From NCBI RefSeq assembly GCF_001026905.1, contig NZ_LAQL01000009.1, forward strand, positions 124,001 to 188,000: a stretch of DNA of 64,000 bases, read 5' to 3'. Below, in pieces: positions 1-64,000 of the stretch (position 1 is the first letter of the stretch; each line of letters begins with the position of its first letter). The notes below the pieces were generated by a model. That model was not told the origin of the DNA. It saw only the letters and a program-made list of their open reading frames with translations, and made no database searches. A program made the position numbers and the translations under genes. The DNA comes from Kiloniella spongiae. GTDB lineage: Bacteria; Pseudomonadota; Alphaproteobacteria; Kiloniellales; Kiloniellaceae.

Positions 1-410
1 AAGATCGGATGATCCATATCTGCATCGCTAAAACCATAAGCTTTTGGATCAAGTTCGGGGTGTGGATTAATCGGTTTCAACCCAAGAGGATCAAGATTTG
101 CTTCGAGATGACCACGAACCCGGTAAGCCCGTATCAACATCAAAGCACGAATTGAATCAAGGATTGCGCGCCGATTTTCTTCATCGCTCAACGGCACGCC
201 ACTCGCTTGTGCCGGAGCTACCGGGACGGTGCTAACACCGTGAATCCCCGCAAGCAAATCTTTGGCATCTTCTTCCAAATTAGAGAAGAAAGACTGCCAC
301 CCTGCATCAACTGAATCAGGGCGGCTTATGAACTGGGCATAGAGATCAGCCAGTTCGCCTGCTTTCGGGCCAAAATAGCGGGCCTCATGCCCAACATTAG
401 TGTTCGCCAT
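1..410 (-). CDS. sucA: 2-oxoglutarate dehydrogenase E1 component, N-terminal part (cut by window edge)
   Basis: About 136 N-terminal codons are present and the gene runs off the left edge. The translation starts MANTNVGHEARYFGPKAG and continues with the LADLYAQF...SVDAGWQSFF segment typical of the E1 N-terminal domain, which docks E1 to the E2 core. Further on lie the RAYRVRGHLEANLDPLG and FSDADMDHPI segments. The enzyme is the thiamine-diphosphate-dependent decarboxylase of the 2-oxoglutarate dehydrogenase complex in the TCA cycle. It follows sucD on the same strand after 57 nt, the usual alphaproteobacterial sucCD-sucAB order. The catalytic domain is outside the window. Confidence 0.95.
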   Translation of the reverse strand, partial: MANTNVGHEARYFGPKAGELADLYAQFISRPDSVDAGWQSFFSNLEEDAKDLLAGIHGVSTVPVAPAQASGVPLSDEENRRAILDSIRALMLIRAYRVRGHLEANLDPLGLKPINPHPELDPKAYGFSDADMDHPI

Positions 411-421
411 CTATAACCTGT

Positions 422-449
422 AGCCGAACTGGAGGGTACCAGTTCGGCT
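422..449 (-). other. Intercistronic stem-loop between sucD and sucA
   Basis: AGCCGAACTGG (422-432) and CCAGTTCGGCT (439-449) form a perfect 11-bp stem with a 6-nt loop. No U tract follows on the minus strand, so it is not a standard terminator. It lies just upstream of the sucA start and may act in mRNA processing or in setting sucCD versus sucAB levels (inference). Confidence 0.6.
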
Positions 450-467
450 CCCTCCAATATTAGGTTG

Positions 468-1343
468 TTATCCTTGCATCGCTTTCAGCATAGTGCTGCC
501 TAGGCTAGCAGGAGAATCTGCAACATGGAAGCCAGCTGACTTCATGGCTTCAATCTTGTCGTCTGCACCACCTTTACCACCAGCGATAATTGCACCGGCA
601 TGGCCCATACGACGGCCAGGAGGTGCCGTAACACCCGCGATAAAGCCAGCAATTGGCTTTTTCACTTTAGAGGCAGCAAAAAATTCTGCTGCTTCTTCTT
701 CAGCACTACCACCAATCTCACCGATCATGATAATGCCCTGCGTTTCATCATCTTCCAGGAAGAGTTCCAGGCAATCGATAAAGTTTGTACCGTTGACAGG
801 ATCACCACCGATACCAATACAGGTTGACTGACCAAGGTTCGCAGCCGTTGTTTGTGCCACAGCCTCGTAGGTCAAGGTACCGGAACGGGAAACAATACCA
901 ATTTTACCACGCTGATGGATATGTCCCGGCATGATACCGATCTTACATTCATCCGGCGTAATAATACCTGGGCAGTTTGGACCGATCAGGCGAGATCCTG
1001 ATCCTTCCAGAGCACGTTTTACACGCACCATATCAAGAACCGGAATACCTTCTGTGATACAAACGATCAATTCAACGCCCGCATCAACGGCTTCCAAAAT
1101 AGCGTCGCCAGCAAAGGGTGGTGGTACATAAATAACAGATGCATTTGCTTCTGTCGTATGAACGGCCTCTGCAACCGTGTTGAAAACAGGCAGATCCAGA
1201 TGGCTTGTGCCACCTTTACCCGGCGTAACACCACCAACCATCTTTGTGCCGTAAGCTACTGCTTGCTCAGAGTGGAAGGTTCCCTGTGCACCTGTGAAGC
1301 CCTGACAGATCACACGAGTATTCTTATTAACTAGTACCGACAT
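468..1343 (-). CDS. sucD: Succinyl-CoA synthetase alpha subunit (ADP-forming)
   Basis: This 291-aa protein has the normal length for SucD. The N-terminal CoA-binding Rossmann domain begins near [15 protein letters not shown]. The ligase domain contains [14 protein letters not shown], and the active-site histidine sits in GHAGAI near residue 248, which is phosphorylated during catalysis. With SucC it converts succinyl-CoA to succinate with nucleotide triphosphate formation in the TCA cycle. One base separates its start from the sucC stop, so the two are surely co-transcribed and probably translationally coupled. Confidence 0.97.
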
Positions 1344-1344
1344 T

Positions 1345-2541
1345 TTACGCGGCCTCCTTCACGGCTTTGACCACTTTTTCAGCAGCATCAGCCAGGTCAT
1401 CACCAGAAATAATCGGGAGACCGGATTCCGCCATAATTTTCTTACCAAGATCAACGTTTGTACCTTCGAGGCGAACAACCAATGGAACGCTGAGAGATAC
1501 TTCACGGGCTGCTGCAACAACGCCCTCGGCAATCACATCACATCTCATGATACCACCAAAGATGTTAACCAGAATGCCCTTAACGTTAGGATCAGATAGA
1601 ATGATCTTGAAAGCGACGGTCACACGCTCTTTCGTTGCGCCACCACCAACATCAAGAAAGTTAGCAGGTTCGCTACCGTAAAGCTTGATGATATCCATCG
1701 TCGCCATCGCAAGACCAGCACCGTTCACCATGCACCCGATTTCACCATCCAGTGAAATGTAGTTCAATTCATGACGAGCCGCTTCAAGTTCTTTCGCGTC
1801 TTCTTCGTCTTCATCACGCATGCCTGCAACGTCTTTGTGACGGAAAAGTGCGTTATCGTCGAAGTTCATTTTCGCATCGAGTGCAATGATGTCGCCTGCA
1901 CCGGTAACAACCAATGGGTTGATCTCAACAATGCTGGCATCGAGATCCATAAAGGCTTTGTACATTGTCGCCATGAACTTCACAGCCGCGCCGACCTGTT
2001 TACCTTCAAGGCCAAGTCCAAAAGCTAAGTTACGTCCATGGTAAGGCATAAAACCTTCCACAGGATCAATCGCAACTTTAAGGATTTTTTCAGGTGTGGC
2101 TTCGGCCACTTCCTCGATTTCCATCCCACCTTCGGTAGATGCCATAATCGTCACGCGGCTGGTCGCGCGGTCAATCAGCATACCGAGATAGAGTTCACGT
2201 TTAATGTCACAACCTTCTTCGATATAAAGGCGTTTCACTTCTTTACCGACAGCGCCAGTCTGCTTTGTCACGAGGGTATGACCGAGCATCTTGCGCGCGT
2301 TTTCTTTCACATCATCAAGCGTCTTGCAGAGACGAACTCCACCGTCGCCATCAGGGTCGTCGGTGAAACGGCCTGCTCCACGTCCACCTGCGTGGATTTG
2401 GGATTTTACAACCCAGATTGGGCCGCCCAGTTCGCGGGCTGCATTTTCTGCCTCTTCCGGTGTAAAAGCAACTGATCCACGGGGAACAGCTACACCGTAT
2501 TTTCTCAGCAGCTCTTTAGCTTGATATTCATGAATGTTCAT
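1345..2541 (-). CDS. sucC: Succinyl-CoA synthetase beta subunit
   Basis: This 398-aa protein starts at ATG 2541 ([12 protein letters not shown]), the standard SucC N-terminus. The frame stays open upstream for 27 codons but nothing there resembles the family. The first 230 or so residues form the ATP-grasp nucleotide-binding domain ([25 protein letters not shown]). The C-terminal ligase domain contains [14 protein letters not shown] and [11 protein letters not shown]. It binds nucleotide and succinate and partners SucD. It is the first gene of the sucCD(AB) unit downstream of mdh. Confidence 0.97.
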
Positions 2542-2749
2542 GGGACGCCACAAAGCCTCAATTGGTTTTATTTTTTCAATATGGTTAACGAGTCCGAAAA
2601 CCCTAGCACCAGCAATATACACTTAATTTGTTAAGAGCATAACGACAGATACTTAGCGATAGATTAACACCCCGGACCCAGAGCGCAACCGCACCGCAAC
2701 AATTTTTGTCGGAAAATTGGTATAAAATGACGCGGATTGTCGGAAACCA

Positions 2750-2787
2750 GAAGGGGCGTTGCGACCTCTGGTCAACAACGCCCCTTC
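2750..2787 (-). terminator. Stem-loop downstream of mdh
   Basis: GAAGGGGCGTTG (2750-2761) and CAACGCCCCTTC (2776-2787) pair perfectly over 12 bp around a 14-nt loop, 49 nt after the mdh stop. The minus-strand sequence after the stem is only weakly U-rich (CTGGTTTCC), so this may be a weak terminator or an mRNA-stabilising hairpin between mdh and sucC. Confidence 0.5.
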
Positions 2788-2835
2788 ATATTCTCAATCG
2801 CAAGAGGGTTTAATTGTGCAATGCACAGTATCCTA

Positions 2836-3942
<1,107 letters not shown>

Positions 3943-4006
3943 TCATCTTCAAATTTTGGTGATCTTTATCAAAAGGGTCAATCCAATCACTCTTTGCTGA
4001 TCAGAA

Positions 4007-4330
4007 CTATTCAGCACAGTTTACGCAGGTTGTTGCATAAGGAAGAGCAAGCAAGCGGCCTTCCGGAATAACTTCGCTGCAATCAGAACAAATACCATAG
4101 GTATCATTTTTTATCCGCGTCAACGCAGCTCGAATCTGATTAATTTCGTCCAACCCCGCCTCTTCAAGCCCTTCCAGAACCTGATCACCTTCGCTTTCTG
4201 TCGCGTTCTCGCCCCAGTCCTGACTATGAGGTTCCCGAAGATCATGTTCTATTTGGTCCACCCGAACACCAAGTTCTTCCATTCGAGCTTTTAGACTGGC
4301 TTTAACTTTATTCAGATCAGGCATTTGCAC
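4007..4330 (-). CDS. TraR/DksA-family C4 zinc-finger protein
   Basis: This 107-aa protein has a predicted coiled-coil first half (KASLKARMEELGVRVDQIEH) and a C-terminal four-cysteine zinc finger (C81, C84, C102, C105; GICSDC and TCVNC). This is the layout of short DksA-like proteins, which bind the RNA polymerase secondary channel. It is shorter than E. coli DksA (151 aa), and the coiled-coil tip is replaced by an acidic stretch (ENATESEGDQVLEGLEEAG), so ppGpp-linked DksA function should not be assumed. It lies between zapE and mdh on the same strand with its own spacing. Confidence 0.85.
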   Translation of the reverse strand: MQMPDLNKVKASLKARMEELGVRVDQIEHDLREPHSQDWGENATESEGDQVLEGLEEAGLDEINQIRAALTRIKNDTYGICSDCSEVIPEGRLLALPYATTCVNCAE

Positions 4331-4543
4331 AGACTCCCTTCTGATAGTTCTATTGATTTTGATAGCACTATTGGGATTATGTCACTTGCGTCCAACGTGT
4401 CATTGACTCAAGTCAGCACTATAAAGGATCACAAGTTCATAGCTCATCAGAGCTCACTCTCATTACTTACCAGTTTAAAGCTTTTTGCTATTTAAAGGAA
4501 GCATTACCTAGAAGAGCATGTTCACTCCCAATGAGAAGGCCTA

Positions 4544-5665
4544 TTAAACATCGACATGAGGCTGGATAATATATTCCTGCGATCTCATTTCTTGAAGCCG
4601 ACTGACAGTACGTTCAAATTCGAAAGCCCCATCGCCACTGGGATAAAGCTCTTCTGGTTCAGCCGTCGCAGCAGCAACCAGATTACACCGATGTTCATAC
4701 AATGCATCAATCAAGGACATGAAGCGGCGCGCTTTATCCCTATTCTCTGATCCCATGACAGGGATATCCGACATAATCAGCGTATGATATCTCTTGGCGA
4801 TCGTTAAATAATCCCCAGGACCAAGAGCAGTCGCGCAAAGCTCATTAAAGCTCACAAAAGCAACCTTGCGAGCTGTCTTGGCTATTGCAAGCTTACGCCC
4901 CTTAATATGCAGGATGTCTTCCTCAGCTTGTGCGCCCTCTGTCAATTGAGCAAAAGCGCCCTCTAAGGCCTGATTGGCTTCATCGCTCAACGGGCTGTGA
5001 TAAACGGGAAGGTTTTTCATTCGCTCCAGCCGATAATCAATTCCGGAATCAAGCTGAAGCACGTCCAATCGTTCTTTCAAAAGATCGATGAAAGGTAAAA
5101 AGCTATCGCGCTGGAGTCCATTTTCATACAGACGATCCGGTGGCCAGTTTGACGTTGCAACAACAACAACACCCTTTTCGAACAAGGCTTCAAACAGGCG
5201 GGCTAAAATCATGGCATCAGCAATATTCACCACATGGAACTCATCAAAACAGAGTAGCAAAGCCTCTTCTGCCAACTCAGCAGCAACATCCGGCAAGGGA
5301 TCAGCCCGTGTGCCTTTATGCTTTTCTCTCCATTTGTGCAGCCGCTCTTGGACTTCTTGCATAAAGGCGTGAAAATGTACGCGTCGCTTCGGCTCTGTTG
5401 GAGCGACGGAGAAAAACATATCCATAATTGTGGATTTTCCCGTACCAACCCCACCAAAAAGATATAGTCCTTGCGGCGGCGTCACCTTCCGCCGACCCAG
5501 GCCAAGGCGTTCTTTCCATCCACCCATTCCGGTGGACGGTTGATAATTTTTCAACGCGTGATACAGGCTTTGCAACTTTTCAGCGGCAAGTTCCTGTGTT
5601 TGATCAGGGCGAAGTTCACCCGCATTCCGCATATCTCGATAGAGAAAGAGTGGACCTTCACTCAT
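4544..5665 (-). CDS. zapE: Cell division protein ZapE / AFG1-like ATPase
   Basis: This 373-aa protein has Walker A GGVGTGKS at residues 71-78 and Walker B LLCFDEFHV with D141-E142. These are followed by sensor-like VVATSNWPPDRLYENGLQRDSFLPF, characteristic of the AFG1/ZapE P-loop family. In E. coli ZapE associates with FtsZ; the mitochondrial homologue AFG1/LACE1 acts in respiratory-chain protein quality control. Its position upstream of mdh-sucCD is common in alphaproteobacteria and fits a link to respiration (inference). No Shine-Dalgarno is evident before the ATG at 5665. Confidence 0.9.
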   Translation of the reverse strand: MSEGPLFLYRDMRNAGELRPDQTQELAAEKLQSLYHALKNYQPSTGMGGWKERLGLGRRKVTPPQGLYLFGGVGTGKSTIMDMFFSVAPTEPKRRVHFHAFMQEVQERLHKWREKHKGTRADPLPDVAAELAEEALLLCFDEFHVVNIADAMILARLFEALFEKGVVVVATSNWPPDRLYENGLQRDSFLPFIDLLKERLDVLQLDSGIDYRLERMKNLPVYHSPLSDEANQALEGAFAQLTEGAQAEEDILHIKGRKLAIAKTARKVAFVSFNELCATALGPGDYLTIAKRYHTLIMSDIPVMGSENRDKARRFMSLIDALYEHRCNLVAAATAEPEELYPSGDGAFEFERTVSRLQEMRSQEYIIQPHVDV

Positions 5666-5723
5666 AAAAAGGAGATTCCCAAGCTTATATAAATCAATAA
5701 ATTAAAATATTTAACACCCACAT

Positions 5724-6470
5724 TTAACGACCCCCGGAACAATCAAGAATTGCCCCGTTGCAGTAAGACGCCTGATCAGAACAAAGCCAAAGAACAGCAT
5801 TGGCAATTTCCTGTGTTGTCCCTGCACGTTTTATAGGAATAACAGGAGCAATTCTATCAACCCGTCCCGGTTCTCCGCCTGACGCATGAATCTCAGTATC
5901 AATAATACCCGGAGATACAGCATTAACTCGAATACCTTCGCCGCCAACCTCCTTTGCCAAACCAATCGTCATAGCATCAACGGCTGCCTTCGAAGCAGCA
6001 TACCAAACATATTCCCCCGGCGACCCCAGACGGGCCGCGATGGATGAAACCGTCACAATTGATCCGCCACTTCCACCATGTTTTGAAGACATCAACTTTA
6101 CCGCTTCTTGTGAACAATAAAGTGTTCCCATCGTATTAATGCCAATTACGCTATTCATAGTTTCAGCATCAACTTCATCAAAACGACAAATTTTACCCGT
6201 TATGCCAGCGTTATTAATCAGGACAGAAGGAACACCTAGCTTGGATTTCACTTCCTCAAAAAGTGCCTTAACTTGCACCGAGTCAGAAATATCAGCCTTT
6301 ATTGCCAACGCAGTTCCACCTTGCTCATTTATATCACGCGCCAGATTATCAGCTTCATCAGCGCGGGCATGATAGTTAATTGCCACAGCATAGCCTGTAA
6401 CAGCAGCCATTCTTGATATGGCAGCACCAATTCCCCTGCTCCCACCTGTAACGACCATCACCTTGTTCAT
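5724..6470 (-). CDS. SDR-family NAD(P)-dependent oxidoreductase (YgfF-like)
   Basis: The start is ATG 6470 (MNKVMVVTGGSRGIG), directly preceded by a strong AGGAGG at 6475-6480; this gives 248 aa. A 14-codon upstream extension was rejected. Classical short-chain dehydrogenase features are present: TGGSRGIG cofactor loop (8-15), NNAG (86-89), catalytic S142/S143, and Y157-x3-K161. The C-terminus ends AILDCSGGR. Overall similarity is to the YgfF/glucose-1-dehydrogenase-like branch, and R34/R36-type residues after the second strand (NYHARADEA) hint at NADPH use. The substrate cannot be told. Confidence 0.88.
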   Translation of the reverse strand: MNKVMVVTGGSRGIGAAISRMAAVTGYAVAINYHARADEADNLARDINEQGGTALAIKADISDSVQVKALFEEVKSKLGVPSVLINNAGITGKICRFDEVDAETMNSVIGINTMGTLYCSQEAVKLMSSKHGGSGGSIVTVSSIAARLGSPGEYVWYAASKAAVDAMTIGLAKEVGGEGIRVNAVSPGIIDTEIHASGGEPGRVDRIAPVIPIKRAGTTQEIANAVLWLCSDQASYCNGAILDCSGGR

Positions 6471-6639
6471 AAAACCTCCTGTCTTGCGCTTAATACTGCA
6501 ATGCGAGATCATAAAAACCTGAAATGATTATTATTTCAACTCCCTGAGTAATAACGAGATAATAAAAAGAGCAACAATTGAATAATTTACACAACCACTT
6601 TCACCAATCTAAGTCCGGTTAAATTACAGGAGACGAACA

Positions 6640-6846
6640 ATGAATGAAGATGCCCTGAACATGAGTATTCGTAAGTTTCTCAAAAAAGTTGGCATTACAT
6701 CACAACGCGAAATCGAGGCTGCCATTCGGGAAAGTATAGAAAGTGATAAGCTGAAAGATAAATCATCCTTTATCATTTCGGTCCAACTACAGGCGCCAGA
6801 ACTAGGGCTTGATCAAAAAATTGACGGAAAAATAGAGCTGGAATAA
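6640..6846 (+). CDS. Small conserved protein, DUF6494-like
   Basis: This 68-aa protein starts MNEDALNMSIRKFLKKVG, preceded by a good Shine-Dalgarno (AGGAGACG, 6629-6636). The first half is helical and basic and the second half is probably beta (FIISVQLQAPELG). I recall near-identical N-termini in a family annotated DUF6494 in proteobacteria; this is memory, not a search. Its role is unknown. It stands alone between the divergent SDR gene and the EF-hand gene, with a T-run after the stop at 6846 but no clear hairpin. Confidence 0.8.
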   Translation: MNEDALNMSIRKFLKKVGITSQREIEAAIRESIESDKLKDKSSFIISVQLQAPELGLDQKIDGKIELE

Positions 6847-6924
6847 TTTTTTTTCACAACAAGCGACGGTTTTTATTCTCCCCAGCGTTGAAAGGACATG
6901 AAACGATCATTGCTGGAGAAAATC

Positions 6925-7338
6925 ATGATCAGTAAAAAAACATTTATTGTCGCAAGTTCAATCGCTTTTCTAACTGCCGGGGCAGCCTTTGCTGCAGGTG
7001 GGGGTAAATGGAAAAACCATTTTGAAGAAGCTGATACAAATGGCGATGGACAAATTACGCAACAAGAAATTGCTAATGCTCAAGCAACCAAGTTCAGCCA
7101 AACGGACCTTAACAATGATGGCACCATCAGTCTGACAGAAATGCAGGAAGCTATTACAAAACACATTACCGAAAGAACAAAAAGAAAATTTGGTAAACTA
7201 GATACAGATAATTCTGGCGGCATCACAGCTGAAGAATTCAACAGCAAAATAAACAAGATGATAAAGCATCTTGATGACAATAACGATGGCATTATCACTC
7301 GGGATGAAATGCCTAAAAATAAATGGCACAGAGGATAG
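6925..7338 (+). CDS. Exported EF-hand calcium-binding protein with four loops
   Basis: The ATG at 6925 is preferred because it is preceded by GGAGA and opens a clean signal peptide (MISKKTFIVASSIAFLTAG, cleavage near AFA-AG at residue 23). An ATG at 6898 would add nine residues. The mature part has four EF-hand loops: D37-E48 (DTNGDGQITQQE), D61-E72, D93-E104 and D117-E128, all with acidic position 1 and Glu at position 12. It should bind Ca2+ in the periplasm. It directly precedes an ECF sigma factor, anti-sigma candidate and metal-sensor-like gene on the same strand, suggesting one functional module. Confidence 0.9.
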   Translation: MISKKTFIVASSIAFLTAGAAFAAGGGKWKNHFEEADTNGDGQITQQEIANAQATKFSQTDLNNDGTISLTEMQEAITKHITERTKRKFGKLDTDNSGGITAEEFNSKINKMIKHLDDNNDGIITRDEMPKNKWHRG

Positions 7339-7392
7339 TTGGATAATTGATCTATCATCGCGTGACTGAGTTGTAGAGAAAACGGGCCATCA

Positions 7393-7983
7393 ATGACAAC
7401 GCCTCAAACCCCACTAGAGGATGCGATTTTAATGGCCCAAGTTGCACAGGGAGACGATAATGCATGCCGTCTTCTTGTGCAACGCCATCTCAATCAGCTT
7501 GTCGGGCTGGCCATGAGAATGACCGGAAACCGATCTGAAGCAGAAGACATTGCCCAGGAATCTTTTGTCAGACTCTGGAAACAAAGTCACGATTGGCAAG
7601 CAAAAGCGAAAATATCAACATGGCTTTACAGAGTAGCTCACAACCTTGCCATTGATGCCATCCGCCAGAAAGAGCGACAAAAGGTATCTGTAAATGACCA
7701 AACAGAGATAAGCGAAAATACCACAAGCACACAAAGAAACCAGGACCATATGTTACATCAACAAGACATAACACGACAGGTTGAAGCGGCCATATCTCAT
7801 TTACCGGAACGACAAAGGGCCGCCATTACCCTTGTCCATCACAGAGATATGTCAAATAAAGAAGCTGCTCACGTTATGGACATATCTGTTGATGCGCTTG
7901 AATCTCTGTTAGCACGAGGCAGAAGAAGTCTCAAAAAGGCCCTTGTAGAAAGCCGTGCCGATTTATTGGGAGCAACATCGTGA
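7393..7983 (+). CDS. ECF-type RNA polymerase sigma factor
   Basis: This 196-aa protein has only the two conserved sigma regions. Region 2 spans roughly residues 27-65 (MRMTGNRSEAEDIAQESFVR, TWLYRVAHNLAIDAIRQ). Region 4 spans about 135-187 (LPERQRAAITLVHHRDMS, ALESLLARGRRSLKKAL). The two are joined by a polar linker rich in Asn, Gln and Thr. It directs RNA polymerase to a stress or metal regulon. The stop overlaps the next start (TGATG, 7981-7985), which ties it to the following membrane protein as sigma/anti-sigma pair. Confidence 0.93.
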   Translation: MTTPQTPLEDAILMAQVAQGDDNACRLLVQRHLNQLVGLAMRMTGNRSEAEDIAQESFVRLWKQSHDWQAKAKISTWLYRVAHNLAIDAIRQKERQKVSVNDQTEISENTTSTQRNQDHMLHQQDITRQVEAAISHLPERQRAAITLVHHRDMSNKEAAHVMDISVDALESLLARGRRSLKKALVESRADLLGATS

Positions 7984-8480
7984 TGCCACACTCAAACCTC
8001 TCAAGCGAAGATCGAGATAAATTCACCTTTCTTTTGGATTGTTATGGCGCCTATACCCACCATTGGCCGGAAGAAAACCGCGACTGGGCCTTGAATCTTA
8101 TTGAACAATATCCCGAAGTCAAAATCGTACGAGAGCAAGCATTGGAACTAGATCAACTTCTTGATCAAAGTTCAGCAGAACCGGATTCAGCACACTTGAT
8201 GAATTCAATTCTGTCTCAAGCTCCCCAGAAAAAATCACAAGAAGAGAAAACGCGACAAAAGGAACTCAGGCAAGGTCTGTTAAGTCAGCTATGGCCCTAT
8301 GAAGGTGTATGGCGTCCATTGTCCGCGTTAACCACGGCCGGTATATTCGGTATTTTACTCGGCACGACCTCACCAGATCTTCTTTATCAACAAGAGATAA
8401 CAGAAGTGGAAAGCGCTTACCTGGAATTTTCGCTTGGCGACAGCTTTTCAAACAGTTTTCCAGAAGGAGAAATCGACTAA
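7983..8480 (+). CDS. Probable membrane-anchored anti-sigma factor
   Basis: This 165-aa protein starts at ATG 7983 within the TGATG overlap with the sigma gene; a GTG one codon earlier is also possible. Residues 1-100 are polar and cytoplasmic in character. One hydrophobic segment (about 114-130, SALTTAGIFGILLGTTS) is followed by a short acidic tail. That layout, and its place straight after an ECF sigma gene, is what identifies it. No zinc-binding HxxxCxxC motif is present, so it is not a ZAS-type anti-sigma factor. The stop overlaps the next start (TAATG at 8478-8482). Confidence 0.75.
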   Translation: MPHSNLSSEDRDKFTFLLDCYGAYTHHWPEENRDWALNLIEQYPEVKIVREQALELDQLLDQSSAEPDSAHLMNSILSQAPQKKSQEEKTRQKELRQGLLSQLWPYEGVWRPLSALTTAGIFGILLGTTSPDLLYQQEITEVESAYLEFSLGDSFSNSFPEGEID

Positions 8481-8944
8481 TGCCTGTTCCTTCTAAAAAG
8501 GTTCTTACCATTCTTTTCACTATTTCTTTAGCCGTAAACATCTTTATGGGTGGCCTTATCGGCTCACACATGTGGCACGCTCGTACTTATGGTCCCGGAT
8601 TGGCACATAGCAAGCCCCATGACCAAAGAAAACAATGGCGAGAACTCTCCTCAGAACAGCGTGATCTTTTCAAGAAAATTTGGCGTGAGAATAAAGATGA
8701 TATCAAATCCTCGTTCAAAGAGCTTCGCACTTCGCATAAAAAATTAAAAAACAACCTGAAGGGCAAAACAGAACGTGTCGAGTTCGAGGCAGCTTTTCAA
8801 TTATTCATTACTGAGCAATCTGATATTCATACACAAACAATGGAAAAGTTACTTGATATTGCGATGACTTTACCGCCGGAAGATCGCAGCACGTTTCTTT
8901 CCCTATGGGGCACACGAGGACGTAATCAACATGGTAAGCCTTAG
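8480..8944 (+). CDS. Periplasmic metal-sensor-like protein (Spy/CpxP/CnrX type, heavy-metal resistance family)
   Basis: The start is ATG 8480, overlapping the previous stop, which gives 154 aa. A longer open frame reaching back to 8309 runs inside the anti-sigma gene and was rejected. An N-terminal membrane anchor (about residues 8-29, VLTILFTISLAVNIFMGG) precedes a charged all-helical domain (LSSEQRDLFKKIWRENKDDI, FKELRTSHKKLKNNLKG). That is the pattern of the Metal_resist/Spy fold. In the CnrYXH system a similar protein senses metal in the periplasm and releases the ECF factor. By analogy this is the sensor of the module; the ligand is unknown. Confidence 0.75.
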   Translation: MPVPSKKVLTILFTISLAVNIFMGGLIGSHMWHARTYGPGLAHSKPHDQRKQWRELSSEQRDLFKKIWRENKDDIKSSFKELRTSHKKLKNNLKGKTERVEFEAAFQLFITEQSDIHTQTMEKLLDIAMTLPPEDRSTFLSLWGTRGRNQHGKP

Positions 8945-8954
8945 CATTTCTAGG

Positions 8955-11135
8955 CTATTGAACAATCCGGCTCGCAGGTAAAATGATGGATGCTACCGTC
9001 CCCTTGCCCTCTTCACTTGAAAGTTGAAGGCTACCTTCGTGCAACTGACAAAGTTTTTGAGAGATCGAAAGCCCTAACCCAGTCCCTTGAACCTGCCGTG
9101 TCATCGCGGCATCCACTTGAGTAAATGGATTCATGACGTCTTCCAACTTCTCTTTTGGAATACCGATGCCCGTGTCAACAACCTTGATGAAGACCTTGTC
9201 TTCATCAAGCCCACCTTCAATGCGTATTTTACCACCTGAAGGCGTAAACTTAACCGCATTGGACAACAAATTAATCAATATCTGCTTCATGCCCCGCTCA
9301 TCCGCATAAACATTCGGCAAAGATGTTGCTGAAGAAATTTCAAGATCCAAATCACCACTATCCAACCTTGGCCGGATAATCGTGACGGACGAATTGATCA
9401 AACTTTGAAGGTCGATCTGCTCCTCATTCAGAGAGAATTCACCTGCTTCAATTTTAGACAAATCAAGGATGTCATTAATGAGCTTCAACAAGTGATCACC
9501 ACTATTGCGAATATCGGATAAGTAATCGTGATATCGCCTGGATCCCAACGGCCCAAAAACCTCACGTTCCATTAACTCGGAAAACCCGATAATTGCATTC
9601 AAGGGCGTCCGCAGTTCGTGGCTCATATTAGCCAGAAATTCTGACTTTGCTCTGTTCGCAACTTCGGCACTTTCTTTTGCCTGCATTAACTGTACTTCAG
9701 CCATACGTTGCTTGGTGATATCTTCTTTTGTCGCGACATAATTAGTGATCTCGCCCTGATCATTAACAACACTGGAAATAGATGCGCGTTCCCAGAAAAA
9801 ATCACCATTTTTGTGCTTATTTTTAAATACACCAGTCCAGACATTTCCACTGGAAATTGTTTCCCAAAGTTCCTTATATTCTTGTTCTGGCGTATGCCCT
9901 GACTTCAATACATTTGGCGTTTTCCCAATAATTTCATCCGGACTATAGCCTGTAACCTCTGTAAACTTGGGATTAACATACTCCACAATACCCTGGGGGT
10001 CTGTAATCTGGATAACAGCAGGATTCTGTTCAATCGCTTTGAAGAGTTTACGCAAACGACTCTCAACTTCTTTTTGTGCAGAGATATCACGAATAAAGGT
10101 TATTCGGTTGTTTTCACCATGAAGAATACTGTTTTTTGCGGTAATACTTACCTCAAACTTCGATCCATCTCTACGAACACCAATGGCTTCGTAAGCACCT
10201 GTCCTTTTGGTATCAATTGCATCCATAACTTTATCAAGCGACTCAGGCGCAATAAGCTCAGGCGCTCCAAGTGTAATCATTTCCTCATACGCATAACCAA
10301 ACATCCGTAGCGCAGCGTCATTACAATCTGACATCCCTTTATCAGAATGAATGATGATTCCTTCGTTGGAAAGTTCCGATAACCGACGAAGACGCTCTTC
10401 ACTGATACGTAGATTTTGCTCTGCCTTGATACGTTCTGAAATATCAACACTTATGCCAATTAATCCGGCAAAGGTTCCGTCCGAATTATCAAAGCGGGCC
10501 TTGTGCATCAGAATATGCATATGAGACCCATCAGGACGGGTAAAAACAGCAACTCTTTCATCTGTAACACCCGATTTCACAGCCTTAACATCATCTTCAA
10601 TAAAAGAATCAGCTAACTCCTTTGGGAAGAGTTCATGAGATGTTTTTCCAACGATCTCATCCAGCTCCAGTTCAATGTTTTTTTGAAAAAGCTTATTACA
10701 TCCCAGATATTTGCCATCCTGATCTTTAAAGAAGATCTGCGCAGGCATGGCATCCAATAGCGCTTGGAGAAAATTATTATGTCGCTCAACAGCGCGTTCC
10801 GCCGTTTCAAGCCGTTCAACATGCTGACTCAATTTTTTGAAATCTGGGACAGCTTTGATAAAACCAATAAAGAGAAAAAGCGTCCCACCCAAATAACCAA
10901 TGAGCTTTTCCAGCACAGCCTGAATGGGCGTATTGCCAATAATCAGATATTGATTTAGTTGAGGAAAATTATCCGTAACATCTAAAAAACTGCCAAACGC
11001 TAGGAAAACAAAGCCTGCGGTTATATAGTTCCACCCCTGAAAAGTAAGATCCTGGGTCGGGCGACGCCAAATTATTACTATAACAAGAATGATTAGAACG
11101 GCTGCGCGAACAATTTCCGCCGTCAAATCCAGCAT
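8955..11135 (-). CDS. Membrane sensor histidine kinase with three PAS domains (PleC-like transmitter)
   Basis: About 726 aa. ATG 11135 is used; a TTG six bases upstream sits 5 nt after AGGAG, and a GTG at 11159 is also in frame, so the start is uncertain. Three or four membrane helices (AVLIILVIVIIW, ITAGFVFLAFGSF, GGTLFLFIGFI) are followed by three PAS domains at roughly 135-245, 255-370 and 375-490. Then come HisKA with the phospho-accepting His near residue 506 (NMSHELRTPLNAIIGFSE) and an HATPase with N box (LINLLSNAVKFTPSGG) and G boxes (VDTGIGIPKE, GTGLGLSI). No receiver domain is attached and no response regulator lies nearby. FGPLG and INDILDLSKIEAG resemble the PleC/DivJ branch; a cell-cycle or surface-sensing role is inference only. 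Confidence 0.88.
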   Translation of the reverse strand: MLDLTAEIVRAAVLIILVIVIIWRRPTQDLTFQGWNYITAGFVFLAFGSFLDVTDNFPQLNQYLIIGNTPIQAVLEKLIGYLGGTLFLFIGFIKAVPDFKKLSQHVERLETAERAVERHNNFLQALLDAMPAQIFFKDQDGKYLGCNKLFQKNIELELDEIVGKTSHELFPKELADSFIEDDVKAVKSGVTDERVAVFTRPDGSHMHILMHKARFDNSDGTFAGLIGISVDISERIKAEQNLRISEERLRRLSELSNEGIIIHSDKGMSDCNDAALRMFGYAYEEMITLGAPELIAPESLDKVMDAIDTKRTGAYEAIGVRRDGSKFEVSITAKNSILHGENNRITFIRDISAQKEVESRLRKLFKAIEQNPAVIQITDPQGIVEYVNPKFTEVTGYSPDEIIGKTPNVLKSGHTPEQEYKELWETISSGNVWTGVFKNKHKNGDFFWERASISSVVNDQGEITNYVATKEDITKQRMAEVQLMQAKESAEVANRAKSEFLANMSHELRTPLNAIIGFSELMEREVFGPLGSRRYHDYLSDIRNSGDHLLKLINDILDLSKIEAGEFSLNEEQIDLQSLINSSVTIIRPRLDSGDLDLEISSATSLPNVYADERGMKQILINLLSNAVKFTPSGGKIRIEGGLDEDKVFIKVVDTGIGIPKEKLEDVMNPFTQVDAAMTRQVQGTGLGLSISQKLCQLHEGSLQLSSEEGKGTVASIILPASRIVQ

Positions 11136-11295
11136 CGACAACCAGGCTCCTAACCCCACACTAAAGAAATATCTCTCTTCTCAACCACCCAGAATTTGCG
11201 GAGATTATTCCAAAACTTAAACATTTACTTTCATATCCGAGCCAGTATCTGTAATGAAAACTAACAGGAAGTAAATGTGACAAAATTTACCCATA

Positions 11296-11328
11296 AAAAA
11301 GGCCGACAAAACTGTCAGCCTTTTCTTA
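11296..11328 (-). terminator. Rho-independent terminator of sdhCDAB
   Basis: On the minus strand GGCTGACA and TGTCGGCC pair imperfectly around a short T-rich loop and are followed by a run of six T. It lies 27 nt after the sdhB stop. A-rich sequence on the other side could let it stop transcription both ways. Confidence 0.8.
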
Positions 11329-11354
11329 ATTAGAATCAATAGCTTTATTGATAA

Positions 11355-12143
11355 TCAAACTTTTCTTTCAACCATCAATTTTTTGATTTTTGCAATCGCC
11401 TTCGCCGGGTTCAGCCCTTTTGGACAGGTTTTTGTGCAGTTCATAATTGTATGGCATCGGAAAAGCCTGAAGGGATCTTCCAGATTATCCAGGCGCGATC
11501 CCGTTTCTTCATCCCGAGAATCAGCAATAAAACGATAAGCCTGGAGCAAAACAGCGGGACCAAGATAACGATCGCCATTCCACCAATAACTTGGGCAGGA
11601 TGTTGAACAGCTAAAGCACAGGATACATTCCCACAAGCCATCAAGTTTCTTCCGATCTTCAGGTGTCTGAAGACGCTCTCTCTCAGGTGCGGCAGTCGTG
11701 GTTTTCAACCACGGCTCAATAGATGCGTATTGCGCATAAACCTGATTGAGGTCAGGTACCAAATCCTTGACTACAGGCATATGTGGCAAAGGATAGATTT
11801 TAACTTCATCACCCTCGTCAACATCGCTGCAGAACTTGGTACAGGCCAAAGTATTCGACCCATCAATGTTCATGGCACAGGATCCACAAACACCCTCACG
11901 ACAGGAACGACGGAATGTCAGGCTTGGATCAATCTCGTTTTTAATCTTGATCAAGGCATCCAAGACCATTGGACCACAGTTATCCATGTCCACTTCGTAA
12001 ACATCTTCCCGTGGTGTTTCCCCGCTATCAGGGTCCCAGCGGTAAACGCGGAAGGTCTTGGTTTTTGTTGCCCCAGCCGGAGCTGGATGTTTTTTCCCGC
12101 TCTTATTTATTTTTGAATTAGCTGGAAGTGCAAATTCTACCAT
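11355..12143 (-). CDS. sdhB: Succinate dehydrogenase iron-sulfur subunit
   Basis: This 262-aa protein has the three cysteine clusters of Sdh[21 protein letters not shown]...C for the 2Fe-2S centre, and [16 protein letters not shown] plus [17 protein letters not shown] for the 4Fe-4S and 3Fe-4S centres. It passes electrons from SdhA flavin to quinone in complex II at the cytoplasmic membrane. AGGAG precedes the start at 12143. It is the last gene of sdhCDAB and is followed by a terminator. Confidence 0.97.
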
Positions 12144-12178
12144 TGTTATTTTCTCCTAGACGCTTTCCCTTTAGCCAC

Positions 12179-13981
12179 TTAGTAAACACGGGCTTTTGGT
12201 GGGAAGGATTGCACTTCATCAGTTAGCGGCTCCAGATTAACCGGACGATAATCAAAAGTAACATTCCCGTCTTCATCACACTTGGCCAGTGTGTGTTTCA
12301 TCCATTTTTCGTCATCACGATCGGGGAAATCTTCACGGGCTTGCGCACCGCGACTTTCCTCACGATTTGCGGCACCAGCCATGGTAACGCGTGACTGATA
12401 CATCAGATTATCAAGTTCCAAAGTCTCGACTAAATCAGAGTTCCAGATCAAAGAGCGATCGGTAACATTGATATCGTCGCGTTTGCTCCAGATTGAACCA
12501 AGAAGATCAATACCCTGTTTCAGGCTTTCGCCTGTCCTGAACACAGCCGCATGGTTTTGCATTGCTTTTTGCATTTCCAGGCGAACTTCAGATGTCTTCA
12601 TTGAACCTTTGGCGTAACGTGCCTTATCCAGACGGGCGAGAGAGTTATCCCCGGCATCGGCAGGAAGAGGCGCCTGTGAAGCACCCGGCTTTAGCGTTTC
12701 AATACAGTGAAGCGCCGCACCACGGCCAAAAACAACCAAATCGAGCAGCGAGTTTGATCCCAGACGGTTCGCACCGTGTACAGAAACACACGCGGCTTCA
12801 CCGATGGCCATCAAACCCGGAACTTCTGTATTCGGATCACCATTCTTACTGGTCACAACATCGCCTGTGTACTTACACGGGACACCGCCCATGTTGTAGT
12901 GACAGGTCGGGATTACCGGAATTGGTTCTTTCGACACATCTACACCGGCAAAAATACTTGCGGATTCAGCAATACCCGGCAGACGTTCAGCAATAAGATC
13001 AGGGTCCAGATGCTCAATATGCAAATGAATATGATCGTTGCCAGTGCCAACACCTCGACCATCGCGAATTTCCATCGTCATAGCACGGCTAACCACATCA
13101 CGAGATGCCAAATCTTTAGCACTCGGTGCATAGCGTTCCATGAAACGCTCACCTTCAGAGTTGGTCAAATAACCACCTTCACCGCGAACGCCCTCTGTAA
13201 TCAGACAACCAGCGCCATAAATTCCAGTTGGATGGAATTGAACGAACTCCATATCCTGGCAATCAAGACCCGCACGTAACGCCATGCCGTTACCATCACC
13301 CGTACAGGTATGCGCCCCAGTACAAGAGAAATATGCTCGACCATAACCACCCGTCGCCAAGATAACTTTCTGTGCTCGGAAACGATGGATCGTACCATCG
13401 TCAAGGTTCCATGCCACAACGCCGCGGCACTCGCCATTTTCCATGATCAGGTCAATGGCAAAATATTCAATAAAGAATTCGGCGTGACGTCGTAAGCTCT
13501 GCTGATAGAGCGTATGCAGCATCGCATGACCTGTTCGGTCAGCGGCCGCACACGTACGTTGCGCAATACCTTCGCCAAATCGGGTTGTCATCCCCCCGAA
13601 AGGGCGTTGGTAGATCTTACCTTCTTCCGTACGGCTAAAAGGCATCCCATAGTGTTCCAGCTCGACAATCGCCGGAACGGCTTCGCGCACCATGTATTCG
13701 ATTGAATCCTGATCGCCCAGCCAATCAGATCCTTTTACGGTATCGTACATGTGCCAGCGCCAGTCATCTTCACCCATATTCCCAAGGGATGCTGAAATTC
13801 CCCCTTGAGCAGCAACGGTGTGACTACGTGTTGGAAAAACCTTGGTAATACAAGCTGTTTTCAGGCCTGCTTCTGCCAAACCCAGTGTCGCACGCAAACC
13901 TGCGCCACCGGCCCCGACAACAACCACATCATAAGTGTGGTCGATAAACTCATATGCTTTGTTTGATGGAGCAGTGTTCAT
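12179..13981 (-). CDS. sdhA: Succinate dehydrogenase flavoprotein subunit
   Basis: This 600-aa protein has the dinucleotide-binding GAGGAG at 23-28 and the covalent FAD-attachment histidine H54 in [11 protein letters not shown]. Substrate-site segments are [30 protein letters not shown] and [13 protein letters not shown]. It oxidises succinate to fumarate. Length and motifs are complete. It lies between sdhD and sdhB with short gaps, in one operon. Confidence 0.98.
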
Positions 13982-13991
13982 CGTTTATTTC

Positions 13992-14372
13992 CTAGCCCCT
14001 GAATAAAATCATCAAAATTGAAAGAATACCTGTCAGACCCAAGACAACATGGACTGACAGACTCAGGAACAGGGAAAGAACTTTACTGGCCTCTCCATGT
14101 ACATAATCTTCTATCACCACCTGCATTCCCTGTTGAGAATGAAGAAGGCCGACAGAGATCAAAAGAATTAACAACCCTGCAACAACAGGCGACTGCACCC
14201 ATTCCAGAAACTGCACATGGTCAGCGCCGGTCATCAAAGCAACCGAAAAGACAAACCACAGCACGAGCGGAACAAGTGCCAAGCTGGTCAGGCGTTGAGC
14301 CCACCAGTGTGAAGAGCCATCTTTTGCGGATCCTAACCCACGGGCACGTCCCAAAGGCGTACGTAGCGACAT
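13992..14372 (-). CDS. sdhD: Succinate dehydrogenase membrane anchor subunit
   Basis: This 126-aa protein has three membrane helices (about 30-48, 65-80 and 98-122). The conserved SdhD element LLHSQQGMQVVIEDYVHG carries a probable haem-b ligand H78 and the quinone-site D89-Y90. The start at 14372 follows a strong AGGAGG-type site. It overlaps closely with sdhC (one-base gap). It anchors SdhAB and forms the quinone site with SdhC. Confidence 0.93.
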   Translation of the reverse strand: MSLRTPLGRARGLGSAKDGSSHWWAQRLTSLALVPLVLWFVFSVALMTGADHVQFLEWVQSPVVAGLLILLISVGLLHSQQGMQVVIEDYVHGEASKVLSLFLSLSVHVVLGLTGILSILMILFRG

Positions 14373-14373
14373 A

Positions 14374-14766
14374 TCAAGCTCCTCCTACTGCATAAGCGAG
14401 GCCCCAAAGCCCCAATGTGATAATGACTGAGAATACGATCACAGCCTTACCGGATGCATAAGCGGTCTCAAGCTCAAGGCCTTTACCCGCATCCCAGTAG
14501 AGATGGCGAATGCCGTTACAAAGGTGAAAAACGAGGGCAAATGTCCAACCGAAAAGAAGCAGTCGGCCGAACCAGGAACCCAAAAAGGATTGTACCAGTT
14601 CAAAATATTCCGCGCCGCTTGCTGCCGCAGCAAGCCACCAGATCAGGACGATAGAACCCACGGATGTGGCAACGCCCATGATGCGGAATAGAATAGAAAG
14701 TACGGAAGTTAATTGAGGACGATACACCTGCAAATGAGGTGAAAGAGGTCTGTTACCCCTGGACAT
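14374..14766 (-). CDS. sdhC: Succinate dehydrogenase cytochrome b556 subunit
   Basis: The start ATG 14766 (MSRGNRPLSPHLQVYRP) matches the family N-terminus; an 11-codon extension upstream was dropped. The protein is 130 aa with three membrane helices. The haem ligand is H81 in FHLCNGIRHLYWD. The quinone-site signature RPLSPHLQVYR is at the N-terminus. It is the first gene of sdhCDAB, and its promoter must lie in the AT-rich region 14767-15210. Confidence 0.95.
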   Translation of the reverse strand: MSRGNRPLSPHLQVYRPQLTSVLSILFRIMGVATSVGSIVLIWWLAAAASGAEYFELVQSFLGSWFGRLLLFGWTFALVFHLCNGIRHLYWDAGKGLELETAYASGKAVIVFSVIITLGLWGLAYAVGGA

Positions 14767-15210
14767 GTTTTCTTTCCCGATATTGCGCACTGGTTCCACT
14801 TTTCAACTTCGCGCGCCTTATATTTAGCAGAACCCAAAGATATGATGACGTTAAACCGCAATGCAGCATTAGTCAATGCAAGGCGACCAAAACTCGCTAA
14901 AGAACGACCTGACAACAAACAAGTAATTTATAATGGCAATAATTGTGACTTTTACTTATTAACATCATCTTAAAACTTCAAAAAACGTCCATGCTGCATC
15001 GCACAACTATACAATTAAGAAGAAGTATTAAAATAAAAAATTATCTTAATCTTGCGAAAATTAAACAAAGCTAGCAACGTCAATAAACATTATTCAAACA
15101 ACGATTCAATTTAAGGCAGAAAGATTGAACGCAGAGAATATTTATTATTTCGATACAATAGCTACAATCGAACCCGACCTAAGAATTTTCTCACTATTAG
15201 GGATATTTTT
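14767..15210. other. AT-rich intergenic region, 444 bp
   Basis: It lies between the sdhC start and the end of the MaoC gene, both on the minus strand. It is markedly AT-rich and should hold the sdhCDAB promoter. I found no open frame, hairpin terminator or RNA gene that I could support. Confidence 0.6.
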
Positions 15211-16281
15211 TTATTTAGGCATCAGGATTGTGTAATCAAAATCGAGAACGATATCTTCATCATACCGCCCTTCGCTGTTCTTTAAGGGGAAGCTTTCACA
15301 GTTGTTATTCTTGGCCGCAACTAGACGGACTCTCAAAGCCCCGACATCATCACGTCCAGAAAGTTCAATTTTCTCCAGAACTTCGCTCCAGGCATAGATC
15401 GTATCCCCAGCAAAAGTCGGGGCAACATGAGTTCCCCCGTTAATCGCAGCAACTTTGAATCCGTTTTCCATACCATTAAAAGAGAGTGCACGAGCAAGCG
15501 AAATTATATGCCCGCCATAGATCAAGCGTCGCCCAAAGCGCCCTTCCGCTTCTGTATGCTGGTTAAAGTGAACTTTTGCTGTGTTTTGATAGAGCCGGGT
15601 GGCCATTTGATGCTCGGCCTCTTCAATGGTCATCCCATCGACATGCGCGATGCGCTCACCGACACTATAATCCCCCCATCGATAAGCTGATCCGGATAAG
15701 GCATAATCATACTCGGTCAAATTAAGTTCACAAGGGATAGACAAAGAAGTAACAACGACACCTGTGCTCAATTCCGGAATAACAACCTCTGGAGCTGGCG
15801 TATTAACATCACGCTTTCGCACCATTACCCAGCGCACATACTGCAGCACCATTTCCCCGTTTTGATTACGTCCGGTAGAGCGAACATAAACAACACCGGT
15901 TCTGCCGTTGGAATTTTCCTTTACCCCAATGACGTCACTAACCGTCGAAACTGTATCGCCCGGATACAATGGCACACCAAAGATACCCTCTGCATAGCCA
16001 AGATTAGCCACAGCATTTAACGAGATATCAGCAACCGTCTTTCCAAAAACAATGTGAAACGCGAGGAAGTCATCTATCGGCGCACGAGCAAAGCCAAGGG
16101 ATCGCGCAAACTCATCAGAAGATGAAAAGGCAAACCTGGAACCGTAAAAGGCCGTGTAGAGAGCTTGATCACCAGAAGTTATCGTTCTCGGGGTCGCATG
16201 TACAAGCACCATACCGGGATAAAAATCTTCGAAGAAATTCCCTTCCCGGATTTTACTTTCTGTATAATTTTTAACGCCCAT
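15211..16281 (-). CDS. MaoC-family dehydratase, probable mesaconyl-CoA (beta-methylmalyl-CoA) hydratase
   Basis: This 356-aa protein is built of two hot-dog domains. The N-terminal one has EDFYPGMVLVHATPRTIT and the C-terminal one has the MaoC signature YGGHIISLARALSFNGMEN with a hydratase-type NGGTHVAPTFAGDTIYAWSEVL. Length and layout fit Mch/MeaC, which hydrates mesaconyl-CoA to beta-methylmalyl-CoA in the ethylmalonyl-CoA pathway of acetate assimilation. The neighbouring CitE/Mcl-like gene 22 nt upstream supports the assignment. GGAGAAGG precedes the ATG. A generic MaoC hydratase acting on another acyl-CoA remains possible. Confidence 0.82.
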   Translation of the reverse strand: MGVKNYTESKIREGNFFEDFYPGMVLVHATPRTITSGDQALYTAFYGSRFAFSSSDEFARSLGFARAPIDDFLAFHIVFGKTVADISLNAVANLGYAEGIFGVPLYPGDTVSTVSDVIGVKENSNGRTGVVYVRSTGRNQNGEMVLQYVRWVMVRKRDVNTPAPEVVIPELSTGVVVTSLSIPCELNLTEYDYALSGSAYRWGDYSVGERIAHVDGMTIEEAEHQMATRLYQNTAKVHFNQHTEAEGRFGRRLIYGGHIISLARALSFNGMENGFKVAAINGGTHVAPTFAGDTIYAWSEVLEKIELSGRDDVGALRVRLVAAKNNNCESFPLKNSEGRYDEDIVLDFDYTILMPK

Positions 16282-16303
16282 GACCTTCTCCCCTATTCTC
16301 TTA

Positions 16304-17185
16304 TTACGCGCTCTGTTCTAACGCGATGACTGCATCTGAATAGGCAATCAATCTGCGGGCTTCATCTGCGTGAAGATTTTCAATCAAACGACCATCTAGC
16401 ACGACAACCCCCTGCCCCTGCTTTTTAGCTTCTTCGAAAGCCGCAACAATGGATCGCGCTTTTTCCACAGCCTCTTTCGAGGGACCAAAGGTACTGTTCG
16501 CGACAGAGATGGTTTTGGGATGGATCAGTGTTTTGCCATCGAAGCCCAGAGCTAATCCCTGTACACAGATTTCCGCGAAAGCATCATCGTTATTAAGATC
16601 AAGACAAACCCCGTCAACAATACCGATGCCATAAGCTCTGGCAGCTAACAAACATAGCCCCAACGACGTAATCACTGGCAAGCGTTCTCGCGTATGTCGA
16701 GCCTGTAAATCCTTAACCAGATCAGACGTGCCCATCACAAAGCAGGAAATCCGCTCGGATGAAGCCGCAATTTCTTTGGCATTGAGCATACCCAAAGGCG
16801 TTTCCATCATACACATGACGGACATACTTTCCGGCGCGCCCGACTTATTCATCAGATCGACAAGATTAAGCACTTGCCTTTCATTCTCGACTTTCGGAAG
16901 TAAAATTGCATCTGCCGTTGTTCGGGAGATCGCCTTGATGTCTTCAAGGCCCCATTCAGTGTCCAGCCCATTCACACGAACAATGATTTCGCGCTTGCCA
17001 TACCCGCCTTTTTGCAAAGCTTCGACGACCATTTGGCGGGCTTCGACTTTTTTGTCATCAGTAACAGCATCTTCAAGGTCGAAGATCAGCGCATCTGCCA
17101 TCAGACTTCGCCCTTTTTCCAAAGCTCTAGCTTTCGAACCAGGCATGTAAAGAACAGATCTTCTCGGTCTTTGTACCGCTACCAT
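16304..17185 (-). CDS. CitE/HpcH-type CoA-ester lyase, malyl-CoA lyase or (S)-malyl-CoA thioesterase (Mcl2-like)
   Basis: The ATG at 17185 is chosen because AGGAG lies six bases before it; this gives 293 aa. The HpcH/CitE TIM-barrel motifs are RRSVLYMPGSKARALEK, LIFDLEDAV, IIVRVNG, LLPKVEN, MMETPLGM and GFDGKTLIHP. The glutamate in METP and the aspartate in LDLNND-type loops are the usual Mg ligands. The N-terminus resembles Rhodobacter Mcl2, a malyl-CoA thioesterase, more than Mcl1 as I recall them. With the adjacent Mch-like gene it suggests glyoxylate/malate formation from acetyl-CoA. The exact reaction is not decidable here. Confidence 0.8.
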   Translation of the reverse strand: MVAVQRPRRSVLYMPGSKARALEKGRSLMADALIFDLEDAVTDDKKVEARQMVVEALQKGGYGKREIIVRVNGLDTEWGLEDIKAISRTTADAILLPKVENERQVLNLVDLMNKSGAPESMSVMCMMETPLGMLNAKEIAASSERISCFVMGTSDLVKDLQARHTRERLPVITSLGLCLLAARAYGIGIVDGVCLDLNNDDAFAEICVQGLALGFDGKTLIHPKTISVANSTFGPSKEAVEKARSIVAAFEEAKKQGQGVVVLDGRLIENLHADEARRLIAYSDAVIALEQSA

Positions 17186-17380
17186 CTTCAACTCCTCTGT
17201 CTTATCTTGCTGTCATTTTGACCTATGCACAGCTTATTGTGCATCGCAGCATTTATTGCATAGTTCCATCAAACGGATCGACAAACAAGACTTTTTATTT
17301 CCTTTTCTCCCTTCCCATATATCAATAATTACTGAAATCAATGAACGCGATAGCAGCTAACGACACAGCTGATTTACACC

Positions 17381-18607
17381 TCAAGCGACGGATCGAACAC
17401 GCGGACGCAAGAAGATAAGTCCGGCAAAGGCAATAAGGACAAGTGGCAAAACAGTTACAGCGACCGCCGTCCAGCTGAAACTGGAAATTAGAATTCCGGA
17501 CCCAAAAGACGCCAAGGTTGAAACAAGGGCGATAAGGCTATCATTTGCCCCCTGCACAACAGATCTTTCACCCGCGCTCAGGTTTTCATTGAGCATATTC
17601 GTTGCACCGATAAACCCGAAGTTCCACCCAAGTCCTAATAAAATCAGGGAAAGATAAAAGTTTGTCAGCTCAATGCCTGCTATCGCAATTGCAGACGACA
17701 GACAAAGCATCAACAGGCCACAGGAAATAATCTTACTGGAACCAAACCGGGAAATGAGACTTCCGGTAAAGAAACTCGGCGCAAACATAGCAATGACATG
17801 CCAGCGGATTACATCCCCAGCCTGTACATCAGTAAAGCCACACCCGACCATGGCAAGGGGTGTCGGTGCCATTAACAGAACCATGACACCGAAAGAGATT
17901 GCGGCGCAAAGAATAGCGGTAAAGACAGCCGGACGCCGCACTATTTCGCCAACCGATGCGGTTTTCTCATCTCCACTCAATTGGCCAGAATTATTTGTTT
18001 CTCGCAATCGCAACGCAAGGATCGGGAGACACCCGATAACAGACAACACAGTGATCGCCCCATAGGCACCAGCAAAAGGGATTGGCGAGAAAAAATCTTT
18101 GCTGTAGATAAAAACCTCTGGCCCAACCAACGCGGCAACCAGCCCAGACCCCAGAGTGAAAGAAATCGCTTTCGGACGCCATGATTCAGAAACAACTTCA
18201 GCTGCTGCGAACCTGAAGTACCCAAAGCAAACCAGTGCACTTCCCATAGAAGCATGAGCCAAACACAAGGTATAGAAATTTTCATAAAAAAGGCTATAGA
18301 GACCCAAGGCCCCACCTAATGCAGCAATTGTTGCACCGAGTAGGAAACCGAGTTTACGGCCATACTTGCCCATGAAAACAGACATTGGGGCCGCCGTTAG
18401 CATGCCAGCCATCATCTGCACCGAAACCGGCAGGATTGCGAACTCACTGGAAGGTGCCAACATAGCCCCGGCCAACCCGCCCAAAATAATCAACATGGGC
18501 ATTGGCGTTCCAAGAACCGCATTCCCAAGCAGAATCAATGAAAAATTCAATCGCTGTGTTTGTTCCGGCATATTCCCGCTATCGCTCGTACTATTGGTGG
18601 TATTCAT
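17381..18607 (-). CDS. MFS transporter
   Basis: This 408-aa protein has about twelve membrane helices and a central polar loop (near residue 210, LRETNNSGQLSGDEKTASVG). The A-motif-like GKYGRKLGFLLG follows the second helix. It is a cytoplasmic-membrane secondary transporter and the substrate is unknown. It is transcribed divergently from a GlxA-type regulator across a 152-bp gap, so that regulator may control it (inference). Confidence 0.85.
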   Translation of the reverse strand: MNTTNSTSDSGNMPEQTQRLNFSLILLGNAVLGTPMPMLIILGGLAGAMLAPSSEFAILPVSVQMMAGMLTAAPMSVFMGKYGRKLGFLLGATIAALGGALGLYSLFYENFYTLCLAHASMGSALVCFGYFRFAAAEVVSESWRPKAISFTLGSGLVAALVGPEVFIYSKDFFSPIPFAGAYGAITVLSVIGCLPILALRLRETNNSGQLSGDEKTASVGEIVRRPAVFTAILCAAISFGVMVLLMAPTPLAMVGCGFTDVQAGDVIRWHVIAMFAPSFFTGSLISRFGSSKIISCGLLMLCLSSAIAIAGIELTNFYLSLILLGLGWNFGFIGATNMLNENLSAGERSVVQGANDSLIALVSTLASFGSGILISSFSWTAVAVTVLPLVLIAFAGLIFLRPRVRSVA

Positions 18608-18759
18608 ACTAATCCTGCTCTGGGTTCATCATAAATCTTCTCATGGATAAGCTCTACTCTAACTCAAACACCTGTTGTCAAAAATGATATTTAACCATCA
18701 AATATTGCCAAATCATGAAACACAGACAATACTGGCCAGATTGAAACAGGAGCACAGCA

Positions 18760-19782
18760 TTGAGACCAAAGAAGACATTGAGACCGAAAAAACCACTGAG
18801 AGCGCAGAAAACGAGCCGTGAAATCGGCGTTCTGATTTTTGATAACGCAAATCTTCTAGATATAAGCGGCCCCGTGCAAGCTTTTCATAGCGCCTTACCC
18901 CCAGAAAAGAATGCCAATAACACAGCACTCTACACACACCGTTTTCTCACGCTTGATGGTAATTCCATTCGCACCTCCTGCGGGATGGAAATTATCCCCC
19001 ACGGAAAAATCACAGACTTAAATCCGTGTTCAGATCTGTTAATCCCTGGGGGTGGTGGTGTTGACCTGCTTCTTGAGAATGAAACCCTACGTAATACGCT
19101 AACGATTTTCCACACCGATCACAAAGATCGTCGATTAATTTCAATCTGTTCCGGCGCTCTTATTCTGGCGGCTTCAGGCGTTTTGGATGGGCGGGAAGCC
19201 ACAACCCATTGGTCTCGCGAACAGATGGCAAAAGAACGCTTTCCCAAAGTGAACTGGCAACTCAACACCATCTATACAAAATCAGATCAGATTTATACAT
19301 CCGCAGGTGTTTCAACAGGCATTGATCTGGCAATGGCAATTATCGAGGAAGATCACGGCACCTCAAACTCACTCAATGTTGCTCAAGAACTCGTTGTTTA
19401 TCTCCGCAGAAATGGTGGACAGAAACAGTTTTCTGACCTTCTCGAAGCTCAAAAACGCCTTGAGCCGAAACTTCTACAACTTGTTGATAAAATTAGCTCT
19501 GACCTCAGCCGAAACTGGACATTATCCGAACTCTCCAAAGAGGCGAACATGACACCGCGCACCCTTGACCGCCGCTTCAATCAAGCTCTTGGCTCATCCC
19601 CTGTTCAGTTCGTCGAACTGACCCGCCTTAATCAGGCCAGAATCCTTCTTACCAAAGGTGTTTCAATGAAACAGGTCGCGAGTCTATGCGGCTTTGGTGA
19701 TCTTCAGAAAATGCGCAGAAGCTTTCACCGCAACCTCGGCATTACAACAACAGAGTACCTGCAGCACTTTGGCCCCTCTTGA
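18760..19782 (+). CDS. GlxA-family transcriptional regulator (DJ-1/PfpI plus AraC HTH)
   Basis: This 340-aa protein starts at TTG 18760, seven bases after AGGAG; no better start exists before the conserved region. Residues 21-195 form a DJ-1/PfpI-type domain with Cys130 in ISICSGALILAASG at the nucleophile elbow. Residues 240-335 carry the double AraC helix-turn-helix (WTLSELSKEANMTPRTLDRR, VSMKQVASLCGFGDLQKMRR). An unusual basic N-terminus holds a small repeat (LRPKKT, LRPKKP, LRAQKT). It probably regulates the divergent MFS gene and itself; the inducer is unknown. Confidence 0.9.
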   Translation: MRPKKTLRPKKPLRAQKTSREIGVLIFDNANLLDISGPVQAFHSALPPEKNANNTALYTHRFLTLDGNSIRTSCGMEIIPHGKITDLNPCSDLLIPGGGGVDLLLENETLRNTLTIFHTDHKDRRLISICSGALILAASGVLDGREATTHWSREQMAKERFPKVNWQLNTIYTKSDQIYTSAGVSTGIDLAMAIIEEDHGTSNSLNVAQELVVYLRRNGGQKQFSDLLEAQKRLEPKLLQLVDKISSDLSRNWTLSELSKEANMTPRTLDRRFNQALGSSPVQFVELTRLNQARILLTKGVSMKQVASLCGFGDLQKMRRSFHRNLGITTTEYLQHFGPS

Positions 19783-19837
19783 CCAAGCTATGAGTCCTGA
19801 GTGTCGGGTTTCATGTCTGCATCAATGTCAGACAGAT

Positions 19838-22375
19838 CTACGCTGCCTTTTTAGTTATGCGCCCTAAACTTCCATCAACTTCTAAAAACTCGCCATCTTC
19901 AACCCACTCCAGAGCACCGGGAATGTTAACCACAGTCGGCAACCCAAGTTCACGCGCAACAATAACACCATGAGACATAGCCCCTCCTATTTCCATAACA
20001 AGTGCGCCAGCCCTTAAGAAAAGCGGCGTCCAGGATGGATCTGTAAAGGGAGCAACCATAATATCGCCTTGCATCATGCCTTGTTCTTTATCGGGAGACG
20101 TCAGCACTCTGGCGGTACCTTGATACTGGCCGGGGAATGCCCCAAACCCCAATAATTCAGTTCCGGTCAATCGCTCAACAATCTGTTGAACAGGCTTTTG
20201 TCCAGGTTCTTCAGTATAAACATTTGCAACGGTTTCCTTAGCCCATTGATCATGCTTCAGGTTTCTCGACTCAATCAACTCACAGAGTCCTTTTCCACTC
20301 CATGTTCCTTCGACCAGGGCCGAAAACTCCTGAAAAGTAATCCAGCACAAATCATCAGCGGCTTGAATACGCCCCTCCAAAGCCATACGTCGCCCCTTTT
20401 CCATAACCAATCTTCGAGCTGGCTCCATTAGGGCAACAATCGCTGATTTGACGCGCTCTCGCAACGCCATACCCGCACGGGCCTGTTCCGCAGCGGCAAT
20501 CAATGCCTTGCGTTGCCGCACAGGTAAAGCATCCAACATCTGCTTGAGATCATGATCAACAGCAGATCGACCCGAAGGCTCTTTTTCCTGATTCATAAGG
20601 AATTTAATTTGCTCAAACAAAAAACGGGGCGCTTCGCTCCAACGCGGATAGCGCATGTCCAACTCTCCGACGCCACGGTGCCCATAAAGATCCAGGTAAT
20701 CCCGCAAAGCGGTTTCAAAAGCACTATCACCAACCTCGACAGGCAAATCCTTGCTTTCGAGTATATCCTTCGCCTTGGGGTCATTCCTTGCCACCTCAGA
20801 AATTGTACGCAGAGAAATAGCATGTTCAGCACTATCCATCTGCCCGCCCCCGCTCAAGAGAGCATAGGCAAGCTTCTGATATGCTTCAGATTTCAGTTTA
20901 CGAACCTGTTGTTCAAAGAGAAAAAGCTTAATACCGCAATAGTTGGCGCCCTTTGCGAAATCTGGCATAAAGGCTTCTGTGTCTGCCATCCAGCGCCACA
21001 GGCTATCGGTCAACTCCTCTTCGTTCCATTCCGTCAAATCGTGTTTACGGAAAGATCGAACTCTTGCAAAAATGGCCGCACTCGCGTTTTCCAGCTTCTT
21101 ATCCGCACCACTTATGAGCAACATAACCCTGATTCCACGCCAGATACGCTTTAATTTTACAAACAAACTTTCCTGTTCTGGTAAAGCGATAGCAGGTTGA
21201 TGGCCACCAAGATTTTTATTGGAATCATCTGGACTTTGACCATACCCATCATACCAAAGCCATTGCAATTCAGACAGATTGGCATAACACCGCCCCTTAA
21301 TACGCTTGATGGTATGAAGTCCTTTTGGGGTCTGGTATCCCGTGCAATTCGGGATCATGTGCAACATTTCAGGGATCGCTGATTCAATAACGCTCCAGCT
21401 CATCGGACAGGGGATTTCAGCAAGGACCTCCTTAAAGTTGGCATTGCTCCAGATAACGGGGTCAGACACAAGCTTCGGAAGTGTTAGATGCGGGAGGACT
21501 GTGACAGGACGCGCCTGCACAAAATACAAATCATCACCCTCAAAAACCCACTCTGTATCGTACGCGGTATCACCATCCCCCAAGGTCCAGTGAAGACGCG
21601 AAAGTTGATTAGCCAGGAATTCTAATTGGCCATTGTTTAAAGGACCATTTTCAACAGGAGAGGCACTCAAATCGTTCCGAAATATTTCATAGCGATATCC
21701 CTGTACCTGGCCATTAACCAATGCATCAGCCAATCCCGTGACAGCCTCGACAACCATGATATCGCGCCGTCCAGTAACCGGATCGGCAGTAAAAGCGACA
21801 CCCGCTTTGATTGGCGCTTTCGAGTGTTCCTTTCCGCCAACCATTTCACAGAGAGTAATGGCCATGGAAACACCAAGAATATCAAACCCCATATGCTGAC
21901 GGTAAGCCACTGCCGAAGGCGTCCACAAAGACGCAAAGCACTGTTTAACGGCCAAAATCAATTCATCAGTTCCTGTAACGGAAAGAACTGATTGATGCTG
22001 TCCAGCAAAGGATGCAGAAGCACCATCTTCTCCAACAGCAGACGAGCGCACGGCAAGATCAGCGTTCTGCAACTCATGTGCGGAAAGGCTTGCCTCTAGC
22101 TCTGAAATAAATGTTTTCGGCAACTCTGATGTAAGAAGAAGTTCATGTGTTTTCTCAATTAAAGAGAGATCATCCGGCTGCGATTTCAAATCCTTTAGCA
22201 AGCTTTCCGGCAAAGCTGCCTCAATCACCTCAAGATAAAGCGCATTCGTCAATGCCAGTGTTTTGGGAATTTTAAACCCATAGCGGTCAAGCCTTGCTAG
22301 CCCCCAGCTTTTGCCTCCAACACTATCAGCTCCACGGTCAAAGGCCTCTTCTATCGACAGAATAAAACGACTCAT
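19838..22375 (-). CDS. Rifampin-phosphotransferase-like / PEP-synthase-like dikinase
   Basis: This 845-aa protein has an N-terminal ATP-grasp-like PPDK domain (about 1-310) with K22 in GGKSWGL and R110 in LAVRSSAVGEDGASASFAGQ. A helical middle domain spans about 320-740, and a C-terminal swivelling phosphohistidine domain has H802 in GGAMSHGVIVARE. Order and size match rifampin phosphotransferase (Rph), which moves the beta-phosphate of ATP to rifamycins; K22 falls where Rph has it. The middle domain defines the acceptor and differs between relatives, so the substrate is unknown. The start overlaps the tetR stop by four bases. Confidence 0.82.
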   Translation of the reverse strand: MSRFILSIEEAFDRGADSVGGKSWGLARLDRYGFKIPKTLALTNALYLEVIEAALPESLLKDLKSQPDDLSLIEKTHELLLTSELPKTFISELEASLSAHELQNADLAVRSSAVGEDGASASFAGQHQSVLSVTGTDELILAVKQCFASLWTPSAVAYRQHMGFDILGVSMAITLCEMVGGKEHSKAPIKAGVAFTADPVTGRRDIMVVEAVTGLADALVNGQVQGYRYEIFRNDLSASPVENGPLNNGQLEFLANQLSRLHWTLGDGDTAYDTEWVFEGDDLYFVQARPVTVLPHLTLPKLVSDPVIWSNANFKEVLAEIPCPMSWSVIESAIPEMLHMIPNCTGYQTPKGLHTIKRIKGRCYANLSELQWLWYDGYGQSPDDSNKNLGGHQPAIALPEQESLFVKLKRIWRGIRVMLLISGADKKLENASAAIFARVRSFRKHDLTEWNEEELTDSLWRWMADTEAFMPDFAKGANYCGIKLFLFEQQVRKLKSEAYQKLAYALLSGGGQMDSAEHAISLRTISEVARNDPKAKDILESKDLPVEVGDSAFETALRDYLDLYGHRGVGELDMRYPRWSEAPRFLFEQIKFLMNQEKEPSGRSAVDHDLKQMLDALPVRQRKALIAAAEQARAGMALRERVKSAIVALMEPARRLVMEKGRRMALEGRIQAADDLCWITFQEFSALVEGTWSGKGLCELIESRNLKHDQWAKETVANVYTEEPGQKPVQQIVERLTGTELLGFGAFPGQYQGTARVLTSPDKEQGMMQGDIMVAPFTDPSWTPLFLRAGALVMEIGGAMSHGVIVARELGLPTVVNIPGALEWVEDGEFLEVDGSLGRITKKAA

Positions 22376-22959
22376 AACTTAACCCCCTCAAGAAAAAGCG
22401 ATGTTGACTGTTCAGCCCACAGAGAAAGATTTGCGGCCTCAGGCCGCACAAACCACATAAACAGCCCTTGATAAAGCATGCCAGTGAACATCAACGACAA
22501 ATTCATGGCCGGAATATCTTCGCGAATTTCACCCCTTTGCTGGCTCATCAAAAAAACTTCAGAAAGGAAATTGCGAAAAGATTCCGGACTATTGGGATCG
22601 GATGGCGCGGGCACACCACGTTCATCATAGGTACTACTTAAAACCGCTCGCCCTAACTTTGGATGTTGCTGGTTCCAGTCTGTAATTCCCTGTGCAATAT
22701 CCGTCAAAATCTCTGAAAGTGGCGCATCATTTGATAATCGTTCTCTCGCACGTAGCACCATTGGCTGCGCGGCGCGACGAGCCAGGGCATGGATAACTGC
22801 ATTCTTACTTGGGAAATTATAATAAAAGGTTCCTCGGGCAACACCGGACCTTTCAATAACCGCATCAACCGTAGCGACCTCGAAACTATCCTGATTCAAG
22901 ATGCTTTCCATAGCATCCATAATTAAATCACGGGATTTAGGGCGAGATGTTTTGATCAT
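22372..22959 (-). CDS. TetR-family transcriptional repressor
   Basis: This 195-aa protein has an N-terminal helix-turn-helix (AVIERSGVARGTFYYNFPSK, about residues 30-50). The C-terminal ligand-binding helices are unlike named subfamilies I can recall. It ends in an ATGA overlap with the Rph-like gene, so repressor and enzyme form one operon. A strong palindrome 11-56 nt before the start is the likely operator, giving autoregulation and induction of the enzyme by the ligand. Confidence 0.9.
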   Translation of the reverse strand: MIKTSRPKSRDLIMDAMESILNQDSFEVATVDAVIERSGVARGTFYYNFPSKNAVIHALARRAAQPMVLRARERLSNDAPLSEILTDIAQGITDWNQQHPKLGRAVLSSTYDERGVPAPSDPNSPESFRNFLSEVFLMSQQRGEIREDIPAMNLSLMFTGMLYQGLFMWFVRPEAANLSLWAEQSTSLFLEGVKL

Positions 22960-22969
22960 AAGCGCTACT

Positions 22970-23015
22970 CTATTTTTAGACTATAGTCTAAATTTGTACG
23001 TTAGTCTAAAAATAG
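22970..23015. promoter_or_regulatory. Probable TetR operator: nested palindromes
   Basis: The 18-bp perfect palindrome TTTAGACTATAGTCTAAA lies at 22975-22992. A second arm, GTCTAAAAATAG (23004-23015), is the exact inverse of CTATTTTTAGAC (22970-22981). Three GTCTAAA/TTTAGAC half-sites therefore lie just upstream of tetR, which suits two overlapping repressor dimers. Confidence 0.8.
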
Positions 23016-23082
23016 TCAAGCCTTATGATGAACTTTCACCCCTCCCAAGGAACGATAAGAAAATCCGAAAACGAATTTCCGG

Positions 23083-23169
23083 CACCAGTAATCATAAAAA
23101 AAGGGCTTGGAAATAAATTTCCAAGCACCAGTAATCATAAAAAAAAGGGCTTGGAAATAAATTTCCAAG
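23083..23169 (-). repeat. Tandemly duplicated terminator downstream of asd
   Basis: Two near-identical units, 23083-23125 (43 nt) and 23126-23169 (44 nt), differ by one A. Each holds a hairpin whose minus-strand RNA ends in seven or eight U. The unit next to asd has the full stem GGGCTTGGAAAT / ATTTCCAAGCCC; the second copy keeps the inner ten base pairs. A third partial match (GGCACCAGTAATCAT) flanks the left copy. Confidence 0.9.
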
Positions 23170-23211
23170 CCCGGCAAGTACGACAGAGGAGGTATTAAGA
23201 AATACCTCAGC

Positions 23212-24228
23212 TTAGCTGAGATGATCCTTAATAAGCAGTTCAGCAATTTGAACTGCGTTAAGGGCCGCGCCCTTACGTAGGTTGTCAGCAACAACCCACA
23301 AACTCAGACCATTATCAACGGTTGGATCAACACGGATACGGCTTACAAAAGTAGCATCTTCGCCCTGGGCTTCATGCGGTGTCACATAACCTTCGTCCTG
23401 ACGATAATCGATAACAGTAATACCTGGTGTATCTTTCAGTGCTTCACGAGCCTGCTCGACGGTTACTTCTTTTTCAAACTCAATGGAAACAGCTTCAGAA
23501 TGACCGATGAAAACAGGGACACGCACACAAGTTGCAGTCACTTTGATTTTTGAATCGAGAATCTTCTTGGTCTCGACCATCATCTTCCACTCTTCTTTAG
23601 TGTACCCATCTTCCATGAAGGTATCGATATGTGGAATGACGTTAAAAGCAATCTGCTTCGTGAAGCATTCTTTCTTGATTGGATCATTCACAAAGATGCC
23701 ACGTGTCTGGTTAAACAGCTCATCCATGGCATCCTTACCAGAACCAGATACTGCCTGATAAGTTGAAACAACAACGCGCTTGATCAACCCAAGTTCATGC
23801 AACGGCTTTAGAACGTGAACCATCTGAATGGTAGAGCAGTTCGGGTTGGCGATGATATTGCGTTTTTTATAGCCAGCCAAAGCTTCCGGATTAACTTCCG
23901 GCACGATCAAAGGCACATCCGGATCCATACGGAAGTGGGATGTATTGTCGATAACAACAGCGCCAGCCGCAGCAGCTTTTGGTGAATATTCCGCAGAGAC
24001 CGCGCCGCCAGGTGATGACAGCACAATGTCGATACCGTTGAAATCAAAATTAGCAAGGTTTTGAACTGTCAGCTCACCCTCTTCACCAAAAGAAACCTGG
24101 GTACCCGCTGAACGGCTGGAAGCAAGCACAGTGATATCATTAATATCAAACCCACGCTCAGACAAAGTTGTTAGAACTTCACGACCTACGGCGCCTGTTG
24201 CGCCCATTACTGCAATCTTGTGACCCAT
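23212..24228 (-). CDS. asd: Aspartate-semialdehyde dehydrogenase
   Basis: This 338-aa protein has the NADP-binding GATGAVG at 10-15 and the catalytic Cys131 in ANPNCSTIQM. The substrate-binding segments are SGSGKDAMDELFNQTRG and CVRVPVFIGHSEAV. It reduces aspartyl phosphate to aspartate semialdehyde, the branch point to lysine/diaminopimelate, threonine and methionine. It is a single gene followed by a duplicated terminator and preceded by a terminator belonging to the leuB side, so it has its own promoter near 24240-24320. Confidence 0.97.
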   Translation of the reverse strand: MGHKIAVMGATGAVGREVLTTLSERGFDINDITVLASSRSAGTQVSFGEEGELTVQNLANFDFNGIDIVLSSPGGAVSAEYSPKAAAAGAVVIDNTSHFRMDPDVPLIVPEVNPEALAGYKKRNIIANPNCSTIQMVHVLKPLHELGLIKRVVVSTYQAVSGSGKDAMDELFNQTRGIFVNDPIKKECFTKQIAFNVIPHIDTFMEDGYTKEEWKMMVETKKILDSKIKVTATCVRVPVFIGHSEAVSIEFEKEVTVEQAREALKDTPGITVIDYRQDEGYVTPHEAQGEDATFVSRIRVDPTVDNGLSLWVVADNLRKGAALNAVQIAELLIKDHLS

Positions 24229-24325
24229 GGCTTTAGCCTATGCTCTTTCATTTACTGGTCCAAAGGACCGTTACAAAAACCTTCTCATCCTCACCACTTC
24301 AAAAGTGGCAACAGAAGCCCTAAAG

Positions 24326-24359
24326 AAAAAGGGCCGCCCCTCAATGGGACGGCCCTTTT
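24326..24359 (-). terminator. Rho-independent terminator, both strands
   Basis: A GC-rich stem (GGGCCGCCCC at 24331-24340 with GGGACGGCCC at 24346-24355) is flanked by A5 on the left and T4 on the right. It ends transcription coming from leuB and the small frame at 24384-24545. Confidence 0.88.
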
Positions 24360-24383
24360 ATTAGCCTTTATTCCCGAGAGGGT

Positions 24384-24545
24384 TTACCTACTGCCGCCCA
24401 TCTTAACCTTCATGGTTTTGACAGGCGTGGTGGTAATCATGGTCCATGTAGTTGTTACAACTGGACGCGCAGCAGCGAACGCACGACGAAGAGACTTCGA
24501 AGTGTGTGCAGCGCGCGGGGCCATATGTGCAACGTTATTAAACAT
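24384..24545 (-). CDS. Possible small basic protein, 53 aa
   Basis: An ATG at 24545 opens a 53-codon frame rich in Arg, Thr and Val (starting MFNNVAHMAPRAAH and ending KTMKVKMGGSR), closed by TAA just before a strong terminator. No clear Shine-Dalgarno precedes it. It is not recognised. The terminator shows the region is transcribed, so it could be a real small protein, a leader or part of a small RNA. It lies 132 nt after leuB on the same strand. Confidence 0.4.
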   Translation of the reverse strand: MFNNVAHMAPRAAHTSKSLRRAFAAARPVVTTTWTMITTTPVKTMKVKMGGSR

Positions 24546-24677
24546 AAACTCTATTCCACTCGGGATTTAACTCGGGCGTAAACGTAATCAGCTTTATCTC
24601 ATCGGTCAACAATGAAATTTTGGATTCTCTTGTTTGTACAACCAGAAACCCCTCAAACAAATTCACACCCGATTAAC

Positions 24678-25790
24678 TTAAGCAGCCTGTTCGTCCAAAG
24701 CGCGAAGGAGAGCATCGCCCATACCTTCGGTTGAAACGATTTCACAGCCAGCAGCCATAATGTCGCCAGTACGCTTACCCGATGCTAGAACCTTGTTCAC
24801 AGCATTTTCGATCAGATCGGCTTCATCCCCCATATCGAAAGAATAACGCAGGTTCATGGCAAAAGAGAGAATAGTTGCCAATGGGTTGGCTTTGTTTTCA
24901 CCAGCAATATCCGGTGCTGAACCGTGTACAGGCTCGTACATTGCTTTGCGACGTCCGGTTTCATCGGTCGCACCCAAAGATGCGGATGGCAACATACCAA
25001 GAGATCCGGTCAACATTGCCGCAGTATCAGAAAGCATGTCACCAAAAAGGTTATCGGTCAGAATAACATCGAACTGTTTTGGTGTGCGCACCAACTGCAT
25101 AGAACAGTTATCAGCATACATGTGAGACAGTTCAACATCGTCAAAACCTTCACCATGTAGCTTGGTTACTTCTTCACGCCATAACAGGCCAGATTCCATC
25201 ACATTGGCTTTTTCAACTGAACAAACCCGGCTGTCGCGTTTGCGCGCGAGATCGAAAGCAACCTCTGCAACACGGCGAATCTCAGATGTTGTGTAAACCT
25301 GCGTGTTGATACCGCGACGCTCACCATTGCCTAGATCTTCGATACCCCGTGGTTCGCCAAAGTAAACACCACCAGTAAGTTCGCGTACAATCATGATATC
25401 CAGACCTGAAACCAGTTCTGGCTTCAGGGATGAAGAATCAACCAAAGCATCAAAACAAAGTGCCGGGCGCAGGTTGGCAAAGAGTTCCATTTCCTTACGA
25501 AGACGTAAAAGACCACGCTCTGGCTTAATAGAAAAATCAAGATTATCCCACTGTGGACCACCCACAGCACCAAGTAACACGGCATCGGCTTCCATTGCCT
25601 TGTCCATTGTTTCGTCAGCCAGAGGAACACCGTGTTTGTCAATCGCAGAGCCACCGACCAGATCTTCGTCGATATCAAAGGTCACTGCGCGACGCTTGTC
25701 CATCCAATCCACAACGCGACGTACTTCGCGCATAACTTCAGGACCGATTCCATCCCCGGGGAGAATCAATAGATTTTTATTAGATGCCAT
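24678..25790 (-). CDS. leuB: 3-isopropylmalate dehydrogenase
   Basis: This 370-aa protein begins [20 protein letters not shown], with the family's GDGIGPE start. Substrate arginines lie in [16 protein letters not shown], then [11 protein letters not shown], and the metal and cofactor segment is [19 protein letters not shown]. It oxidatively decarboxylates 3-isopropylmalate in leucine synthesis. It is separated from leuD by 141 nt that contain a terminator, so it may have its own promoter or depend on read-through. Confidence 0.97.
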
Positions 25791-25895
25791 GTTTCTTCTT
25801 CCGAATTTTTACAAAGAGAAGACTGGCGATTGCCAGTCTTTCTATAACCACAGGCTCTTGAGGTAATCTCAATAATACCCCAGGGCCTCTTCACA

Positions 25896-25926
25896 AAAAA
25901 ATGAGGGTCATAACCGACCCTCATCA
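25896..25926 (-). terminator. Rho-independent terminator after leuD
   Basis: Minus-strand GAGGGTCGG and a matching GACCCTC pair around a short loop, followed by TTTTTTT. It lies just after the leuD stop. A second hairpin (AGACTGGC/GCCAGTCT, near 25822-25841) stands between it and leuB but has a weak U tract. Confidence 0.8.
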
Positions 25927-25931
25927 AATTC

Positions 25932-26534
25932 TTACAGCCAAGGTTGCGTCGCTTTACGCTTGTTCTCGAACGTATCAATATGCGCAGACTTTTCAAAAGT
26001 CAGGCCAATATCATCCAGACCGTTCAGCAAACAATGTTTGCGATGGGCATCAACTTCAAAGCTGATTGTGCCGCCATCCGGGCCTTTGATTTCCTGCGTT
26101 TCCAAATCAACAGAAACAACAGCATTGGAACCGCGTTTGGCATCATCCATTAGCTTGTCCACATCTTCCTGTGGCAAAGCGATTGGCAGGATACCGTTCT
26201 TGAAACAGTTATTATAGAAAATATCCGCAAAGCTTGGCGCGATAACGCAGCGAATACCCTGATCCAACAGTGCCCACGGTGCGTGTTCACGGGACGAACC
26301 ACAGCCGAAGTTGTCGCCAGTCACCAGAATTTGCGCCTCTTTATAGGCAGGCTCATCCAGAACGAAATCAACGGGATTGCCGTCTTCATCCGTACGTAGC
26401 TCATAGAACAAACCGGCTTTCAGGCCTGTGCGCTTCACAGTTTTCAAAAACTGCTTTGGAATAATCATATCCGTGTCGATGTTCACCAATGGCAAGGGAG
26501 CCGCCACAGAGGTGAGTGATGTAAACTTATCCAT
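25932..26534 (-). CDS. leuD: 3-isopropylmalate dehydratase small subunit
   Basis: This 200-aa protein has the LeuD swivel-domain signatures: [15 protein letters not shown] near the start, [17 protein letters not shown] in the middle and [17 protein letters not shown]. With LeuC it isomerises 2- to 3-isopropylmalate. It follows leuC on the same strand after 17 nt. Confidence 0.97.
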
Positions 26535-26551
26535 TCTCTGTAATCCTTTGC

Positions 26552-27958
26552 TTAATCGTATTTACGAACATCGTCGAAATGACCAGCGATCGCAGCAACA
26601 GCCGCCATTGCCGGGCTTACCAGATGCGTACGACCGCCCCGGCCCTGACGGCCTTCGAAGTTACGGTTTGATGTGGACGCACAACGTTCGCCTGGTGACA
26701 GACGGTCAGCATTCATCGCCAAACACATGGAACAACCGGGTTCACGCCAGTCAAAACCAGCTTCAGTAAAGATCGCATCCAGACCTTCTTCTTCCGCCTG
26801 AATTTTAACCAGACCAGATCCGGGAACAATCATGGCATAAACACTGTCGGAAACCTTACGGCCTTTTGCGATACGTGCCACTTCGCGTAAGTCTTCGATA
26901 CGACCATTGGTACAAGACCCGATAAAGACTTTATCAATGGCAATATCCTTGATCGCCTGACCAGCTTTGAGATCCATATACTCAAGGGACCGCTCAATTG
27001 CAGATTTTTTGTTTTCATCACGTCCATCAGATGGCGCAGGAACAACAGCTGAAATGCCAACAACGTCTTCCGGCGATGTGCCCCAGGTAACCTGAGGTTC
27101 AATATCTGCGGCCTTGATGATAACTTCCTTGTCATAGGTCGCGCCTTCGTCAGAAGGTAGCGTTTTCCAATATTCAACAGCCTGTTCCCAGTTACCCGCT
27201 TTCGGGGCCATCGGGCGACCTTTGATATATTCGAATGTTGTTTCATCAGGGGCAATCAGACCCGCACGGGCGCCAGCCTCGATTGACATGTTACAGATCG
27301 TCATACGGCCTTCCATAGAAAGCTTACGCATAGCTTCACCAGCATACTCGATCACATAACCTGTGCCACCCGCAGTACCAAGAACACCAATGATGTGCAA
27401 CACCATGTCCTTCGCGGTAACGCCCGGAAGCAAATCACCTTCAACAGTGATACGCATTGTCTTAGCAGGCTTCTGGATCAGTGTTTGCGTCGCCAGAACA
27501 TGCTCAACTTCGGAAGTTCCGATACCAAAGGCAAGAGAGCCGAATGCACCGTGCGTCGCCGTGTGGCTATCACCACAAACAATCGTCATTCCCGGTAGGG
27601 TAAAGCCCTGCTCTGGGCCGATGATGTGTACAACGCCCTGACGAACATCATCCATACCAAAAAGCTGCACGCCAAACTCTTCACAGTTACTGGAAAGCGT
27701 TTCAACCTGAATGCGGCTTTCTTCGTCAGCGATTCCCTGTGCACGACCAGACGTCGGTACGTTGTGGTCGGGAACAGCAAGTGTGTTTTCCGGGCAGCGG
27801 ACTTTACGGCCAGCCATACGAAGTCCTTCAAACGCCTGCGGGCTTGTGACTTCGTGTACCAGATGGCGATCAATATAAAGCAAACAGGTGCCGTCTTCTT
27901 GACGGTCAACCAGATGGCTATCCCAAATCTTTTCGAAAAGGGTACGCGGGTTACTCAT
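26552..27958 (-). CDS. leuC: 3-isopropylmalate dehydratase large subunit
   Basis: This 468-aa protein is aconitase-like. The 4Fe-4S cysteines are C349 ([13 protein letters not shown]), C409 and C412 ([10 protein letters not shown]), spaced as in E. coli LeuC. Other family segments are VPDHNVPTS and [20 protein letters not shown]. It is the first gene of leuCD. A long leader upstream carries a possible leucine-rich leader peptide at 28044-28088. Confidence 0.97.
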
Positions 27959-28470
27959 CCTAACATCGTCCTCGTATATTTAACTGCGTATTTTTTGGGC
28001 GGCCATTCCCGCCTAAACAGGTTCTGTCAACGAGGCTGAACCTCTAACAGCGGCCAAGCAGTCTTCTTACTAGTTTCGCGCGGAGCATAGCGCTTCCGCA
28101 GTGCGGCGAAAAGTCCTTTAGAACGATTGAATCTGTTTTTATGACGATTCTATAAGAAAATTTCACTTTTGGACTGCAAATCACATACTTTATACAGAAC
28201 GAAATTGTTCAACTTTCAAAAAATTGCTGTTTTTATGCCCTATTCCCCTCACGGGAAAAGTGAGTTCTCTGTGAGGAAAAATTGGAGCAAGAACATATAA
28301 TTACCCGATATTCTCACGATCATTGACCATTTATGCCACAGGATTGTTACTGGACGAACACTCACCAAATGGCCTCAGTCTGCCCATAATAAGTACATAA
28401 GTTCATGACAGTGTGTTTTCAAACCAAGTTTACACTTAGGCTTTTAGGCAAAAAATGGGAGTTCATTTAT
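27959..28470. other. 512-bp region between leuC and the DUF547 gene
   Basis: It is a divergent intergenic region. The leuC-proximal part holds a candidate leader peptide and hairpins: GGCGG/CCGCC at about 27998-28013, and AGGTTC/GAACCT at about 28019-28042. The rest is AT-rich and should hold both promoters. I see no other gene. Confidence 0.6.
28044..28088 (-). CDS. Candidate leucine leader peptide upstream of leuC
   Basis: A 14-codon frame reads MLRAKLVRRLLGRC, with four leucines including an adjacent pair. It starts at ATG 28088, about seven bases after GGAAG, and ends 86 nt before leuC. Hairpins follow between it and leuC, which suits ribosome-stalling control of leuCD. No hairpin with a U tract is present on this strand, so a classical attenuator is not shown. 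Confidence 0.4.
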   Translation of the reverse strand: MLRAKLVRRLLGRC

Positions 28471-29361
28471 ATGGCCAGTTTTACACAGAGATTCTCCAGG
28501 CAACTGGCTGTGCCCCTGGCCCTGACAATACTGGTGTTCACCAGTGGCTTCAGCCCCTTCGAGTCGCTTTTTGCCCCGAGTTCCAGCCTTATCCCTCGCT
28601 GGGCTGATTTTAGTGCAGAGAGCACAGAAGCGGTCAATCAAAATGAATGGAACGTCTTCATCCAGAAATACCGCGAAGAAAACTATGACGGTATCGCGCG
28701 GATTGCCTATCACAGAGTTAGCTTTAATGACCAACTGGCCCTCAAAGAACATTTGAAATACCTGCAAAGCGTCAAAGTCAGTACTCTTAACAGAGACCAA
28801 CAACTTGCCTATTGGGTTAACCTCTATAATGCAGCAACCGTAAATCTAATTCTGCAACACATGCCCGTTGAAAGTATCCGGGATATCAATATTTCCCCCG
28901 GGCTATTTGCATCCGGCCCTTGGGGAAAAAAGATTCTCCGCATAGAAGGCGAGAAAATTTCTCTGAATGATATTGAACATGGCATTCTGCGTCCAGGCTG
29001 GAAAGATCCTCGTATTCACTATGTACTGAACTGTGCATCTCTTGGCTGTCCTGATCTCCCCAAAAAGGTTATCACCGCCGAAGAATACGACACCCAACTA
29101 ACGGCTGCAGCCCGACGCTTCATTGATCATCCACGTGCCGTAAACATCGGCGAGAATAACGAAGCGGTTGTTTCCAGTATCTATGTCTGGTTCAAAGAGG
29201 ACTTTGGCGGTAGCGATGCATCTGTACTGGACCACCTGCGCACCTATGCATCCAAAGAACGCCAGAAAGAGTTGATGAAAATTAGATCCATAGAAAACCA
29301 TACCTATGACTGGGACCTAAACTCAGTTCCCGTCGTAGCCACGGCATCAACGGGATCCTAA
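28471..29361 (+). CDS. DUF547-containing exported or membrane-anchored protein
   Basis: The ATG at 28471 (MASFTQRFSRQLAVPLALT), preceded by GGGAG nine bases upstream, gives a 296-aa protein with an N-terminal signal or anchor (about residues 11-26). An in-frame ATG at 28405 would add 22 residues without a site. The DUF547 core is recognisable: QLAYWVNLYNAATVNLIL, LNDIEHGILRPGWKDPRIHY and NCASLGCPDLPKK with a conserved cysteine. The family resembles papain-like folds but its function is unknown. It is a single gene, divergent from leuC. Confidence 0.85.
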   Translation: MASFTQRFSRQLAVPLALTILVFTSGFSPFESLFAPSSSLIPRWADFSAESTEAVNQNEWNVFIQKYREENYDGIARIAYHRVSFNDQLALKEHLKYLQSVKVSTLNRDQQLAYWVNLYNAATVNLILQHMPVESIRDINISPGLFASGPWGKKILRIEGEKISLNDIEHGILRPGWKDPRIHYVLNCASLGCPDLPKKVITAEEYDTQLTAAARRFIDHPRAVNIGENNEAVVSSIYVWFKEDFGGSDASVLDHLRTYASKERQKELMKIRSIENHTYDWDLNSVPVVATASTGS

Positions 29362-29524
29362 ATAAACTATTAATTCCCTGGTAAAATCTCCAACTCCATA
29401 AAAAACCGAAACATTCGTAAACAAGCCCAGAAGGTTACCCCCTGAAGTTATTGATTATTTTTAGTTGCATATATAAATTAAAAATTAACTTATGCAGGCA
29501 AGAGTAAACATACTAAAATCATGA

Positions 29525-29533
29525 GGGGGGGGG
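29525..29533 (+). repeat. Homopolymer of nine G before the helicase start codon
   Basis: G9 occupies the ribosome-binding region and ends three bases before the ATG at 29537. An out-of-frame ATG lies at 29521. Loss of one G or gain of two would place that ATG in frame with the gene, and any change alters Shine-Dalgarno strength or spacing. Such tracts slip during replication. Confidence 0.9.
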
Positions 29534-29536
29534 ATT

Positions 29537-32500
29537 ATGAAAACCACTTTAGAGGAGGAGAATAATACCTCCAATTCAGATTCGGAATTCCTAGAGTATT
29601 CCAATCTAAATACACGAGCTGCACTCGAAAAACTGCGTCAAAATCTACTAGATGTGGGAACCCGCAACAGACTGATTAGTGCACCTTTTAAAAACGCGCG
29701 AGCAAATGCTCTTGAAATTGTAGATGAACTTTCAGATGAAATCTTCCGATTACTTTGGACCGAAGGCAAATCTTTTACTTTCCTCTCCAATCCAGATGAA
29801 AAAAATGAGAAAACTCAACAGCAGAATGACGATAGTCAACCTGTATACATTCCTCCTGAAGAAGAAATCATCAAAGATAAAACTGGCTTAGCTGCACGGC
29901 ATATAGATACCAAACTTCAAACACGGCTTTACAAAGAAACATTACAAAAAAGACTTATTGCACTTAGTAGAGATTCAAACTTGTTCGAAGAAGAACAAGG
30001 CGTAAATATACTTTTTTTAGGAATTGGGTTTCTCAAATGGTTCGACTCAAGATCTTCTGATATTGAACGATTTGCACCACTCATTCTACTTCCCATCTCT
30101 CTTCAAAGAGATCAGGTTCGTAGCCGTTTCAAGCTGAAGAAACGTGACGAAGATATCGAAGTGAACCTCTCACTACGCGCCAAACTGAATGAAGATTTCG
30201 ATATTAGCCTACCAGATTTCCCAGCAAATGAAGATTGGACTCCATCTGATTATTTCTCACTGGTATCCAAGGCAATAACTCAGAAAGATCAATGGTCTGT
30301 TGAACCTGACCGTATACTACTCGGCTTCTACTCTTTTTCAAAGTTCCTGTTATATCGGGACCTAGACGCTTCGGAATGGCCTAGTGACGCAGATATCACA
30401 AAGAATAACTTGATAAGCAGTCTTCTTGTAGATGGGTTCGGAGAAAAAGCCCTAAATATTTTTGAAAATCAGAACTTAGATGATATTTTAGCCCCGCAAG
30501 ATCTCGGCCATGTAAAAGATGCAGATTCCTCTCAAGCTGAAGTCATTAAATTGGCAGCAGAAGGGAATAACCTTGTAGTCCAAGGTCCTCCTGGAACAGG
30601 GAAATCGCAATCAATTGCAAATGTTATAGCTGCGGCAACTCGGAAAGGTAAGAGCGTACTTTTTGTTGCTGAAAAAATGGCTGCTCTGGACGTCGTATAT
30701 CATCGTCTCCAAGAGACAGGGTTGGGTCCGTTATGTTTGGAGTTACATTCCAGAAAAGCAAATAAAAAAGCGGTTATAGAAGAAATCAAACGAACACTGG
30801 AGTTAGGACAGGTCTCTGGTGGTGCTGAAGATACAGCTACTCAAACAAAAATAGTTCGGGACAAACTAAACGAAATATCAAAGTTACTACATTCACCAAT
30901 GGATGAAGTTAGAGAAACCCCTTTCAGAGTACTCTCTGAACTAGTCTGGTTGCGAGAAGAAGGCTTGGAACCTTCTGAGTTCAAAGTGGGTGACAAGCTT
31001 TTATCAGGACCAGAACAACACAATACTGCTCTAGCTGCTCTCCAAAAACTTTGTGACAGGATTTCTTCAACAGGACCTTCAAATCAGCATGACTGGAGGG
31101 GAGTAAGAAACCGACTAACCCCAATGGACGTTGATCGGTTAAAACCAAAAATTCAAGACTTGGTTAAATTTTCGGCACGCTTAGAGGAAAGCTTCGTTCA
31201 GGCGAATAGAGTTGTGAAATTCGATGATGAAGCTTCGATAGAAACAGCCAAAAGCCTTATCGAGTGGTTAACTATCTTAGAAACCATGCCGGATGGAGCC
31301 AGTAATATTCTTTCTTCTGCATCCATCCGAGAAAATACAGCCCGAGCGTTAGAACTGTTGTCCGCAGCCAACAACTTACGCGCTAAATATGATGCAGCGA
31401 TTATCTCGGTAAAAGAAATAGCATTAGATCAAGATTGGAGTGAAGCAAGGCAGTTAATTGCAACTTATGGCAAAAGTCTTTTTCGTTTTTTTAATGGTGA
31501 ATTTAAGAAATCAATTGCTTTGCTGAATTCATATTCAACAGAAGATCCTGCAAAAAAACACGAAGACCGCCTAGCTCAGATTGATAAGTTCATCGAATAC
31601 CAAAATGCATTCAAAAGGCTTGAAAAAGAGGAAACTCAAGCAAAAGCCTTCTTTAACGATTTATGGCGTGGCCGATTAACTGAGACCTCCGCCCCCCAAG
31701 CAGTAATTGAATGGTATCAGGAGCATAAGCCAAAATTAGCAACTCATTCTGATCTCATGGAAGTCCTGAATAATTGCCCAAACAGCGTAAGACTGAACGA
31801 ACTGTCAAGTGAGTTAAACAAAGCTATCCAAGCATTTGAGAAATGCTGGTTAGAAATATGCACTATGCTTGATTTAGATCTAACACAAGCTTTTTCAAAT
31901 AACGGAAGCGTAGCCATTAGAGAAATAAACGAGAAACTCTCTAACTGGCAGGCCAATTTCGAACGTCTGGATGAATGGTTTTTACTTCGTGCAGAAGAAG
32001 AACATTGTCGAGAAGTCGGCTTATCTGATTTTGTGGAAAGTTTATCTTGCGGAGACCTCACAACAACAGATGCTGTAAACGACTATCGTTATGCTCGAGC
32101 AGAAGCACTTTGGAAGCTCATGATTGACAAGAACTCTGCTCTGCTTGACATTGACGGAGATGACCGCACTCAGTTGATAAATAGATTTCAAACCCTCGAA
32201 CTTGAGCTTTTTCGTGCAACTGCTCACGAGATAGCAGCAAAACATACCGCAGGCATACCTACAGGGGCCCAAGGACAAATGGGCATCATAAGAGGAGAGG
32301 CTGGAAAACGAAGAAATCATCGTTCAATACGCAGATTGGTTGAAGACGCTGGCGACGCGCTCCAACAAATAAAGCCTGTATTTTTGATGAGTCCAATCTC
32401 AGTAGCTCAATATCTACCTCCTGGCCGTATCAATTTCGACTTAGTACTAATTGATGAAGCAAGTCAGGTTCGGCCAGAAGACAGTATTGGTGCGATAGCC

Positions 32501-34336
32501 CGTGGTCGCTCTACTATTGTAGTGGGTGATAGTAAACAGTTACCTCCAACGAGCTTCTTTGCTCGAACATTAGGAGATATAGGACAAGAAGATGAAAATG
32601 ATGAGGAAAATGTCGATCAGCCTGGTGTCCATGCCGGTGCTATGGAGAGTATTTTAACTCTTTGTGCCGCAAGGGGGATGACTTCTAAGACACTTCAATG
32701 GCATTATCGCTCCAAGCACCCCTCACTCATCCAAGTCTCAAACGATACATTCTATGAAAACAAGCTAAAGTTCCCTCCTAGCCCTCAAATTGCAGGCCGT
32801 GAGGGATTAATTTTTAGAGAGGTTGACGGAATCTATGATCGAGGAAAAACCAGAACAAATAAAATTGAGGCTCAAGAGGTCGCTAAAGCAGTTTTAAAGC
32901 ATGCAAAAACAGCTCCCCGCCTCTCACTAGGCGTCGTAACATTATCTACTGCTCAGCGGAACATGATAGAAGGTGAACTTGAATTATTGCGTGCAGAGAA
33001 TCAAGACGTTGAGTATTTTTTTTCCAAGGAAAGACATGAGCCTTTCTTTGTAAAAAATCTCGAAAATGTTCAAGGTGATGAACGAGACGTGATTTTTATT
33101 TCAGTCTGCTATGCGAAAGATAAAGATGGATACATGTCCCAATCCTTTGGTCCTGTAAATAGTCTTGGAGGAGAACGCCGTCTAAATGTGTTATTCACGC
33201 GCGCGAAACGCCGTTGCGAAATTTTTGCATCCATTACAGATCAAGATATTGAATTGCGAACTGCAAACGTTCCTGCTGGTAGAAGAGCTTTACATGCATA
33301 CTTAAAATTTGCTCGAACGGGCACAACAGATGTACCTGAACCAAGTGGGAAAGAACCTGACAGCCTGTTTGAAGAAGCTGTTATGAATAAACTTCGTGCA
33401 GCAGGTTATACCGTTGATCCTCAAGTAGGATCAGCTGGCTTTTACATTGATATGGCAATTAGAAACCCTGAAAATATGGATGTATATTTACTAGGTGTCG
33501 AATGTGATGGTGCTACTTACCACAGTGCTGCATGGGCACGAGAACGCGACAGACTTCGTCAAAATGTACTCGAGGCAAAGGGGTGGTTATTACACCGTAT
33601 ATGGAGCACAGATTGGTTCCAACGACCAGAACAAGAATTTCAAAAACTTTTACAGGCAATTGATAAAGCTCGAATAATTCAGGAAAATAACCAAAAAGCA
33701 GAAGAAGAAGTCATCCGGGAACAAGAAGAATCTATTATCAAACGTGAATTACTCTCCCCAGATGAACCCAAAGTAAGTATTCCTTATGTCGAGGCAAAAT
33801 TAGACCCGATTAATGGTTATAATGAACCACATCTCGTACCTGTTTATAAACTGGCAGAGCTAGTAAAATTGATTGTGGAAATAGAACAACCTATTCACAA
33901 AGATGAGATTGCACGGAAAGTTTCTAAAGCATGGGGTCTTCAAAAAGCAGGTGCAAGAATTAAAAAGTTAGTTACAAACGCAATTATTCTGGCAAAGAAG
34001 AATAAAACAATTATAGGAGAAGACTTCTTAACGTCTGATAATGACAAATCCATTATGGTCCGTGATCGCACAAATGTGGAATCATCGTCCCTTAGAAAAG
34101 CCCAATATTTACCACCTGATGAAGTTGATTTAGCTATTCATGAGTCAGTTACACGAAATGTTGCTGCGACCGCTGATGATTTAGCAAGAGACGTAGCAAA
34201 AGCATTTGGCTTTAAATCAACAAGCGCGCAATTAAAAACTTCTATTCTCGAACGAATAAATACACAGGTATCACAGGGAACTTTAGAAGATTTTAATGGA
34301 CAGATAGCAAAATCTGATCAATCAAATACATCATGA
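29537..34336 (+). CDS. DUF4011 - superfamily 1 helicase - Vsr/MTES_1575-type nuclease - DUF3320 protein (Hhe-like defence protein)
   Basis: This is a single 1599-aa protein. The DUF4011 start is at about 30-60 (ALEKLRQNLLDVGTRNRLIS). Walker A is QGPPGTGKS (349-357), Walker B is LIDEASQ with D973-E974, then VVGDSKQLPPTSFF, and the C-terminal helicase motif is GGERRLNVLFTRAKRRCE near 1211. A restriction-endonuclease-like domain is at about 1275-1375, with D1305, E1322 and D1324 in GVECDGATYH and WLLHRIWSTDWF. DUF3320-like repeats lie at about 1440-1485 and 1535-1590. This layout matches the single-gene anti-phage system reported as Hhe (DUF4011-helicase-Vsr). The gene is visibly AT-richer than its neighbours and sits alone between a DUF547 gene and the rplS operon, which suggests acquisition. 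Antiviral function is inferred. Confidence 0.9.
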   Translation: MKTTLEEENNTSNSDSEFLEYSNLNTRAALEKLRQNLLDVGTRNRLISAPFKNARANALEIVDELSDEIFRLLWTEGKSFTFLSNPDEKNEKTQQQNDDSQPVYIPPEEEIIKDKTGLAARHIDTKLQTRLYKETLQKRLIALSRDSNLFEEEQGVNILFLGIGFLKWFDSRSSDIERFAPLILLPISLQRDQVRSRFKLKKRDEDIEVNLSLRAKLNEDFDISLPDFPANEDWTPSDYFSLVSKAITQKDQWSVEPDRILLGFYSFSKFLLYRDLDASEWPSDADITKNNLISSLLVDGFGEKALNIFENQNLDDILAPQDLGHVKDADSSQAEVIKLAAEGNNLVVQGPPGTGKSQSIANVIAAATRKGKSVLFVAEKMAALDVVYHRLQETGLGPLCLELHSRKANKKAVIEEIKRTLELGQVSGGAEDTATQTKIVRDKLNEISKLLHSPMDEVRETPFRVLSELVWLREEGLEPSEFKVGDKLLSGPEQHNTALAALQKLCDRISSTGPSNQHDWRGVRNRLTPMDVDRLKPKIQDLVKFSARLEESFVQANRVVKFDDEASIETAKSLIEWLTILETMPDGASNILSSASIRENTARALELLSAANNLRAKYDAAIISVKEIALDQDWSEARQLIATYGKSLFRFFNGEFKKSIALLNSYSTEDPAKKHEDRLAQIDKFIEYQNAFKRLEKEETQAKAFFNDLWRGRLTETSAPQAVIEWYQEHKPKLATHSDLMEVLNNCPNSVRLNELSSELNKAIQAFEKCWLEICTMLDLDLTQAFSNNGSVAIREINEKLSNWQANFERLDEWFLLRAEEEHCREVGLSDFVESLSCGDLTTTDAVNDYRYARAEALWKLMIDKNSALLDIDGDDRTQLINRFQTLELELFRATAHEIAAKHTAGIPTGAQGQMGIIRGEAGKRRNHRSIRRLVEDAGDALQQIKPVFLMSPISVAQYLPPGRINFDLVLIDEASQVRPEDSIGAIARGRSTIVVGDSKQLPPTSFFARTLGDIGQEDENDEENVDQPGVHAGAMESILTLCAARGMTSKTLQWHYRSKHPSLIQVSNDTFYENKLKFPPSPQIAGREGLIFREVDGIYDRGKTRTNKIEAQEVAKAVLKHAKTAPRLSLGVVTLSTAQRNMIEGELELLRAENQDVEYFFSKERHEPFFVKNLENVQGDERDVIFISVCYAKDKDGYMSQSFGPVNSLGGERRLNVLFTRAKRRCEIFASITDQDIELRTANVPAGRRALHAYLKFARTGTTDVPEPSGKEPDSLFEEAVMNKLRAAGYTVDPQVGSAGFYIDMAIRNPENMDVYLLGVECDGATYHSAAWARERDRLRQNVLEAKGWLLHRIWSTDWFQRPEQEFQKLLQAIDKARIIQENNQKAEEEVIREQEESIIKRELLSPDEPKVSIPYVEAKLDPINGYNEPHLVPVYKLAELVKLIVEIEQPIHKDEIARKVSKAWGLQKAGARIKKLVTNAIILAKKNKTIIGEDFLTSDNDKSIMVRDRTNVESSSLRKAQYLPPDEVDLAIHESVTRNVAATADDLARDVAKAFGFKSTSAQLKTSILERINTQVSQGTLEDFNGQIAKSDQSNTS

Positions 34337-34401
34337 GAGTCGGTTAAATAAACAACGGTGTAGCATCACCTACTTTTCTTTTTCATAAATCATAATTTAA
34401 A

Positions 34402-34438
34402 CAACAAAAATGGGTGCCACTTGGCACCCATTTTTGTA
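34402..34438 (-). terminator. Bidirectional terminator between the helicase gene and rplS
   Basis: ATGGGTGCCA and TGGCACCCAT pair with a 2-nt loop, flanked by AAAA on one side and TTTTTG on the other. It serves both the converging plus-strand helicase gene and the minus-strand rplS operon. Confidence 0.88.
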
Positions 34439-34485
34439 ACTTCTGACCGACGAGAAAGCTCTTCGTCGACAGTCTGTCGAACCGC

Positions 34486-34914
34486 TTACTTTTTAGCAGC
34501 TGCCTTAGCAGCAGCTTTATCAGCACGATCCGCAGCAGCGGCTTTACCAGCAGCACCAGTTGTTTTTTCTGCGATACGTGCAGATTTACCACGACGGCCA
34601 CGTAGATAGTAAAGCTTCGCACGACGCACATCACCGCGACGGATCAATTCAACTGAATCGACACGTGGGCTGTAAAGTGGGAATACACGCTCAACGCCTT
34701 CACCGTAAGAAATCTTACGAACTGTGAAAGAAGAGTTCAGACCAGCATTTTTACGTGCGATACATACACCTTCAAATGCCTGGATACGCTCACGTGTACC
34801 CTCAACAACTTTAACGTTTACGCGGACGGTATCACCAGCAGCAAACTCGGTAACTTTTTTGCCATCTGTAAGTTTGGCAACCTGATCAGCTTCTAGCTTC
34901 TCGATTACATTCAT
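34486..34914 (-). CDS. rplS: 50S ribosomal protein L19
   Basis: The start ATG 34914 ([11 protein letters not shown]) matches L19 and is preceded by AGAGGA; this gives 142 aa. The conserved core includes [39 protein letters not shown] and [15 protein letters not shown]. It ends in an Ala/Lys-rich tail of about 25 residues, common in alphaproteobacterial L19. It is the last gene of ffh-rpsP-rimM-trmD-rplS. Confidence 0.97.
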
Positions 34915-34971
34915 GTTTCTATCCTCTACCATTCTATTGGGGCCAATGACCCGTTTAACTTTTCAACGGAC

Positions 34972-35715
34972 CTAATGGCCCAGTTTGGTATCGTTACGTT
35001 TATCCAGGTACTTTTCCCATAAATCCGGGCGTCGTTCCCTGGTAATATTTTCCGCCTGTTCCTGGCGCCACTGCTTTATCTTTCCATGGTGACCAGAGGA
35101 AAGAACCTCGGGCACCTTGCGATCTTGCCATTCGGCAGGTCGCGTATAGAGCGGATATTCCAGCAACCCAGTTTCAAACGATTCTTCGTCTGCGGATTCC
35201 TTGTTACCCATAACCCCCGGCAATAACCTGATGACAGCATCCATAAGGATTAATGCCGCCTGCTCACCACCGGACAGGATGTAATCACCAACCGAAACCT
35301 CTATCACTTCACGCGCGTCCAAGACCCGCTGATCGATCCCTTCGTAACGCCCACACAAGAGAGTTACCCCAGGTCCTGCCGCTAACTCTTTGGCCAAACT
35401 TTGGTCCAAAAGCCGTCCGCGCGGCGAGAGATAGATAACCGGACCAGCATTGCCAGTCACAGAGTCCAAAGCTGCATCAACGACATCGGGACGCATTACC
35501 AAACCAGCGCCGCCCCCAAAGGGGATAGCATCAACAGTACGGTGTTTATCATACGCAAAATCGCGAATGTCCACCTTTTCCAACTCCCATATCCCTTTTT
35601 CAAGGGCCTTGCCCGCCAGGGATAATCCCAGAGAGCCCGGAAACATTTCCGGATGGAGCGAAAGTACTGTTGCTTTCCAGCTTGCTGTCACGCTATCCAA
35701 CATTCTGTCATGCAA
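34972..35715 (-). CDS. trmD: tRNA (guanine37-N1)-methyltransferase
   Basis: This 247-aa protein has the TrmD SPOUT knot segments: [16 protein letters not shown] at the N-terminus, [41 protein letters not shown] and the C-terminal [20 protein letters not shown]. It methylates G37 of tRNAs and prevents frameshifting. The start is uncertain by four codons (ATG 35715 or 35703). It lies between rimM and rplS. Confidence 0.96.
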
Positions 35716-35759
35716 CCCGGTTTGAAAGACATGGAAAGAAGATCATAGATCTTTAATTC

Positions 35760-36284
35760 CTAGCCTTCCCGACCCAGAACAACGTCGGGCATATCAACAA
35801 CGATACGCTGCCCTTCGAGGTCCACAACCGGCACAGAGCTTTCCGTAAAGCTGACCATTTCCGATTGCCCACTTTCACTGACAAATTCCAGAATATCCCC
35901 GGCGCCAAAATCGAAAACACCTTTTACAGTACCAAGAACCACTCCCTGAGTGTTCTCGACCTTAAGGCCAACGAGATCGGAATAGTAATATTCGTCGTCT
36001 TCTGTCAGTTTTGGTAGAAGATCACGGTTAACATACAGTTTTGTTCCTCGCATTTCCTGGGCGCGATCACGATCTTTCACCCCCTCAATCCGCGTAAGAA
36101 CAGTACCCTTGGCCTGGCCTGTTACGGTAATTTTGAGACGGTTGCCCGCATCATCCGTCACCGGTCCAAATGCCGCCACGTCTTCAGGAACTTCAGTGTA
36201 GCTTTTAACCTTCACACCACCACGCACCCCGTGCGCGCCAGCGATCACACCTACACAAATTCTATCTTCGTGGTTTGAAGCCAT
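35760..36284 (-). CDS. rimM: Ribosome maturation factor RimM
   Basis: This 174-aa protein has the two RimM barrels: the N-terminal CVGVIAGAHGVRGGVKVKSY and the C-terminal PRC domain with DEYYYSDLVGLKVEN and FDFGAGDILEFV. It binds S19 and helps mature the 16S rRNA 3' domain. It lies between rpsP and trmD. Confidence 0.96.
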   Translation of the reverse strand: MASNHEDRICVGVIAGAHGVRGGVKVKSYTEVPEDVAAFGPVTDDAGNRLKITVTGQAKGTVLTRIEGVKDRDRAQEMRGTKLYVNRDLLPKLTEDDEYYYSDLVGLKVENTQGVVLGTVKGVFDFGAGDILEFVSESGQSEMVSFTESSVPVVDLEGQRIVVDMPDVVLGREG

Positions 36285-36311
36285 GAGCTAAGAAATCCTA
36301 AGTTCGCCGAA

Positions 36312-36701
36312 TTACTCAGCTGCGCTTTCTTCAGAAGCTGCAGCAGCTTCTTCAGCAGCTGCTTCTGCAGCCATACGCTTTTCTTCCAGACGCTCTTTTG
36401 CTTTCGCTTTCATCTGGTTTTTCTTGGTCTGTTCTGGAACAGCACGCTTTTCAGCAAGACCAAGATTACCTAGGAAACGCGCAACGCGATCTGTAGGCTG
36501 AGCACCAGTAGACAACCAGTATTTAGCGCGATCTTCATTCAGAATCAGACGCTCTGGGTGATCTTTTGGTACCATTGGGTTATAGGCGCCAATCTTTTCG
36601 ATGAAGCGACCATCACGTGGAGCACGAGCGTCAGCAACTACGATACGGTAGTATGGACGCTTTTTGGCGCCGCCACGGGCTAGGCGAATTTTTACAGCCA
36701 T
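36312..36701 (-). CDS. rpsP: 30S ribosomal protein S16
   Basis: This 129-aa protein begins [20 protein letters not shown], the S16 N-terminus. It continues with [14 protein letters not shown] and [18 protein letters not shown]. The C-terminal extension rich in Ala, Glu and Lys is usual in alphaproteobacteria. It follows ffh after 73 nt. Confidence 0.97.
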
Positions 36702-36774
36702 TTCAGTTCCTCTTGTTAAACACTAAACTTAATAATACTCAATTTATTCAGAAGCACTCTTTCGTGGACATCCC

Positions 36775-38145
36775 TTATTTAGGGAAACCCATCCCAGGAG
36801 GCATCAGGTTTTGCAACCCACCCCGCATCATGCCTTTCTTGCCCATTTTCTGGACCTTCTTCATCATGCGGGCAGCTTCCTGCTGTTGCTTTAGAAGCTT
36901 GTTCACATCCTGAACCGATGTCCCGGAACCGTTCGCAATACGGGTTCTCCGCTTTGCTTTAATAACTTCCGGTTTTTCACGTTCATGAGGTGTCATGGAT
37001 GAAATGATGGCCAATTGACGATTGATAATTTTGTCGTCGATCTTGGCATCTTTCAATTTCTTCATCTGGGCGGAATTCATACCTGGAAGCATGTTCAACA
37101 GGCTCGACATACCACCCATTTTTTGCATTTGTTTAAGCTGAGACGCCAAGTCATTCAGATCAAACTTGCCCTTCTTCATTTTCTCGGCAAGTCTCGCGGC
37201 TTCTTCCTCTTCAAAGGATTCAGCAGCTTTTTCAACCAAGGAAACCACATCGCCCATACCCAGAATACGAGAGGCAACACGGGAAGGATGGAAATCTTCT
37301 AACTCTTCTAGCTTTTCACCGACACCAATCAATTTGATCGGGCATCCAGTTACAGCACGCATGGACAGGGCCGCACCACCGCGGGCATCACCATCCATAC
37401 GGGTCATGACGATACCGCTCAGACCAATCTTTTGATTAAAAGTGTCTGCAACGTTGACCGCATCCTGACCAGTCATGGCATCAGCAACCAGCAAAGTTTC
37501 TGCTGGCTTTGTTGCATCCCGTACACTTACGACTTCGGCCATCAACTCTTCGTCGATAGCCAAGCGCCCAGCGGTATCGAGCATAACAACATCGAAACCT
37601 TCAAGCGCACCGGTTTGTACAGCACGCTTGGCGATTGCGACAGGTTGCTCACCAGGAACGACATTCAAGGTTCTCACGCCTATTTGCGCACCAAGAACAG
37701 CCAGCTGTTCTTGCGCAGCAGGACGACGAACATCAAGAGAAGCCATCAAGACTTTCTTGCGTTCTTTTTCGTTCAGGCGTTTAGAGATTTTAGCCGTGGA
37801 TGTTGTCTTACCAGATCCTTGCAGACCAACCATCATAATAACAGCTGGCGGTGTTACCTGTAGATTAAGGGCAACGTGATCTGCCCCCAACATCTCGCTG
37901 AGATGATCATTGACAATCTTGACGACCATCTGACCGGGGGTCACGGACTTCAGAACATCCTGACCGACAGCGTCAATCTTTACCTTTTCGATAAAGTCTT
38001 TGACCACAGGCAACGCCACATCAGCTTCAAGCAAAGCAACACGCACTTCGCGCAGAGCAGCTGTAACATCAGCCTCACTCAATGCACCGCGGCGCTTCAG
38101 CTTGTCAAAGACTGATCCAAGACGATCCTGTAAGCTATCGAACAT
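36775..38145 (-). CDS. ffh: Signal recognition particle protein
   Basis: The start ATG 38145 (MFDSLQDRLGSVFDKLKR) fits the family and follows GAGGA; this gives 456 aa, and an 11-codon upstream extension was dropped. The NG domain has the P-loop GLQGSGKTT (107-115), DVRRPAAQEQL, LDTAGRLAID and TRMDGDARGGAALS. The Met-rich M domain holds LKQMQKMGGMSSLLNMLPGM and MMKKVQKMGKKGMMRGGL, which binds SRP RNA and signal sequences. It is the first gene of the ribosomal operon. Its receptor FtsY is also in this window. Confidence 0.98.
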   Translation of the reverse strand: MFDSLQDRLGSVFDKLKRRGALSEADVTAALREVRVALLEADVALPVVKDFIEKVKIDAVGQDVLKSVTPGQMVVKIVNDHLSEMLGADHVALNLQVTPPAVIMMVGLQGSGKTTSTAKISKRLNEKERKKVLMASLDVRRPAAQEQLAVLGAQIGVRTLNVVPGEQPVAIAKRAVQTGALEGFDVVMLDTAGRLAIDEELMAEVVSVRDATKPAETLLVADAMTGQDAVNVADTFNQKIGLSGIVMTRMDGDARGGAALSMRAVTGCPIKLIGVGEKLEELEDFHPSRVASRILGMGDVVSLVEKAAESFEEEEAARLAEKMKKGKFDLNDLASQLKQMQKMGGMSSLLNMLPGMNSAQMKKLKDAKIDDKIINRQLAIISSMTPHEREKPEVIKAKRRTRIANGSGTSVQDVNKLLKQQQEAARMMKKVQKMGKKGMMRGGLQNLMPPGMGFPK

Positions 38146-38551
38146 ACTTGTTCCTCTTTCTCTCAAACATCCAACCAAAAAGGTTGAAAACGGTAATCAC
38201 AAAAGCCAAACGCAACTTACGCCAGTGCGCGATACTCGCGGACTGGCGGAGCTCCTTAGAGCTGATGCACTTAACTTTTGCAGATATTTGAGCGGAACCT
38301 ATAAAAAACGCACATGAAGGTCAAGCTTTTTCAGCGACTCAGCGCAATCAGAGGCTATGTTTTTCATCTCACTGGAGTCGCCAAGTGTCATCCATGCAAG
38401 AAATACAATCACTCGTCAGTTGTCATTTATCTCATCACGGCTAATTATGAGCCGCAATAAACAATAAAAAAACAATGGCTTCTGATACCCTAATGCGGAT
38501 TTCATACTCTAGCACAAATAAAAAAACAGCTGATTCAGTCGAAGATTCGGC
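38146..38551. other. 406-bp divergent intergenic region
   Basis: It lies between ffh (minus) and the PAS gene (plus) and should hold both promoters. There is a small hairpin (CGGCT/AGCCG, 38438-38454) without a U tract. I looked for an SRP RNA (GGTCAGGTCCGGAAGGAAGC type core) and do not see one. No supported gene. Confidence 0.6.
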
Positions 38552-39004
38552 ATGTTAGAATTTCAGATAAAAACACAGCCAATCAGAAAGCTCTATGATT
38601 ATTGGCTAAGCAAAGCATCTCTAGAAAAGTTACCCGCCAGGCATGATATCGATCCTGCTGAAATGGCGGATTTTCTCCCTCACCTCGTCCTACTGGATGT
38701 CCAGAAAGATCCACTCGACTTTCGCTACAGATTAATTGGCACACATATCGCTGCTTACCTTAAGAATGATCACACTAATCAATGGATGAGCACCTTAGAT
38801 CACCAAAAGCCCCCTAGCAGGATATGGAACAACTGCAAACAAGCTGTTGAAACGGCTCAACCGATCTATCCTCACACTCCCTATGTCGGACCAAAACAGG
38901 GAATCGTTGATATGGAAGATCTTATCCTCCCCCTTGCTAGAGACGGCATAAATGTTGACATGCTGCTGGTGGGCGTCACCTACACAAGCAAATCGTCTGC
39001 TTGA
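38552..39004 (+). CDS. PAS-domain protein (PAS_5 type), single domain
   Basis: This 150-aa protein consists of one PAS-like domain (YDYWLSKASLEKLPARHDID, DFLPHLVLLDVQKDPLDFRY, RLIGTHIAAYLKNDHT). It closely resembles the short stand-alone PAS_5/PF07310 proteins common in Rhodospirillales. It has no output domain, signal or membrane segment. Such proteins often accompany sensory kinases, but none adjoins it. Function unknown. Confidence 0.8.
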   Translation: MLEFQIKTQPIRKLYDYWLSKASLEKLPARHDIDPAEMADFLPHLVLLDVQKDPLDFRYRLIGTHIAAYLKNDHTNQWMSTLDHQKPPSRIWNNCKQAVETAQPIYPHTPYVGPKQGIVDMEDLILPLARDGINVDMLLVGVTYTSKSSA

Positions 39005-39150
39005 TAGAATCTTCCCCCTCTCAACGGGGTCTTATAGACTTTTAAATAGACAGATTTCTCTCTATCTTATAACTGATGAACAATTCAAATGCCCTCGCCA
39101 ATACGCACAGAGGCATAAAACACAAGAATGACGGCATAAGAGAGCGTGTA

Positions 39151-39981
39151 ATGAACGGCAGATCCTTTGTAAAAATGCATGGCCTTGGTAATGATTTTGT
39201 CGTCATTGATGCCCGAGAAGAAGCCTTTACACCTACGGAAGATCAATCACGATTGATTGCAGATCGTCGTTTTGGCATTGGCTGCGATCAATTCATCATC
39301 ATTGAAAAGAGTCAAAACCCCAACGCCAATGCTTTTATGCGCATTAAAAATGCAGACGGCAGTGAAGTTGGTGCTTGCGGTAATGCCACCCGTTGCATTG
39401 CCTCTATTCTAATGAACGAAACAGGCCAAGATACAGTTACGGTCGAAACCTTGGCGGGGTTCTTAAAGGTCAGTAAAGAAGAAAATGGTCTAATTACCGC
39501 CAATATGGGACCCGCACTTTTAGACTGGAAGGACATCCCCCTCTCGGAAGAAAGAGATACCCTCAACACCGGCATAAAACTTCCTCCCTTACGGAACCCT
39601 GTTTGCGTGAATATGGGCAATCCACATGCCGTGTTCTTTGTTGAAGATGCCGAAGCGATCGAGCTCGAAGCCTTGGGCCCCCGCCTAGAACATCACCCCC
39701 TCTTTCCTGAACTGGCAAATATCAGCGTTGCTTCCCTGGTTGGTGATAATCACATCCGGTTGCGTGTTTTTGAGCGTGGTGTTGGCATTACTTCAGCCTG
39801 CGGCTCAGGTGCCTGTGCAGCAGCTGTAGCCGCATCAAGGCGAGGGCTAACGGACAAAAAAGTACAGGTCGATCTTGATGGTGGCCCTCTGTTTATCCAC
39901 TGGCAGGAAGACAACACTGTCCTGATGACAGGCCCTGTTTCAAAAGTCTTTGAAGGACACATAGCACCTGAATTATTATAA
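39151..39981 (+). CDS. dapF: Diaminopimelate epimerase
   Basis: The ATG at 39151 (MNGRSFVKMHGLGNDFVVID) is the family start; a frame open 25 codons further upstream was not used. The protein is 276 aa with the two catalytic cysteines C76 (EVGACGNATRC) and C217 (SACGSGACAAA). It interconverts LL- and meso-diaminopimelate for lysine and peptidoglycan. In many alphaproteobacteria dapF-mtaB-ftsY are adjacent; here two lipoprotein genes separate dapF and mtaB. Confidence 0.97.
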   Translation: MNGRSFVKMHGLGNDFVVIDAREEAFTPTEDQSRLIADRRFGIGCDQFIIIEKSQNPNANAFMRIKNADGSEVGACGNATRCIASILMNETGQDTVTVETLAGFLKVSKEENGLITANMGPALLDWKDIPLSEERDTLNTGIKLPPLRNPVCVNMGNPHAVFFVEDAEAIELEALGPRLEHHPLFPELANISVASLVGDNHIRLRVFERGVGITSACGSGACAAAVAASRRGLTDKKVQVDLDGGPLFIHWQEDNTVLMTGPVSKVFEGHIAPELL

Positions 39982-40127
39982 ATCTCCAATTGATTATAAA
40001 TAGTTACGCAAACATTGGAGGTGTTCACACCTTTTAATTGAGTTTGTAAAATTTAGTATGTTGAAATTTTCTCATTGCACTTCACTTTAAAGGCATACAT
40101 TTTCTCTCTAAACTAGGGGGGAATTAA

Positions 40128-40973
40128 ATGAAGTATCTATTTCTTGTTACGCTATGCCTTGCTACTCTCACCGCATGCCAGACGACGAATAAATCATCAA
40201 AAGAAACACATGGTGCATTTTATGTCGATGGCGATCAAGTTGTCGGCGGAACACTGAACGATTTCGAACTTGATACAACTAAGGTTTTCAAAAATAGAGA
40301 TCTCAGCAAAACGACCCTCTTAATTTACAACCATGGCACAATAAGTTCAGGTATCCACCAAAGGTGCCACACAGACTGGCTACCTGCTTATGTCAGGCTA
40401 TTAACCAAACAAGATTCAGATATCATTGCATATTATCTATGCTCACAAGAATCTGGAGGAAATTCCAGAAACAGTATTGTAAATCAAGTACATTACAAAC
40501 GAGGCATCGAAATCGCTGAAGTATCAGATAAATTTCAAAAACTCGGAATCCTAAAGAATAATATATTTCTGATGGGTCACTCAGGTGGCGCATCATCAAG
40601 CTTAATGGCTGCTTCAAGAACACCTGAAAAATTCAATAGTTATATTATAACAGCACCTGGTTACGGCTACGCCTATCTGGGAGGATCAAATCAAGCTTCA
40701 AACTACGGAAACTTGTATAATAATTGGAAAACCATCATTCAAAGAGGCACTAAATCCCGGGGAGTTGTCTATGCCTTCCCTGGTGATAAATATTCCCCTC
40801 CTGAAGATATCGCGTTCATGCAAAACATGCGTAACATTGACTACAAAATCTTATTAAATAAAGATGATACAAACTGCGAGTTAGACGAAATTCATGCTTA
40901 TCCATGGACTAAATGTTTCGCTCTAAGTGAAACCAAATTCATCTTGAATTATATTAAAAAAAGCAGCGAATAA
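40128..40973 (+). CDS. Lipoprotein with alpha/beta-hydrolase motifs, copy 1
   Basis: This 281-aa protein has a lipobox LTAC with Cys17 after an N-terminal hydrophobic segment, so it is a membrane-anchored lipoprotein. A likely catalytic triad is S152 in GHSGGAS, D220 in FPGDKYSPPED and H256 in DEIHAYPW. YNHGT (67-71) gives the oxyanion loop. Cysteines C80, C105, C250 and C263 match the next gene and probably form disulfides. A GGGG stretch precedes the start. It is not a family I can name and is visibly AT-rich. Esterase or peptidase action on an envelope substrate is inferred. Confidence 0.8.
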   Translation: MKYLFLVTLCLATLTACQTTNKSSKETHGAFYVDGDQVVGGTLNDFELDTTKVFKNRDLSKTTLLIYNHGTISSGIHQRCHTDWLPAYVRLLTKQDSDIIAYYLCSQESGGNSRNSIVNQVHYKRGIEIAEVSDKFQKLGILKNNIFLMGHSGGASSSLMAASRTPEKFNSYIITAPGYGYAYLGGSNQASNYGNLYNNWKTIIQRGTKSRGVVYAFPGDKYSPPEDIAFMQNMRNIDYKILLNKDDTNCELDEIHAYPWTKCFALSETKFILNYIKKSSE

Positions 40974-41005
40974 AAGCTCATCCTTTCATTGATTCTGTCA
41001 TATAG

Positions 41006-41884
41006 ATGAAGAAGAGTATAATGAAATTAGGACTATACGTTTTCTGTACTACGCTATCACTTATGTTTATAACGGCATGTCAAACGACCAAAATAGACAA
41101 AATAGACGATCCTTATGGTGCTTTTGCTGTTGGTGATAGTTTTACACCCATTCGTGATGCTGACTTTGCAAAGCAGATGAAGCGAAGCATACCCAATCCG
41201 GAAGACACGATTCTTTTTATCTATAATCATGGGACAAGTAACGGTGGTCATGGACAAAAGTGTTACCCGGAACTAATTCCGTCCTACGCCCGAGCAATTG
41301 TTCGCGAACACAAAGAAACCGTTATTTTTTATCTCTGCTCTCAACAAGTAAGCGGTAAAACGCCTGGAGAAGCCCGTTACTTTAAGAGAAGCGTTGAGAT
41401 AGAGCTCCTTTTAGAGAAATTCAAACGCCACGGCATTACACCCGACAGAACATTCTTATTAGGACATTCCGGTGGAGCTTCAACCACCTTGGTTGCGGCA
41501 GCGGATATTCCGGATTCATTTAACGGGTTCATCGTTTCAGCTCCGGGATATGGTTATGCCTATACAGGGAAAAGTAAGGAATCAGATAACCTGGCACCTT
41601 ATTACCAAATATGGAAATCTACCGTTGAGCAAGCAACGGAAAAGCCAGGTCTGGTTTATTCCTTTAAGGGCGACACAATCGCCCCACCAGAAGATCTCGA
41701 CTTCATGAAAGAGATGAACAATATCAAATTGTTAATCCAAACTCCGGAAGATTGTGGCATTTCTGATTTTCATGGCTATCCTTGGAGCCGATGTTTCAGA
41801 GAGAAAGAAACACCCAAAATTTGGCAATATATTCAACAGCGCATATTTGCCGCACAAAATCAGATTTCCAATAACATAAACTAG
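41006..41884 (+). CDS. Lipoprotein with alpha/beta-hydrolase motifs, copy 2
   Basis: This 292-aa protein is a paralogue of the preceding gene. The lipobox is ITAC with Cys25; the start could also be ATG 41021. Matching features are IYNHGT, GHSGGAS with S155, GDTIAPPED with D223, FHGYPW with H256, and cysteines C86, C111, C250 and C263 in the same order. It is separated from copy 1 by 32 nt and from mtaB by 70 nt. The pair clearly arose by tandem duplication and has diverged well below identity, so the two may differ in substrate. Confidence 0.8.
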   Translation: MKKSIMKLGLYVFCTTLSLMFITACQTTKIDKIDDPYGAFAVGDSFTPIRDADFAKQMKRSIPNPEDTILFIYNHGTSNGGHGQKCYPELIPSYARAIVREHKETVIFYLCSQQVSGKTPGEARYFKRSVEIELLLEKFKRHGITPDRTFLLGHSGGASTTLVAAADIPDSFNGFIVSAPGYGYAYTGKSKESDNLAPYYQIWKSTVEQATEKPGLVYSFKGDTIAPPEDLDFMKEMNNIKLLIQTPEDCGISDFHGYPWSRCFREKETPKIWQYIQQRIFAAQNQISNNIN

Positions 41885-41954
41885 CCTCTGCCGAACATAG
41901 CTGACTTGCAAAGCCGTTGCTGGACAAGGCTTCGATCATCGTTCATAAAGCGAC

Positions 41955-43262
41955 ATGACAAAGAATCTGACAGATCCAAAGATTGTTACTTTTGGTTGCC
42001 GGCTTAATACCTATGAGTCCGAGGTAATGCGTCAGCATGCCCGCGAAGCTGGGTTGTCAGATACAATTATCTTTAATACTTGCGCTGTCACCACTGAAGC
42101 TGAGCGGCAAGCCCGACAAAGCATTCGCAAAGCTCGTCGTACGAACCCCGACGCAAAAATCATTGTTACCGGCTGCGCCGCACAGATTAACCCGGATCTC
42201 TACGCCAGCATGACCGAGGTCGATCATGTGATGGGCAACGAAGAAAAGCTGAAGCGCGAGAGTTTTGATCTGGATCCGAACGCCAAAGTTTCCGTTAATG
42301 ATATTATGGAAGCCAAAGAAACGGCAGCTCATCTCGTTCACGGATTTGAGGAACACACACGGGCGTTTGTTCAAATCCAACAAGGTTGTAACCATCGCTG
42401 CACCTTCTGCATCATTCCCTTTGGTCGCGGCAACAATCGCTCTGTCCCAATAGGCGCCATTACAGAACAAGTGAGGACCCTTGTTAACAATGGTGTGCAA
42501 GAAGTCGTCTTAACCGGAGTTGATATCACCGACTATGGCTTGGACCTACCCGGGAAACCAACTCTTGGCCAGATGACACGCAGATTGTTGGCACAAGTAC
42601 CTGAGCTCAAACGCTTAAGACTTTCCTCTCTTGACCCTGTAGAGATTGACGAAGATACCTATCGGTTATTCGGCGAAGAACCGCGGATTATGCCTCATCT
42701 GCATATTTCTCTTCAGGCCGGTGATGATATGGTTCTCAAACGAATGAAGCGACGGCATTTACGACAAGACGTTATCAACATGGTGGTCAAAGCCCGGGAA
42801 CTGCGACCTGATGTTGTCTTTGGTGCTGATATTATTGCCGGCTTTCCGACTGAAACCGATGAAATGTTCGAAAACACCTATCGACTGGTCGAAGAGCTTG
42901 GATTAACCTATCTACATGTTTTCCCCTATTCAGAACGCCCAGGAACCCCAGCAGCAAAAATGCCGCAAGTTCCCGGAAATCTTCGTAAAGAGCGTGCTGC
43001 CCGTTTGCGTGATGCAGGCCAAAAAGCTGAAAAACTTTTCATGCAAGACAGAGTAGGCACCACAGCGCAGGTTCTTATCGAAAAGAATGGTTTTGGACGA
43101 ACAGAGCACTATGCACCTGTGCAAGTTGACGCCCTTGAAGGAGACCTTTCCGGGCAGGTTGTTCCTGTGTACATTGCCGATATTCGCGACGGAAAATTGC
43201 TTGCCTATCCCCTGGGAACAGACGCTGCAAATACCGCCAGAACACAAAGATCAGCACAATAA
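41955..43262 (+). CDS. mtaB: tRNA t6A37 methylthiotransferase MtaB
   Basis: This 435-aa protein has the UPF0004 N-terminal cysteines C15, C43 and C74 and the radical-SAM triad C145-x3-C149-x2-C152 in QQGCNHRCTFCIIPFGRG. The C-terminal TRAM-like domain follows (VLIEKNGFGRTEHYAPV). Family segments such as SSLDPVEID, LHISLQAGDD and GADIIAGFPTET are present. It adds the methylthio group of ms2t6A37 in tRNA(Lys). It stands directly upstream of ftsY, as in many alphaproteobacteria. Confidence 0.95.
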   Translation: MTKNLTDPKIVTFGCRLNTYESEVMRQHAREAGLSDTIIFNTCAVTTEAERQARQSIRKARRTNPDAKIIVTGCAAQINPDLYASMTEVDHVMGNEEKLKRESFDLDPNAKVSVNDIMEAKETAAHLVHGFEEHTRAFVQIQQGCNHRCTFCIIPFGRGNNRSVPIGAITEQVRTLVNNGVQEVVLTGVDITDYGLDLPGKPTLGQMTRRLLAQVPELKRLRLSSLDPVEIDEDTYRLFGEEPRIMPHLHISLQAGDDMVLKRMKRRHLRQDVINMVVKARELRPDVVFGADIIAGFPTETDEMFENTYRLVEELGLTYLHVFPYSERPGTPAAKMPQVPGNLRKERAARLRDAGQKAEKLFMQDRVGTTAQVLIEKNGFGRTEHYAPVQVDALEGDLSGQVVPVYIADIRDGKLLAYPLGTDAANTARTQRSAQ

Positions 43263-43298
43263 CCTGTCATCAAACCCACAATATGAGTGATACCCCAA

Positions 43299-44240
43299 AT
43301 GAGTGAAGATAAGAAAAAAGGTGGCTGGTTTTCCCGTCTGAAAGCTGGACTTAGCCGTTCCTCCTCTAAACTGGGAGAAGGTATTGGCGGGATATTTACC
43401 AAGAAGAAGCTTGACGATGAAAGTATAGAAGAGCTGGAAGAACTTCTGATCACATCCGACCTTGGTGTCGCAACAGCAACAAAGCTTACAGCTAATCTGG
43501 CAAAAACCCGGTTTAATAAAGATGTAGAACCTCAAGAAGTTTCAGAAGCTCTGGCTGCAGACATCGCAACAATACTAGAGCCTGTTGCACTCCCACTTGA
43601 TGTTGATAAATCCAAATCTCCTCATATTATTTTGATGGTTGGTGTCAATGGTAGTGGAAAAACCACGACAATTGGTAAGCTTGCAACACAATACAAAGCT
43701 CAAGGGTTAAATGTTATGCTCGCTGCGGGCGATACCTTCAGGGCCGCAGCAATTGAACAACTTCAAATCTGGGGTGAACGGACAGGCTGCTCTGTTGTTG
43801 CCAAAGAAACTGGCGCTGATGCTGCGGGCCTTGCTTACGAAGCTATTGAGCGTGCAAGATCAGAAAATGCTGACGTTCTTCTCATTGATACAGCCGGGCG
43901 TTTACACAATAAATCTGACCTGATGTCTGAACTCCAGAAGGTCATTCGAGTCATCAAAAAACTGGACGAAAATGCGCCCCATGACGTGGTCTTGGTTCTG
44001 GATGCGACAACAGGACAAAATGCCGTTTCTCAAGTAGGTACTTTTAAAGAGCTCGTTGATGTAACCGGTTTGGTCGTCACCAAATTGGACGGCTCTGCAC
44101 GCGGAGGAATTCTGGTCGCTTTGGCAGAAAAATTCGGGTTACCCGTTCACGCCATCGGGGTTGGTGAAACAGCCGATGATTTACGCCCCTTTACAGCCAG
44201 AGATTTTTCACGTTCTCTTATGGGATTAGACAATATCTAA
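43299..44240 (+). CDS. ftsY: Signal recognition particle receptor FtsY
   Basis: ATG 43299 (MSEDKKKGGWFSRLKAG) is chosen over an in-frame GTG four codons upstream; this gives 313 aa. The P-loop is GVNGSGKTT (115-123), with AGDTFRAAAIEQL, LIDTAGRLH and TKLDGSARGG. It has the short, basic N-terminus seen in alphaproteobacterial FtsY rather than the long acidic region of E. coli. It docks Ffh-ribosome complexes at the membrane. Confidence 0.96.
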   Translation: MSEDKKKGGWFSRLKAGLSRSSSKLGEGIGGIFTKKKLDDESIEELEELLITSDLGVATATKLTANLAKTRFNKDVEPQEVSEALAADIATILEPVALPLDVDKSKSPHIILMVGVNGSGKTTTIGKLATQYKAQGLNVMLAAGDTFRAAAIEQLQIWGERTGCSVVAKETGADAAGLAYEAIERARSENADVLLIDTAGRLHNKSDLMSELQKVIRVIKKLDENAPHDVVLVLDATTGQNAVSQVGTFKELVDVTGLVVTKLDGSARGGILVALAEKFGLPVHAIGVGETADDLRPFTARDFSRSLMGLDNI

Positions 44241-44267
44241 CCCCCTGTTGATCCTCATAGGAAGATA

Positions 44268-45002
44268 ATGAAAAGCACTGTTACTCTGCTCAAAAAAGCT
44301 CTTGTCCCGGTTTGTACTGTTCTTTGTGTTGTAACTACACAGACATCAACAAGCTATGCTGAACAGGAAAAACAGCTCGATTCAAATGAAGTGATCACTG
44401 AATACGGTAAGATTGCGACTGGCCTTGCTCTGGAAGAAAGATGCCTGCTTCTCTCCCCGGAAGAAACCAGAGAATATTACTGGCAACAGTACATGCTGGA
44501 CTACTCACTCAACAAAATTTTCACCAACGCGCCCGTCCTTAATATGATCCGAGGCACAGCCTACCAGACATCCAGAGATGAACGATTCAAATGTGATCAG
44601 AAATCGCAGGATTTCATTCAGCGCTCCCTGCAAAAAGCACGAGATCTGACACAACAGCTAACAGGGCAAACTTTTGAATTGAATGTCAGTGATAAAAAAT
44701 TCGATGAAGAGAGAATTGATATTATCGCGGTTGCGGCTGGAACAAATGCTGTTTGCAACCATCTCTTACCTGAATATGAAGAACAGTTGCGCGTTGGCTA
44801 CAAAGCATTAAGCGATGCACTACAAGCTCGATACCCGGATGCTTTCGACACATCTTCTATTGATGCTTCATACAAAAAAGCCTCATCCCAGGACAAAAAT
44901 TCTTGCGGCGAAGCAACCAAGCAGCAAACGCTTCAGGGGTGGCAACTCACCAGAATGTTGATGAAACAGTTCCGCTTGGCTTTTGCCTCAAAGGAGCCTT
45001 AA
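44268..45002 (+). CDS. Exported protein of unknown function
   Basis: This 244-aa protein has a signal peptide (LVPVCTVLCVVTTQTSTSYA, cleavage near residue 31). The mature part is mostly helical, with an ERCLLLSPEETREYYW segment and four cysteines (near residues 59, 109, 163 and 218) that could form two disulfides. I do not recognise the family. It starts 27 nt after ftsY on the same strand, so it may be co-transcribed. Confidence 0.75.
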   Translation: MKSTVTLLKKALVPVCTVLCVVTTQTSTSYAEQEKQLDSNEVITEYGKIATGLALEERCLLLSPEETREYYWQQYMLDYSLNKIFTNAPVLNMIRGTAYQTSRDERFKCDQKSQDFIQRSLQKARDLTQQLTGQTFELNVSDKKFDEERIDIIAVAAGTNAVCNHLLPEYEEQLRVGYKALSDALQARYPDAFDTSSIDASYKKASSQDKNSCGEATKQQTLQGWQLTRMLMKQFRLAFASKEP

Positions 45003-45051
45003 GTTTCAACCTAAGGCCCCTCTGATATTAAATACAACGCCTAGAGTAAAA

Positions 45052-46014
45052 TCATGCCTTTTGTCGACATCGTGCCTGCGAAAGTACGCAAATCAGTTCA
45101 AACATAAGATTGACGCCAACAATTGCAGTTCCGCCTGACTGATCAAACGGAGGCGAAACTTCAACCAAATCCGCACCGATCAAATTCAAATCACCGAGGG
45201 ATCTAATCATCACCTGTGCATCAAAGGGTGTGTAGCCTCCGATTTCTGGTGTTCCCGTACCAGGCGCATAACAAGGATCCAACGCGTCGATATCAAAGGT
45301 CACATAGGTTCTTTGATCGCCAACCACCTGATGGATTTCCTTAATTACTTCCTGAATTCCGAGATCAAAATACTCTTCAATCGTAATAACTCGTATACCA
45401 ACGTCTTTCGCATACTCTTCATCCGAACGGTCATATCGCGACCCACGGATCCCAACCTGTACAACCCGTTTGGGATCAAGTAATCCCTCTTCTATTGCAC
45501 GACGAAAAGGTGTGCCATGGGTCAGTTTACTTCCACCGAAATAACTGTCGTTCACATCCATATGTGCATCAAAATGAACCATACCCACAGGTCCGCTATC
45601 AGCAACAAGTCCGCGAAGTATCGGAAGCGAGATCATGTGATCTCCACCTGCCACCATTGGCATAACACCAGCTTCACGAACACTCACCATATAGTCCGTG
45701 ACACGTTGCATTGTCATATCGAGATCAACAGGGTTAACTTTTACATCCCCAAAGTCCGCAATCCGACAATCATCAAAAGGCGCAACCCAGGTTGCTCCGT
45801 TGTATCTGCGAATAAGGCTCGACATATCTCTGAGTTGACGTGGACCATGACGTGTTCCGGGTCGATTGGTAACACCCGCATCCCAAGGAACACCGATTAT
45901 ACCAATATCATACCCCGTGAAGTCGGTGACATGCGGCAATCTCATAAAAGTTGCAATACCACTAAATCGCGGCAAATCCATTCCGTCTGGCGGTAGTTCC
46001 GTAACCTTACTCAT
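45052..46014 (-). CDS. speB: Agmatinase-family ureohydrolase
   Basis: The start ATG 46014 follows GGGAGG and gives 320 aa; a longer upstream frame was rejected. The binuclear manganese site residues are visible: H126 in GGDH, D149, H151 and D153 in FDAHMDV, and D241 and D243 in FDIDALDPCYAPGTGTPE. It hydrolyses agmatine to putrescine and urea, or a related guanidino acid such as 4-guanidinobutyrate; the fold does not decide. A divergent LysR gene 97 bp away probably regulates it. Confidence 0.88.
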   Translation of the reverse strand: MSKVTELPPDGMDLPRFSGIATFMRLPHVTDFTGYDIGIIGVPWDAGVTNRPGTRHGPRQLRDMSSLIRRYNGATWVAPFDDCRIADFGDVKVNPVDLDMTMQRVTDYMVSVREAGVMPMVAGGDHMISLPILRGLVADSGPVGMVHFDAHMDVNDSYFGGSKLTHGTPFRRAIEEGLLDPKRVVQVGIRGSRYDRSDEEYAKDVGIRVITIEEYFDLGIQEVIKEIHQVVGDQRTYVTFDIDALDPCYAPGTGTPEIGGYTPFDAQVMIRSLGDLNLIGADLVEVSPPFDQSGGTAIVGVNLMFELICVLSQARCRQKA

Positions 46015-46111
46015 TCCTGCCTCCCAAAATAAAACTCGCCAACAGTGTGACCTTGGCAGTAACTTAAAGAAATTATAAAATAACAAAGTTTATTTTGAGA
46101 AATATCAAAGC

Positions 46112-47029
46112 ATGAAACTAGACAATTTGGACCTTCGCCAGCTCCGTGTATTCTTGACTGTGGCTGATTGTGGCGGCTTCTCACAGGCACAGGCCGAACT
46201 GAATATCAGCATCTCGACAATCAGCATTCAAATGTCAGATCTCGAAACTCGGCTTGGCATGCGCCTATGTCAACGCGGAAGGACAGGCTTTTCTTTAACA
46301 AAAGAAGGGGACCGCGTTTATAGTGCTGCAAAAACTCTTTTTAACCAAATTGATGGTTTCACCAATGAAATTCACGACCTTCGCCAAGAACTTAGCGGCA
46401 AGCTTTCTTTGGGAATTACTGACAACCTAATCACTCATCCAAACTCTTCGATCTCTCAAAGTCTGCATGAGTTATTCAATTTGGAAGGAAAAATTGAAGC
46501 TACAATCAATATTCTTCCCCCAAATTTATTAGAGCGGGAAGTACTTGATCAACGGCTAGATATTGCAATAGGTGCTTTTCCCAAGCACTTACCCGGACTT
46601 CACTACCAACAGCTTTTTACAGAAAATCAAATCCTGTACTGCGGCTCAAGGCATCCTCTTTTCCACATAAATACCGATAAGCTGAAACCACAAGACTTAA
46701 CAGATTACAAGATTGCTCAACGCGGCTACACAGCAGGTCGCCCACATCCTTCAAACATTAAAACAACAGGATCAGGTGCCTTATCATACCAAATGGAAGG
46801 GCTTGTTTATCTGATACTTTCTGGACATTTCCTTGCCCATCTTCCTGATCATCTTGCTCAGAAATGGATCGAAAGTGGGGATATGAAAGCGCTTAATCCT
46901 CAAAAGTTAAGTTATCAATCAACTTTTGAATTAATTGTCAGAGCAGGCACACATCCTTCTCCTGTTCTTGACGCCTTTAGAAAGTGTTTTGCCGCAAGCC
47001 TCAGAACAGAAAATAAAAAGGAGTCCTAA
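46112..47029 (+). CDS. LysR-family transcriptional regulator
   Basis: This 305-aa protein has the N-terminal winged helix (LDLRQLRVFLTVADCGGFSQ, LNISISTISIQMSDLETRLG) and the co-inducer domain. It is divergent from the ureohydrolase gene, the classical layout for a LysR activator of its neighbour. A weak hairpin (AAAAGGAGTC/GACCCCTTTT, 47016-47049) overlaps its end and may be its terminator. The inducer is probably a guanidino compound (inference). Confidence 0.9.
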   Translation: MKLDNLDLRQLRVFLTVADCGGFSQAQAELNISISTISIQMSDLETRLGMRLCQRGRTGFSLTKEGDRVYSAAKTLFNQIDGFTNEIHDLRQELSGKLSLGITDNLITHPNSSISQSLHELFNLEGKIEATINILPPNLLEREVLDQRLDIAIGAFPKHLPGLHYQQLFTENQILYCGSRHPLFHINTDKLKPQDLTDYKIAQRGYTAGRPHPSNIKTTGSGALSYQMEGLVYLILSGHFLAHLPDHLAQKWIESGDMKALNPQKLSYQSTFELIVRAGTHPSPVLDAFRKCFAASLRTENKKES

Positions 47030-47075
47030 CCTTTGCCAAGACCCCTTTTAAATCCATCGTTAAAAGTTAGTGGTT

Positions 47076-49184
47076 TTAAGCTTCTCGGATCTGATGAATA
47101 AAATCGTCAACTTGTGTATTAAGCATTTCGGATTGACGTGACAGTTCTGACGCAGCACTCAGCACATCCTGTGCAGCTCGTCCGGTTTCTTCTACCCCAC
47201 TTGTTACATCCGAAATAGTAGACGACACTTCACTTGTTGCCGTCGCAGCTTCTTGAACATTACGCGAGATCTCAAGCGTTGCAGCCCCTTGTTCTTCAAC
47301 AGCCGCAGCCACGGAAGCCGTAATCTCATTTATCTGCTCAATTGTACCTGTGATTTTACCAATTGAATCAGCCGCCGTATCCGTTGCTCCTTGGATGCCG
47401 GTAACCTGTTGTGCAATTTCGTCTGTCGCTTTAGCTGTTTGTGTTGCCAGGCTTTTCACTTCACTGGCAACAACGGCAAAACCTTTCCCGGCATCTCCGG
47501 CACGAGCAGCCTCAATCGTCGCATTCAACGCAAGCAGATTAGTTTGCTCTGCAATGTCGGAAATCAACTTAATAACTTCACCAATCTTGGTTGAAGCGTC
47601 CAACAATCCAGAAACCTGATTATTCGCGTCTTGTGCCCTTGCCACAGCATCACCTGCAATGCTTGTTGACTGACTGACCTGACGACTGATTTCATTGATT
47701 GAACTTGAAAGTTCTTCTGCCGCTGCCGCAACAGTTTGTACGTTACCTGTTGCATGCTCTGAAGCAGAAGTTACAGCCACAGCCTGTTGTGACGTATTTC
47801 CTGCGGTAGATTGCATTCCCTCAGAAGTACTTCTCATCTCTGTTGCCGCAGACGATACCGTCTGAACAATTCCCTTCACTTCACTCTCAAAGCGATCAGC
47901 AAGCTCGACCATAGCCTGACGCTTTTCCTCTTCACTTCGCTTTTCGGCTTCCTTGCGTTCTTCTTCCAGTTTCTTAACAGCAACAGCATTGTCGCGGAAG
48001 ACAAGAACAGCCTTGGCCATATCAGCAATTTCATCATGACCACTCGCGCCCCTGATTTCCGCATCAAGATTACCGTCAACCAGCTCCTGCATAGATGATG
48101 TAATCGACTTCACCGGGAAAATAACCCGCACGGCAACAATCCAGAAAGATACAAGCCCGGCAACAACTCCGATTGATAGAATAATCAGTGCGGCAACCAT
48201 ACGATTCCAGCTTTCCGTCGCGGCTGCATTTGCCAATTCTCCTGACGTAACCGTTGTTACATCAACCAGATCCCAAATAGGACTAATTGCGTTCTCAGAC
48301 GTCTGTGACCATTCCGCTTCATCAACTGGATAGTCATCACCACGAATACCCTTTTTGAAAACAGCTTCACGTAAACCTTCGTATTGGTCTTCACTGAAGA
48401 AGTCAGATTCCAGTGCAGCCATCACAGCGGAAATTTTCTCCGCAGCGCCTGGCTTATGTGAATAGGCAAGAAAATCTTGCCAGGCATTCTCTACGCGCCC
48501 GCGATCTGTATAAAAGTTCTTTAACCGTGTCCCGCGTAGTTTCACTTTTTTGGAAATGGCATAGGCTAATCCAGCTTTTTCACGGCTGGCATATTCGCTC
48601 ATCACCCACGCACTTTCTTTCAACCGCTGAACCATTGTAAAGTTTGGTCCCGATTTCTCAGGTTGAAATGAAGATCTTTCCCGCAGCGTCTTTGACGCCA
48701 TGATCATATCTGTAATGGCTGGCTCCGCAGCATCCCCGACCTTACGATCCCTTTGGAACTTCGGGACAGAGATGTATATATCGATATTAGGGCGTATTTC
48801 TACCAAGGCAGCGTGTGTAGCCTGCACAGATTCCAGTACCGCTGCTTTATCAGGAAAGTTCGCGTTATTTCCTAACCAGGAAACAGCTTCCAGATAGCTT
48901 GCATCACCCTGTTCCCGGGCTGTCACAATATCCTTTTGACCTGCGTTTGTAATTTCTTGACTTGATGCAATTGCGACAGACGTTAAGGAACGCTCTTCTG
49001 CCCAGAATTTAGCGGCCAAAATCAGCTGCCCTTCAACCCGGTTATATTCCTGCGTCGTTTGCGCATCCTTATAATCCTGCCAGTCCTCCAGAACAGAGGT
49101 CGCAGCTTGATAAATCACAAGCCCGGTTAGAATTAGAGCAACAGCATACAGACTGTTACGGATTGTGAGGGCTTTAGACAGCAT
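47076..49184 (-). CDS. Methyl-accepting chemotaxis protein
   Basis: This 702-aa protein has a first membrane helix at about 12-30, a large periplasmic domain of about 300 residues, a second helix near 335-357 (ALIILSIGVVAGLVSFWIV) and HAMP at 358-410. The signalling domain carries the hairpin tip EQTNLLALNATIEAARAGDA followed by GFAVVASEVKSLA. The sensor region is helical and of a type I cannot name. No che genes are in the window. It is a single gene. Confidence 0.93.
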   Translation of the reverse strand: MLSKALTIRNSLYAVALILTGLVIYQAATSVLEDWQDYKDAQTTQEYNRVEGQLILAAKFWAEERSLTSVAIASSQEITNAGQKDIVTAREQGDASYLEAVSWLGNNANFPDKAAVLESVQATHAALVEIRPNIDIYISVPKFQRDRKVGDAAEPAITDMIMASKTLRERSSFQPEKSGPNFTMVQRLKESAWVMSEYASREKAGLAYAISKKVKLRGTRLKNFYTDRGRVENAWQDFLAYSHKPGAAEKISAVMAALESDFFSEDQYEGLREAVFKKGIRGDDYPVDEAEWSQTSENAISPIWDLVDVTTVTSGELANAAATESWNRMVAALIILSIGVVAGLVSFWIVAVRVIFPVKSITSSMQELVDGNLDAEIRGASGHDEIADMAKAVLVFRDNAVAVKKLEEERKEAEKRSEEEKRQAMVELADRFESEVKGIVQTVSSAATEMRSTSEGMQSTAGNTSQQAVAVTSASEHATGNVQTVAAAAEELSSSINEISRQVSQSTSIAGDAVARAQDANNQVSGLLDASTKIGEVIKLISDIAEQTNLLALNATIEAARAGDAGKGFAVVASEVKSLATQTAKATDEIAQQVTGIQGATDTAADSIGKITGTIEQINEITASVAAAVEEQGAATLEISRNVQEAATATSEVSSTISDVTSGVEETGRAAQDVLSAASELSRQSEMLNTQVDDFIHQIREA

Positions 49185-49429
49185 TTACTCGAACTCCATA
49201 GCAATAGCGATCCAGAATCGCGCGAGACCTGCAAACGAAGATAAAGGCTAAGACTTTAACAACTAACTAACAAATACTTATATGTGGGAATTTTTACTGA
49301 AAAACTTGAAATAAAAACATATTCCGTCAAATTCACGTCAAATAGCCTAATATATACAACAAATCTATACTATTTATAGTTAAAATCTATGCCTGATAAA
49401 TCTCATGAAAACGCTAAGAAACTCCAGAA

Positions 49430-49966
49430 TCAACGGGGGTTAGTAAAAGTGGGAAATTCATTTTTATCCCGAATAGAATGATACTGATTAAGCGCCCACC
49501 CTACTGTTGGAAAAGCCAAATCTTGCCATGGAACATTATGCCAATCGAAAAGCGTGACTTCCTGACTTTCTGGCCCGGCAGATACGTCAGGATTACATAG
49601 CTTTGCACGATATATAATTTGAATCTGACTAATCCGTGGAAGAGAATAGACGGCCAGAATCTGATCGATAGTCAGCTTGGCTCTAGCCTCTTCCCAGGCT
49701 TCTCTTGCCGCCCCATCTTCGGCTGTTTCATTAAGCTCCAGATACCCCGCCGGAAGTGACCAATATCCACGCCTAGGTTCTATCTCTCTTTTAACCAGCA
49801 AGATTTTCTCTTGCCACGTGGCAACAACCCCCACAACGATCTTGGGGTTTTCATAAATAACATAGTCACAGGTATTGCAAACTACCCGCTCTCTGTCATC
49901 CTGATCGGGAATTCGACGGGAAAAAGAGGCATCAGGAGGAATATGTAAATGATCATCATTACTCAT
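49430..49966 (-). CDS. Nudix hydrolase with N-terminal zinc-ribbon-like motif
   Basis: This 178-aa protein has CNTCDYVIYENPK (C30, C33) and the Nudix box G74-x5-E80-x7-R88-E89-x2-E92-E93. The usual glycine near the end is replaced (EEARAKL), as in many ADP-ribose or NADH-type members. LPAGYLELNET is the core. It hydrolyses a nucleoside diphosphate linked to another moiety; the substrate is unknown. It lies just downstream of ctlX on the same strand but 76 nt apart. Confidence 0.88.
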   Translation of the reverse strand: MSNDDHLHIPPDASFSRRIPDQDDRERVVCNTCDYVIYENPKIVVGVVATWQEKILLVKREIEPRRGYWSLPAGYLELNETAEDGAAREAWEEARAKLTIDQILAVYSLPRISQIQIIYRAKLCNPDVSAGPESQEVTLFDWHNVPWQDLAFPTVGWALNQYHSIRDKNEFPTFTNPR

Positions 49967-50042
49967 GTGATCAGAATGTCTGCGCTATGATCTGAGAGCA
50001 AGAGAAATTACATTCCCCAAGAACAACTAAGCCTACACACAA

Positions 50043-51002
50043 CTAACGCTTTGACAAATGAATGCCAGCCAACATGCACCGGACAGACCCTCCTGCTTTT
50101 TCTATCGTTGGAATAGGTAGGTTAACAATCGGAAGACGCTGCTCAACCTGATCGATTTGCTCACAAGTCAAAGCCCTTCGGGCTGTTTCCGACATAGCAA
50201 GCAATGAACCATTGGCGCCTTGAACCTCCAGCATGTTTCCTGCAAATGCAGCGATTTGTGCCTCTGAAAGTTCAATAATTTTCCGCCCCGTATTTTTTAG
50301 CCTCTCCAGTAATGCTGTTCTTTGATCGATGTCACGCAACATCTCTGCCCCAACCAAAACAATATCACTCGCAATACACATCAGAACATTTGTGTGATAG
50401 ACAGCACGACCTTTGCTATCAAACGCCTCGAAAACGATAGGTTCATAGTTAAATTGAGAGCAAAATCGCTCCAATAAAATAGGGTCAGCTCGCCGAGATT
50501 TACAGACATAGGCAACACGTTCTATGTGATCCAGAACCATTGCCCCAGTCCCCTCCAGAAAAAGTCCGTCGTTTTCCATTCCAGAATAATCAACAACGTC
50601 TTGCACACGATAGCTATGTTTGAGCATTTCAATAATGTCTGTGCGGCGTTCCCTTCGTCGGTTTTCTGCATACATAGGGTAAATGGCAATGTGCCCACCT
50701 GCGTGAGTTGAAAACCAGTTATTTGGAAAGACTGAATCAGGTGTGTGTCGCCCTTCATCTTCATAAACATGAACGTTAACGCCATGAGATCTCAATGTAT
50801 CAATAGTATTGGATACTTCATGGTAGGCCCTGATCGCGCATTCCTGCTCGGCATTTACTCCCATGTTCTGAAACGCGTTATCTTCAGCCGTTTCCGGGTT
50901 TGCAGTAAAATGATGTGGCCGAATAACAATGACCGCTATCGGTATTTGGGGGGAGTTTTTCACATCAGGCTGCTGTGCACTGAGAGAAATTAACAACGAC
51001 AT
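50043..51002 (-). CDS. ctlX: Citrulline utilisation hydrolase CtlX (arginine-deiminase fold)
   Basis: This 319-aa protein belongs to the guanidino-group-modifying superfamily. Its visible features are PDSVFPNNWFSTH, GLFLEGTGAMVLDH, a catalytic histidine in AVYHTNVLMCI, and the nucleophile C309 in GGSVRCMLAGIHLSKR. Annotated CtlX homologues of this length are hydrolases linked to citrulline use. A divergent Lrp-type gene lies 169 bp away, and the two probably form a citrulline/arginine utilisation unit. An inverted repeat TGACAATT/AATTGTCA stands in the shared promoter. Confidence 0.88.
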   Translation of the reverse strand: MSLLISLSAQQPDVKNSPQIPIAVIVIRPHHFTANPETAEDNAFQNMGVNAEQECAIRAYHEVSNTIDTLRSHGVNVHVYEDEGRHTPDSVFPNNWFSTHAGGHIAIYPMYAENRRRERRTDIIEMLKHSYRVQDVVDYSGMENDGLFLEGTGAMVLDHIERVAYVCKSRRADPILLERFCSQFNYEPIVFEAFDSKGRAVYHTNVLMCIASDIVLVGAEMLRDIDQRTALLERLKNTGRKIIELSEAQIAAFAGNMLEVQGANGSLLAMSETARRALTCEQIDQVEQRLPIVNLPIPTIEKAGGSVRCMLAGIHLSKR

Positions 51003-51091
51003 ATCTGATACTCTCCTTCTAATAAGTATCCTGCTCGCACAGTGTTTTCCGATTAGAAGAAGAGCTTAAAAGAGGGTAATTTTAATTAATA

Positions 51092-51149
51092 TGACAATTA
51101 TTTATAAATATCTTCATTTTTTTATGTATATTTTACAATACAATTGTCA
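51092..51149. promoter_or_regulatory. Inverted repeat in the ctlX/Lrp promoter region
   Basis: TGACAATT (51092-51099) and AATTGTCA (51142-51149) are exact inverses 42 nt apart within very AT-rich sequence. Lrp-type octamers wrap such paired sites, so this is a plausible operator for the adjacent regulator. Confidence 0.45.
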
Positions 51150-51171
51150 ATTTAGCTAACAAGCAGCCGAT

Positions 51172-51597
51172 ATGTATAAATTTGATTCTCTAGACCGGGA
51201 AATAATCGCCATCTTAAAAAAAGATGGTCGCGCGCCGCTTTCAAAGCTTTCAGAAATTTTAGGGGTATCCAGAGGTACAATACAGAACAGGCTGGATCGG
51301 CTTTTAAATTCCGGTGCTTTGTTAGGATTCACAGTCAGAGTCAGAGAAGATACTGAGCCAAATCTACTCAAGGCAATCATGTCAATTGAAGTAATGGGAA
51401 AGTCAACAACCCAAGTCATACAAAAACTAAGAGGGATGCCAGAATTGGTAAAGTTGCATACGACCAATGGCAATTGGGATCTCGTCGCAGAGATACAGGT
51501 ATCAAGTTTACAGGAATTCGATACGGTTCTGCGAAATGTTCGAAGTATCGACGGGATTCTCAATAGTGAAACCAGTCTTCTCCTGAGCTCCGTTTAA
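51172..51597 (+). CDS. Lrp/AsnC-family transcriptional regulator
   Basis: This 141-aa protein has the N-terminal HTH (LDREIIAILKKDGRAPLSKL, LGVSRGTIQNRLDRLLNSG) and the C-terminal RAM ligand-binding domain (LKAIMSIEVMGKS, GNWDLVAEIQV). It is slightly shorter than Lrp but complete. It is divergent from ctlX and probably senses citrulline, arginine or a related amino acid. Confidence 0.92.
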   Translation: MYKFDSLDREIIAILKKDGRAPLSKLSEILGVSRGTIQNRLDRLLNSGALLGFTVRVREDTEPNLLKAIMSIEVMGKSTTQVIQKLRGMPELVKLHTTNGNWDLVAEIQVSSLQEFDTVLRNVRSIDGILNSETSLLLSSV

Positions 51598-51650
51598 AGA
51601 GTTAACACAGACCAAGCTTTTATATGTACCCAACGATATCAACTGGCCCA

Positions 51651-51680
51651 CAAGATTACTGTAACCAAGATTACTGTAAC
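51651..51680. repeat. Perfect tandem repeat, 2 x 15 bp
   Basis: CAAGATTACTGTAAC occurs twice head to tail (51651-51665, 51666-51680), between the Lrp gene and the small minus-strand gene. Probably a slippage product. Confidence 0.85.
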
Positions 51681-51689
51681 ATTGTATTT

Positions 51690-51950
51690 TTATACCGTAA
51701 TGTTCAGGAATGATCCTCGCGGGAGTATTTTACCAGATTCAGCTGCGATTTTGGCTGCATCAAAAAGTTCTCTAAGACGCTCGGTAATCCCAAAACTCCT
51801 GAGATCACCAGTAAAAGGCTTAAGTGCCTTTTGAACCGTCAATCGCGCAGGGGCAGTTTCTTTCTTAGCTTCAGAAGCTTGCTGTTTTTTGATTCCATCG
51901 GGTGATACACCCGTGAAGAATCCAGCATCTCTTTTGTTGGAAATTTTCAT
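51690..51950 (-). CDS. Small protein of unknown function, 86 aa
   Basis: This frame starts MKISNKRDAGFFTGVSPDG, then has a Lys/Ala-rich linker and an amphipathic C-terminal helix (LRELFDAAKIAAESGKILPR). There is no signal peptide. I do not recognise it; the N-terminal MKISN and short length recall flagellar-assembly accessory proteins (FliX type) but this is weak. No good Shine-Dalgarno precedes it. Confidence 0.55.
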   Translation of the reverse strand: MKISNKRDAGFFTGVSPDGIKKQQASEAKKETAPARLTVQKALKPFTGDLRSFGITERLRELFDAAKIAAESGKILPRGSFLNITV

Positions 51951-52397
51951 GAGAGAAGAATGACTAAATCCAGTAAATAATACGTTAAGCGCTACTCAAA
52001 AAAATCAAGCCAAATAGCATCTCGACCCAACAACTCTTATTAGGTGAATAAATATTCGTAAATATATCGCGTAAGTTATCAACAACTAATTCTTCAAGTT
52101 CCTTTCCGTATATATTTAAACCGATTCTTTTAATGAATCTTTTATTAACCATACAGAACTTGCTATCAACTACACAACCAAACTACTATATTTAGTAGCC
52201 ACCAAGTCAACACATACACATCACCTAATAGATTAACGAAAAAGTTAAGACTATTTTCATAAGTTTTGACGTAATTGTTTGTTAACAAGTGAATCTACCT
52301 CGCCGTAGATTCTCTCGATAAAATAAGGATCAATGCAGTCAATAATGGCTGTGAACGCGCAAGTAGCGCACCGGGGTATAAGGAAGCGGGGGTTCCC
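51951..52397. other. 447-bp AT-rich divergent intergenic region
   Basis: It lies between the small minus-strand gene and the DUF2336 gene and should contain both promoters. A hairpin GAATCTAC/GTAGATTC (52291-52312) stands in the leader of the DUF2336 gene. No other gene or known riboswitch recognised. Confidence 0.55.
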
Positions 52398-53561
52398 TTG
52401 CCGGAAAACCAGGATAATAACTTGCAAAAGTTGCTGTCGATGGCACTAGACCGTTCGGTCAAAGGCCGGGAGACGCTTGCGCGTACGATAGGTCAACTTT
52501 TCTCAGAGGAAGAAAGAGTTCTTTCCGAGCTAGAAAGAGCCTTGATGACTGACATCCTGGGCAAGCTAATAAGCGATGTTGAACAGCTAGTAAGACAGGC
52601 TTTAAGCGAAGAACTTTCCCTAACCAAGACCGTTCCCCATGAACTGATTTTAATGCTCGCAAATGACGATATTGAAGTCGCACGCCCAATTTTAATGAAC
52701 AGTAATATTCTTCAAGATCAGGATCTCGTCGATATTATTAAATCCCGCACACATCAACACCAGCTTTCAATTGCTCTTAGAAATGAACTTAGCAGCGACG
52801 TTTCAGATGCTCTCGTTAATACAGGCAAGAAGGACGTTATCAAGACACTTCTGGAAAACAAAAATGCATCTATTTCAGAACTCACTCTGGAATACCTCGC
52901 CGACCAATCGAGACGCATTGATGATTTTCAGGAACCACTTGTTAACCGGGAAGATCTACCAGCCCATTTGGCCGAACGTATGTATTGGTGGGTATCTGCT
53001 GCTTTAAGATCACATATCCTCAAGAATTTCCCCGTGGATATTCAAGAGGTTGATAACAAGATTCAATCTGGTATCCACAAGCTTGTTGATCAGGATAGAG
53101 TCTTACCAAAACCACATGCCCCCGCTACCAAACTGGCCCAGAAATTAAAACAGAACAATTTGCTAACCGTTGACAGTTTAGTTCAAGCCCTTCGGCAGGG
53201 GGAAGTTGAGCTATTCGAAAGTATGTTTTGTGAAATGAGTGGTTTTAGGCCCGGCGGCTTGCGAAAAGCTCTTTACGAGACCAAAGGCGAAGGCATAGCA
53301 ATCCTGTGTCTTGCCATGGACATACCCAAACAAACATTTGCGACCATCTTTCTATTGAGCCGCAAAGGAAACCCAAGCGGACATAAAACGGATCCGCGAG
53401 ACCTATCCCGAGCGATGCTTATCTACGATAAGGTCAGTAAAGATGACGCTCAATTAATCACCGATTCCTGGCGAATGGATCCCAAGTATCAAGACGCCAT
53501 CAGCGAAGTCGACGCAGCCTCCGCAAATAAAAAATCAGTAAGTGGGGCAAAGGCATCGTGA
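52398..53561 (+). CDS. DUF2336-domain protein
   Basis: This 387-aa protein starts at TTG 52398, five bases after GCGGGGG; the family motif LLSMALDRSVKGRETLARTIGQLF begins soon after, which supports this start. The rest is helical and HEAT-like, with DDIEVARPILMNS and other repeats. DUF2336 proteins are common in alphaproteobacteria and have been noted next to sensory kinases; the function is unknown. The stop overlaps the start of the histidine kinase (TGATG), indicating translational coupling and joint action. Confidence 0.88.
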   Translation: MPENQDNNLQKLLSMALDRSVKGRETLARTIGQLFSEEERVLSELERALMTDILGKLISDVEQLVRQALSEELSLTKTVPHELILMLANDDIEVARPILMNSNILQDQDLVDIIKSRTHQHQLSIALRNELSSDVSDALVNTGKKDVIKTLLENKNASISELTLEYLADQSRRIDDFQEPLVNREDLPAHLAERMYWWVSAALRSHILKNFPVDIQEVDNKIQSGIHKLVDQDRVLPKPHAPATKLAQKLKQNNLLTVDSLVQALRQGEVELFESMFCEMSGFRPGGLRKALYETKGEGIAILCLAMDIPKQTFATIFLLSRKGNPSGHKTDPRDLSRAMLIYDKVSKDDAQLITDSWRMDPKYQDAISEVDAASANKKSVSGAKAS

Positions 53562-55129
53562 TGGTAAAAGAAACAAAGGGCCGTATCGTGAAACTCCCAA
53601 AGGATCGCGATACAAAAAGCAAAAGCTCTGGTCTTCCTCATAATCTGAGTAGCTCATTCGAGATTATTTCTTCACTGAAGAATGACATTGTTCATAATGG
53701 CCCTCCGACTTGCGTCATAAGCAATGAAGGCCAAGTTATATTTGCAAATGCCGCCTATGAAACTATCGCCTCAGAAATGGAAGATGCGGGCTTAATTGAA
53801 AATGCCATAGCACCCCCATACAGCCCAGCAGAAATTGAAGCCATAAGATCTGCAGGCGGCAGTAATCCAGACGAATACACCATAATTATCAATAAAAAAG
53901 CCCGTCATTATCTGGCTTCTTATCACTTTATAAATGGTACAAACAATCATCCCGGTGCAACAGCTGTTGTCCTACGCCCTCACGATGAAAACGCTCAACT
54001 AAAAGAAGTTCTAAGCTCAGTACAGAGTCGCCTGAACGATATGAGTCGACTGGTTTCAGACTGGACATGGGAAACGGATAAAAATCTGAACTTTACCTAT
54101 GTCTCGCCACAGGTACAAAAGGCCCTCGGATATCACCCCAGCGAGCTTCTGGGGCGCAGCATCAAAGACCTGATTCTAGAAGAACCGGATCATATATTTG
54201 CAAACACCAAAGCAACAGGCACTCACAAACCTTTTAGAGATGAACAACTGACAATTCTGAGCCGATCTGGCGAAGAGCGCCTTTTCCTTGTAAGCGGCCT
54301 TGCCTTTTACACCAACGAAACCAGAGCTTATGCTGGATACCGGGGTAGCGCCAGAGATGTTACAGAACAACAGCATCAACAAGGCGCCCTGAGAACAGCC
54401 AAAGAAACCGCCGAAGTCGCAAACCGGGCCAAATCAGAATTTCTGGCCAATATGAGTCACGAGCTGCGCACTCCTTTGAACGCCATTATCGGTTTTTCCG
54501 AAATGATGTCATCACAGCTTTTGGGCCCCTTAGGGAACAAGCAATACCACGAATATTCTCACGATATTCATACCTCAGCCCGTCACCTTTTAAGCGTGAT
54601 CAACGATATTCTTGATGTCGCAAAAATTGAAGCGGGAAAACTTGAATTACTCGAGGATGCTACCGATCCTCTAAAATTGGCAGTGTCTGTTCAACGCCTT
54701 ATGATCGAACGCGCCGAGAATGCAGGACTGAAATTAAAATTATCCCTGCCCTCGAAACTACCGATGATTCATGCAGATCAGCGTAAACTGAAACAAGTAC
54801 TTATTAATTTGCTTGCTAACTCTGTCAAGTTCACGCCGTCTGGTGGTATTGTTGAACTCGCTGGCGGTGTTAATGATGATGGTGATTTTGAGTTTATTGT
54901 TATGGACACAGGCATTGGTATGTCCGAAGAAGATATCCCGAAAGCATTTGAACCTTTTGCACAGATCGATAGCACCTTGAGCCGACAGTTCGATGGCACA
55001 GGTCTTGGTCTTCCCTTAGCCCAAGGACTTGTCAGATTACACGGCGGTGAGCTGGAAATGACCAGCGATCCCGGCAAGGGAACTTCGGTTAAATGTGTCT
55101 TGCCGGGCTCCAGAATTTTACCTTCCTAA
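53561..55129 (+). CDS. PAS-domain histidine kinase, cytoplasmic (PleC-like transmitter)
   Basis: This 522-aa protein starts at ATG 53561, overlapping the DUF2336 stop. It has a degenerate PAS at about 35-140, a second PAS at about 155-285 with LVSDWTWETDKNLNFTYVSP, HisKA with NMSHELRTPLNAIIGFSEM, and an HATPase with LINLLANSVKFTPSGG, DTGIGMSEED and GTGLGLPLAQG. There is no membrane helix. The transmitter is clearly paralogous to that of the kinase at 8955-11135. No response regulator adjoins. The DUF2336 partner may act on it or relay its phosphate (inference). Confidence 0.9.
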   Translation: MVKETKGRIVKLPKDRDTKSKSSGLPHNLSSSFEIISSLKNDIVHNGPPTCVISNEGQVIFANAAYETIASEMEDAGLIENAIAPPYSPAEIEAIRSAGGSNPDEYTIIINKKARHYLASYHFINGTNNHPGATAVVLRPHDENAQLKEVLSSVQSRLNDMSRLVSDWTWETDKNLNFTYVSPQVQKALGYHPSELLGRSIKDLILEEPDHIFANTKATGTHKPFRDEQLTILSRSGEERLFLVSGLAFYTNETRAYAGYRGSARDVTEQQHQQGALRTAKETAEVANRAKSEFLANMSHELRTPLNAIIGFSEMMSSQLLGPLGNKQYHEYSHDIHTSARHLLSVINDILDVAKIEAGKLELLEDATDPLKLAVSVQRLMIERAENAGLKLKLSLPSKLPMIHADQRKLKQVLINLLANSVKFTPSGGIVELAGGVNDDGDFEFIVMDTGIGMSEEDIPKAFEPFAQIDSTLSRQFDGTGLGLPLAQGLVRLHGGELEMTSDPGKGTSVKCVLPGSRILPS

Positions 55130-55244
55130 AACATCCCGCCGTCCCATTTCAAATATTTTGCACTGCACAAAACAGATGCTTTCATTCCATTTCTTGTGTT
55201 AGGATTTTACTCTCTTCTTCTTAGTCCGGAGTCTAAAGCCGGGT

Positions 55245-55979
55245 ATGCACAACACACCTGATAATTTTGGCTCAAAACGAGCCGCCTATATACAGGGAGC
55301 CAAAGATGCTCTCACTATACCGGCACTCATATTAGGCAGCACCTATATGGGGTTTGGCGCACTGGTCAGTGAAACCGGGCTGGAAGTCTGGCACGCCCTT
55401 ATTTCAACCGCTGTTAACTGGGCGATTCCAGGGCAAATTGCCACCATGGAACTCTATGCAATCAACGCATCCCTCTTCGCAATTGCCGCAGCAGTCGGCC
55501 TGATCAATTGCCGCCTTATGCCAATGACAATTGTTTTAATGCCCTTCATTCGCAACAAAACAACACCTAAAATTGTTTATTATTTCATGAGTAATTTCAT
55601 CGCTGTTACCGGATGGGCAGCGGCAATGAAACGATGCCCGAACCTCCCGGAAGAACAACGCCTTCCTTACTTCACTGGTTTTGTCGTTCCTCTGTGGTCG
55701 GTTTGTATGCTAGCGACCTACATTGGATACCACCTACCCGGCCTGTTACCCGCAGAAGTAACAATGGGATTGGTCTTCCTGAATCCCGTTTATTTTATGC
55801 TGGTTTTTCTGGCTGACTTCACTCAACCAGGTCGTCCTACAGCCCTTATTCTTGGTGCCATTCTGGGGCCATTAACCTTTTTACTCACCCCGAACTGGAG
55901 TTTGCTCATCACCGGACTTGTTGCCGGCACCATTGCTTTCTTGATCAGTGAACGTAAGCTCAAGAAAGCACAATCATAA
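55245..55979 (+). CDS. azlC: AzlC-family branched-chain amino acid exporter, large subunit
   Basis: This 244-aa membrane protein has seven or eight helices and the AzlC pattern: ALILGSTYMGFGALVSETGL, NWAIPGQIATMELY and a later LNPVYFMLVFLAD. With AzlD it exports branched-chain or other hydrophobic amino acids. Stop and next start overlap (TAATG at 55977-55981). Confidence 0.88.
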   Translation: MHNTPDNFGSKRAAYIQGAKDALTIPALILGSTYMGFGALVSETGLEVWHALISTAVNWAIPGQIATMELYAINASLFAIAAAVGLINCRLMPMTIVLMPFIRNKTTPKIVYYFMSNFIAVTGWAAAMKRCPNLPEEQRLPYFTGFVVPLWSVCMLATYIGYHLPGLLPAEVTMGLVFLNPVYFMLVFLADFTQPGRPTALILGAILGPLTFLLTPNWSLLITGLVAGTIAFLISERKLKKAQS

Positions 55980-56338
55980 TGAATGGATTGGACAGCTTTT
56001 TAAATTCAGACTTCATGGCCCCAATGGCTGCATTGGGCGTCGCTGCTGCTGTTACCTACTTCTGGCGTGGATTGGGTGTTGCTGTATCAGGAAAAATGGA
56101 TAAGGACAGTGCCATTTTCCGCTGGGTTACCTGTGTTGCTTACGCTTTACTTGCCGGATTAATCGCCCGCATGATCCTTCTTCCCATCGGTCCATTGGCT
56201 GAACTAGGCTTGGAACAACGCGCCGGAGCGACAATCATTTCCCTCGCCGTATTCTTTCTCACAAGAAAGAACCTACTTGCAGGTGTTACAGCAGGCGCTA
56301 CAGCACTGGTTTTGATGGCAAAACTGGGACCTCTCTAG
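55979..56338 (+). CDS. azlD: AzlD-family exporter small subunit
   Basis: This 119-aa protein has four membrane helices (AALGVAAAVTYFWRGLGV, CVAYALLAGLIARMIL, TIISLAVFFLT, LLAGVTAGATALVLM). Size and pairing with AzlC identify it. It is translationally coupled to azlC. Confidence 0.85.
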   Translation: MNGLDSFLNSDFMAPMAALGVAAAVTYFWRGLGVAVSGKMDKDSAIFRWVTCVAYALLAGLIARMILLPIGPLAELGLEQRAGATIISLAVFFLTRKNLLAGVTAGATALVLMAKLGPL

Positions 56339-56378
56339 AGACCCCAGTTCATTTATCAACCAAAACTAATTATTAATG

Positions 56379-57581
56379 CTAAGCCGCATCTTCCAATGCT
56401 TTAACGCCTGGAAGGGTTTTTCCTTCCAACCACTCCAGGAAGGCACCACCCGCAGTCGAAATATAAGAGAAATCTTCATCAACACCGGCATGAACCAAAG
56501 CAGCAACTGTATCACCACCACCGGCAACAGTAAGTAAATCACCCGATACAGTCAGGCCTGCAGCCGCTTGAGCTACTGAATTTGTCGCGGCATCAAACGG
56601 CTCTGTTTCAAAGCATCCAAGAGGACCATTCCAAACCAGCGTCTTACAGCCCTTCAGCTCAGCAACAATTTCCAGCGCTGTTTGGCTACCAGCATCCAGA
56701 ATCATTTGATTAGCAGGAACGGATGATGTCTTAACCGTGGATGTTGGAACATTTTCAGCCAGCGTTTCCGCAACAACAACGTCAGAGGGTAGCATAACCT
56801 TACTATTTTGTGCCTCAGCTTCCTTTAGAATAGCACGCGCTGTATCCGCCATTTCATGCTCACAAAGTGAGCGTCCGACTTCAATTCCTTGCGCATTCAA
56901 AAAAGTATTGGCCATGCCACCGCCAATAACAAGCACATCAACCTTGCCCACGAGGTTACTGAGCAACTCCAGTTTCGTTGATACTTTTGCACCACCAACC
57001 AGAGCAGCAACCGGGCGTTTAGGCTGCCCCAATGCTTGTGACAGATGCTCAAGTTCTGTCTGCATCAAACGACCAGCCGCCGCAGGAAGTAGCCGGGCCA
57101 GTCCGTCCGTTGAAGCATGCGCACGGTGTGCGGCTGAAAAAGCATCGTTAATATAAACATCGCCAAGCTTCGCAAGTTCCTGCGCAAAGGACGAATCATT
57201 CGCTTCTTCACCCGCGTGGAACCTAAGATTCTCAAGCAACAGTATTTCACCATTAGATAAAGCATCAATCTGGGTAGAAACCTCCGTGCCAATACAGTCG
57301 CCCGCAAAAGCTACCTTTTCGCCACCCAAGGCATCAGATAGCCCTTCAACAACGGGTCCCAAACTCATTTCAGGAACGACATTACCTTTTGGACGTCCAA
57401 AATGGGCCATCAAGATTATTTTGGCACCCTGTGCCTTTAAATCACGTATTGTTGGTAATACCCGGACGATACGGCTGTTGTCGGTGATTTTCCCATCTCG
57501 GATCGGTACGTTAAAATCTACCCTGACAAGCGCACGCCTACCGCTCAACTGAAGATCGTCAATAGTTTGAAATTGGGTCAT
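56379..57581 (-). CDS. pgk: Phosphoglycerate kinase
   Basis: This 400-aa protein has the family's [29 protein letters not shown] and [12 protein letters not shown], then [34 protein letters not shown] and the nucleotide loop [10 protein letters not shown]. It makes ATP from 1,3-bisphosphoglycerate in glycolysis or the reverse in gluconeogenesis. It is divergent from the small conserved gene at 57812. Confidence 0.97.
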
Positions 57582-57811
57582 AATTACTTCCTGTTGTTCT
57601 GATGAGACTTCTGGTCAGACTTCTGGCGCCCAAATGGTTTCTTATTTACAACTAGCTTCTTATTTAAAAGAAGTGGTACAGAGTCACCCAATCAAATTCA
57701 AGTCCGAAGTGGATTAGATGGGGTTGCAAAGGTATTAAGGTTTGGCCTTTGACGAACACCAACAATGGTAAGTCTGAATCAAAAATAAATCAGAACAAGG
57801 GAACGCATTTT

Positions 57812-58162
57812 GTGACTGACAACACAGAACAAAAAATAAGGGCGATACTGGAAAATACCGCACAGAAGCACCAGACGATCAGCTACCGTATGCTCGCAAT
57901 AGAAGCCGAAATTCCCGGCCCCCAAATTATTCACAAACTAACTCATAAGCTCGAAGACATTATGCGAACAGACCACAGTATTGGAGCTCTCTCCTTGGTG
58001 CCCCTTGCTGTCAGTCGCGGCGAACCAGCCATTCCACGCGGTGGGTTCTTCATTCTTTTAAGAGAACTAGGCCTTTATACCGGCTCGGATCAGGGCACCG
58101 AAGCGATTCAGAAGCACACAAATATGTTAGCTGAAATCTACAGCTCTTTTCCGACATCATAA
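57812..58162 (+). CDS. Small conserved protein of unknown function
   Basis: From GTG 57812, eight bases after AAGGGAA, the protein is 116 aa; a TTG at 57749 is also in frame but adds only low-complexity residues. The core is ISYRMLAIEAEIPGPQIIHK followed by LAVSRGEPAIPRGGFFILL. I recall similar unnamed alphaproteobacterial proteins. The SY-x3-A and pre-helical proline pattern is faintly like the winged-helix part of MGMT/ATL proteins, but the PCHR motif is absent. Function unknown. Confidence 0.7.
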   Translation: MTDNTEQKIRAILENTAQKHQTISYRMLAIEAEIPGPQIIHKLTHKLEDIMRTDHSIGALSLVPLAVSRGEPAIPRGGFFILLRELGLYTGSDQGTEAIQKHTNMLAEIYSSFPTS

Positions 58163-58172
58163 GCATACAAAA

Positions 58173-58198
58173 ACAGGATTGGCGCGAACCAATCCTGT
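58173..58198 (-). terminator. Rho-independent terminator for the gene at 58248-59969
   Basis: ACAGGATTGG (58173-58182) pairs perfectly with CCAATCCTGT (58189-58198); on the minus strand it is followed by TTTTTG. A smaller hairpin (AACGTG/CACGTT, near 58230-58249) stands right after the stop. Confidence 0.8.
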
Positions 58199-58247
58199 CT
58201 AAAAATTCTAACCGAAAAACATCACCAAACGTGACTTAAGCCACGTT

Positions 58248-59969
58248 TTAATTAGAGCAAGTCAGCTCCTTAAAACCGTCACAGCGATAGTTCGAGCAAA
58301 TTTCTTTTGAGCCCATGTTAATTGTCGGGAAAATCGAGCCGATATTGTCATCCCTAACCCAGGCTACCGCTGTTTCATGACCTTTTTTCTGACACCATTC
58401 ACGTGCGGCAGGTTCTCCACAGTTTGTTCCCGGCGTCAGACAATAATTCAGACGATATGCATCAAACACAGGGAACTCATAGGTGGTCCCCCCTGTTGAA
58501 GGGCTAACAAAGCGCTCTGCTGTTTCCGTTGGTAGGCTACCGTTTTCGTCAGAACTCCCTGAACTTAACGGTTGGCTATCAACATTTTCAGCTGGTTGCG
58601 CTTCGAACAGCTGATATGACGGAGTAAAAAGTGGATTTTCAGACTGCGATGTAATCGCTTGGCGCTCCAATTCTCCCTCAGTTACCTGTGTAGGTTGAGG
58701 GATTAAGGCATCATCACCAGCTGGCGTTATACCTGCTGCAAGTAAATCTGAATCTGCAGGGCTGTAAGCAGGTGCCGGAGCTGTGAACACCTGAGATTCC
58801 GGCGCAACAAATGTTTGAGGTTCAGGAGCGACAAACGTTTGCGCTTCTGCAGATGCCTGAGGTATCGGCTTCTGTACCGCAGTAGATTGCGGCGTCTCTA
58901 CGCTCTTTTTAGTAGTGGGTGTTTCTTGCGTCACAGCTGGCTCTGGCGCAACAAATGTTTGAGGTGCTTGCGACACAGTCTTTGGCTCTACAGCCGTAAC
59001 CTGCGGCGTAACCGTCTTCGCCGGGGCAGTTACGTCACCGGTCTTTGTAACAACGGTTTTAGGTGCTGCGCTTGCAACTGCCAGTCCAGATACAGCAGAT
59101 GCGGGACCAGAAACGTACTCGACCTTTACAGAACGCGCACGACCTTTATAGCCATAGTCCGCCAGGTTAAACTTACGAATACTTTCCGCTTTAAAAGGAA
59201 AGGTAACGTGATTCCCCTGACAATCGGGAAAATCATATAACGTAGCCCGGACACGATGGCGAACAGATTGATAAGCCGGATCCATTTCGACCGGATGCAT
59301 AAATACCAACTGATCACTATCATTAAACCGGAAAGTCCCGCGCTCGCCAGCATAAGTCGTAGGGCCAACCAAATTTTGACAATAACCTGTACGACCTTTA
59401 TCCCAAGCTGGAATAAAAGCACGGCGATAGTTCAATTGCTCGAGAACATTCGCACAGCCACGGCTGTATGTATTCAACCGCTGTAACATAAGAACACCAG
59501 GTGGCGGTCCCATGTCACGGCGATAGATGATCATGGATGAATAGGTATCATCCTGCGGTGCAGCCATCGAAATAGGCACATCATTCACCCGTTTCAGCGG
59601 GACAAGGTCCGCAGATGGTCCCTGCCATAACAGATGTGGTTCTTCTTTACTGCCTAACAAAGGTGCGCAGGACTTATCAGTTGTTTGAAACAAAGGACCT
59701 TCAAAGAATATAGCGCCAACTTGCGAGCCAAGTTTCAGGGACGAAACCCGATCAGAAAGATCACCAAGCGAAGGTACAAAGGAATAGAGCTGGTCAGGAG
59801 CAAGTTCAAAAACCTTTGCCGCCCCCGCGTATTCAAGGCCATCAAAAGCAATAAGCTGATTGGGAGCTGGCTCACCGGCCAAATCCTGAGCATGAACTTT
59901 TCCTGCCAAAGAACTGAAACCAGCCACAATAGCCACCATCGTTCCGGCAATACGCCCTAATGCTCTCAT
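58248..59969 (-). CDS. Exported protein with crystallin-like segments, Pro/Ala repeats and a Cys-rich C-terminal domain
   Basis: ATG 59969 follows GGGGAAG and opens a signal peptide ending VHA-QD near residue 28; the protein is 573 aa. Two beta-gamma-crystallin-like segments are seen at about 53-95 (VFELAPDQLYSFVPSLGDLS) and 242-286 (LYDFPDCQGNHVTF, LADYGYKGRARSVKV). A Pro/Thr/Gln-rich linker (300-480) holds QTFVAPEP-type repeats at 337, 377, 385 and 393. The C-terminal domain (505-573) has six cysteines (C510, C517, C526, C558, C563, C571) and resembles unnamed Cys-rich domains of Rhizobiales proteins I recall. An envelope or secreted binding role is likely; function unknown. Confidence 0.8.
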   Translation of the reverse strand: MRALGRIAGTMVAIVAGFSSLAGKVHAQDLAGEPAPNQLIAFDGLEYAGAAKVFELAPDQLYSFVPSLGDLSDRVSSLKLGSQVGAIFFEGPLFQTTDKSCAPLLGSKEEPHLLWQGPSADLVPLKRVNDVPISMAAPQDDTYSSMIIYRRDMGPPPGVLMLQRLNTYSRGCANVLEQLNYRRAFIPAWDKGRTGYCQNLVGPTTYAGERGTFRFNDSDQLVFMHPVEMDPAYQSVRHRVRATLYDFPDCQGNHVTFPFKAESIRKFNLADYGYKGRARSVKVEYVSGPASAVSGLAVASAAPKTVVTKTGDVTAPAKTVTPQVTAVEPKTVSQAPQTFVAPEPAVTQETPTTKKSVETPQSTAVQKPIPQASAEAQTFVAPEPQTFVAPESQVFTAPAPAYSPADSDLLAAGITPAGDDALIPQPTQVTEGELERQAITSQSENPLFTPSYQLFEAQPAENVDSQPLSSGSSDENGSLPTETAERFVSPSTGGTTYEFPVFDAYRLNYCLTPGTNCGEPAAREWCQKKGHETAVAWVRDDNIGSIFPTINMGSKEICSNYRCDGFKELTCSN

Positions 59970-60178
59970 ATGACTTCTTCCCCATTTCAAGCGGGATCTT
60001 TTCCCACTTGGTCACCAAATTGATTCAAACATACTTTAATAAAAGCATTGGCAAAATAACAGGAAGATCGCGGAAAGAAAACCACCTTGATCGCCTTACA
60101 GAAATTCAAACAAAAATCTCAGTAAATTCCCCGCAAAATCCAGAATATAGGATACAAACAGTGCTTCATCTATTATAC

Positions 60179-60212
60179 AAAAAACGGCCCGATAATCGGG
60201 CCGTTTTCCATT
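60179..60212 (-). terminator. Rho-independent terminator of sodB
   Basis: AAACGGCCCGA and TCGGGCCGTTT pair perfectly around a 3-4 nt loop, with T6 following on the minus strand. It lies 41 nt after the sodB stop. Confidence 0.9.
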
Positions 60213-60252
60213 CACTCTGACCAAACATTCTGATCAGGAATTCAAATCGGTA

Positions 60253-60858
60253 TTAACTGGCTTTTGAAAAGCGCTCTGCAACATATTCCCAGTTCACAAG
60301 GCTATCTACAAAAGCCTTTACATAGTCTGGACGCGCATTGCGGTAATCAATGTAGTAAGAGTGCTCCCAAACATCACAGCCGAGAAGTGCATGACCACCA
60401 GTAACCAGTGGATTTTCACCATTTGCAGTTTTGGTCACAGCAAGCTTGCCGCTGTCATTCAGCACAAGCCAGCACCACCCGGAACCGAACTGTGTAACAC
60501 CAGCGTTTACGAAATCGGCTTTGAACTGATCAACACTACCGAAGTCTTCTATAATCTTCTTTTCAAGTTCGCCTGGAATGGCACCACCACCGTTTGGTTT
60601 CATCATGTTCCAGAACTCGATGTGGTTCCAGTGCTGTGCCGCATTATTAAAAATGCCCGCCTTGGATGCATCGCCAAAAGAACCTTTAACGATCTCTTCC
60701 AGAGATTTACCTTCCAGATCGGAACCTTCCAGAAGCTTGTTACCATTCACAACATAAGCGTTGTGGTGTTTGTCGTGGTGAAACTCAAGAGTTTCTGCAG
60801 ACATATATGGTCCCAGAGCGTCGTAAGCATATGGAAGAGCTGGTAATTCAAGAGCCAT
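60253..60858 (-). CDS. sodB: Superoxide dismutase, Fe type
   Basis: ATG 60858 (MALELPALPYAYDALGPYMS) gives 201 aa; GGGGAAA precedes it and a 31-codon upstream frame was rejected. Metal ligands are H27 (FHHDKHH), H76 (AAQHWNH), D162 and H166 (CDVWEHSYYIDYRN). The glutamine before H76 and the overall sequence point to iron, though Mn use cannot be excluded. It removes cytoplasmic superoxide. Near mntR and the Mn/Zn transporter, it may share metal-dependent control. Confidence 0.95.
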   Translation of the reverse strand: MALELPALPYAYDALGPYMSAETLEFHHDKHHNAYVVNGNKLLEGSDLEGKSLEEIVKGSFGDASKAGIFNNAAQHWNHIEFWNMMKPNGGGAIPGELEKKIIEDFGSVDQFKADFVNAGVTQFGSGWCWLVLNDSGKLAVTKTANGENPLVTGGHALLGCDVWEHSYYIDYRNARPDYVKAFVDSLVNWEYVAERFSKAS

Positions 60859-61047
60859 GAGATTTCCCCAATTTATTAGTTTCGTTTCAGTATTCGAATT
60901 TCTGCCGCACTTTAGCCCGTTTACCCCCTGTACCAAAAGCGAAAATCGCATCTATATGATTTTCAGTTCCGAATAACTAAAAAGAAAAGAAAATCTGCCT
61001 GTAGATTAAGTCAGGAGGCAAACAGGTACTTAAAAAGAAAAAGCGGC

Positions 61048-61503
61048 TTATTTCTCGATCTTAAGCGTTAAAGCAGAAAGACATTCAAGTGTCTCTTCAC
61101 TCACATGGTGTTCAACACCCTCGGCGTCAATCTCTGCTGTTGCATCGCTCACACCCGCGGCTTTTAAAAAGCGAACCACAATTTCATGTCGGCGGCGTGC
61201 AGCCAATGCCAGAGCACGTCCCTGATCTGTCAGAAATATTGATCGGTAGGGTTTTGAAATAACTAACCCTTCGCGCTGAAGACGTTGGATAATTTTATTC
61301 ACGGTTGCATGGCTGACGCCCATACGTTCCGACAGTTCAACGACACGCGCTTCCCCGTTTGCATTGATCAAATCATCGATTAGTTCAACATAATCTTCTG
61401 CGACTTCTGTCTTATGGGCTTCGCGAACACGCTCAAACTTTGCAGCCTGCTGTTCTGCATCTTCCAATTCTATATTCGCCTCTGGGTCAGTCACTGATGT
61501 CAT
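61048..61503 (-). CDS. mntR: Manganese-responsive transcriptional regulator MntR
   Basis: The start ATG 61503 (MTSVTDPEANIELEDAEQQA) gives 151 aa, the size of E. coli MntR, and the long upstream frame was dropped. The winged helix (VVELSERMGVSHATVNKIIQ) is followed by RRRHEIVVRFLKAAGVSDAT and EGVEHHVSEETL, which carry the His/Glu metal ligands of the DtxR family. It represses the divergent transporter when Mn2+ is plentiful; a palindromic box lies in the shared region. Confidence 0.93.
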   Translation of the reverse strand: MTSVTDPEANIELEDAEQQAAKFERVREAHKTEVAEDYVELIDDLINANGEARVVELSERMGVSHATVNKIIQRLQREGLVISKPYRSIFLTDQGRALALAARRRHEIVVRFLKAAGVSDATAEIDAEGVEHHVSEETLECLSALTLKIEK

Positions 61504-61671
61504 GGACTTAAATATAACCTTCCGCCACTCATCTAATATTAACTCTGCTTTGCCCTTACTTACCTGAAAGAATCCCGGATGTAAAAGAGCAAGCACACTT
61601 ATGCATCCACCCAAATCAACTTGAGATTATTACATGCAAAATAAATAAGATAACCTTGAGATATTATGCCA

Positions 61672-61700
61672 TTGACACTAAATGTAGCCTAGGCTACAAA
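61672..61700 (+). promoter_or_regulatory. MntR box inside a promoter of the metal transporter operon
   Basis: TTGACA (61672-61677), a 17-bp spacer and TACAAA (61695-61700) form a promoter. The perfect palindrome TGTAGCCTAGGCTACA (61683-61698) fills the spacer and overlaps the -10 box. Its core TAGC-N4-GCTA is the same as in the known E. coli MntR site. Binding would block RNA polymerase. Confidence 0.8.
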
Positions 61701-61791
61701 TTTATCCCTCAACATCAAAGCCATTATATTTAACCACGACTCGATTCTATTGCCATTAACGCCCCGAAGCAGACAGATTAAAAAGAAACTG

Positions 61792-62775
61792 ATGATGTTA
61801 CTTAGATCCTTTACCTTTATAACCAAGACTATCTTGGCAGCAGTTATTCTCATCGCTTCCGGCCATTTAGCCAGAGCCGATAAGCCTATTATAGTCACAA
61901 CAATTGCCCAGATCGCAGATGCCGTCAGCCACATCGTCGGAGACAAGATGGAAGTGGATAGTCTTATGGGTGAAGGTGTTGACCCCCACACCTATCGAAT
62001 GAACAGATATGATGTCGCCGCTCTGACAAAAGCAGATATCGTTCTCTACAATGGCCTCTATCTGGAAGCACAGATGGAAGATGCGCTGGAACGTATGGCA
62101 ACCAAAAAACCAGTGGTTCCTTTGGCCGAGACAATCAACAAATCTCTGTTATTGACCAGTCAGGATTACGAAGACAAAAACGATCCACACGTCTGGATGG
62201 ATGTGCGTAAGTGGATGGCGGTTACAAACCAGGCGCTCAACGTTATCAAAAAGTTCGATCCTGCAAATGCTGATTTCTACGACAAAAATACTGCGGAATA
62301 CCTAATCAAGCTTGAACAGCTTAATGGATATGTTGAAACCGTTCTCTCAAGTGTTCCCGAAAACGAACGTGTTGTTATCTCAGCTCACGATGCTTTCAAT
62401 TATTTTGGCAAAGCATATGACTTTGAAGTCGTTGGCATTCAGGGGTTAAGTACAGCAAGTGAAGCTGGCCTAAAGAAGATCGAAAATCTGGTTGATTTGA
62501 TCGTCACCCGGAAGATCAGGGCTGTTTTTGTCGAAAGTTCTGTTGCTGATCGTAATGTAAAAGCTTTGATCGAAGGTGCTGAAGCTCGCGGTCATAACAT
62601 AACAATCGGCGGAACATTGTTTTCAGATGCCATGGGGCCCGCGGGAACCTACGAAGGCACTTACATTGGCATGCTTGATCACAACGCAACTGTGATTAGC
62701 CGTGCTCTTGGTGGCGAAGCTCCTTTGGCTGGCATGAGCAAACAATTGACCTTGACGCAACACACAGCTAACTAA
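61792..62775 (+). CDS. Mn/Zn ABC transporter substrate-binding protein
   Basis: ATG 61792 is used (an adjacent ATG at 61795 is also possible), giving a signal peptide ending near HLARA. The protein is about 327 aa. The cluster A-I metal-binding residues are visible: H66 (GVDPHTYRM), H133 (NDPHVWMD), a Glu in VFVESSV and an Asp in LFSDAMG. The lack of a His-rich loop favours Mn2+ (MntC/SitA/TroA) over a ZnuA. Control by MntR supports manganese. Confidence 0.92.
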   Translation: MMLLRSFTFITKTILAAVILIASGHLARADKPIIVTTIAQIADAVSHIVGDKMEVDSLMGEGVDPHTYRMNRYDVAALTKADIVLYNGLYLEAQMEDALERMATKKPVVPLAETINKSLLLTSQDYEDKNDPHVWMDVRKWMAVTNQALNVIKKFDPANADFYDKNTAEYLIKLEQLNGYVETVLSSVPENERVVISAHDAFNYFGKAYDFEVVGIQGLSTASEAGLKKIENLVDLIVTRKIRAVFVESSVADRNVKALIEGAEARGHNITIGGTLFSDAMGPAGTYEGTYIGMLDHNATVISRALGGEAPLAGMSKQLTLTQHTAN

Positions 62776-62796
62776 GGCTGTATAGGAAATTTTCCG

Positions 62797-63609
62797 ATGA
62801 TCGCGAAACTATTGAAACTGCAACCGAGTACATCCCTCAGCACTGATGCCGCGAAGAAAGCACCTCTGGCAATCGACGGCCTCTCTGTTTCCTATCACCA
62901 CAAGCCAGTGGTCTGGGATCTCTCGTTTGTTGCCCCTGAAAAGGGTTTGGTTGCGGTTGTCGGCCCCAATGGCGCAGGAAAATCAACATTTATCAAGGCT
63001 GCTCTTGGTTTGATCCCCAAGTTATCCGGGGAAATAACGGTTTATGGCAAGCCCGTGGACAAACAACGCAAGCTCATTGGATACGTTCCTCAGCGGGGTA
63101 GCGTGGACTGGGATTTCCCAGCCTCTGCACTGGATGTTGTCACCATGGGCCTTTATGGCGAGATTGGCTGGTTAAAGCCGGTTCGAAAAGGTCACAAAGA
63201 ACAAGCCCTGTCCTATCTGGAGAAAGTTGGCATGGCCGACTTCGCTGATCGACAGATCGGACAGCTATCCGGCGGACAACAACAACGTGTTTTCCTTGCC
63301 CGTGCACTGGCACAAGACGCATCGCTTTATTTCATGGACGAGCCTTTTGTCGGTGTAGATGCCGCAACAGAACGTGCCATTATCAACGTTTTGAAAAAGC
63401 TAAAAGACCAAGGCAAAACGGTAATCTGTGTTCACCACGATCTGCAATCCGCACCTGACTATTTCGATCACGCGCTTATTCTCAATGTAAGGCCAGTAGC
63501 CAGTGGCCCAATGCACGAGGCCTTTACCTCTGAAAACCTGCAACGTGCCTATGGTGGCCGTCTTGCACCCTCAGAATTGTCTGGATTGATGTCACTCGCA
63601 GGTCAGTAA
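62797..63609 (+). CDS. Mn/Zn ABC transporter ATP-binding protein
   Basis: This 270-aa protein has Walker A GPNGAGKST (56-64), the signature QLSGGQQQRVFLARAL, Walker B LYFMDEPFVGVD and a switch histidine in VHHDL. It energises the importer formed with the preceding binding protein and following permease. Gap to the upstream gene is 21 nt. Confidence 0.94.
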   Translation: MIAKLLKLQPSTSLSTDAAKKAPLAIDGLSVSYHHKPVVWDLSFVAPEKGLVAVVGPNGAGKSTFIKAALGLIPKLSGEITVYGKPVDKQRKLIGYVPQRGSVDWDFPASALDVVTMGLYGEIGWLKPVRKGHKEQALSYLEKVGMADFADRQIGQLSGGQQQRVFLARALAQDASLYFMDEPFVGVDAATERAIINVLKKLKDQGKTVICVHHDLQSAPDYFDHALILNVRPVASGPMHEAFTSENLQRAYGGRLAPSELSGLMSLAGQ

Positions 63610-63689
63610 CCCTAACCTGAACCGACAGATCACACTGAAAACCAGAAAACACCACCAGAATCATCACCAGAATCACTAAGGGCAGAATC

Positions 63690-64000
63690 GTGCTTCAGGA
63701 ACTCTTTGACATCCTAACTTTCCAAAGTGGGTACAACACGAATGTTGTCCTTCTCGGCGCTGGCTTACTGGGCACCGCGGGGGGAGTTGTCGGTGTATTC
63801 TCTCTTCTACGAAAACGCGCCTTGATCAGTGACGCAATCAGCCACGCAACTCTTCCCGGCATCACACTCGGCTTTTTGGTTGCCCTTGCCTTGACAGGAA
63901 CAGGCAAAAGCCTTCCTTTCCTGATGGTTGGCTCGACCCTAAGCGGTATTCTTGGCGTTTTACTGGTGCAATGGATCAAAGATAACACACGCCTTCCAGA
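63690..64000 (+). CDS. Mn/Zn ABC transporter permease, N-terminal part (cut by window edge)
   Basis: GTG 63690 after AAGGG opens a frame that runs off the right end (about 103 codons). It has ABC-3-type membrane segments (NVVLLGAGLLGTAGGVVGVF, ITLGFLVALAL, LMVGSTLSGILGVLLV) and the family's ALISDAISHATLPGI. It is the permease of the MntR-controlled importer. Confidence 0.92.
   Translation, partial: MLQELFDILTFQSGYNTNVVLLGAGLLGTAGGVVGVFSLLRKRALISDAISHATLPGITLGFLVALALTGTGKSLPFLMVGSTLSGILGVLLVQWIKDNTRLP

Follow-up and report, generated by a model that had tools for sequence, protein, structure and literature searches.

The 64-kb stretch of DNA that was analysed (the window) raises the question of what a long gene is doing between a DUF547 gene and the rplS operon of Kiloniella spongiae, how it came to stand there, and whether it is the acquired defence gene that a first, sequence-only reading took it for. 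The open reading frame (29537..34336, + strand) starts with ATG, encodes 1599 aa without an internal stop and is present in one copy in the 4.47-Mb genome. All five Pfam matches in the protein were above the curated cut-offs, namely DUF4011 (aa 36-217, 29642..30187; E 7.5e-40), the first superfamily 1 (SF1) helicase part AAA_11 (aa 330-458, 30524..30910), the second helicase part AAA_12 (aa 1046-1231, 32672..33229), the Vsr-type nuclease MTES_1575 (aa 1278-1375, 33368..33661; E 3.2e-36) and one DUF3320, all on the + strand. These matches confirmed the combination of DUF4011, SF1 helicase and MTES_1575/Vsr nuclease that had been claimed, and the profile search that had been proposed as a check thus detected both the DUF4011 and the nuclease domain. 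The DUF4011 score of 136.9 bits against a cut-off of 22.2, together with the Walker A sequence GPPGTGKS (aa 350-357) and the helicase motif II DEAS (aa 973-976, 32453..32464, + strand; identical in 92 of 92 rows), places the protein in the DUF4011 superfamily. In this wider alignment, which was reduced from 101 to 92 rows by excluding five sequences under 1300 aa as well as L142, L158, G173 and G366, residues K356, D973 and E974 were identical throughout. The nuclease residues D1305, E1322 and D1324, already named from the sequence, were identical in 7/7 full-length homologues and in 90, 77 and 89 of the 92 rows, respectively. We consider it likely that the gene encodes a horizontally acquired, single-protein, DNA-targeting nuclease-helicase that belongs to the PDC-S37 part of the DUF4011-helicase-Vsr superfamily, is a relative of Hhe, and acts against phage or other invading DNA.

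The domain order had been matched to Hhe, which is reportedly a single-gene system. Hhe (NF042953, PDLC02194; K. pneumoniae WP_243440425.1) does share the order of DUF4011, split SF1 helicase and MTES_1575 nuclease, and it is 42% identical to the 1599-aa protein over aa 811-1381. This part of the claim stood, but identity with Hhe failed on score, tail and tree position, and membership was rejected. The NCBI Hhe model gave 1017 bits in three stretches against an equivalog cut-off of 2000, on which an annotated Klebsiella Hhe scores 2735, and the PADLOC Hhe model ranked second with 686 bits, again in three stretches. Rank 1 in PADLOC was PDC-S37 (PDLC05009), with 1748 bits in a single stretch (aa 26-1591) over positions 6-1545 of a 1550-position model; this model comes without a stated cut-off, and the assignment is by full-length match. 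The match runs end to end with no structural difference seen, and the nearest homologue scored like the window protein (1740 bits). In contrast, DUF3320, which is present in the 1599-aa protein, gave no hit at E up to 0.001 in the Hhe reference of 1911 aa. In a phylogeny of 92 rows (603 columns), made by a quick method with SH-aLRT support only and a single Hhe row, the window protein fell into a 17-row set (support 100) inside a 74-row set (support 99) that excludes the Hhe row, which was placed in a separate 5-row set (support 95).

The best NCBI model was ProA (NF058533), with 1382 bits over aa 7-1560, below its equivalog cut-off of 1500; the first 336 positions of this model have no counterpart in the 1599-aa protein. 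When five comparison proteins were scored, three (L111, L161 and L134) were over the ProA cut-off, while the nearest homologue (1386) and Hhe (1134) were under it, and only Hhe itself was over the Hhe cut-off of 2000. Two ProA-passing proteins lay within the 74-row set and one outside it, and such proteins flanked the window protein on the tree, with L111 and G217 in a common 46-row set with it and L134 outside the 74-row set. Judged by these scores and this tree, ProA does not appear to be a clade apart from the 1599-aa protein, for which "ProA-like" would be a fair description. NCBI ProA and PADLOC PDC-S37 overlap without a clean border, and there are DUF4011-helicase-Vsr proteins to which the name Hhe does not apply. 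The closest sequence among the best 80 of 554 confirmed candidates was 45% identical and came from an alphaproteobacterium record. The claimed kinship with anti-phage families held, since the best profiles were PDC-S37, a PADLOC anti-phage candidate, and ProA, an anti-phage protein as named by NCBI. PDC-S37 is a candidate anti-phage family, and the 1599-aa protein is a further member of this known candidate defence kind, beside Hhe. In the open-access literature searched, no paper used the name PDC-S37 and no title dealt with Hhe, with PDC-S37 or with an anti-phage ProA; no PDC term was found in the accessible part of PMC9252829.

The C-terminal tail had been described as two DUF3320-like units, possibly an unusual feature. 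Unit 1 (aa 1420-1508, 33794..34060, + strand) is a predicted winged helix that contains the Pfam DUF3320 match (aa 1432-1477; E 7e-13), and unit 2 (aa 1509-1599, 34061..34333, + strand) is a predicted winged helix homologous to unit 1 that Pfam does not call. Profile-profile comparison of the two units gave a probability of 97.5% and E 5.9e-12 (profiles of 62 and 63 rows), whereas six other segments compared with either unit (12 comparisons) did not exceed 1.3%. The repeat is therefore real, but it is not unusual, because residues spanned the two segments in 62/63 and 63/63 full-length rows. In addition, the available part of a 2013 survey of HEPN proteins (PMC3710099) already lists an MTES_1575 protein with an SF1 helicase, a Vsr-type REase and two winged helix-turn-helix (wHTH) domains overlapping DUF3320, as here. 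That protein additionally carries HEPN and transglutaminase domains, neither of which was found in the 1599-aa protein with Pfam at E up to 1. The double tail as a peculiarity of this protein was ruled out; a tail of two wHTH units that is present family-wide is well supported. In the predicted structure of aa 1255-1599 (pLDDT 91.5; pTM 0.60, which leaves the mutual placement of the domains unsure), each of the two units consists of three helices and a wing. The structural matches of this model were winged-helix proteins for the tail and Vsr-like nucleases for the front part, which is similar to 3hrl (target-normalised TM 0.70) and to the catalytic domain of I-Bth0305I (0.71). One of 541 matches reached E<=0.001, the DNA crosslink glycosylase AlkX (7.4e-4). 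The DUF4011 part (aa 26-335) was also modelled with confidence (pLDDT 90.9), and no PDB entry matched it at E<=0.001 (best E 0.059, probability 0.07). Its best match among viral models, an AAA domain protein of a myovirus, had an E of 0.0026 and a probability of 0.95 but a TM of only 0.24, and no fold was assigned. A solved structure of this confidently modelled part without a PDB counterpart would inform the whole superfamily.

The gene stands between the DUF547 gene (28405..29361, + strand) and rplS (34486..34932, - strand), as the sequence-only reading had placed it, and the genes around it are DUF547, leuC, leuD, rplS, trmD, rimM and ffh. A terminator-like hairpin of rplS lies at 34404..34437 (- strand). 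In seven of eight congeneric genomes the gap between DUF547 and rplS measures only 96-195 nt, stop codons included, and a terminator-like hairpin is found within each near-empty gap among those listed. None of the eight congeners, one of which has a genome only 77% complete, contained DUF4011, and among 14 further members of the bacterial family it was detected in one, as a frame of 2034 aa. The homology to the right flank begins again at 34394-34403, just ahead of the rplS terminator, in the four congeners that are nearest. The opposite pattern, a gene that all relatives carry at this position, was looked for in the congeners and was not observed. These findings agree with the proposed acquisition into a core-gene gap, and the simplest reading of the compared sequences would be a single-gene gain in this lineage. 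In the eighth congener, a GNAT acetyltransferase gene (L054:2942-3850) occupies a 1296-nt gap at the same place, so that additional genes have probably entered this gap on two or more occasions. The clean single-gene insertion between conserved genes, with a near-empty site in seven sister species, means that the gain can be studied.

As had been noted, the gene is AT-rich relative to its neighbours, with a GC content of 0.408 against an ORF median of 0.472, the third lowest of 53 ORFs in the window. Its GC3 of 0.301 is the lowest of the 53, but this value alone says little because the flanking core gene rplS is nearly equal (0.302). Marks of a mobile element were also looked for. There is no tRNA in the 64-kb window, and the longest inverted match between the insert ends is just 7 nt. 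The 9-bp direct repeat TAAATAAAC is present at the DUF547 stop codon (29359..29367) and again at 34345..34353 (both + strand), so that an insert including one copy would measure 4986 bp. The repeat brackets the insert as a target-site duplication would, but it is statistically weak: a 9-mer shared somewhere in the insert ends has a chance of 0.19, and the chance of 0.008 for the expected place depends on a limit chosen post hoc. None of these features was accepted as a mobile-element mark.

Relatives of the protein are patchily spread. Among 384 other sampled genomes of the class, 10 matched it at E<=1e-150, and 11 of 57 other relatives were positive at E<=0.001, with G027 as the only one whose match was full-length. 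The best 80 of 554 confirmed candidates came from Pseudomonadota, Bacteroidota, Planctomycetota, Acidobacteriota, Bacillota and others, and the phyla were intermixed on the 92-row tree. Relatives at E<=1e-100 were found in 257 of 72,556 plasmid records (15 with 80% coverage), compared with 1 of 50,697 phage records at E<=1e-50; relatives were also present at 10 loci in viral contigs, some of them partial. The difference between plasmids and phages would suit a weapon directed chiefly at plasmids or competing mobile elements and not at phage, a reading that overlaps with the one we prefer. However, 219 of the 257 plasmid records are from Klebsiella, the seven Klebsiella rows among the matches listed are annotated as Hhe and cover 36% of the query, and the window copy lies between core genes and not on a recognised plasmid. 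We therefore regard a role mainly against plasmids as rather unlikely. Defence against phage or other invading DNA, as preferred here, is supported by the best profiles (PDC-S37 and ProA), the conserved helicase and nuclease residues, the winged-helix and Vsr-like structural matches, the near-empty site in seven congeners, this patchy spread and the relatives on plasmids and viral contigs, and on these grounds a defence role is suggested for the 1599-aa protein.

The genes beside the relatives were examined in two ways. At 35 loci, the two nearest genes on each side (140 proteins) had hits to 122 PADLOC models at E<=1e-10, including Old, GajA, AriA, DpdF and type II methyltransferase models, whereas the number was 2 for the 52 other ORFs of the window; PADLOC models overlap, so that the 122 models may stand for few proteins, and the control set is small and drawn from a single genome. 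Each of the 25 models listed matched 1 to 4 of the 140 proteins, and the commonest, mad3, also matched 1 of the 52 control ORFs. The neighbours of the relatives thus modestly support a defence setting. The recurrent Pfam families beside the relatives were mostly ordinary. In addition, an all-against-all comparison was made of 1228 predicted neighbour ORFs from 80 loci, and no recurrent specific partner gene was found among them, in agreement with the claim that the gene stands alone. The widest clusters spanned 11, 10, 8 and 7 of the 80 loci, with at most three members within 3 kb. They were rejected as partners, as they are common superfamilies where identified: representatives of the 11-, 10- and 7-locus clusters and of one 4-locus cluster were a short-chain dehydrogenase, an ABC ATPase, an AraC regulator and an aldehyde dehydrogenase. 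Clusters with several close members mostly reflected shared synteny in Chitinophaga or Hymenobacter. In three Hymenobacter loci (L094:8036-9856, L121:8009-9820 and L146:8081-9838) the DUF4011 gene is directly preceded by the end of a roughly 600-aa ORF; as the one at L094 encodes an amino acid permease, this is shared synteny rather than a partner.

The ordinary neighbours would also fit a nuclease-helicase retained for maintenance or repair of the host genome, in which defence would be a side role at best. The nearest solved helicases by sequence are SMUBP-2 (E 1.1e-9) and UPF1 (4.5e-7), above which recA chains rank without a single passing stretch, and the best structural match of the tail is the DNA crosslink glycosylase AlkX; these points favour a repair function. 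Moreover, according to the part of PMC10250203 that was available, all P. aeruginosa isolates of one study carry a DUF4011 gene, and some DUF4011 members may be stably kept if that gene belongs to this branch. A gene that serves its own host in this way is hard to reconcile with the lack of DUF4011 in all eight congeners and in 13 of the 14 further family members, the near-empty sites, the relatives on plasmids and viral contigs and the defence-type models among the neighbours of relatives, and we consider a repair function unlikely.

A G9 homopolymer (29525..29533, + strand) lies 3 nt ahead of the start codon, overlaps a GAGG and is a possible slippage site. The genome contains 8 distinct tracts of at least nine G, and in this case only does an ATG follow at a distance of 2-10 nt; six of the other seven are inside open frames on either strand, and one is near a contig end in none of the frames listed. 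Judging from the local sequence, slippage between GAGG and ATG could change their spacing and possibly make expression phase-variable. No run of eight or more G or C was found from 150 nt upstream of the open frame to 50 nt past it in any of 90 homologues, which speaks against a family-wide switch. That the gene is a phase-variable defence gene, in which slippage of the G9 tract would toggle translation of a nuclease-helicase that endangers its own host, and which belongs to a non-Hhe branch with a DUF4011 fold lacking a PDB match, seems doubtful.

An RNA- or transcript-acting system, with a UPF1-like motor and SelB-like winged helices that would bind RNA and a nuclease that would act on RNA or R-loops, is improbable: the motor is closest to SMUBP-2 and UPF1 among solved helicases, and the tail matches include SelB winged helices with SECIS RNA (E 0.022 and weaker), but the nuclease is of the DNA endonuclease kind and DNA-binding winged helices match too (AlkX and, at 0.21, E2F-DP). 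For the preferred DNA-targeting nuclease-helicase, binding or sensing of invader DNA as an end, a branched or a replicating form may fall to DUF4011 and the paired winged helices, the SF1 motor would then load and translocate with ATP, and the Vsr-type nuclease would nick or degrade the invader DNA. The chemistry proposed here, ATP-driven translocation and cutting, would follow from the domain families, and we infer the target and the trigger; the role of DUF4011 is the largest gap in the mechanism. For the sparing of self, recognition of a DNA structure or a replication state would be likelier than that of a methylation mark, because the insert contains no methylase. Elsewhere in the window, two adjacent ORFs at 40128-41884, which have no PADLOC match at E<=0.01, show GC contents of 0.38 and 0.42 amid genes of 0.45-0.52 and are possibly another acquired stretch.
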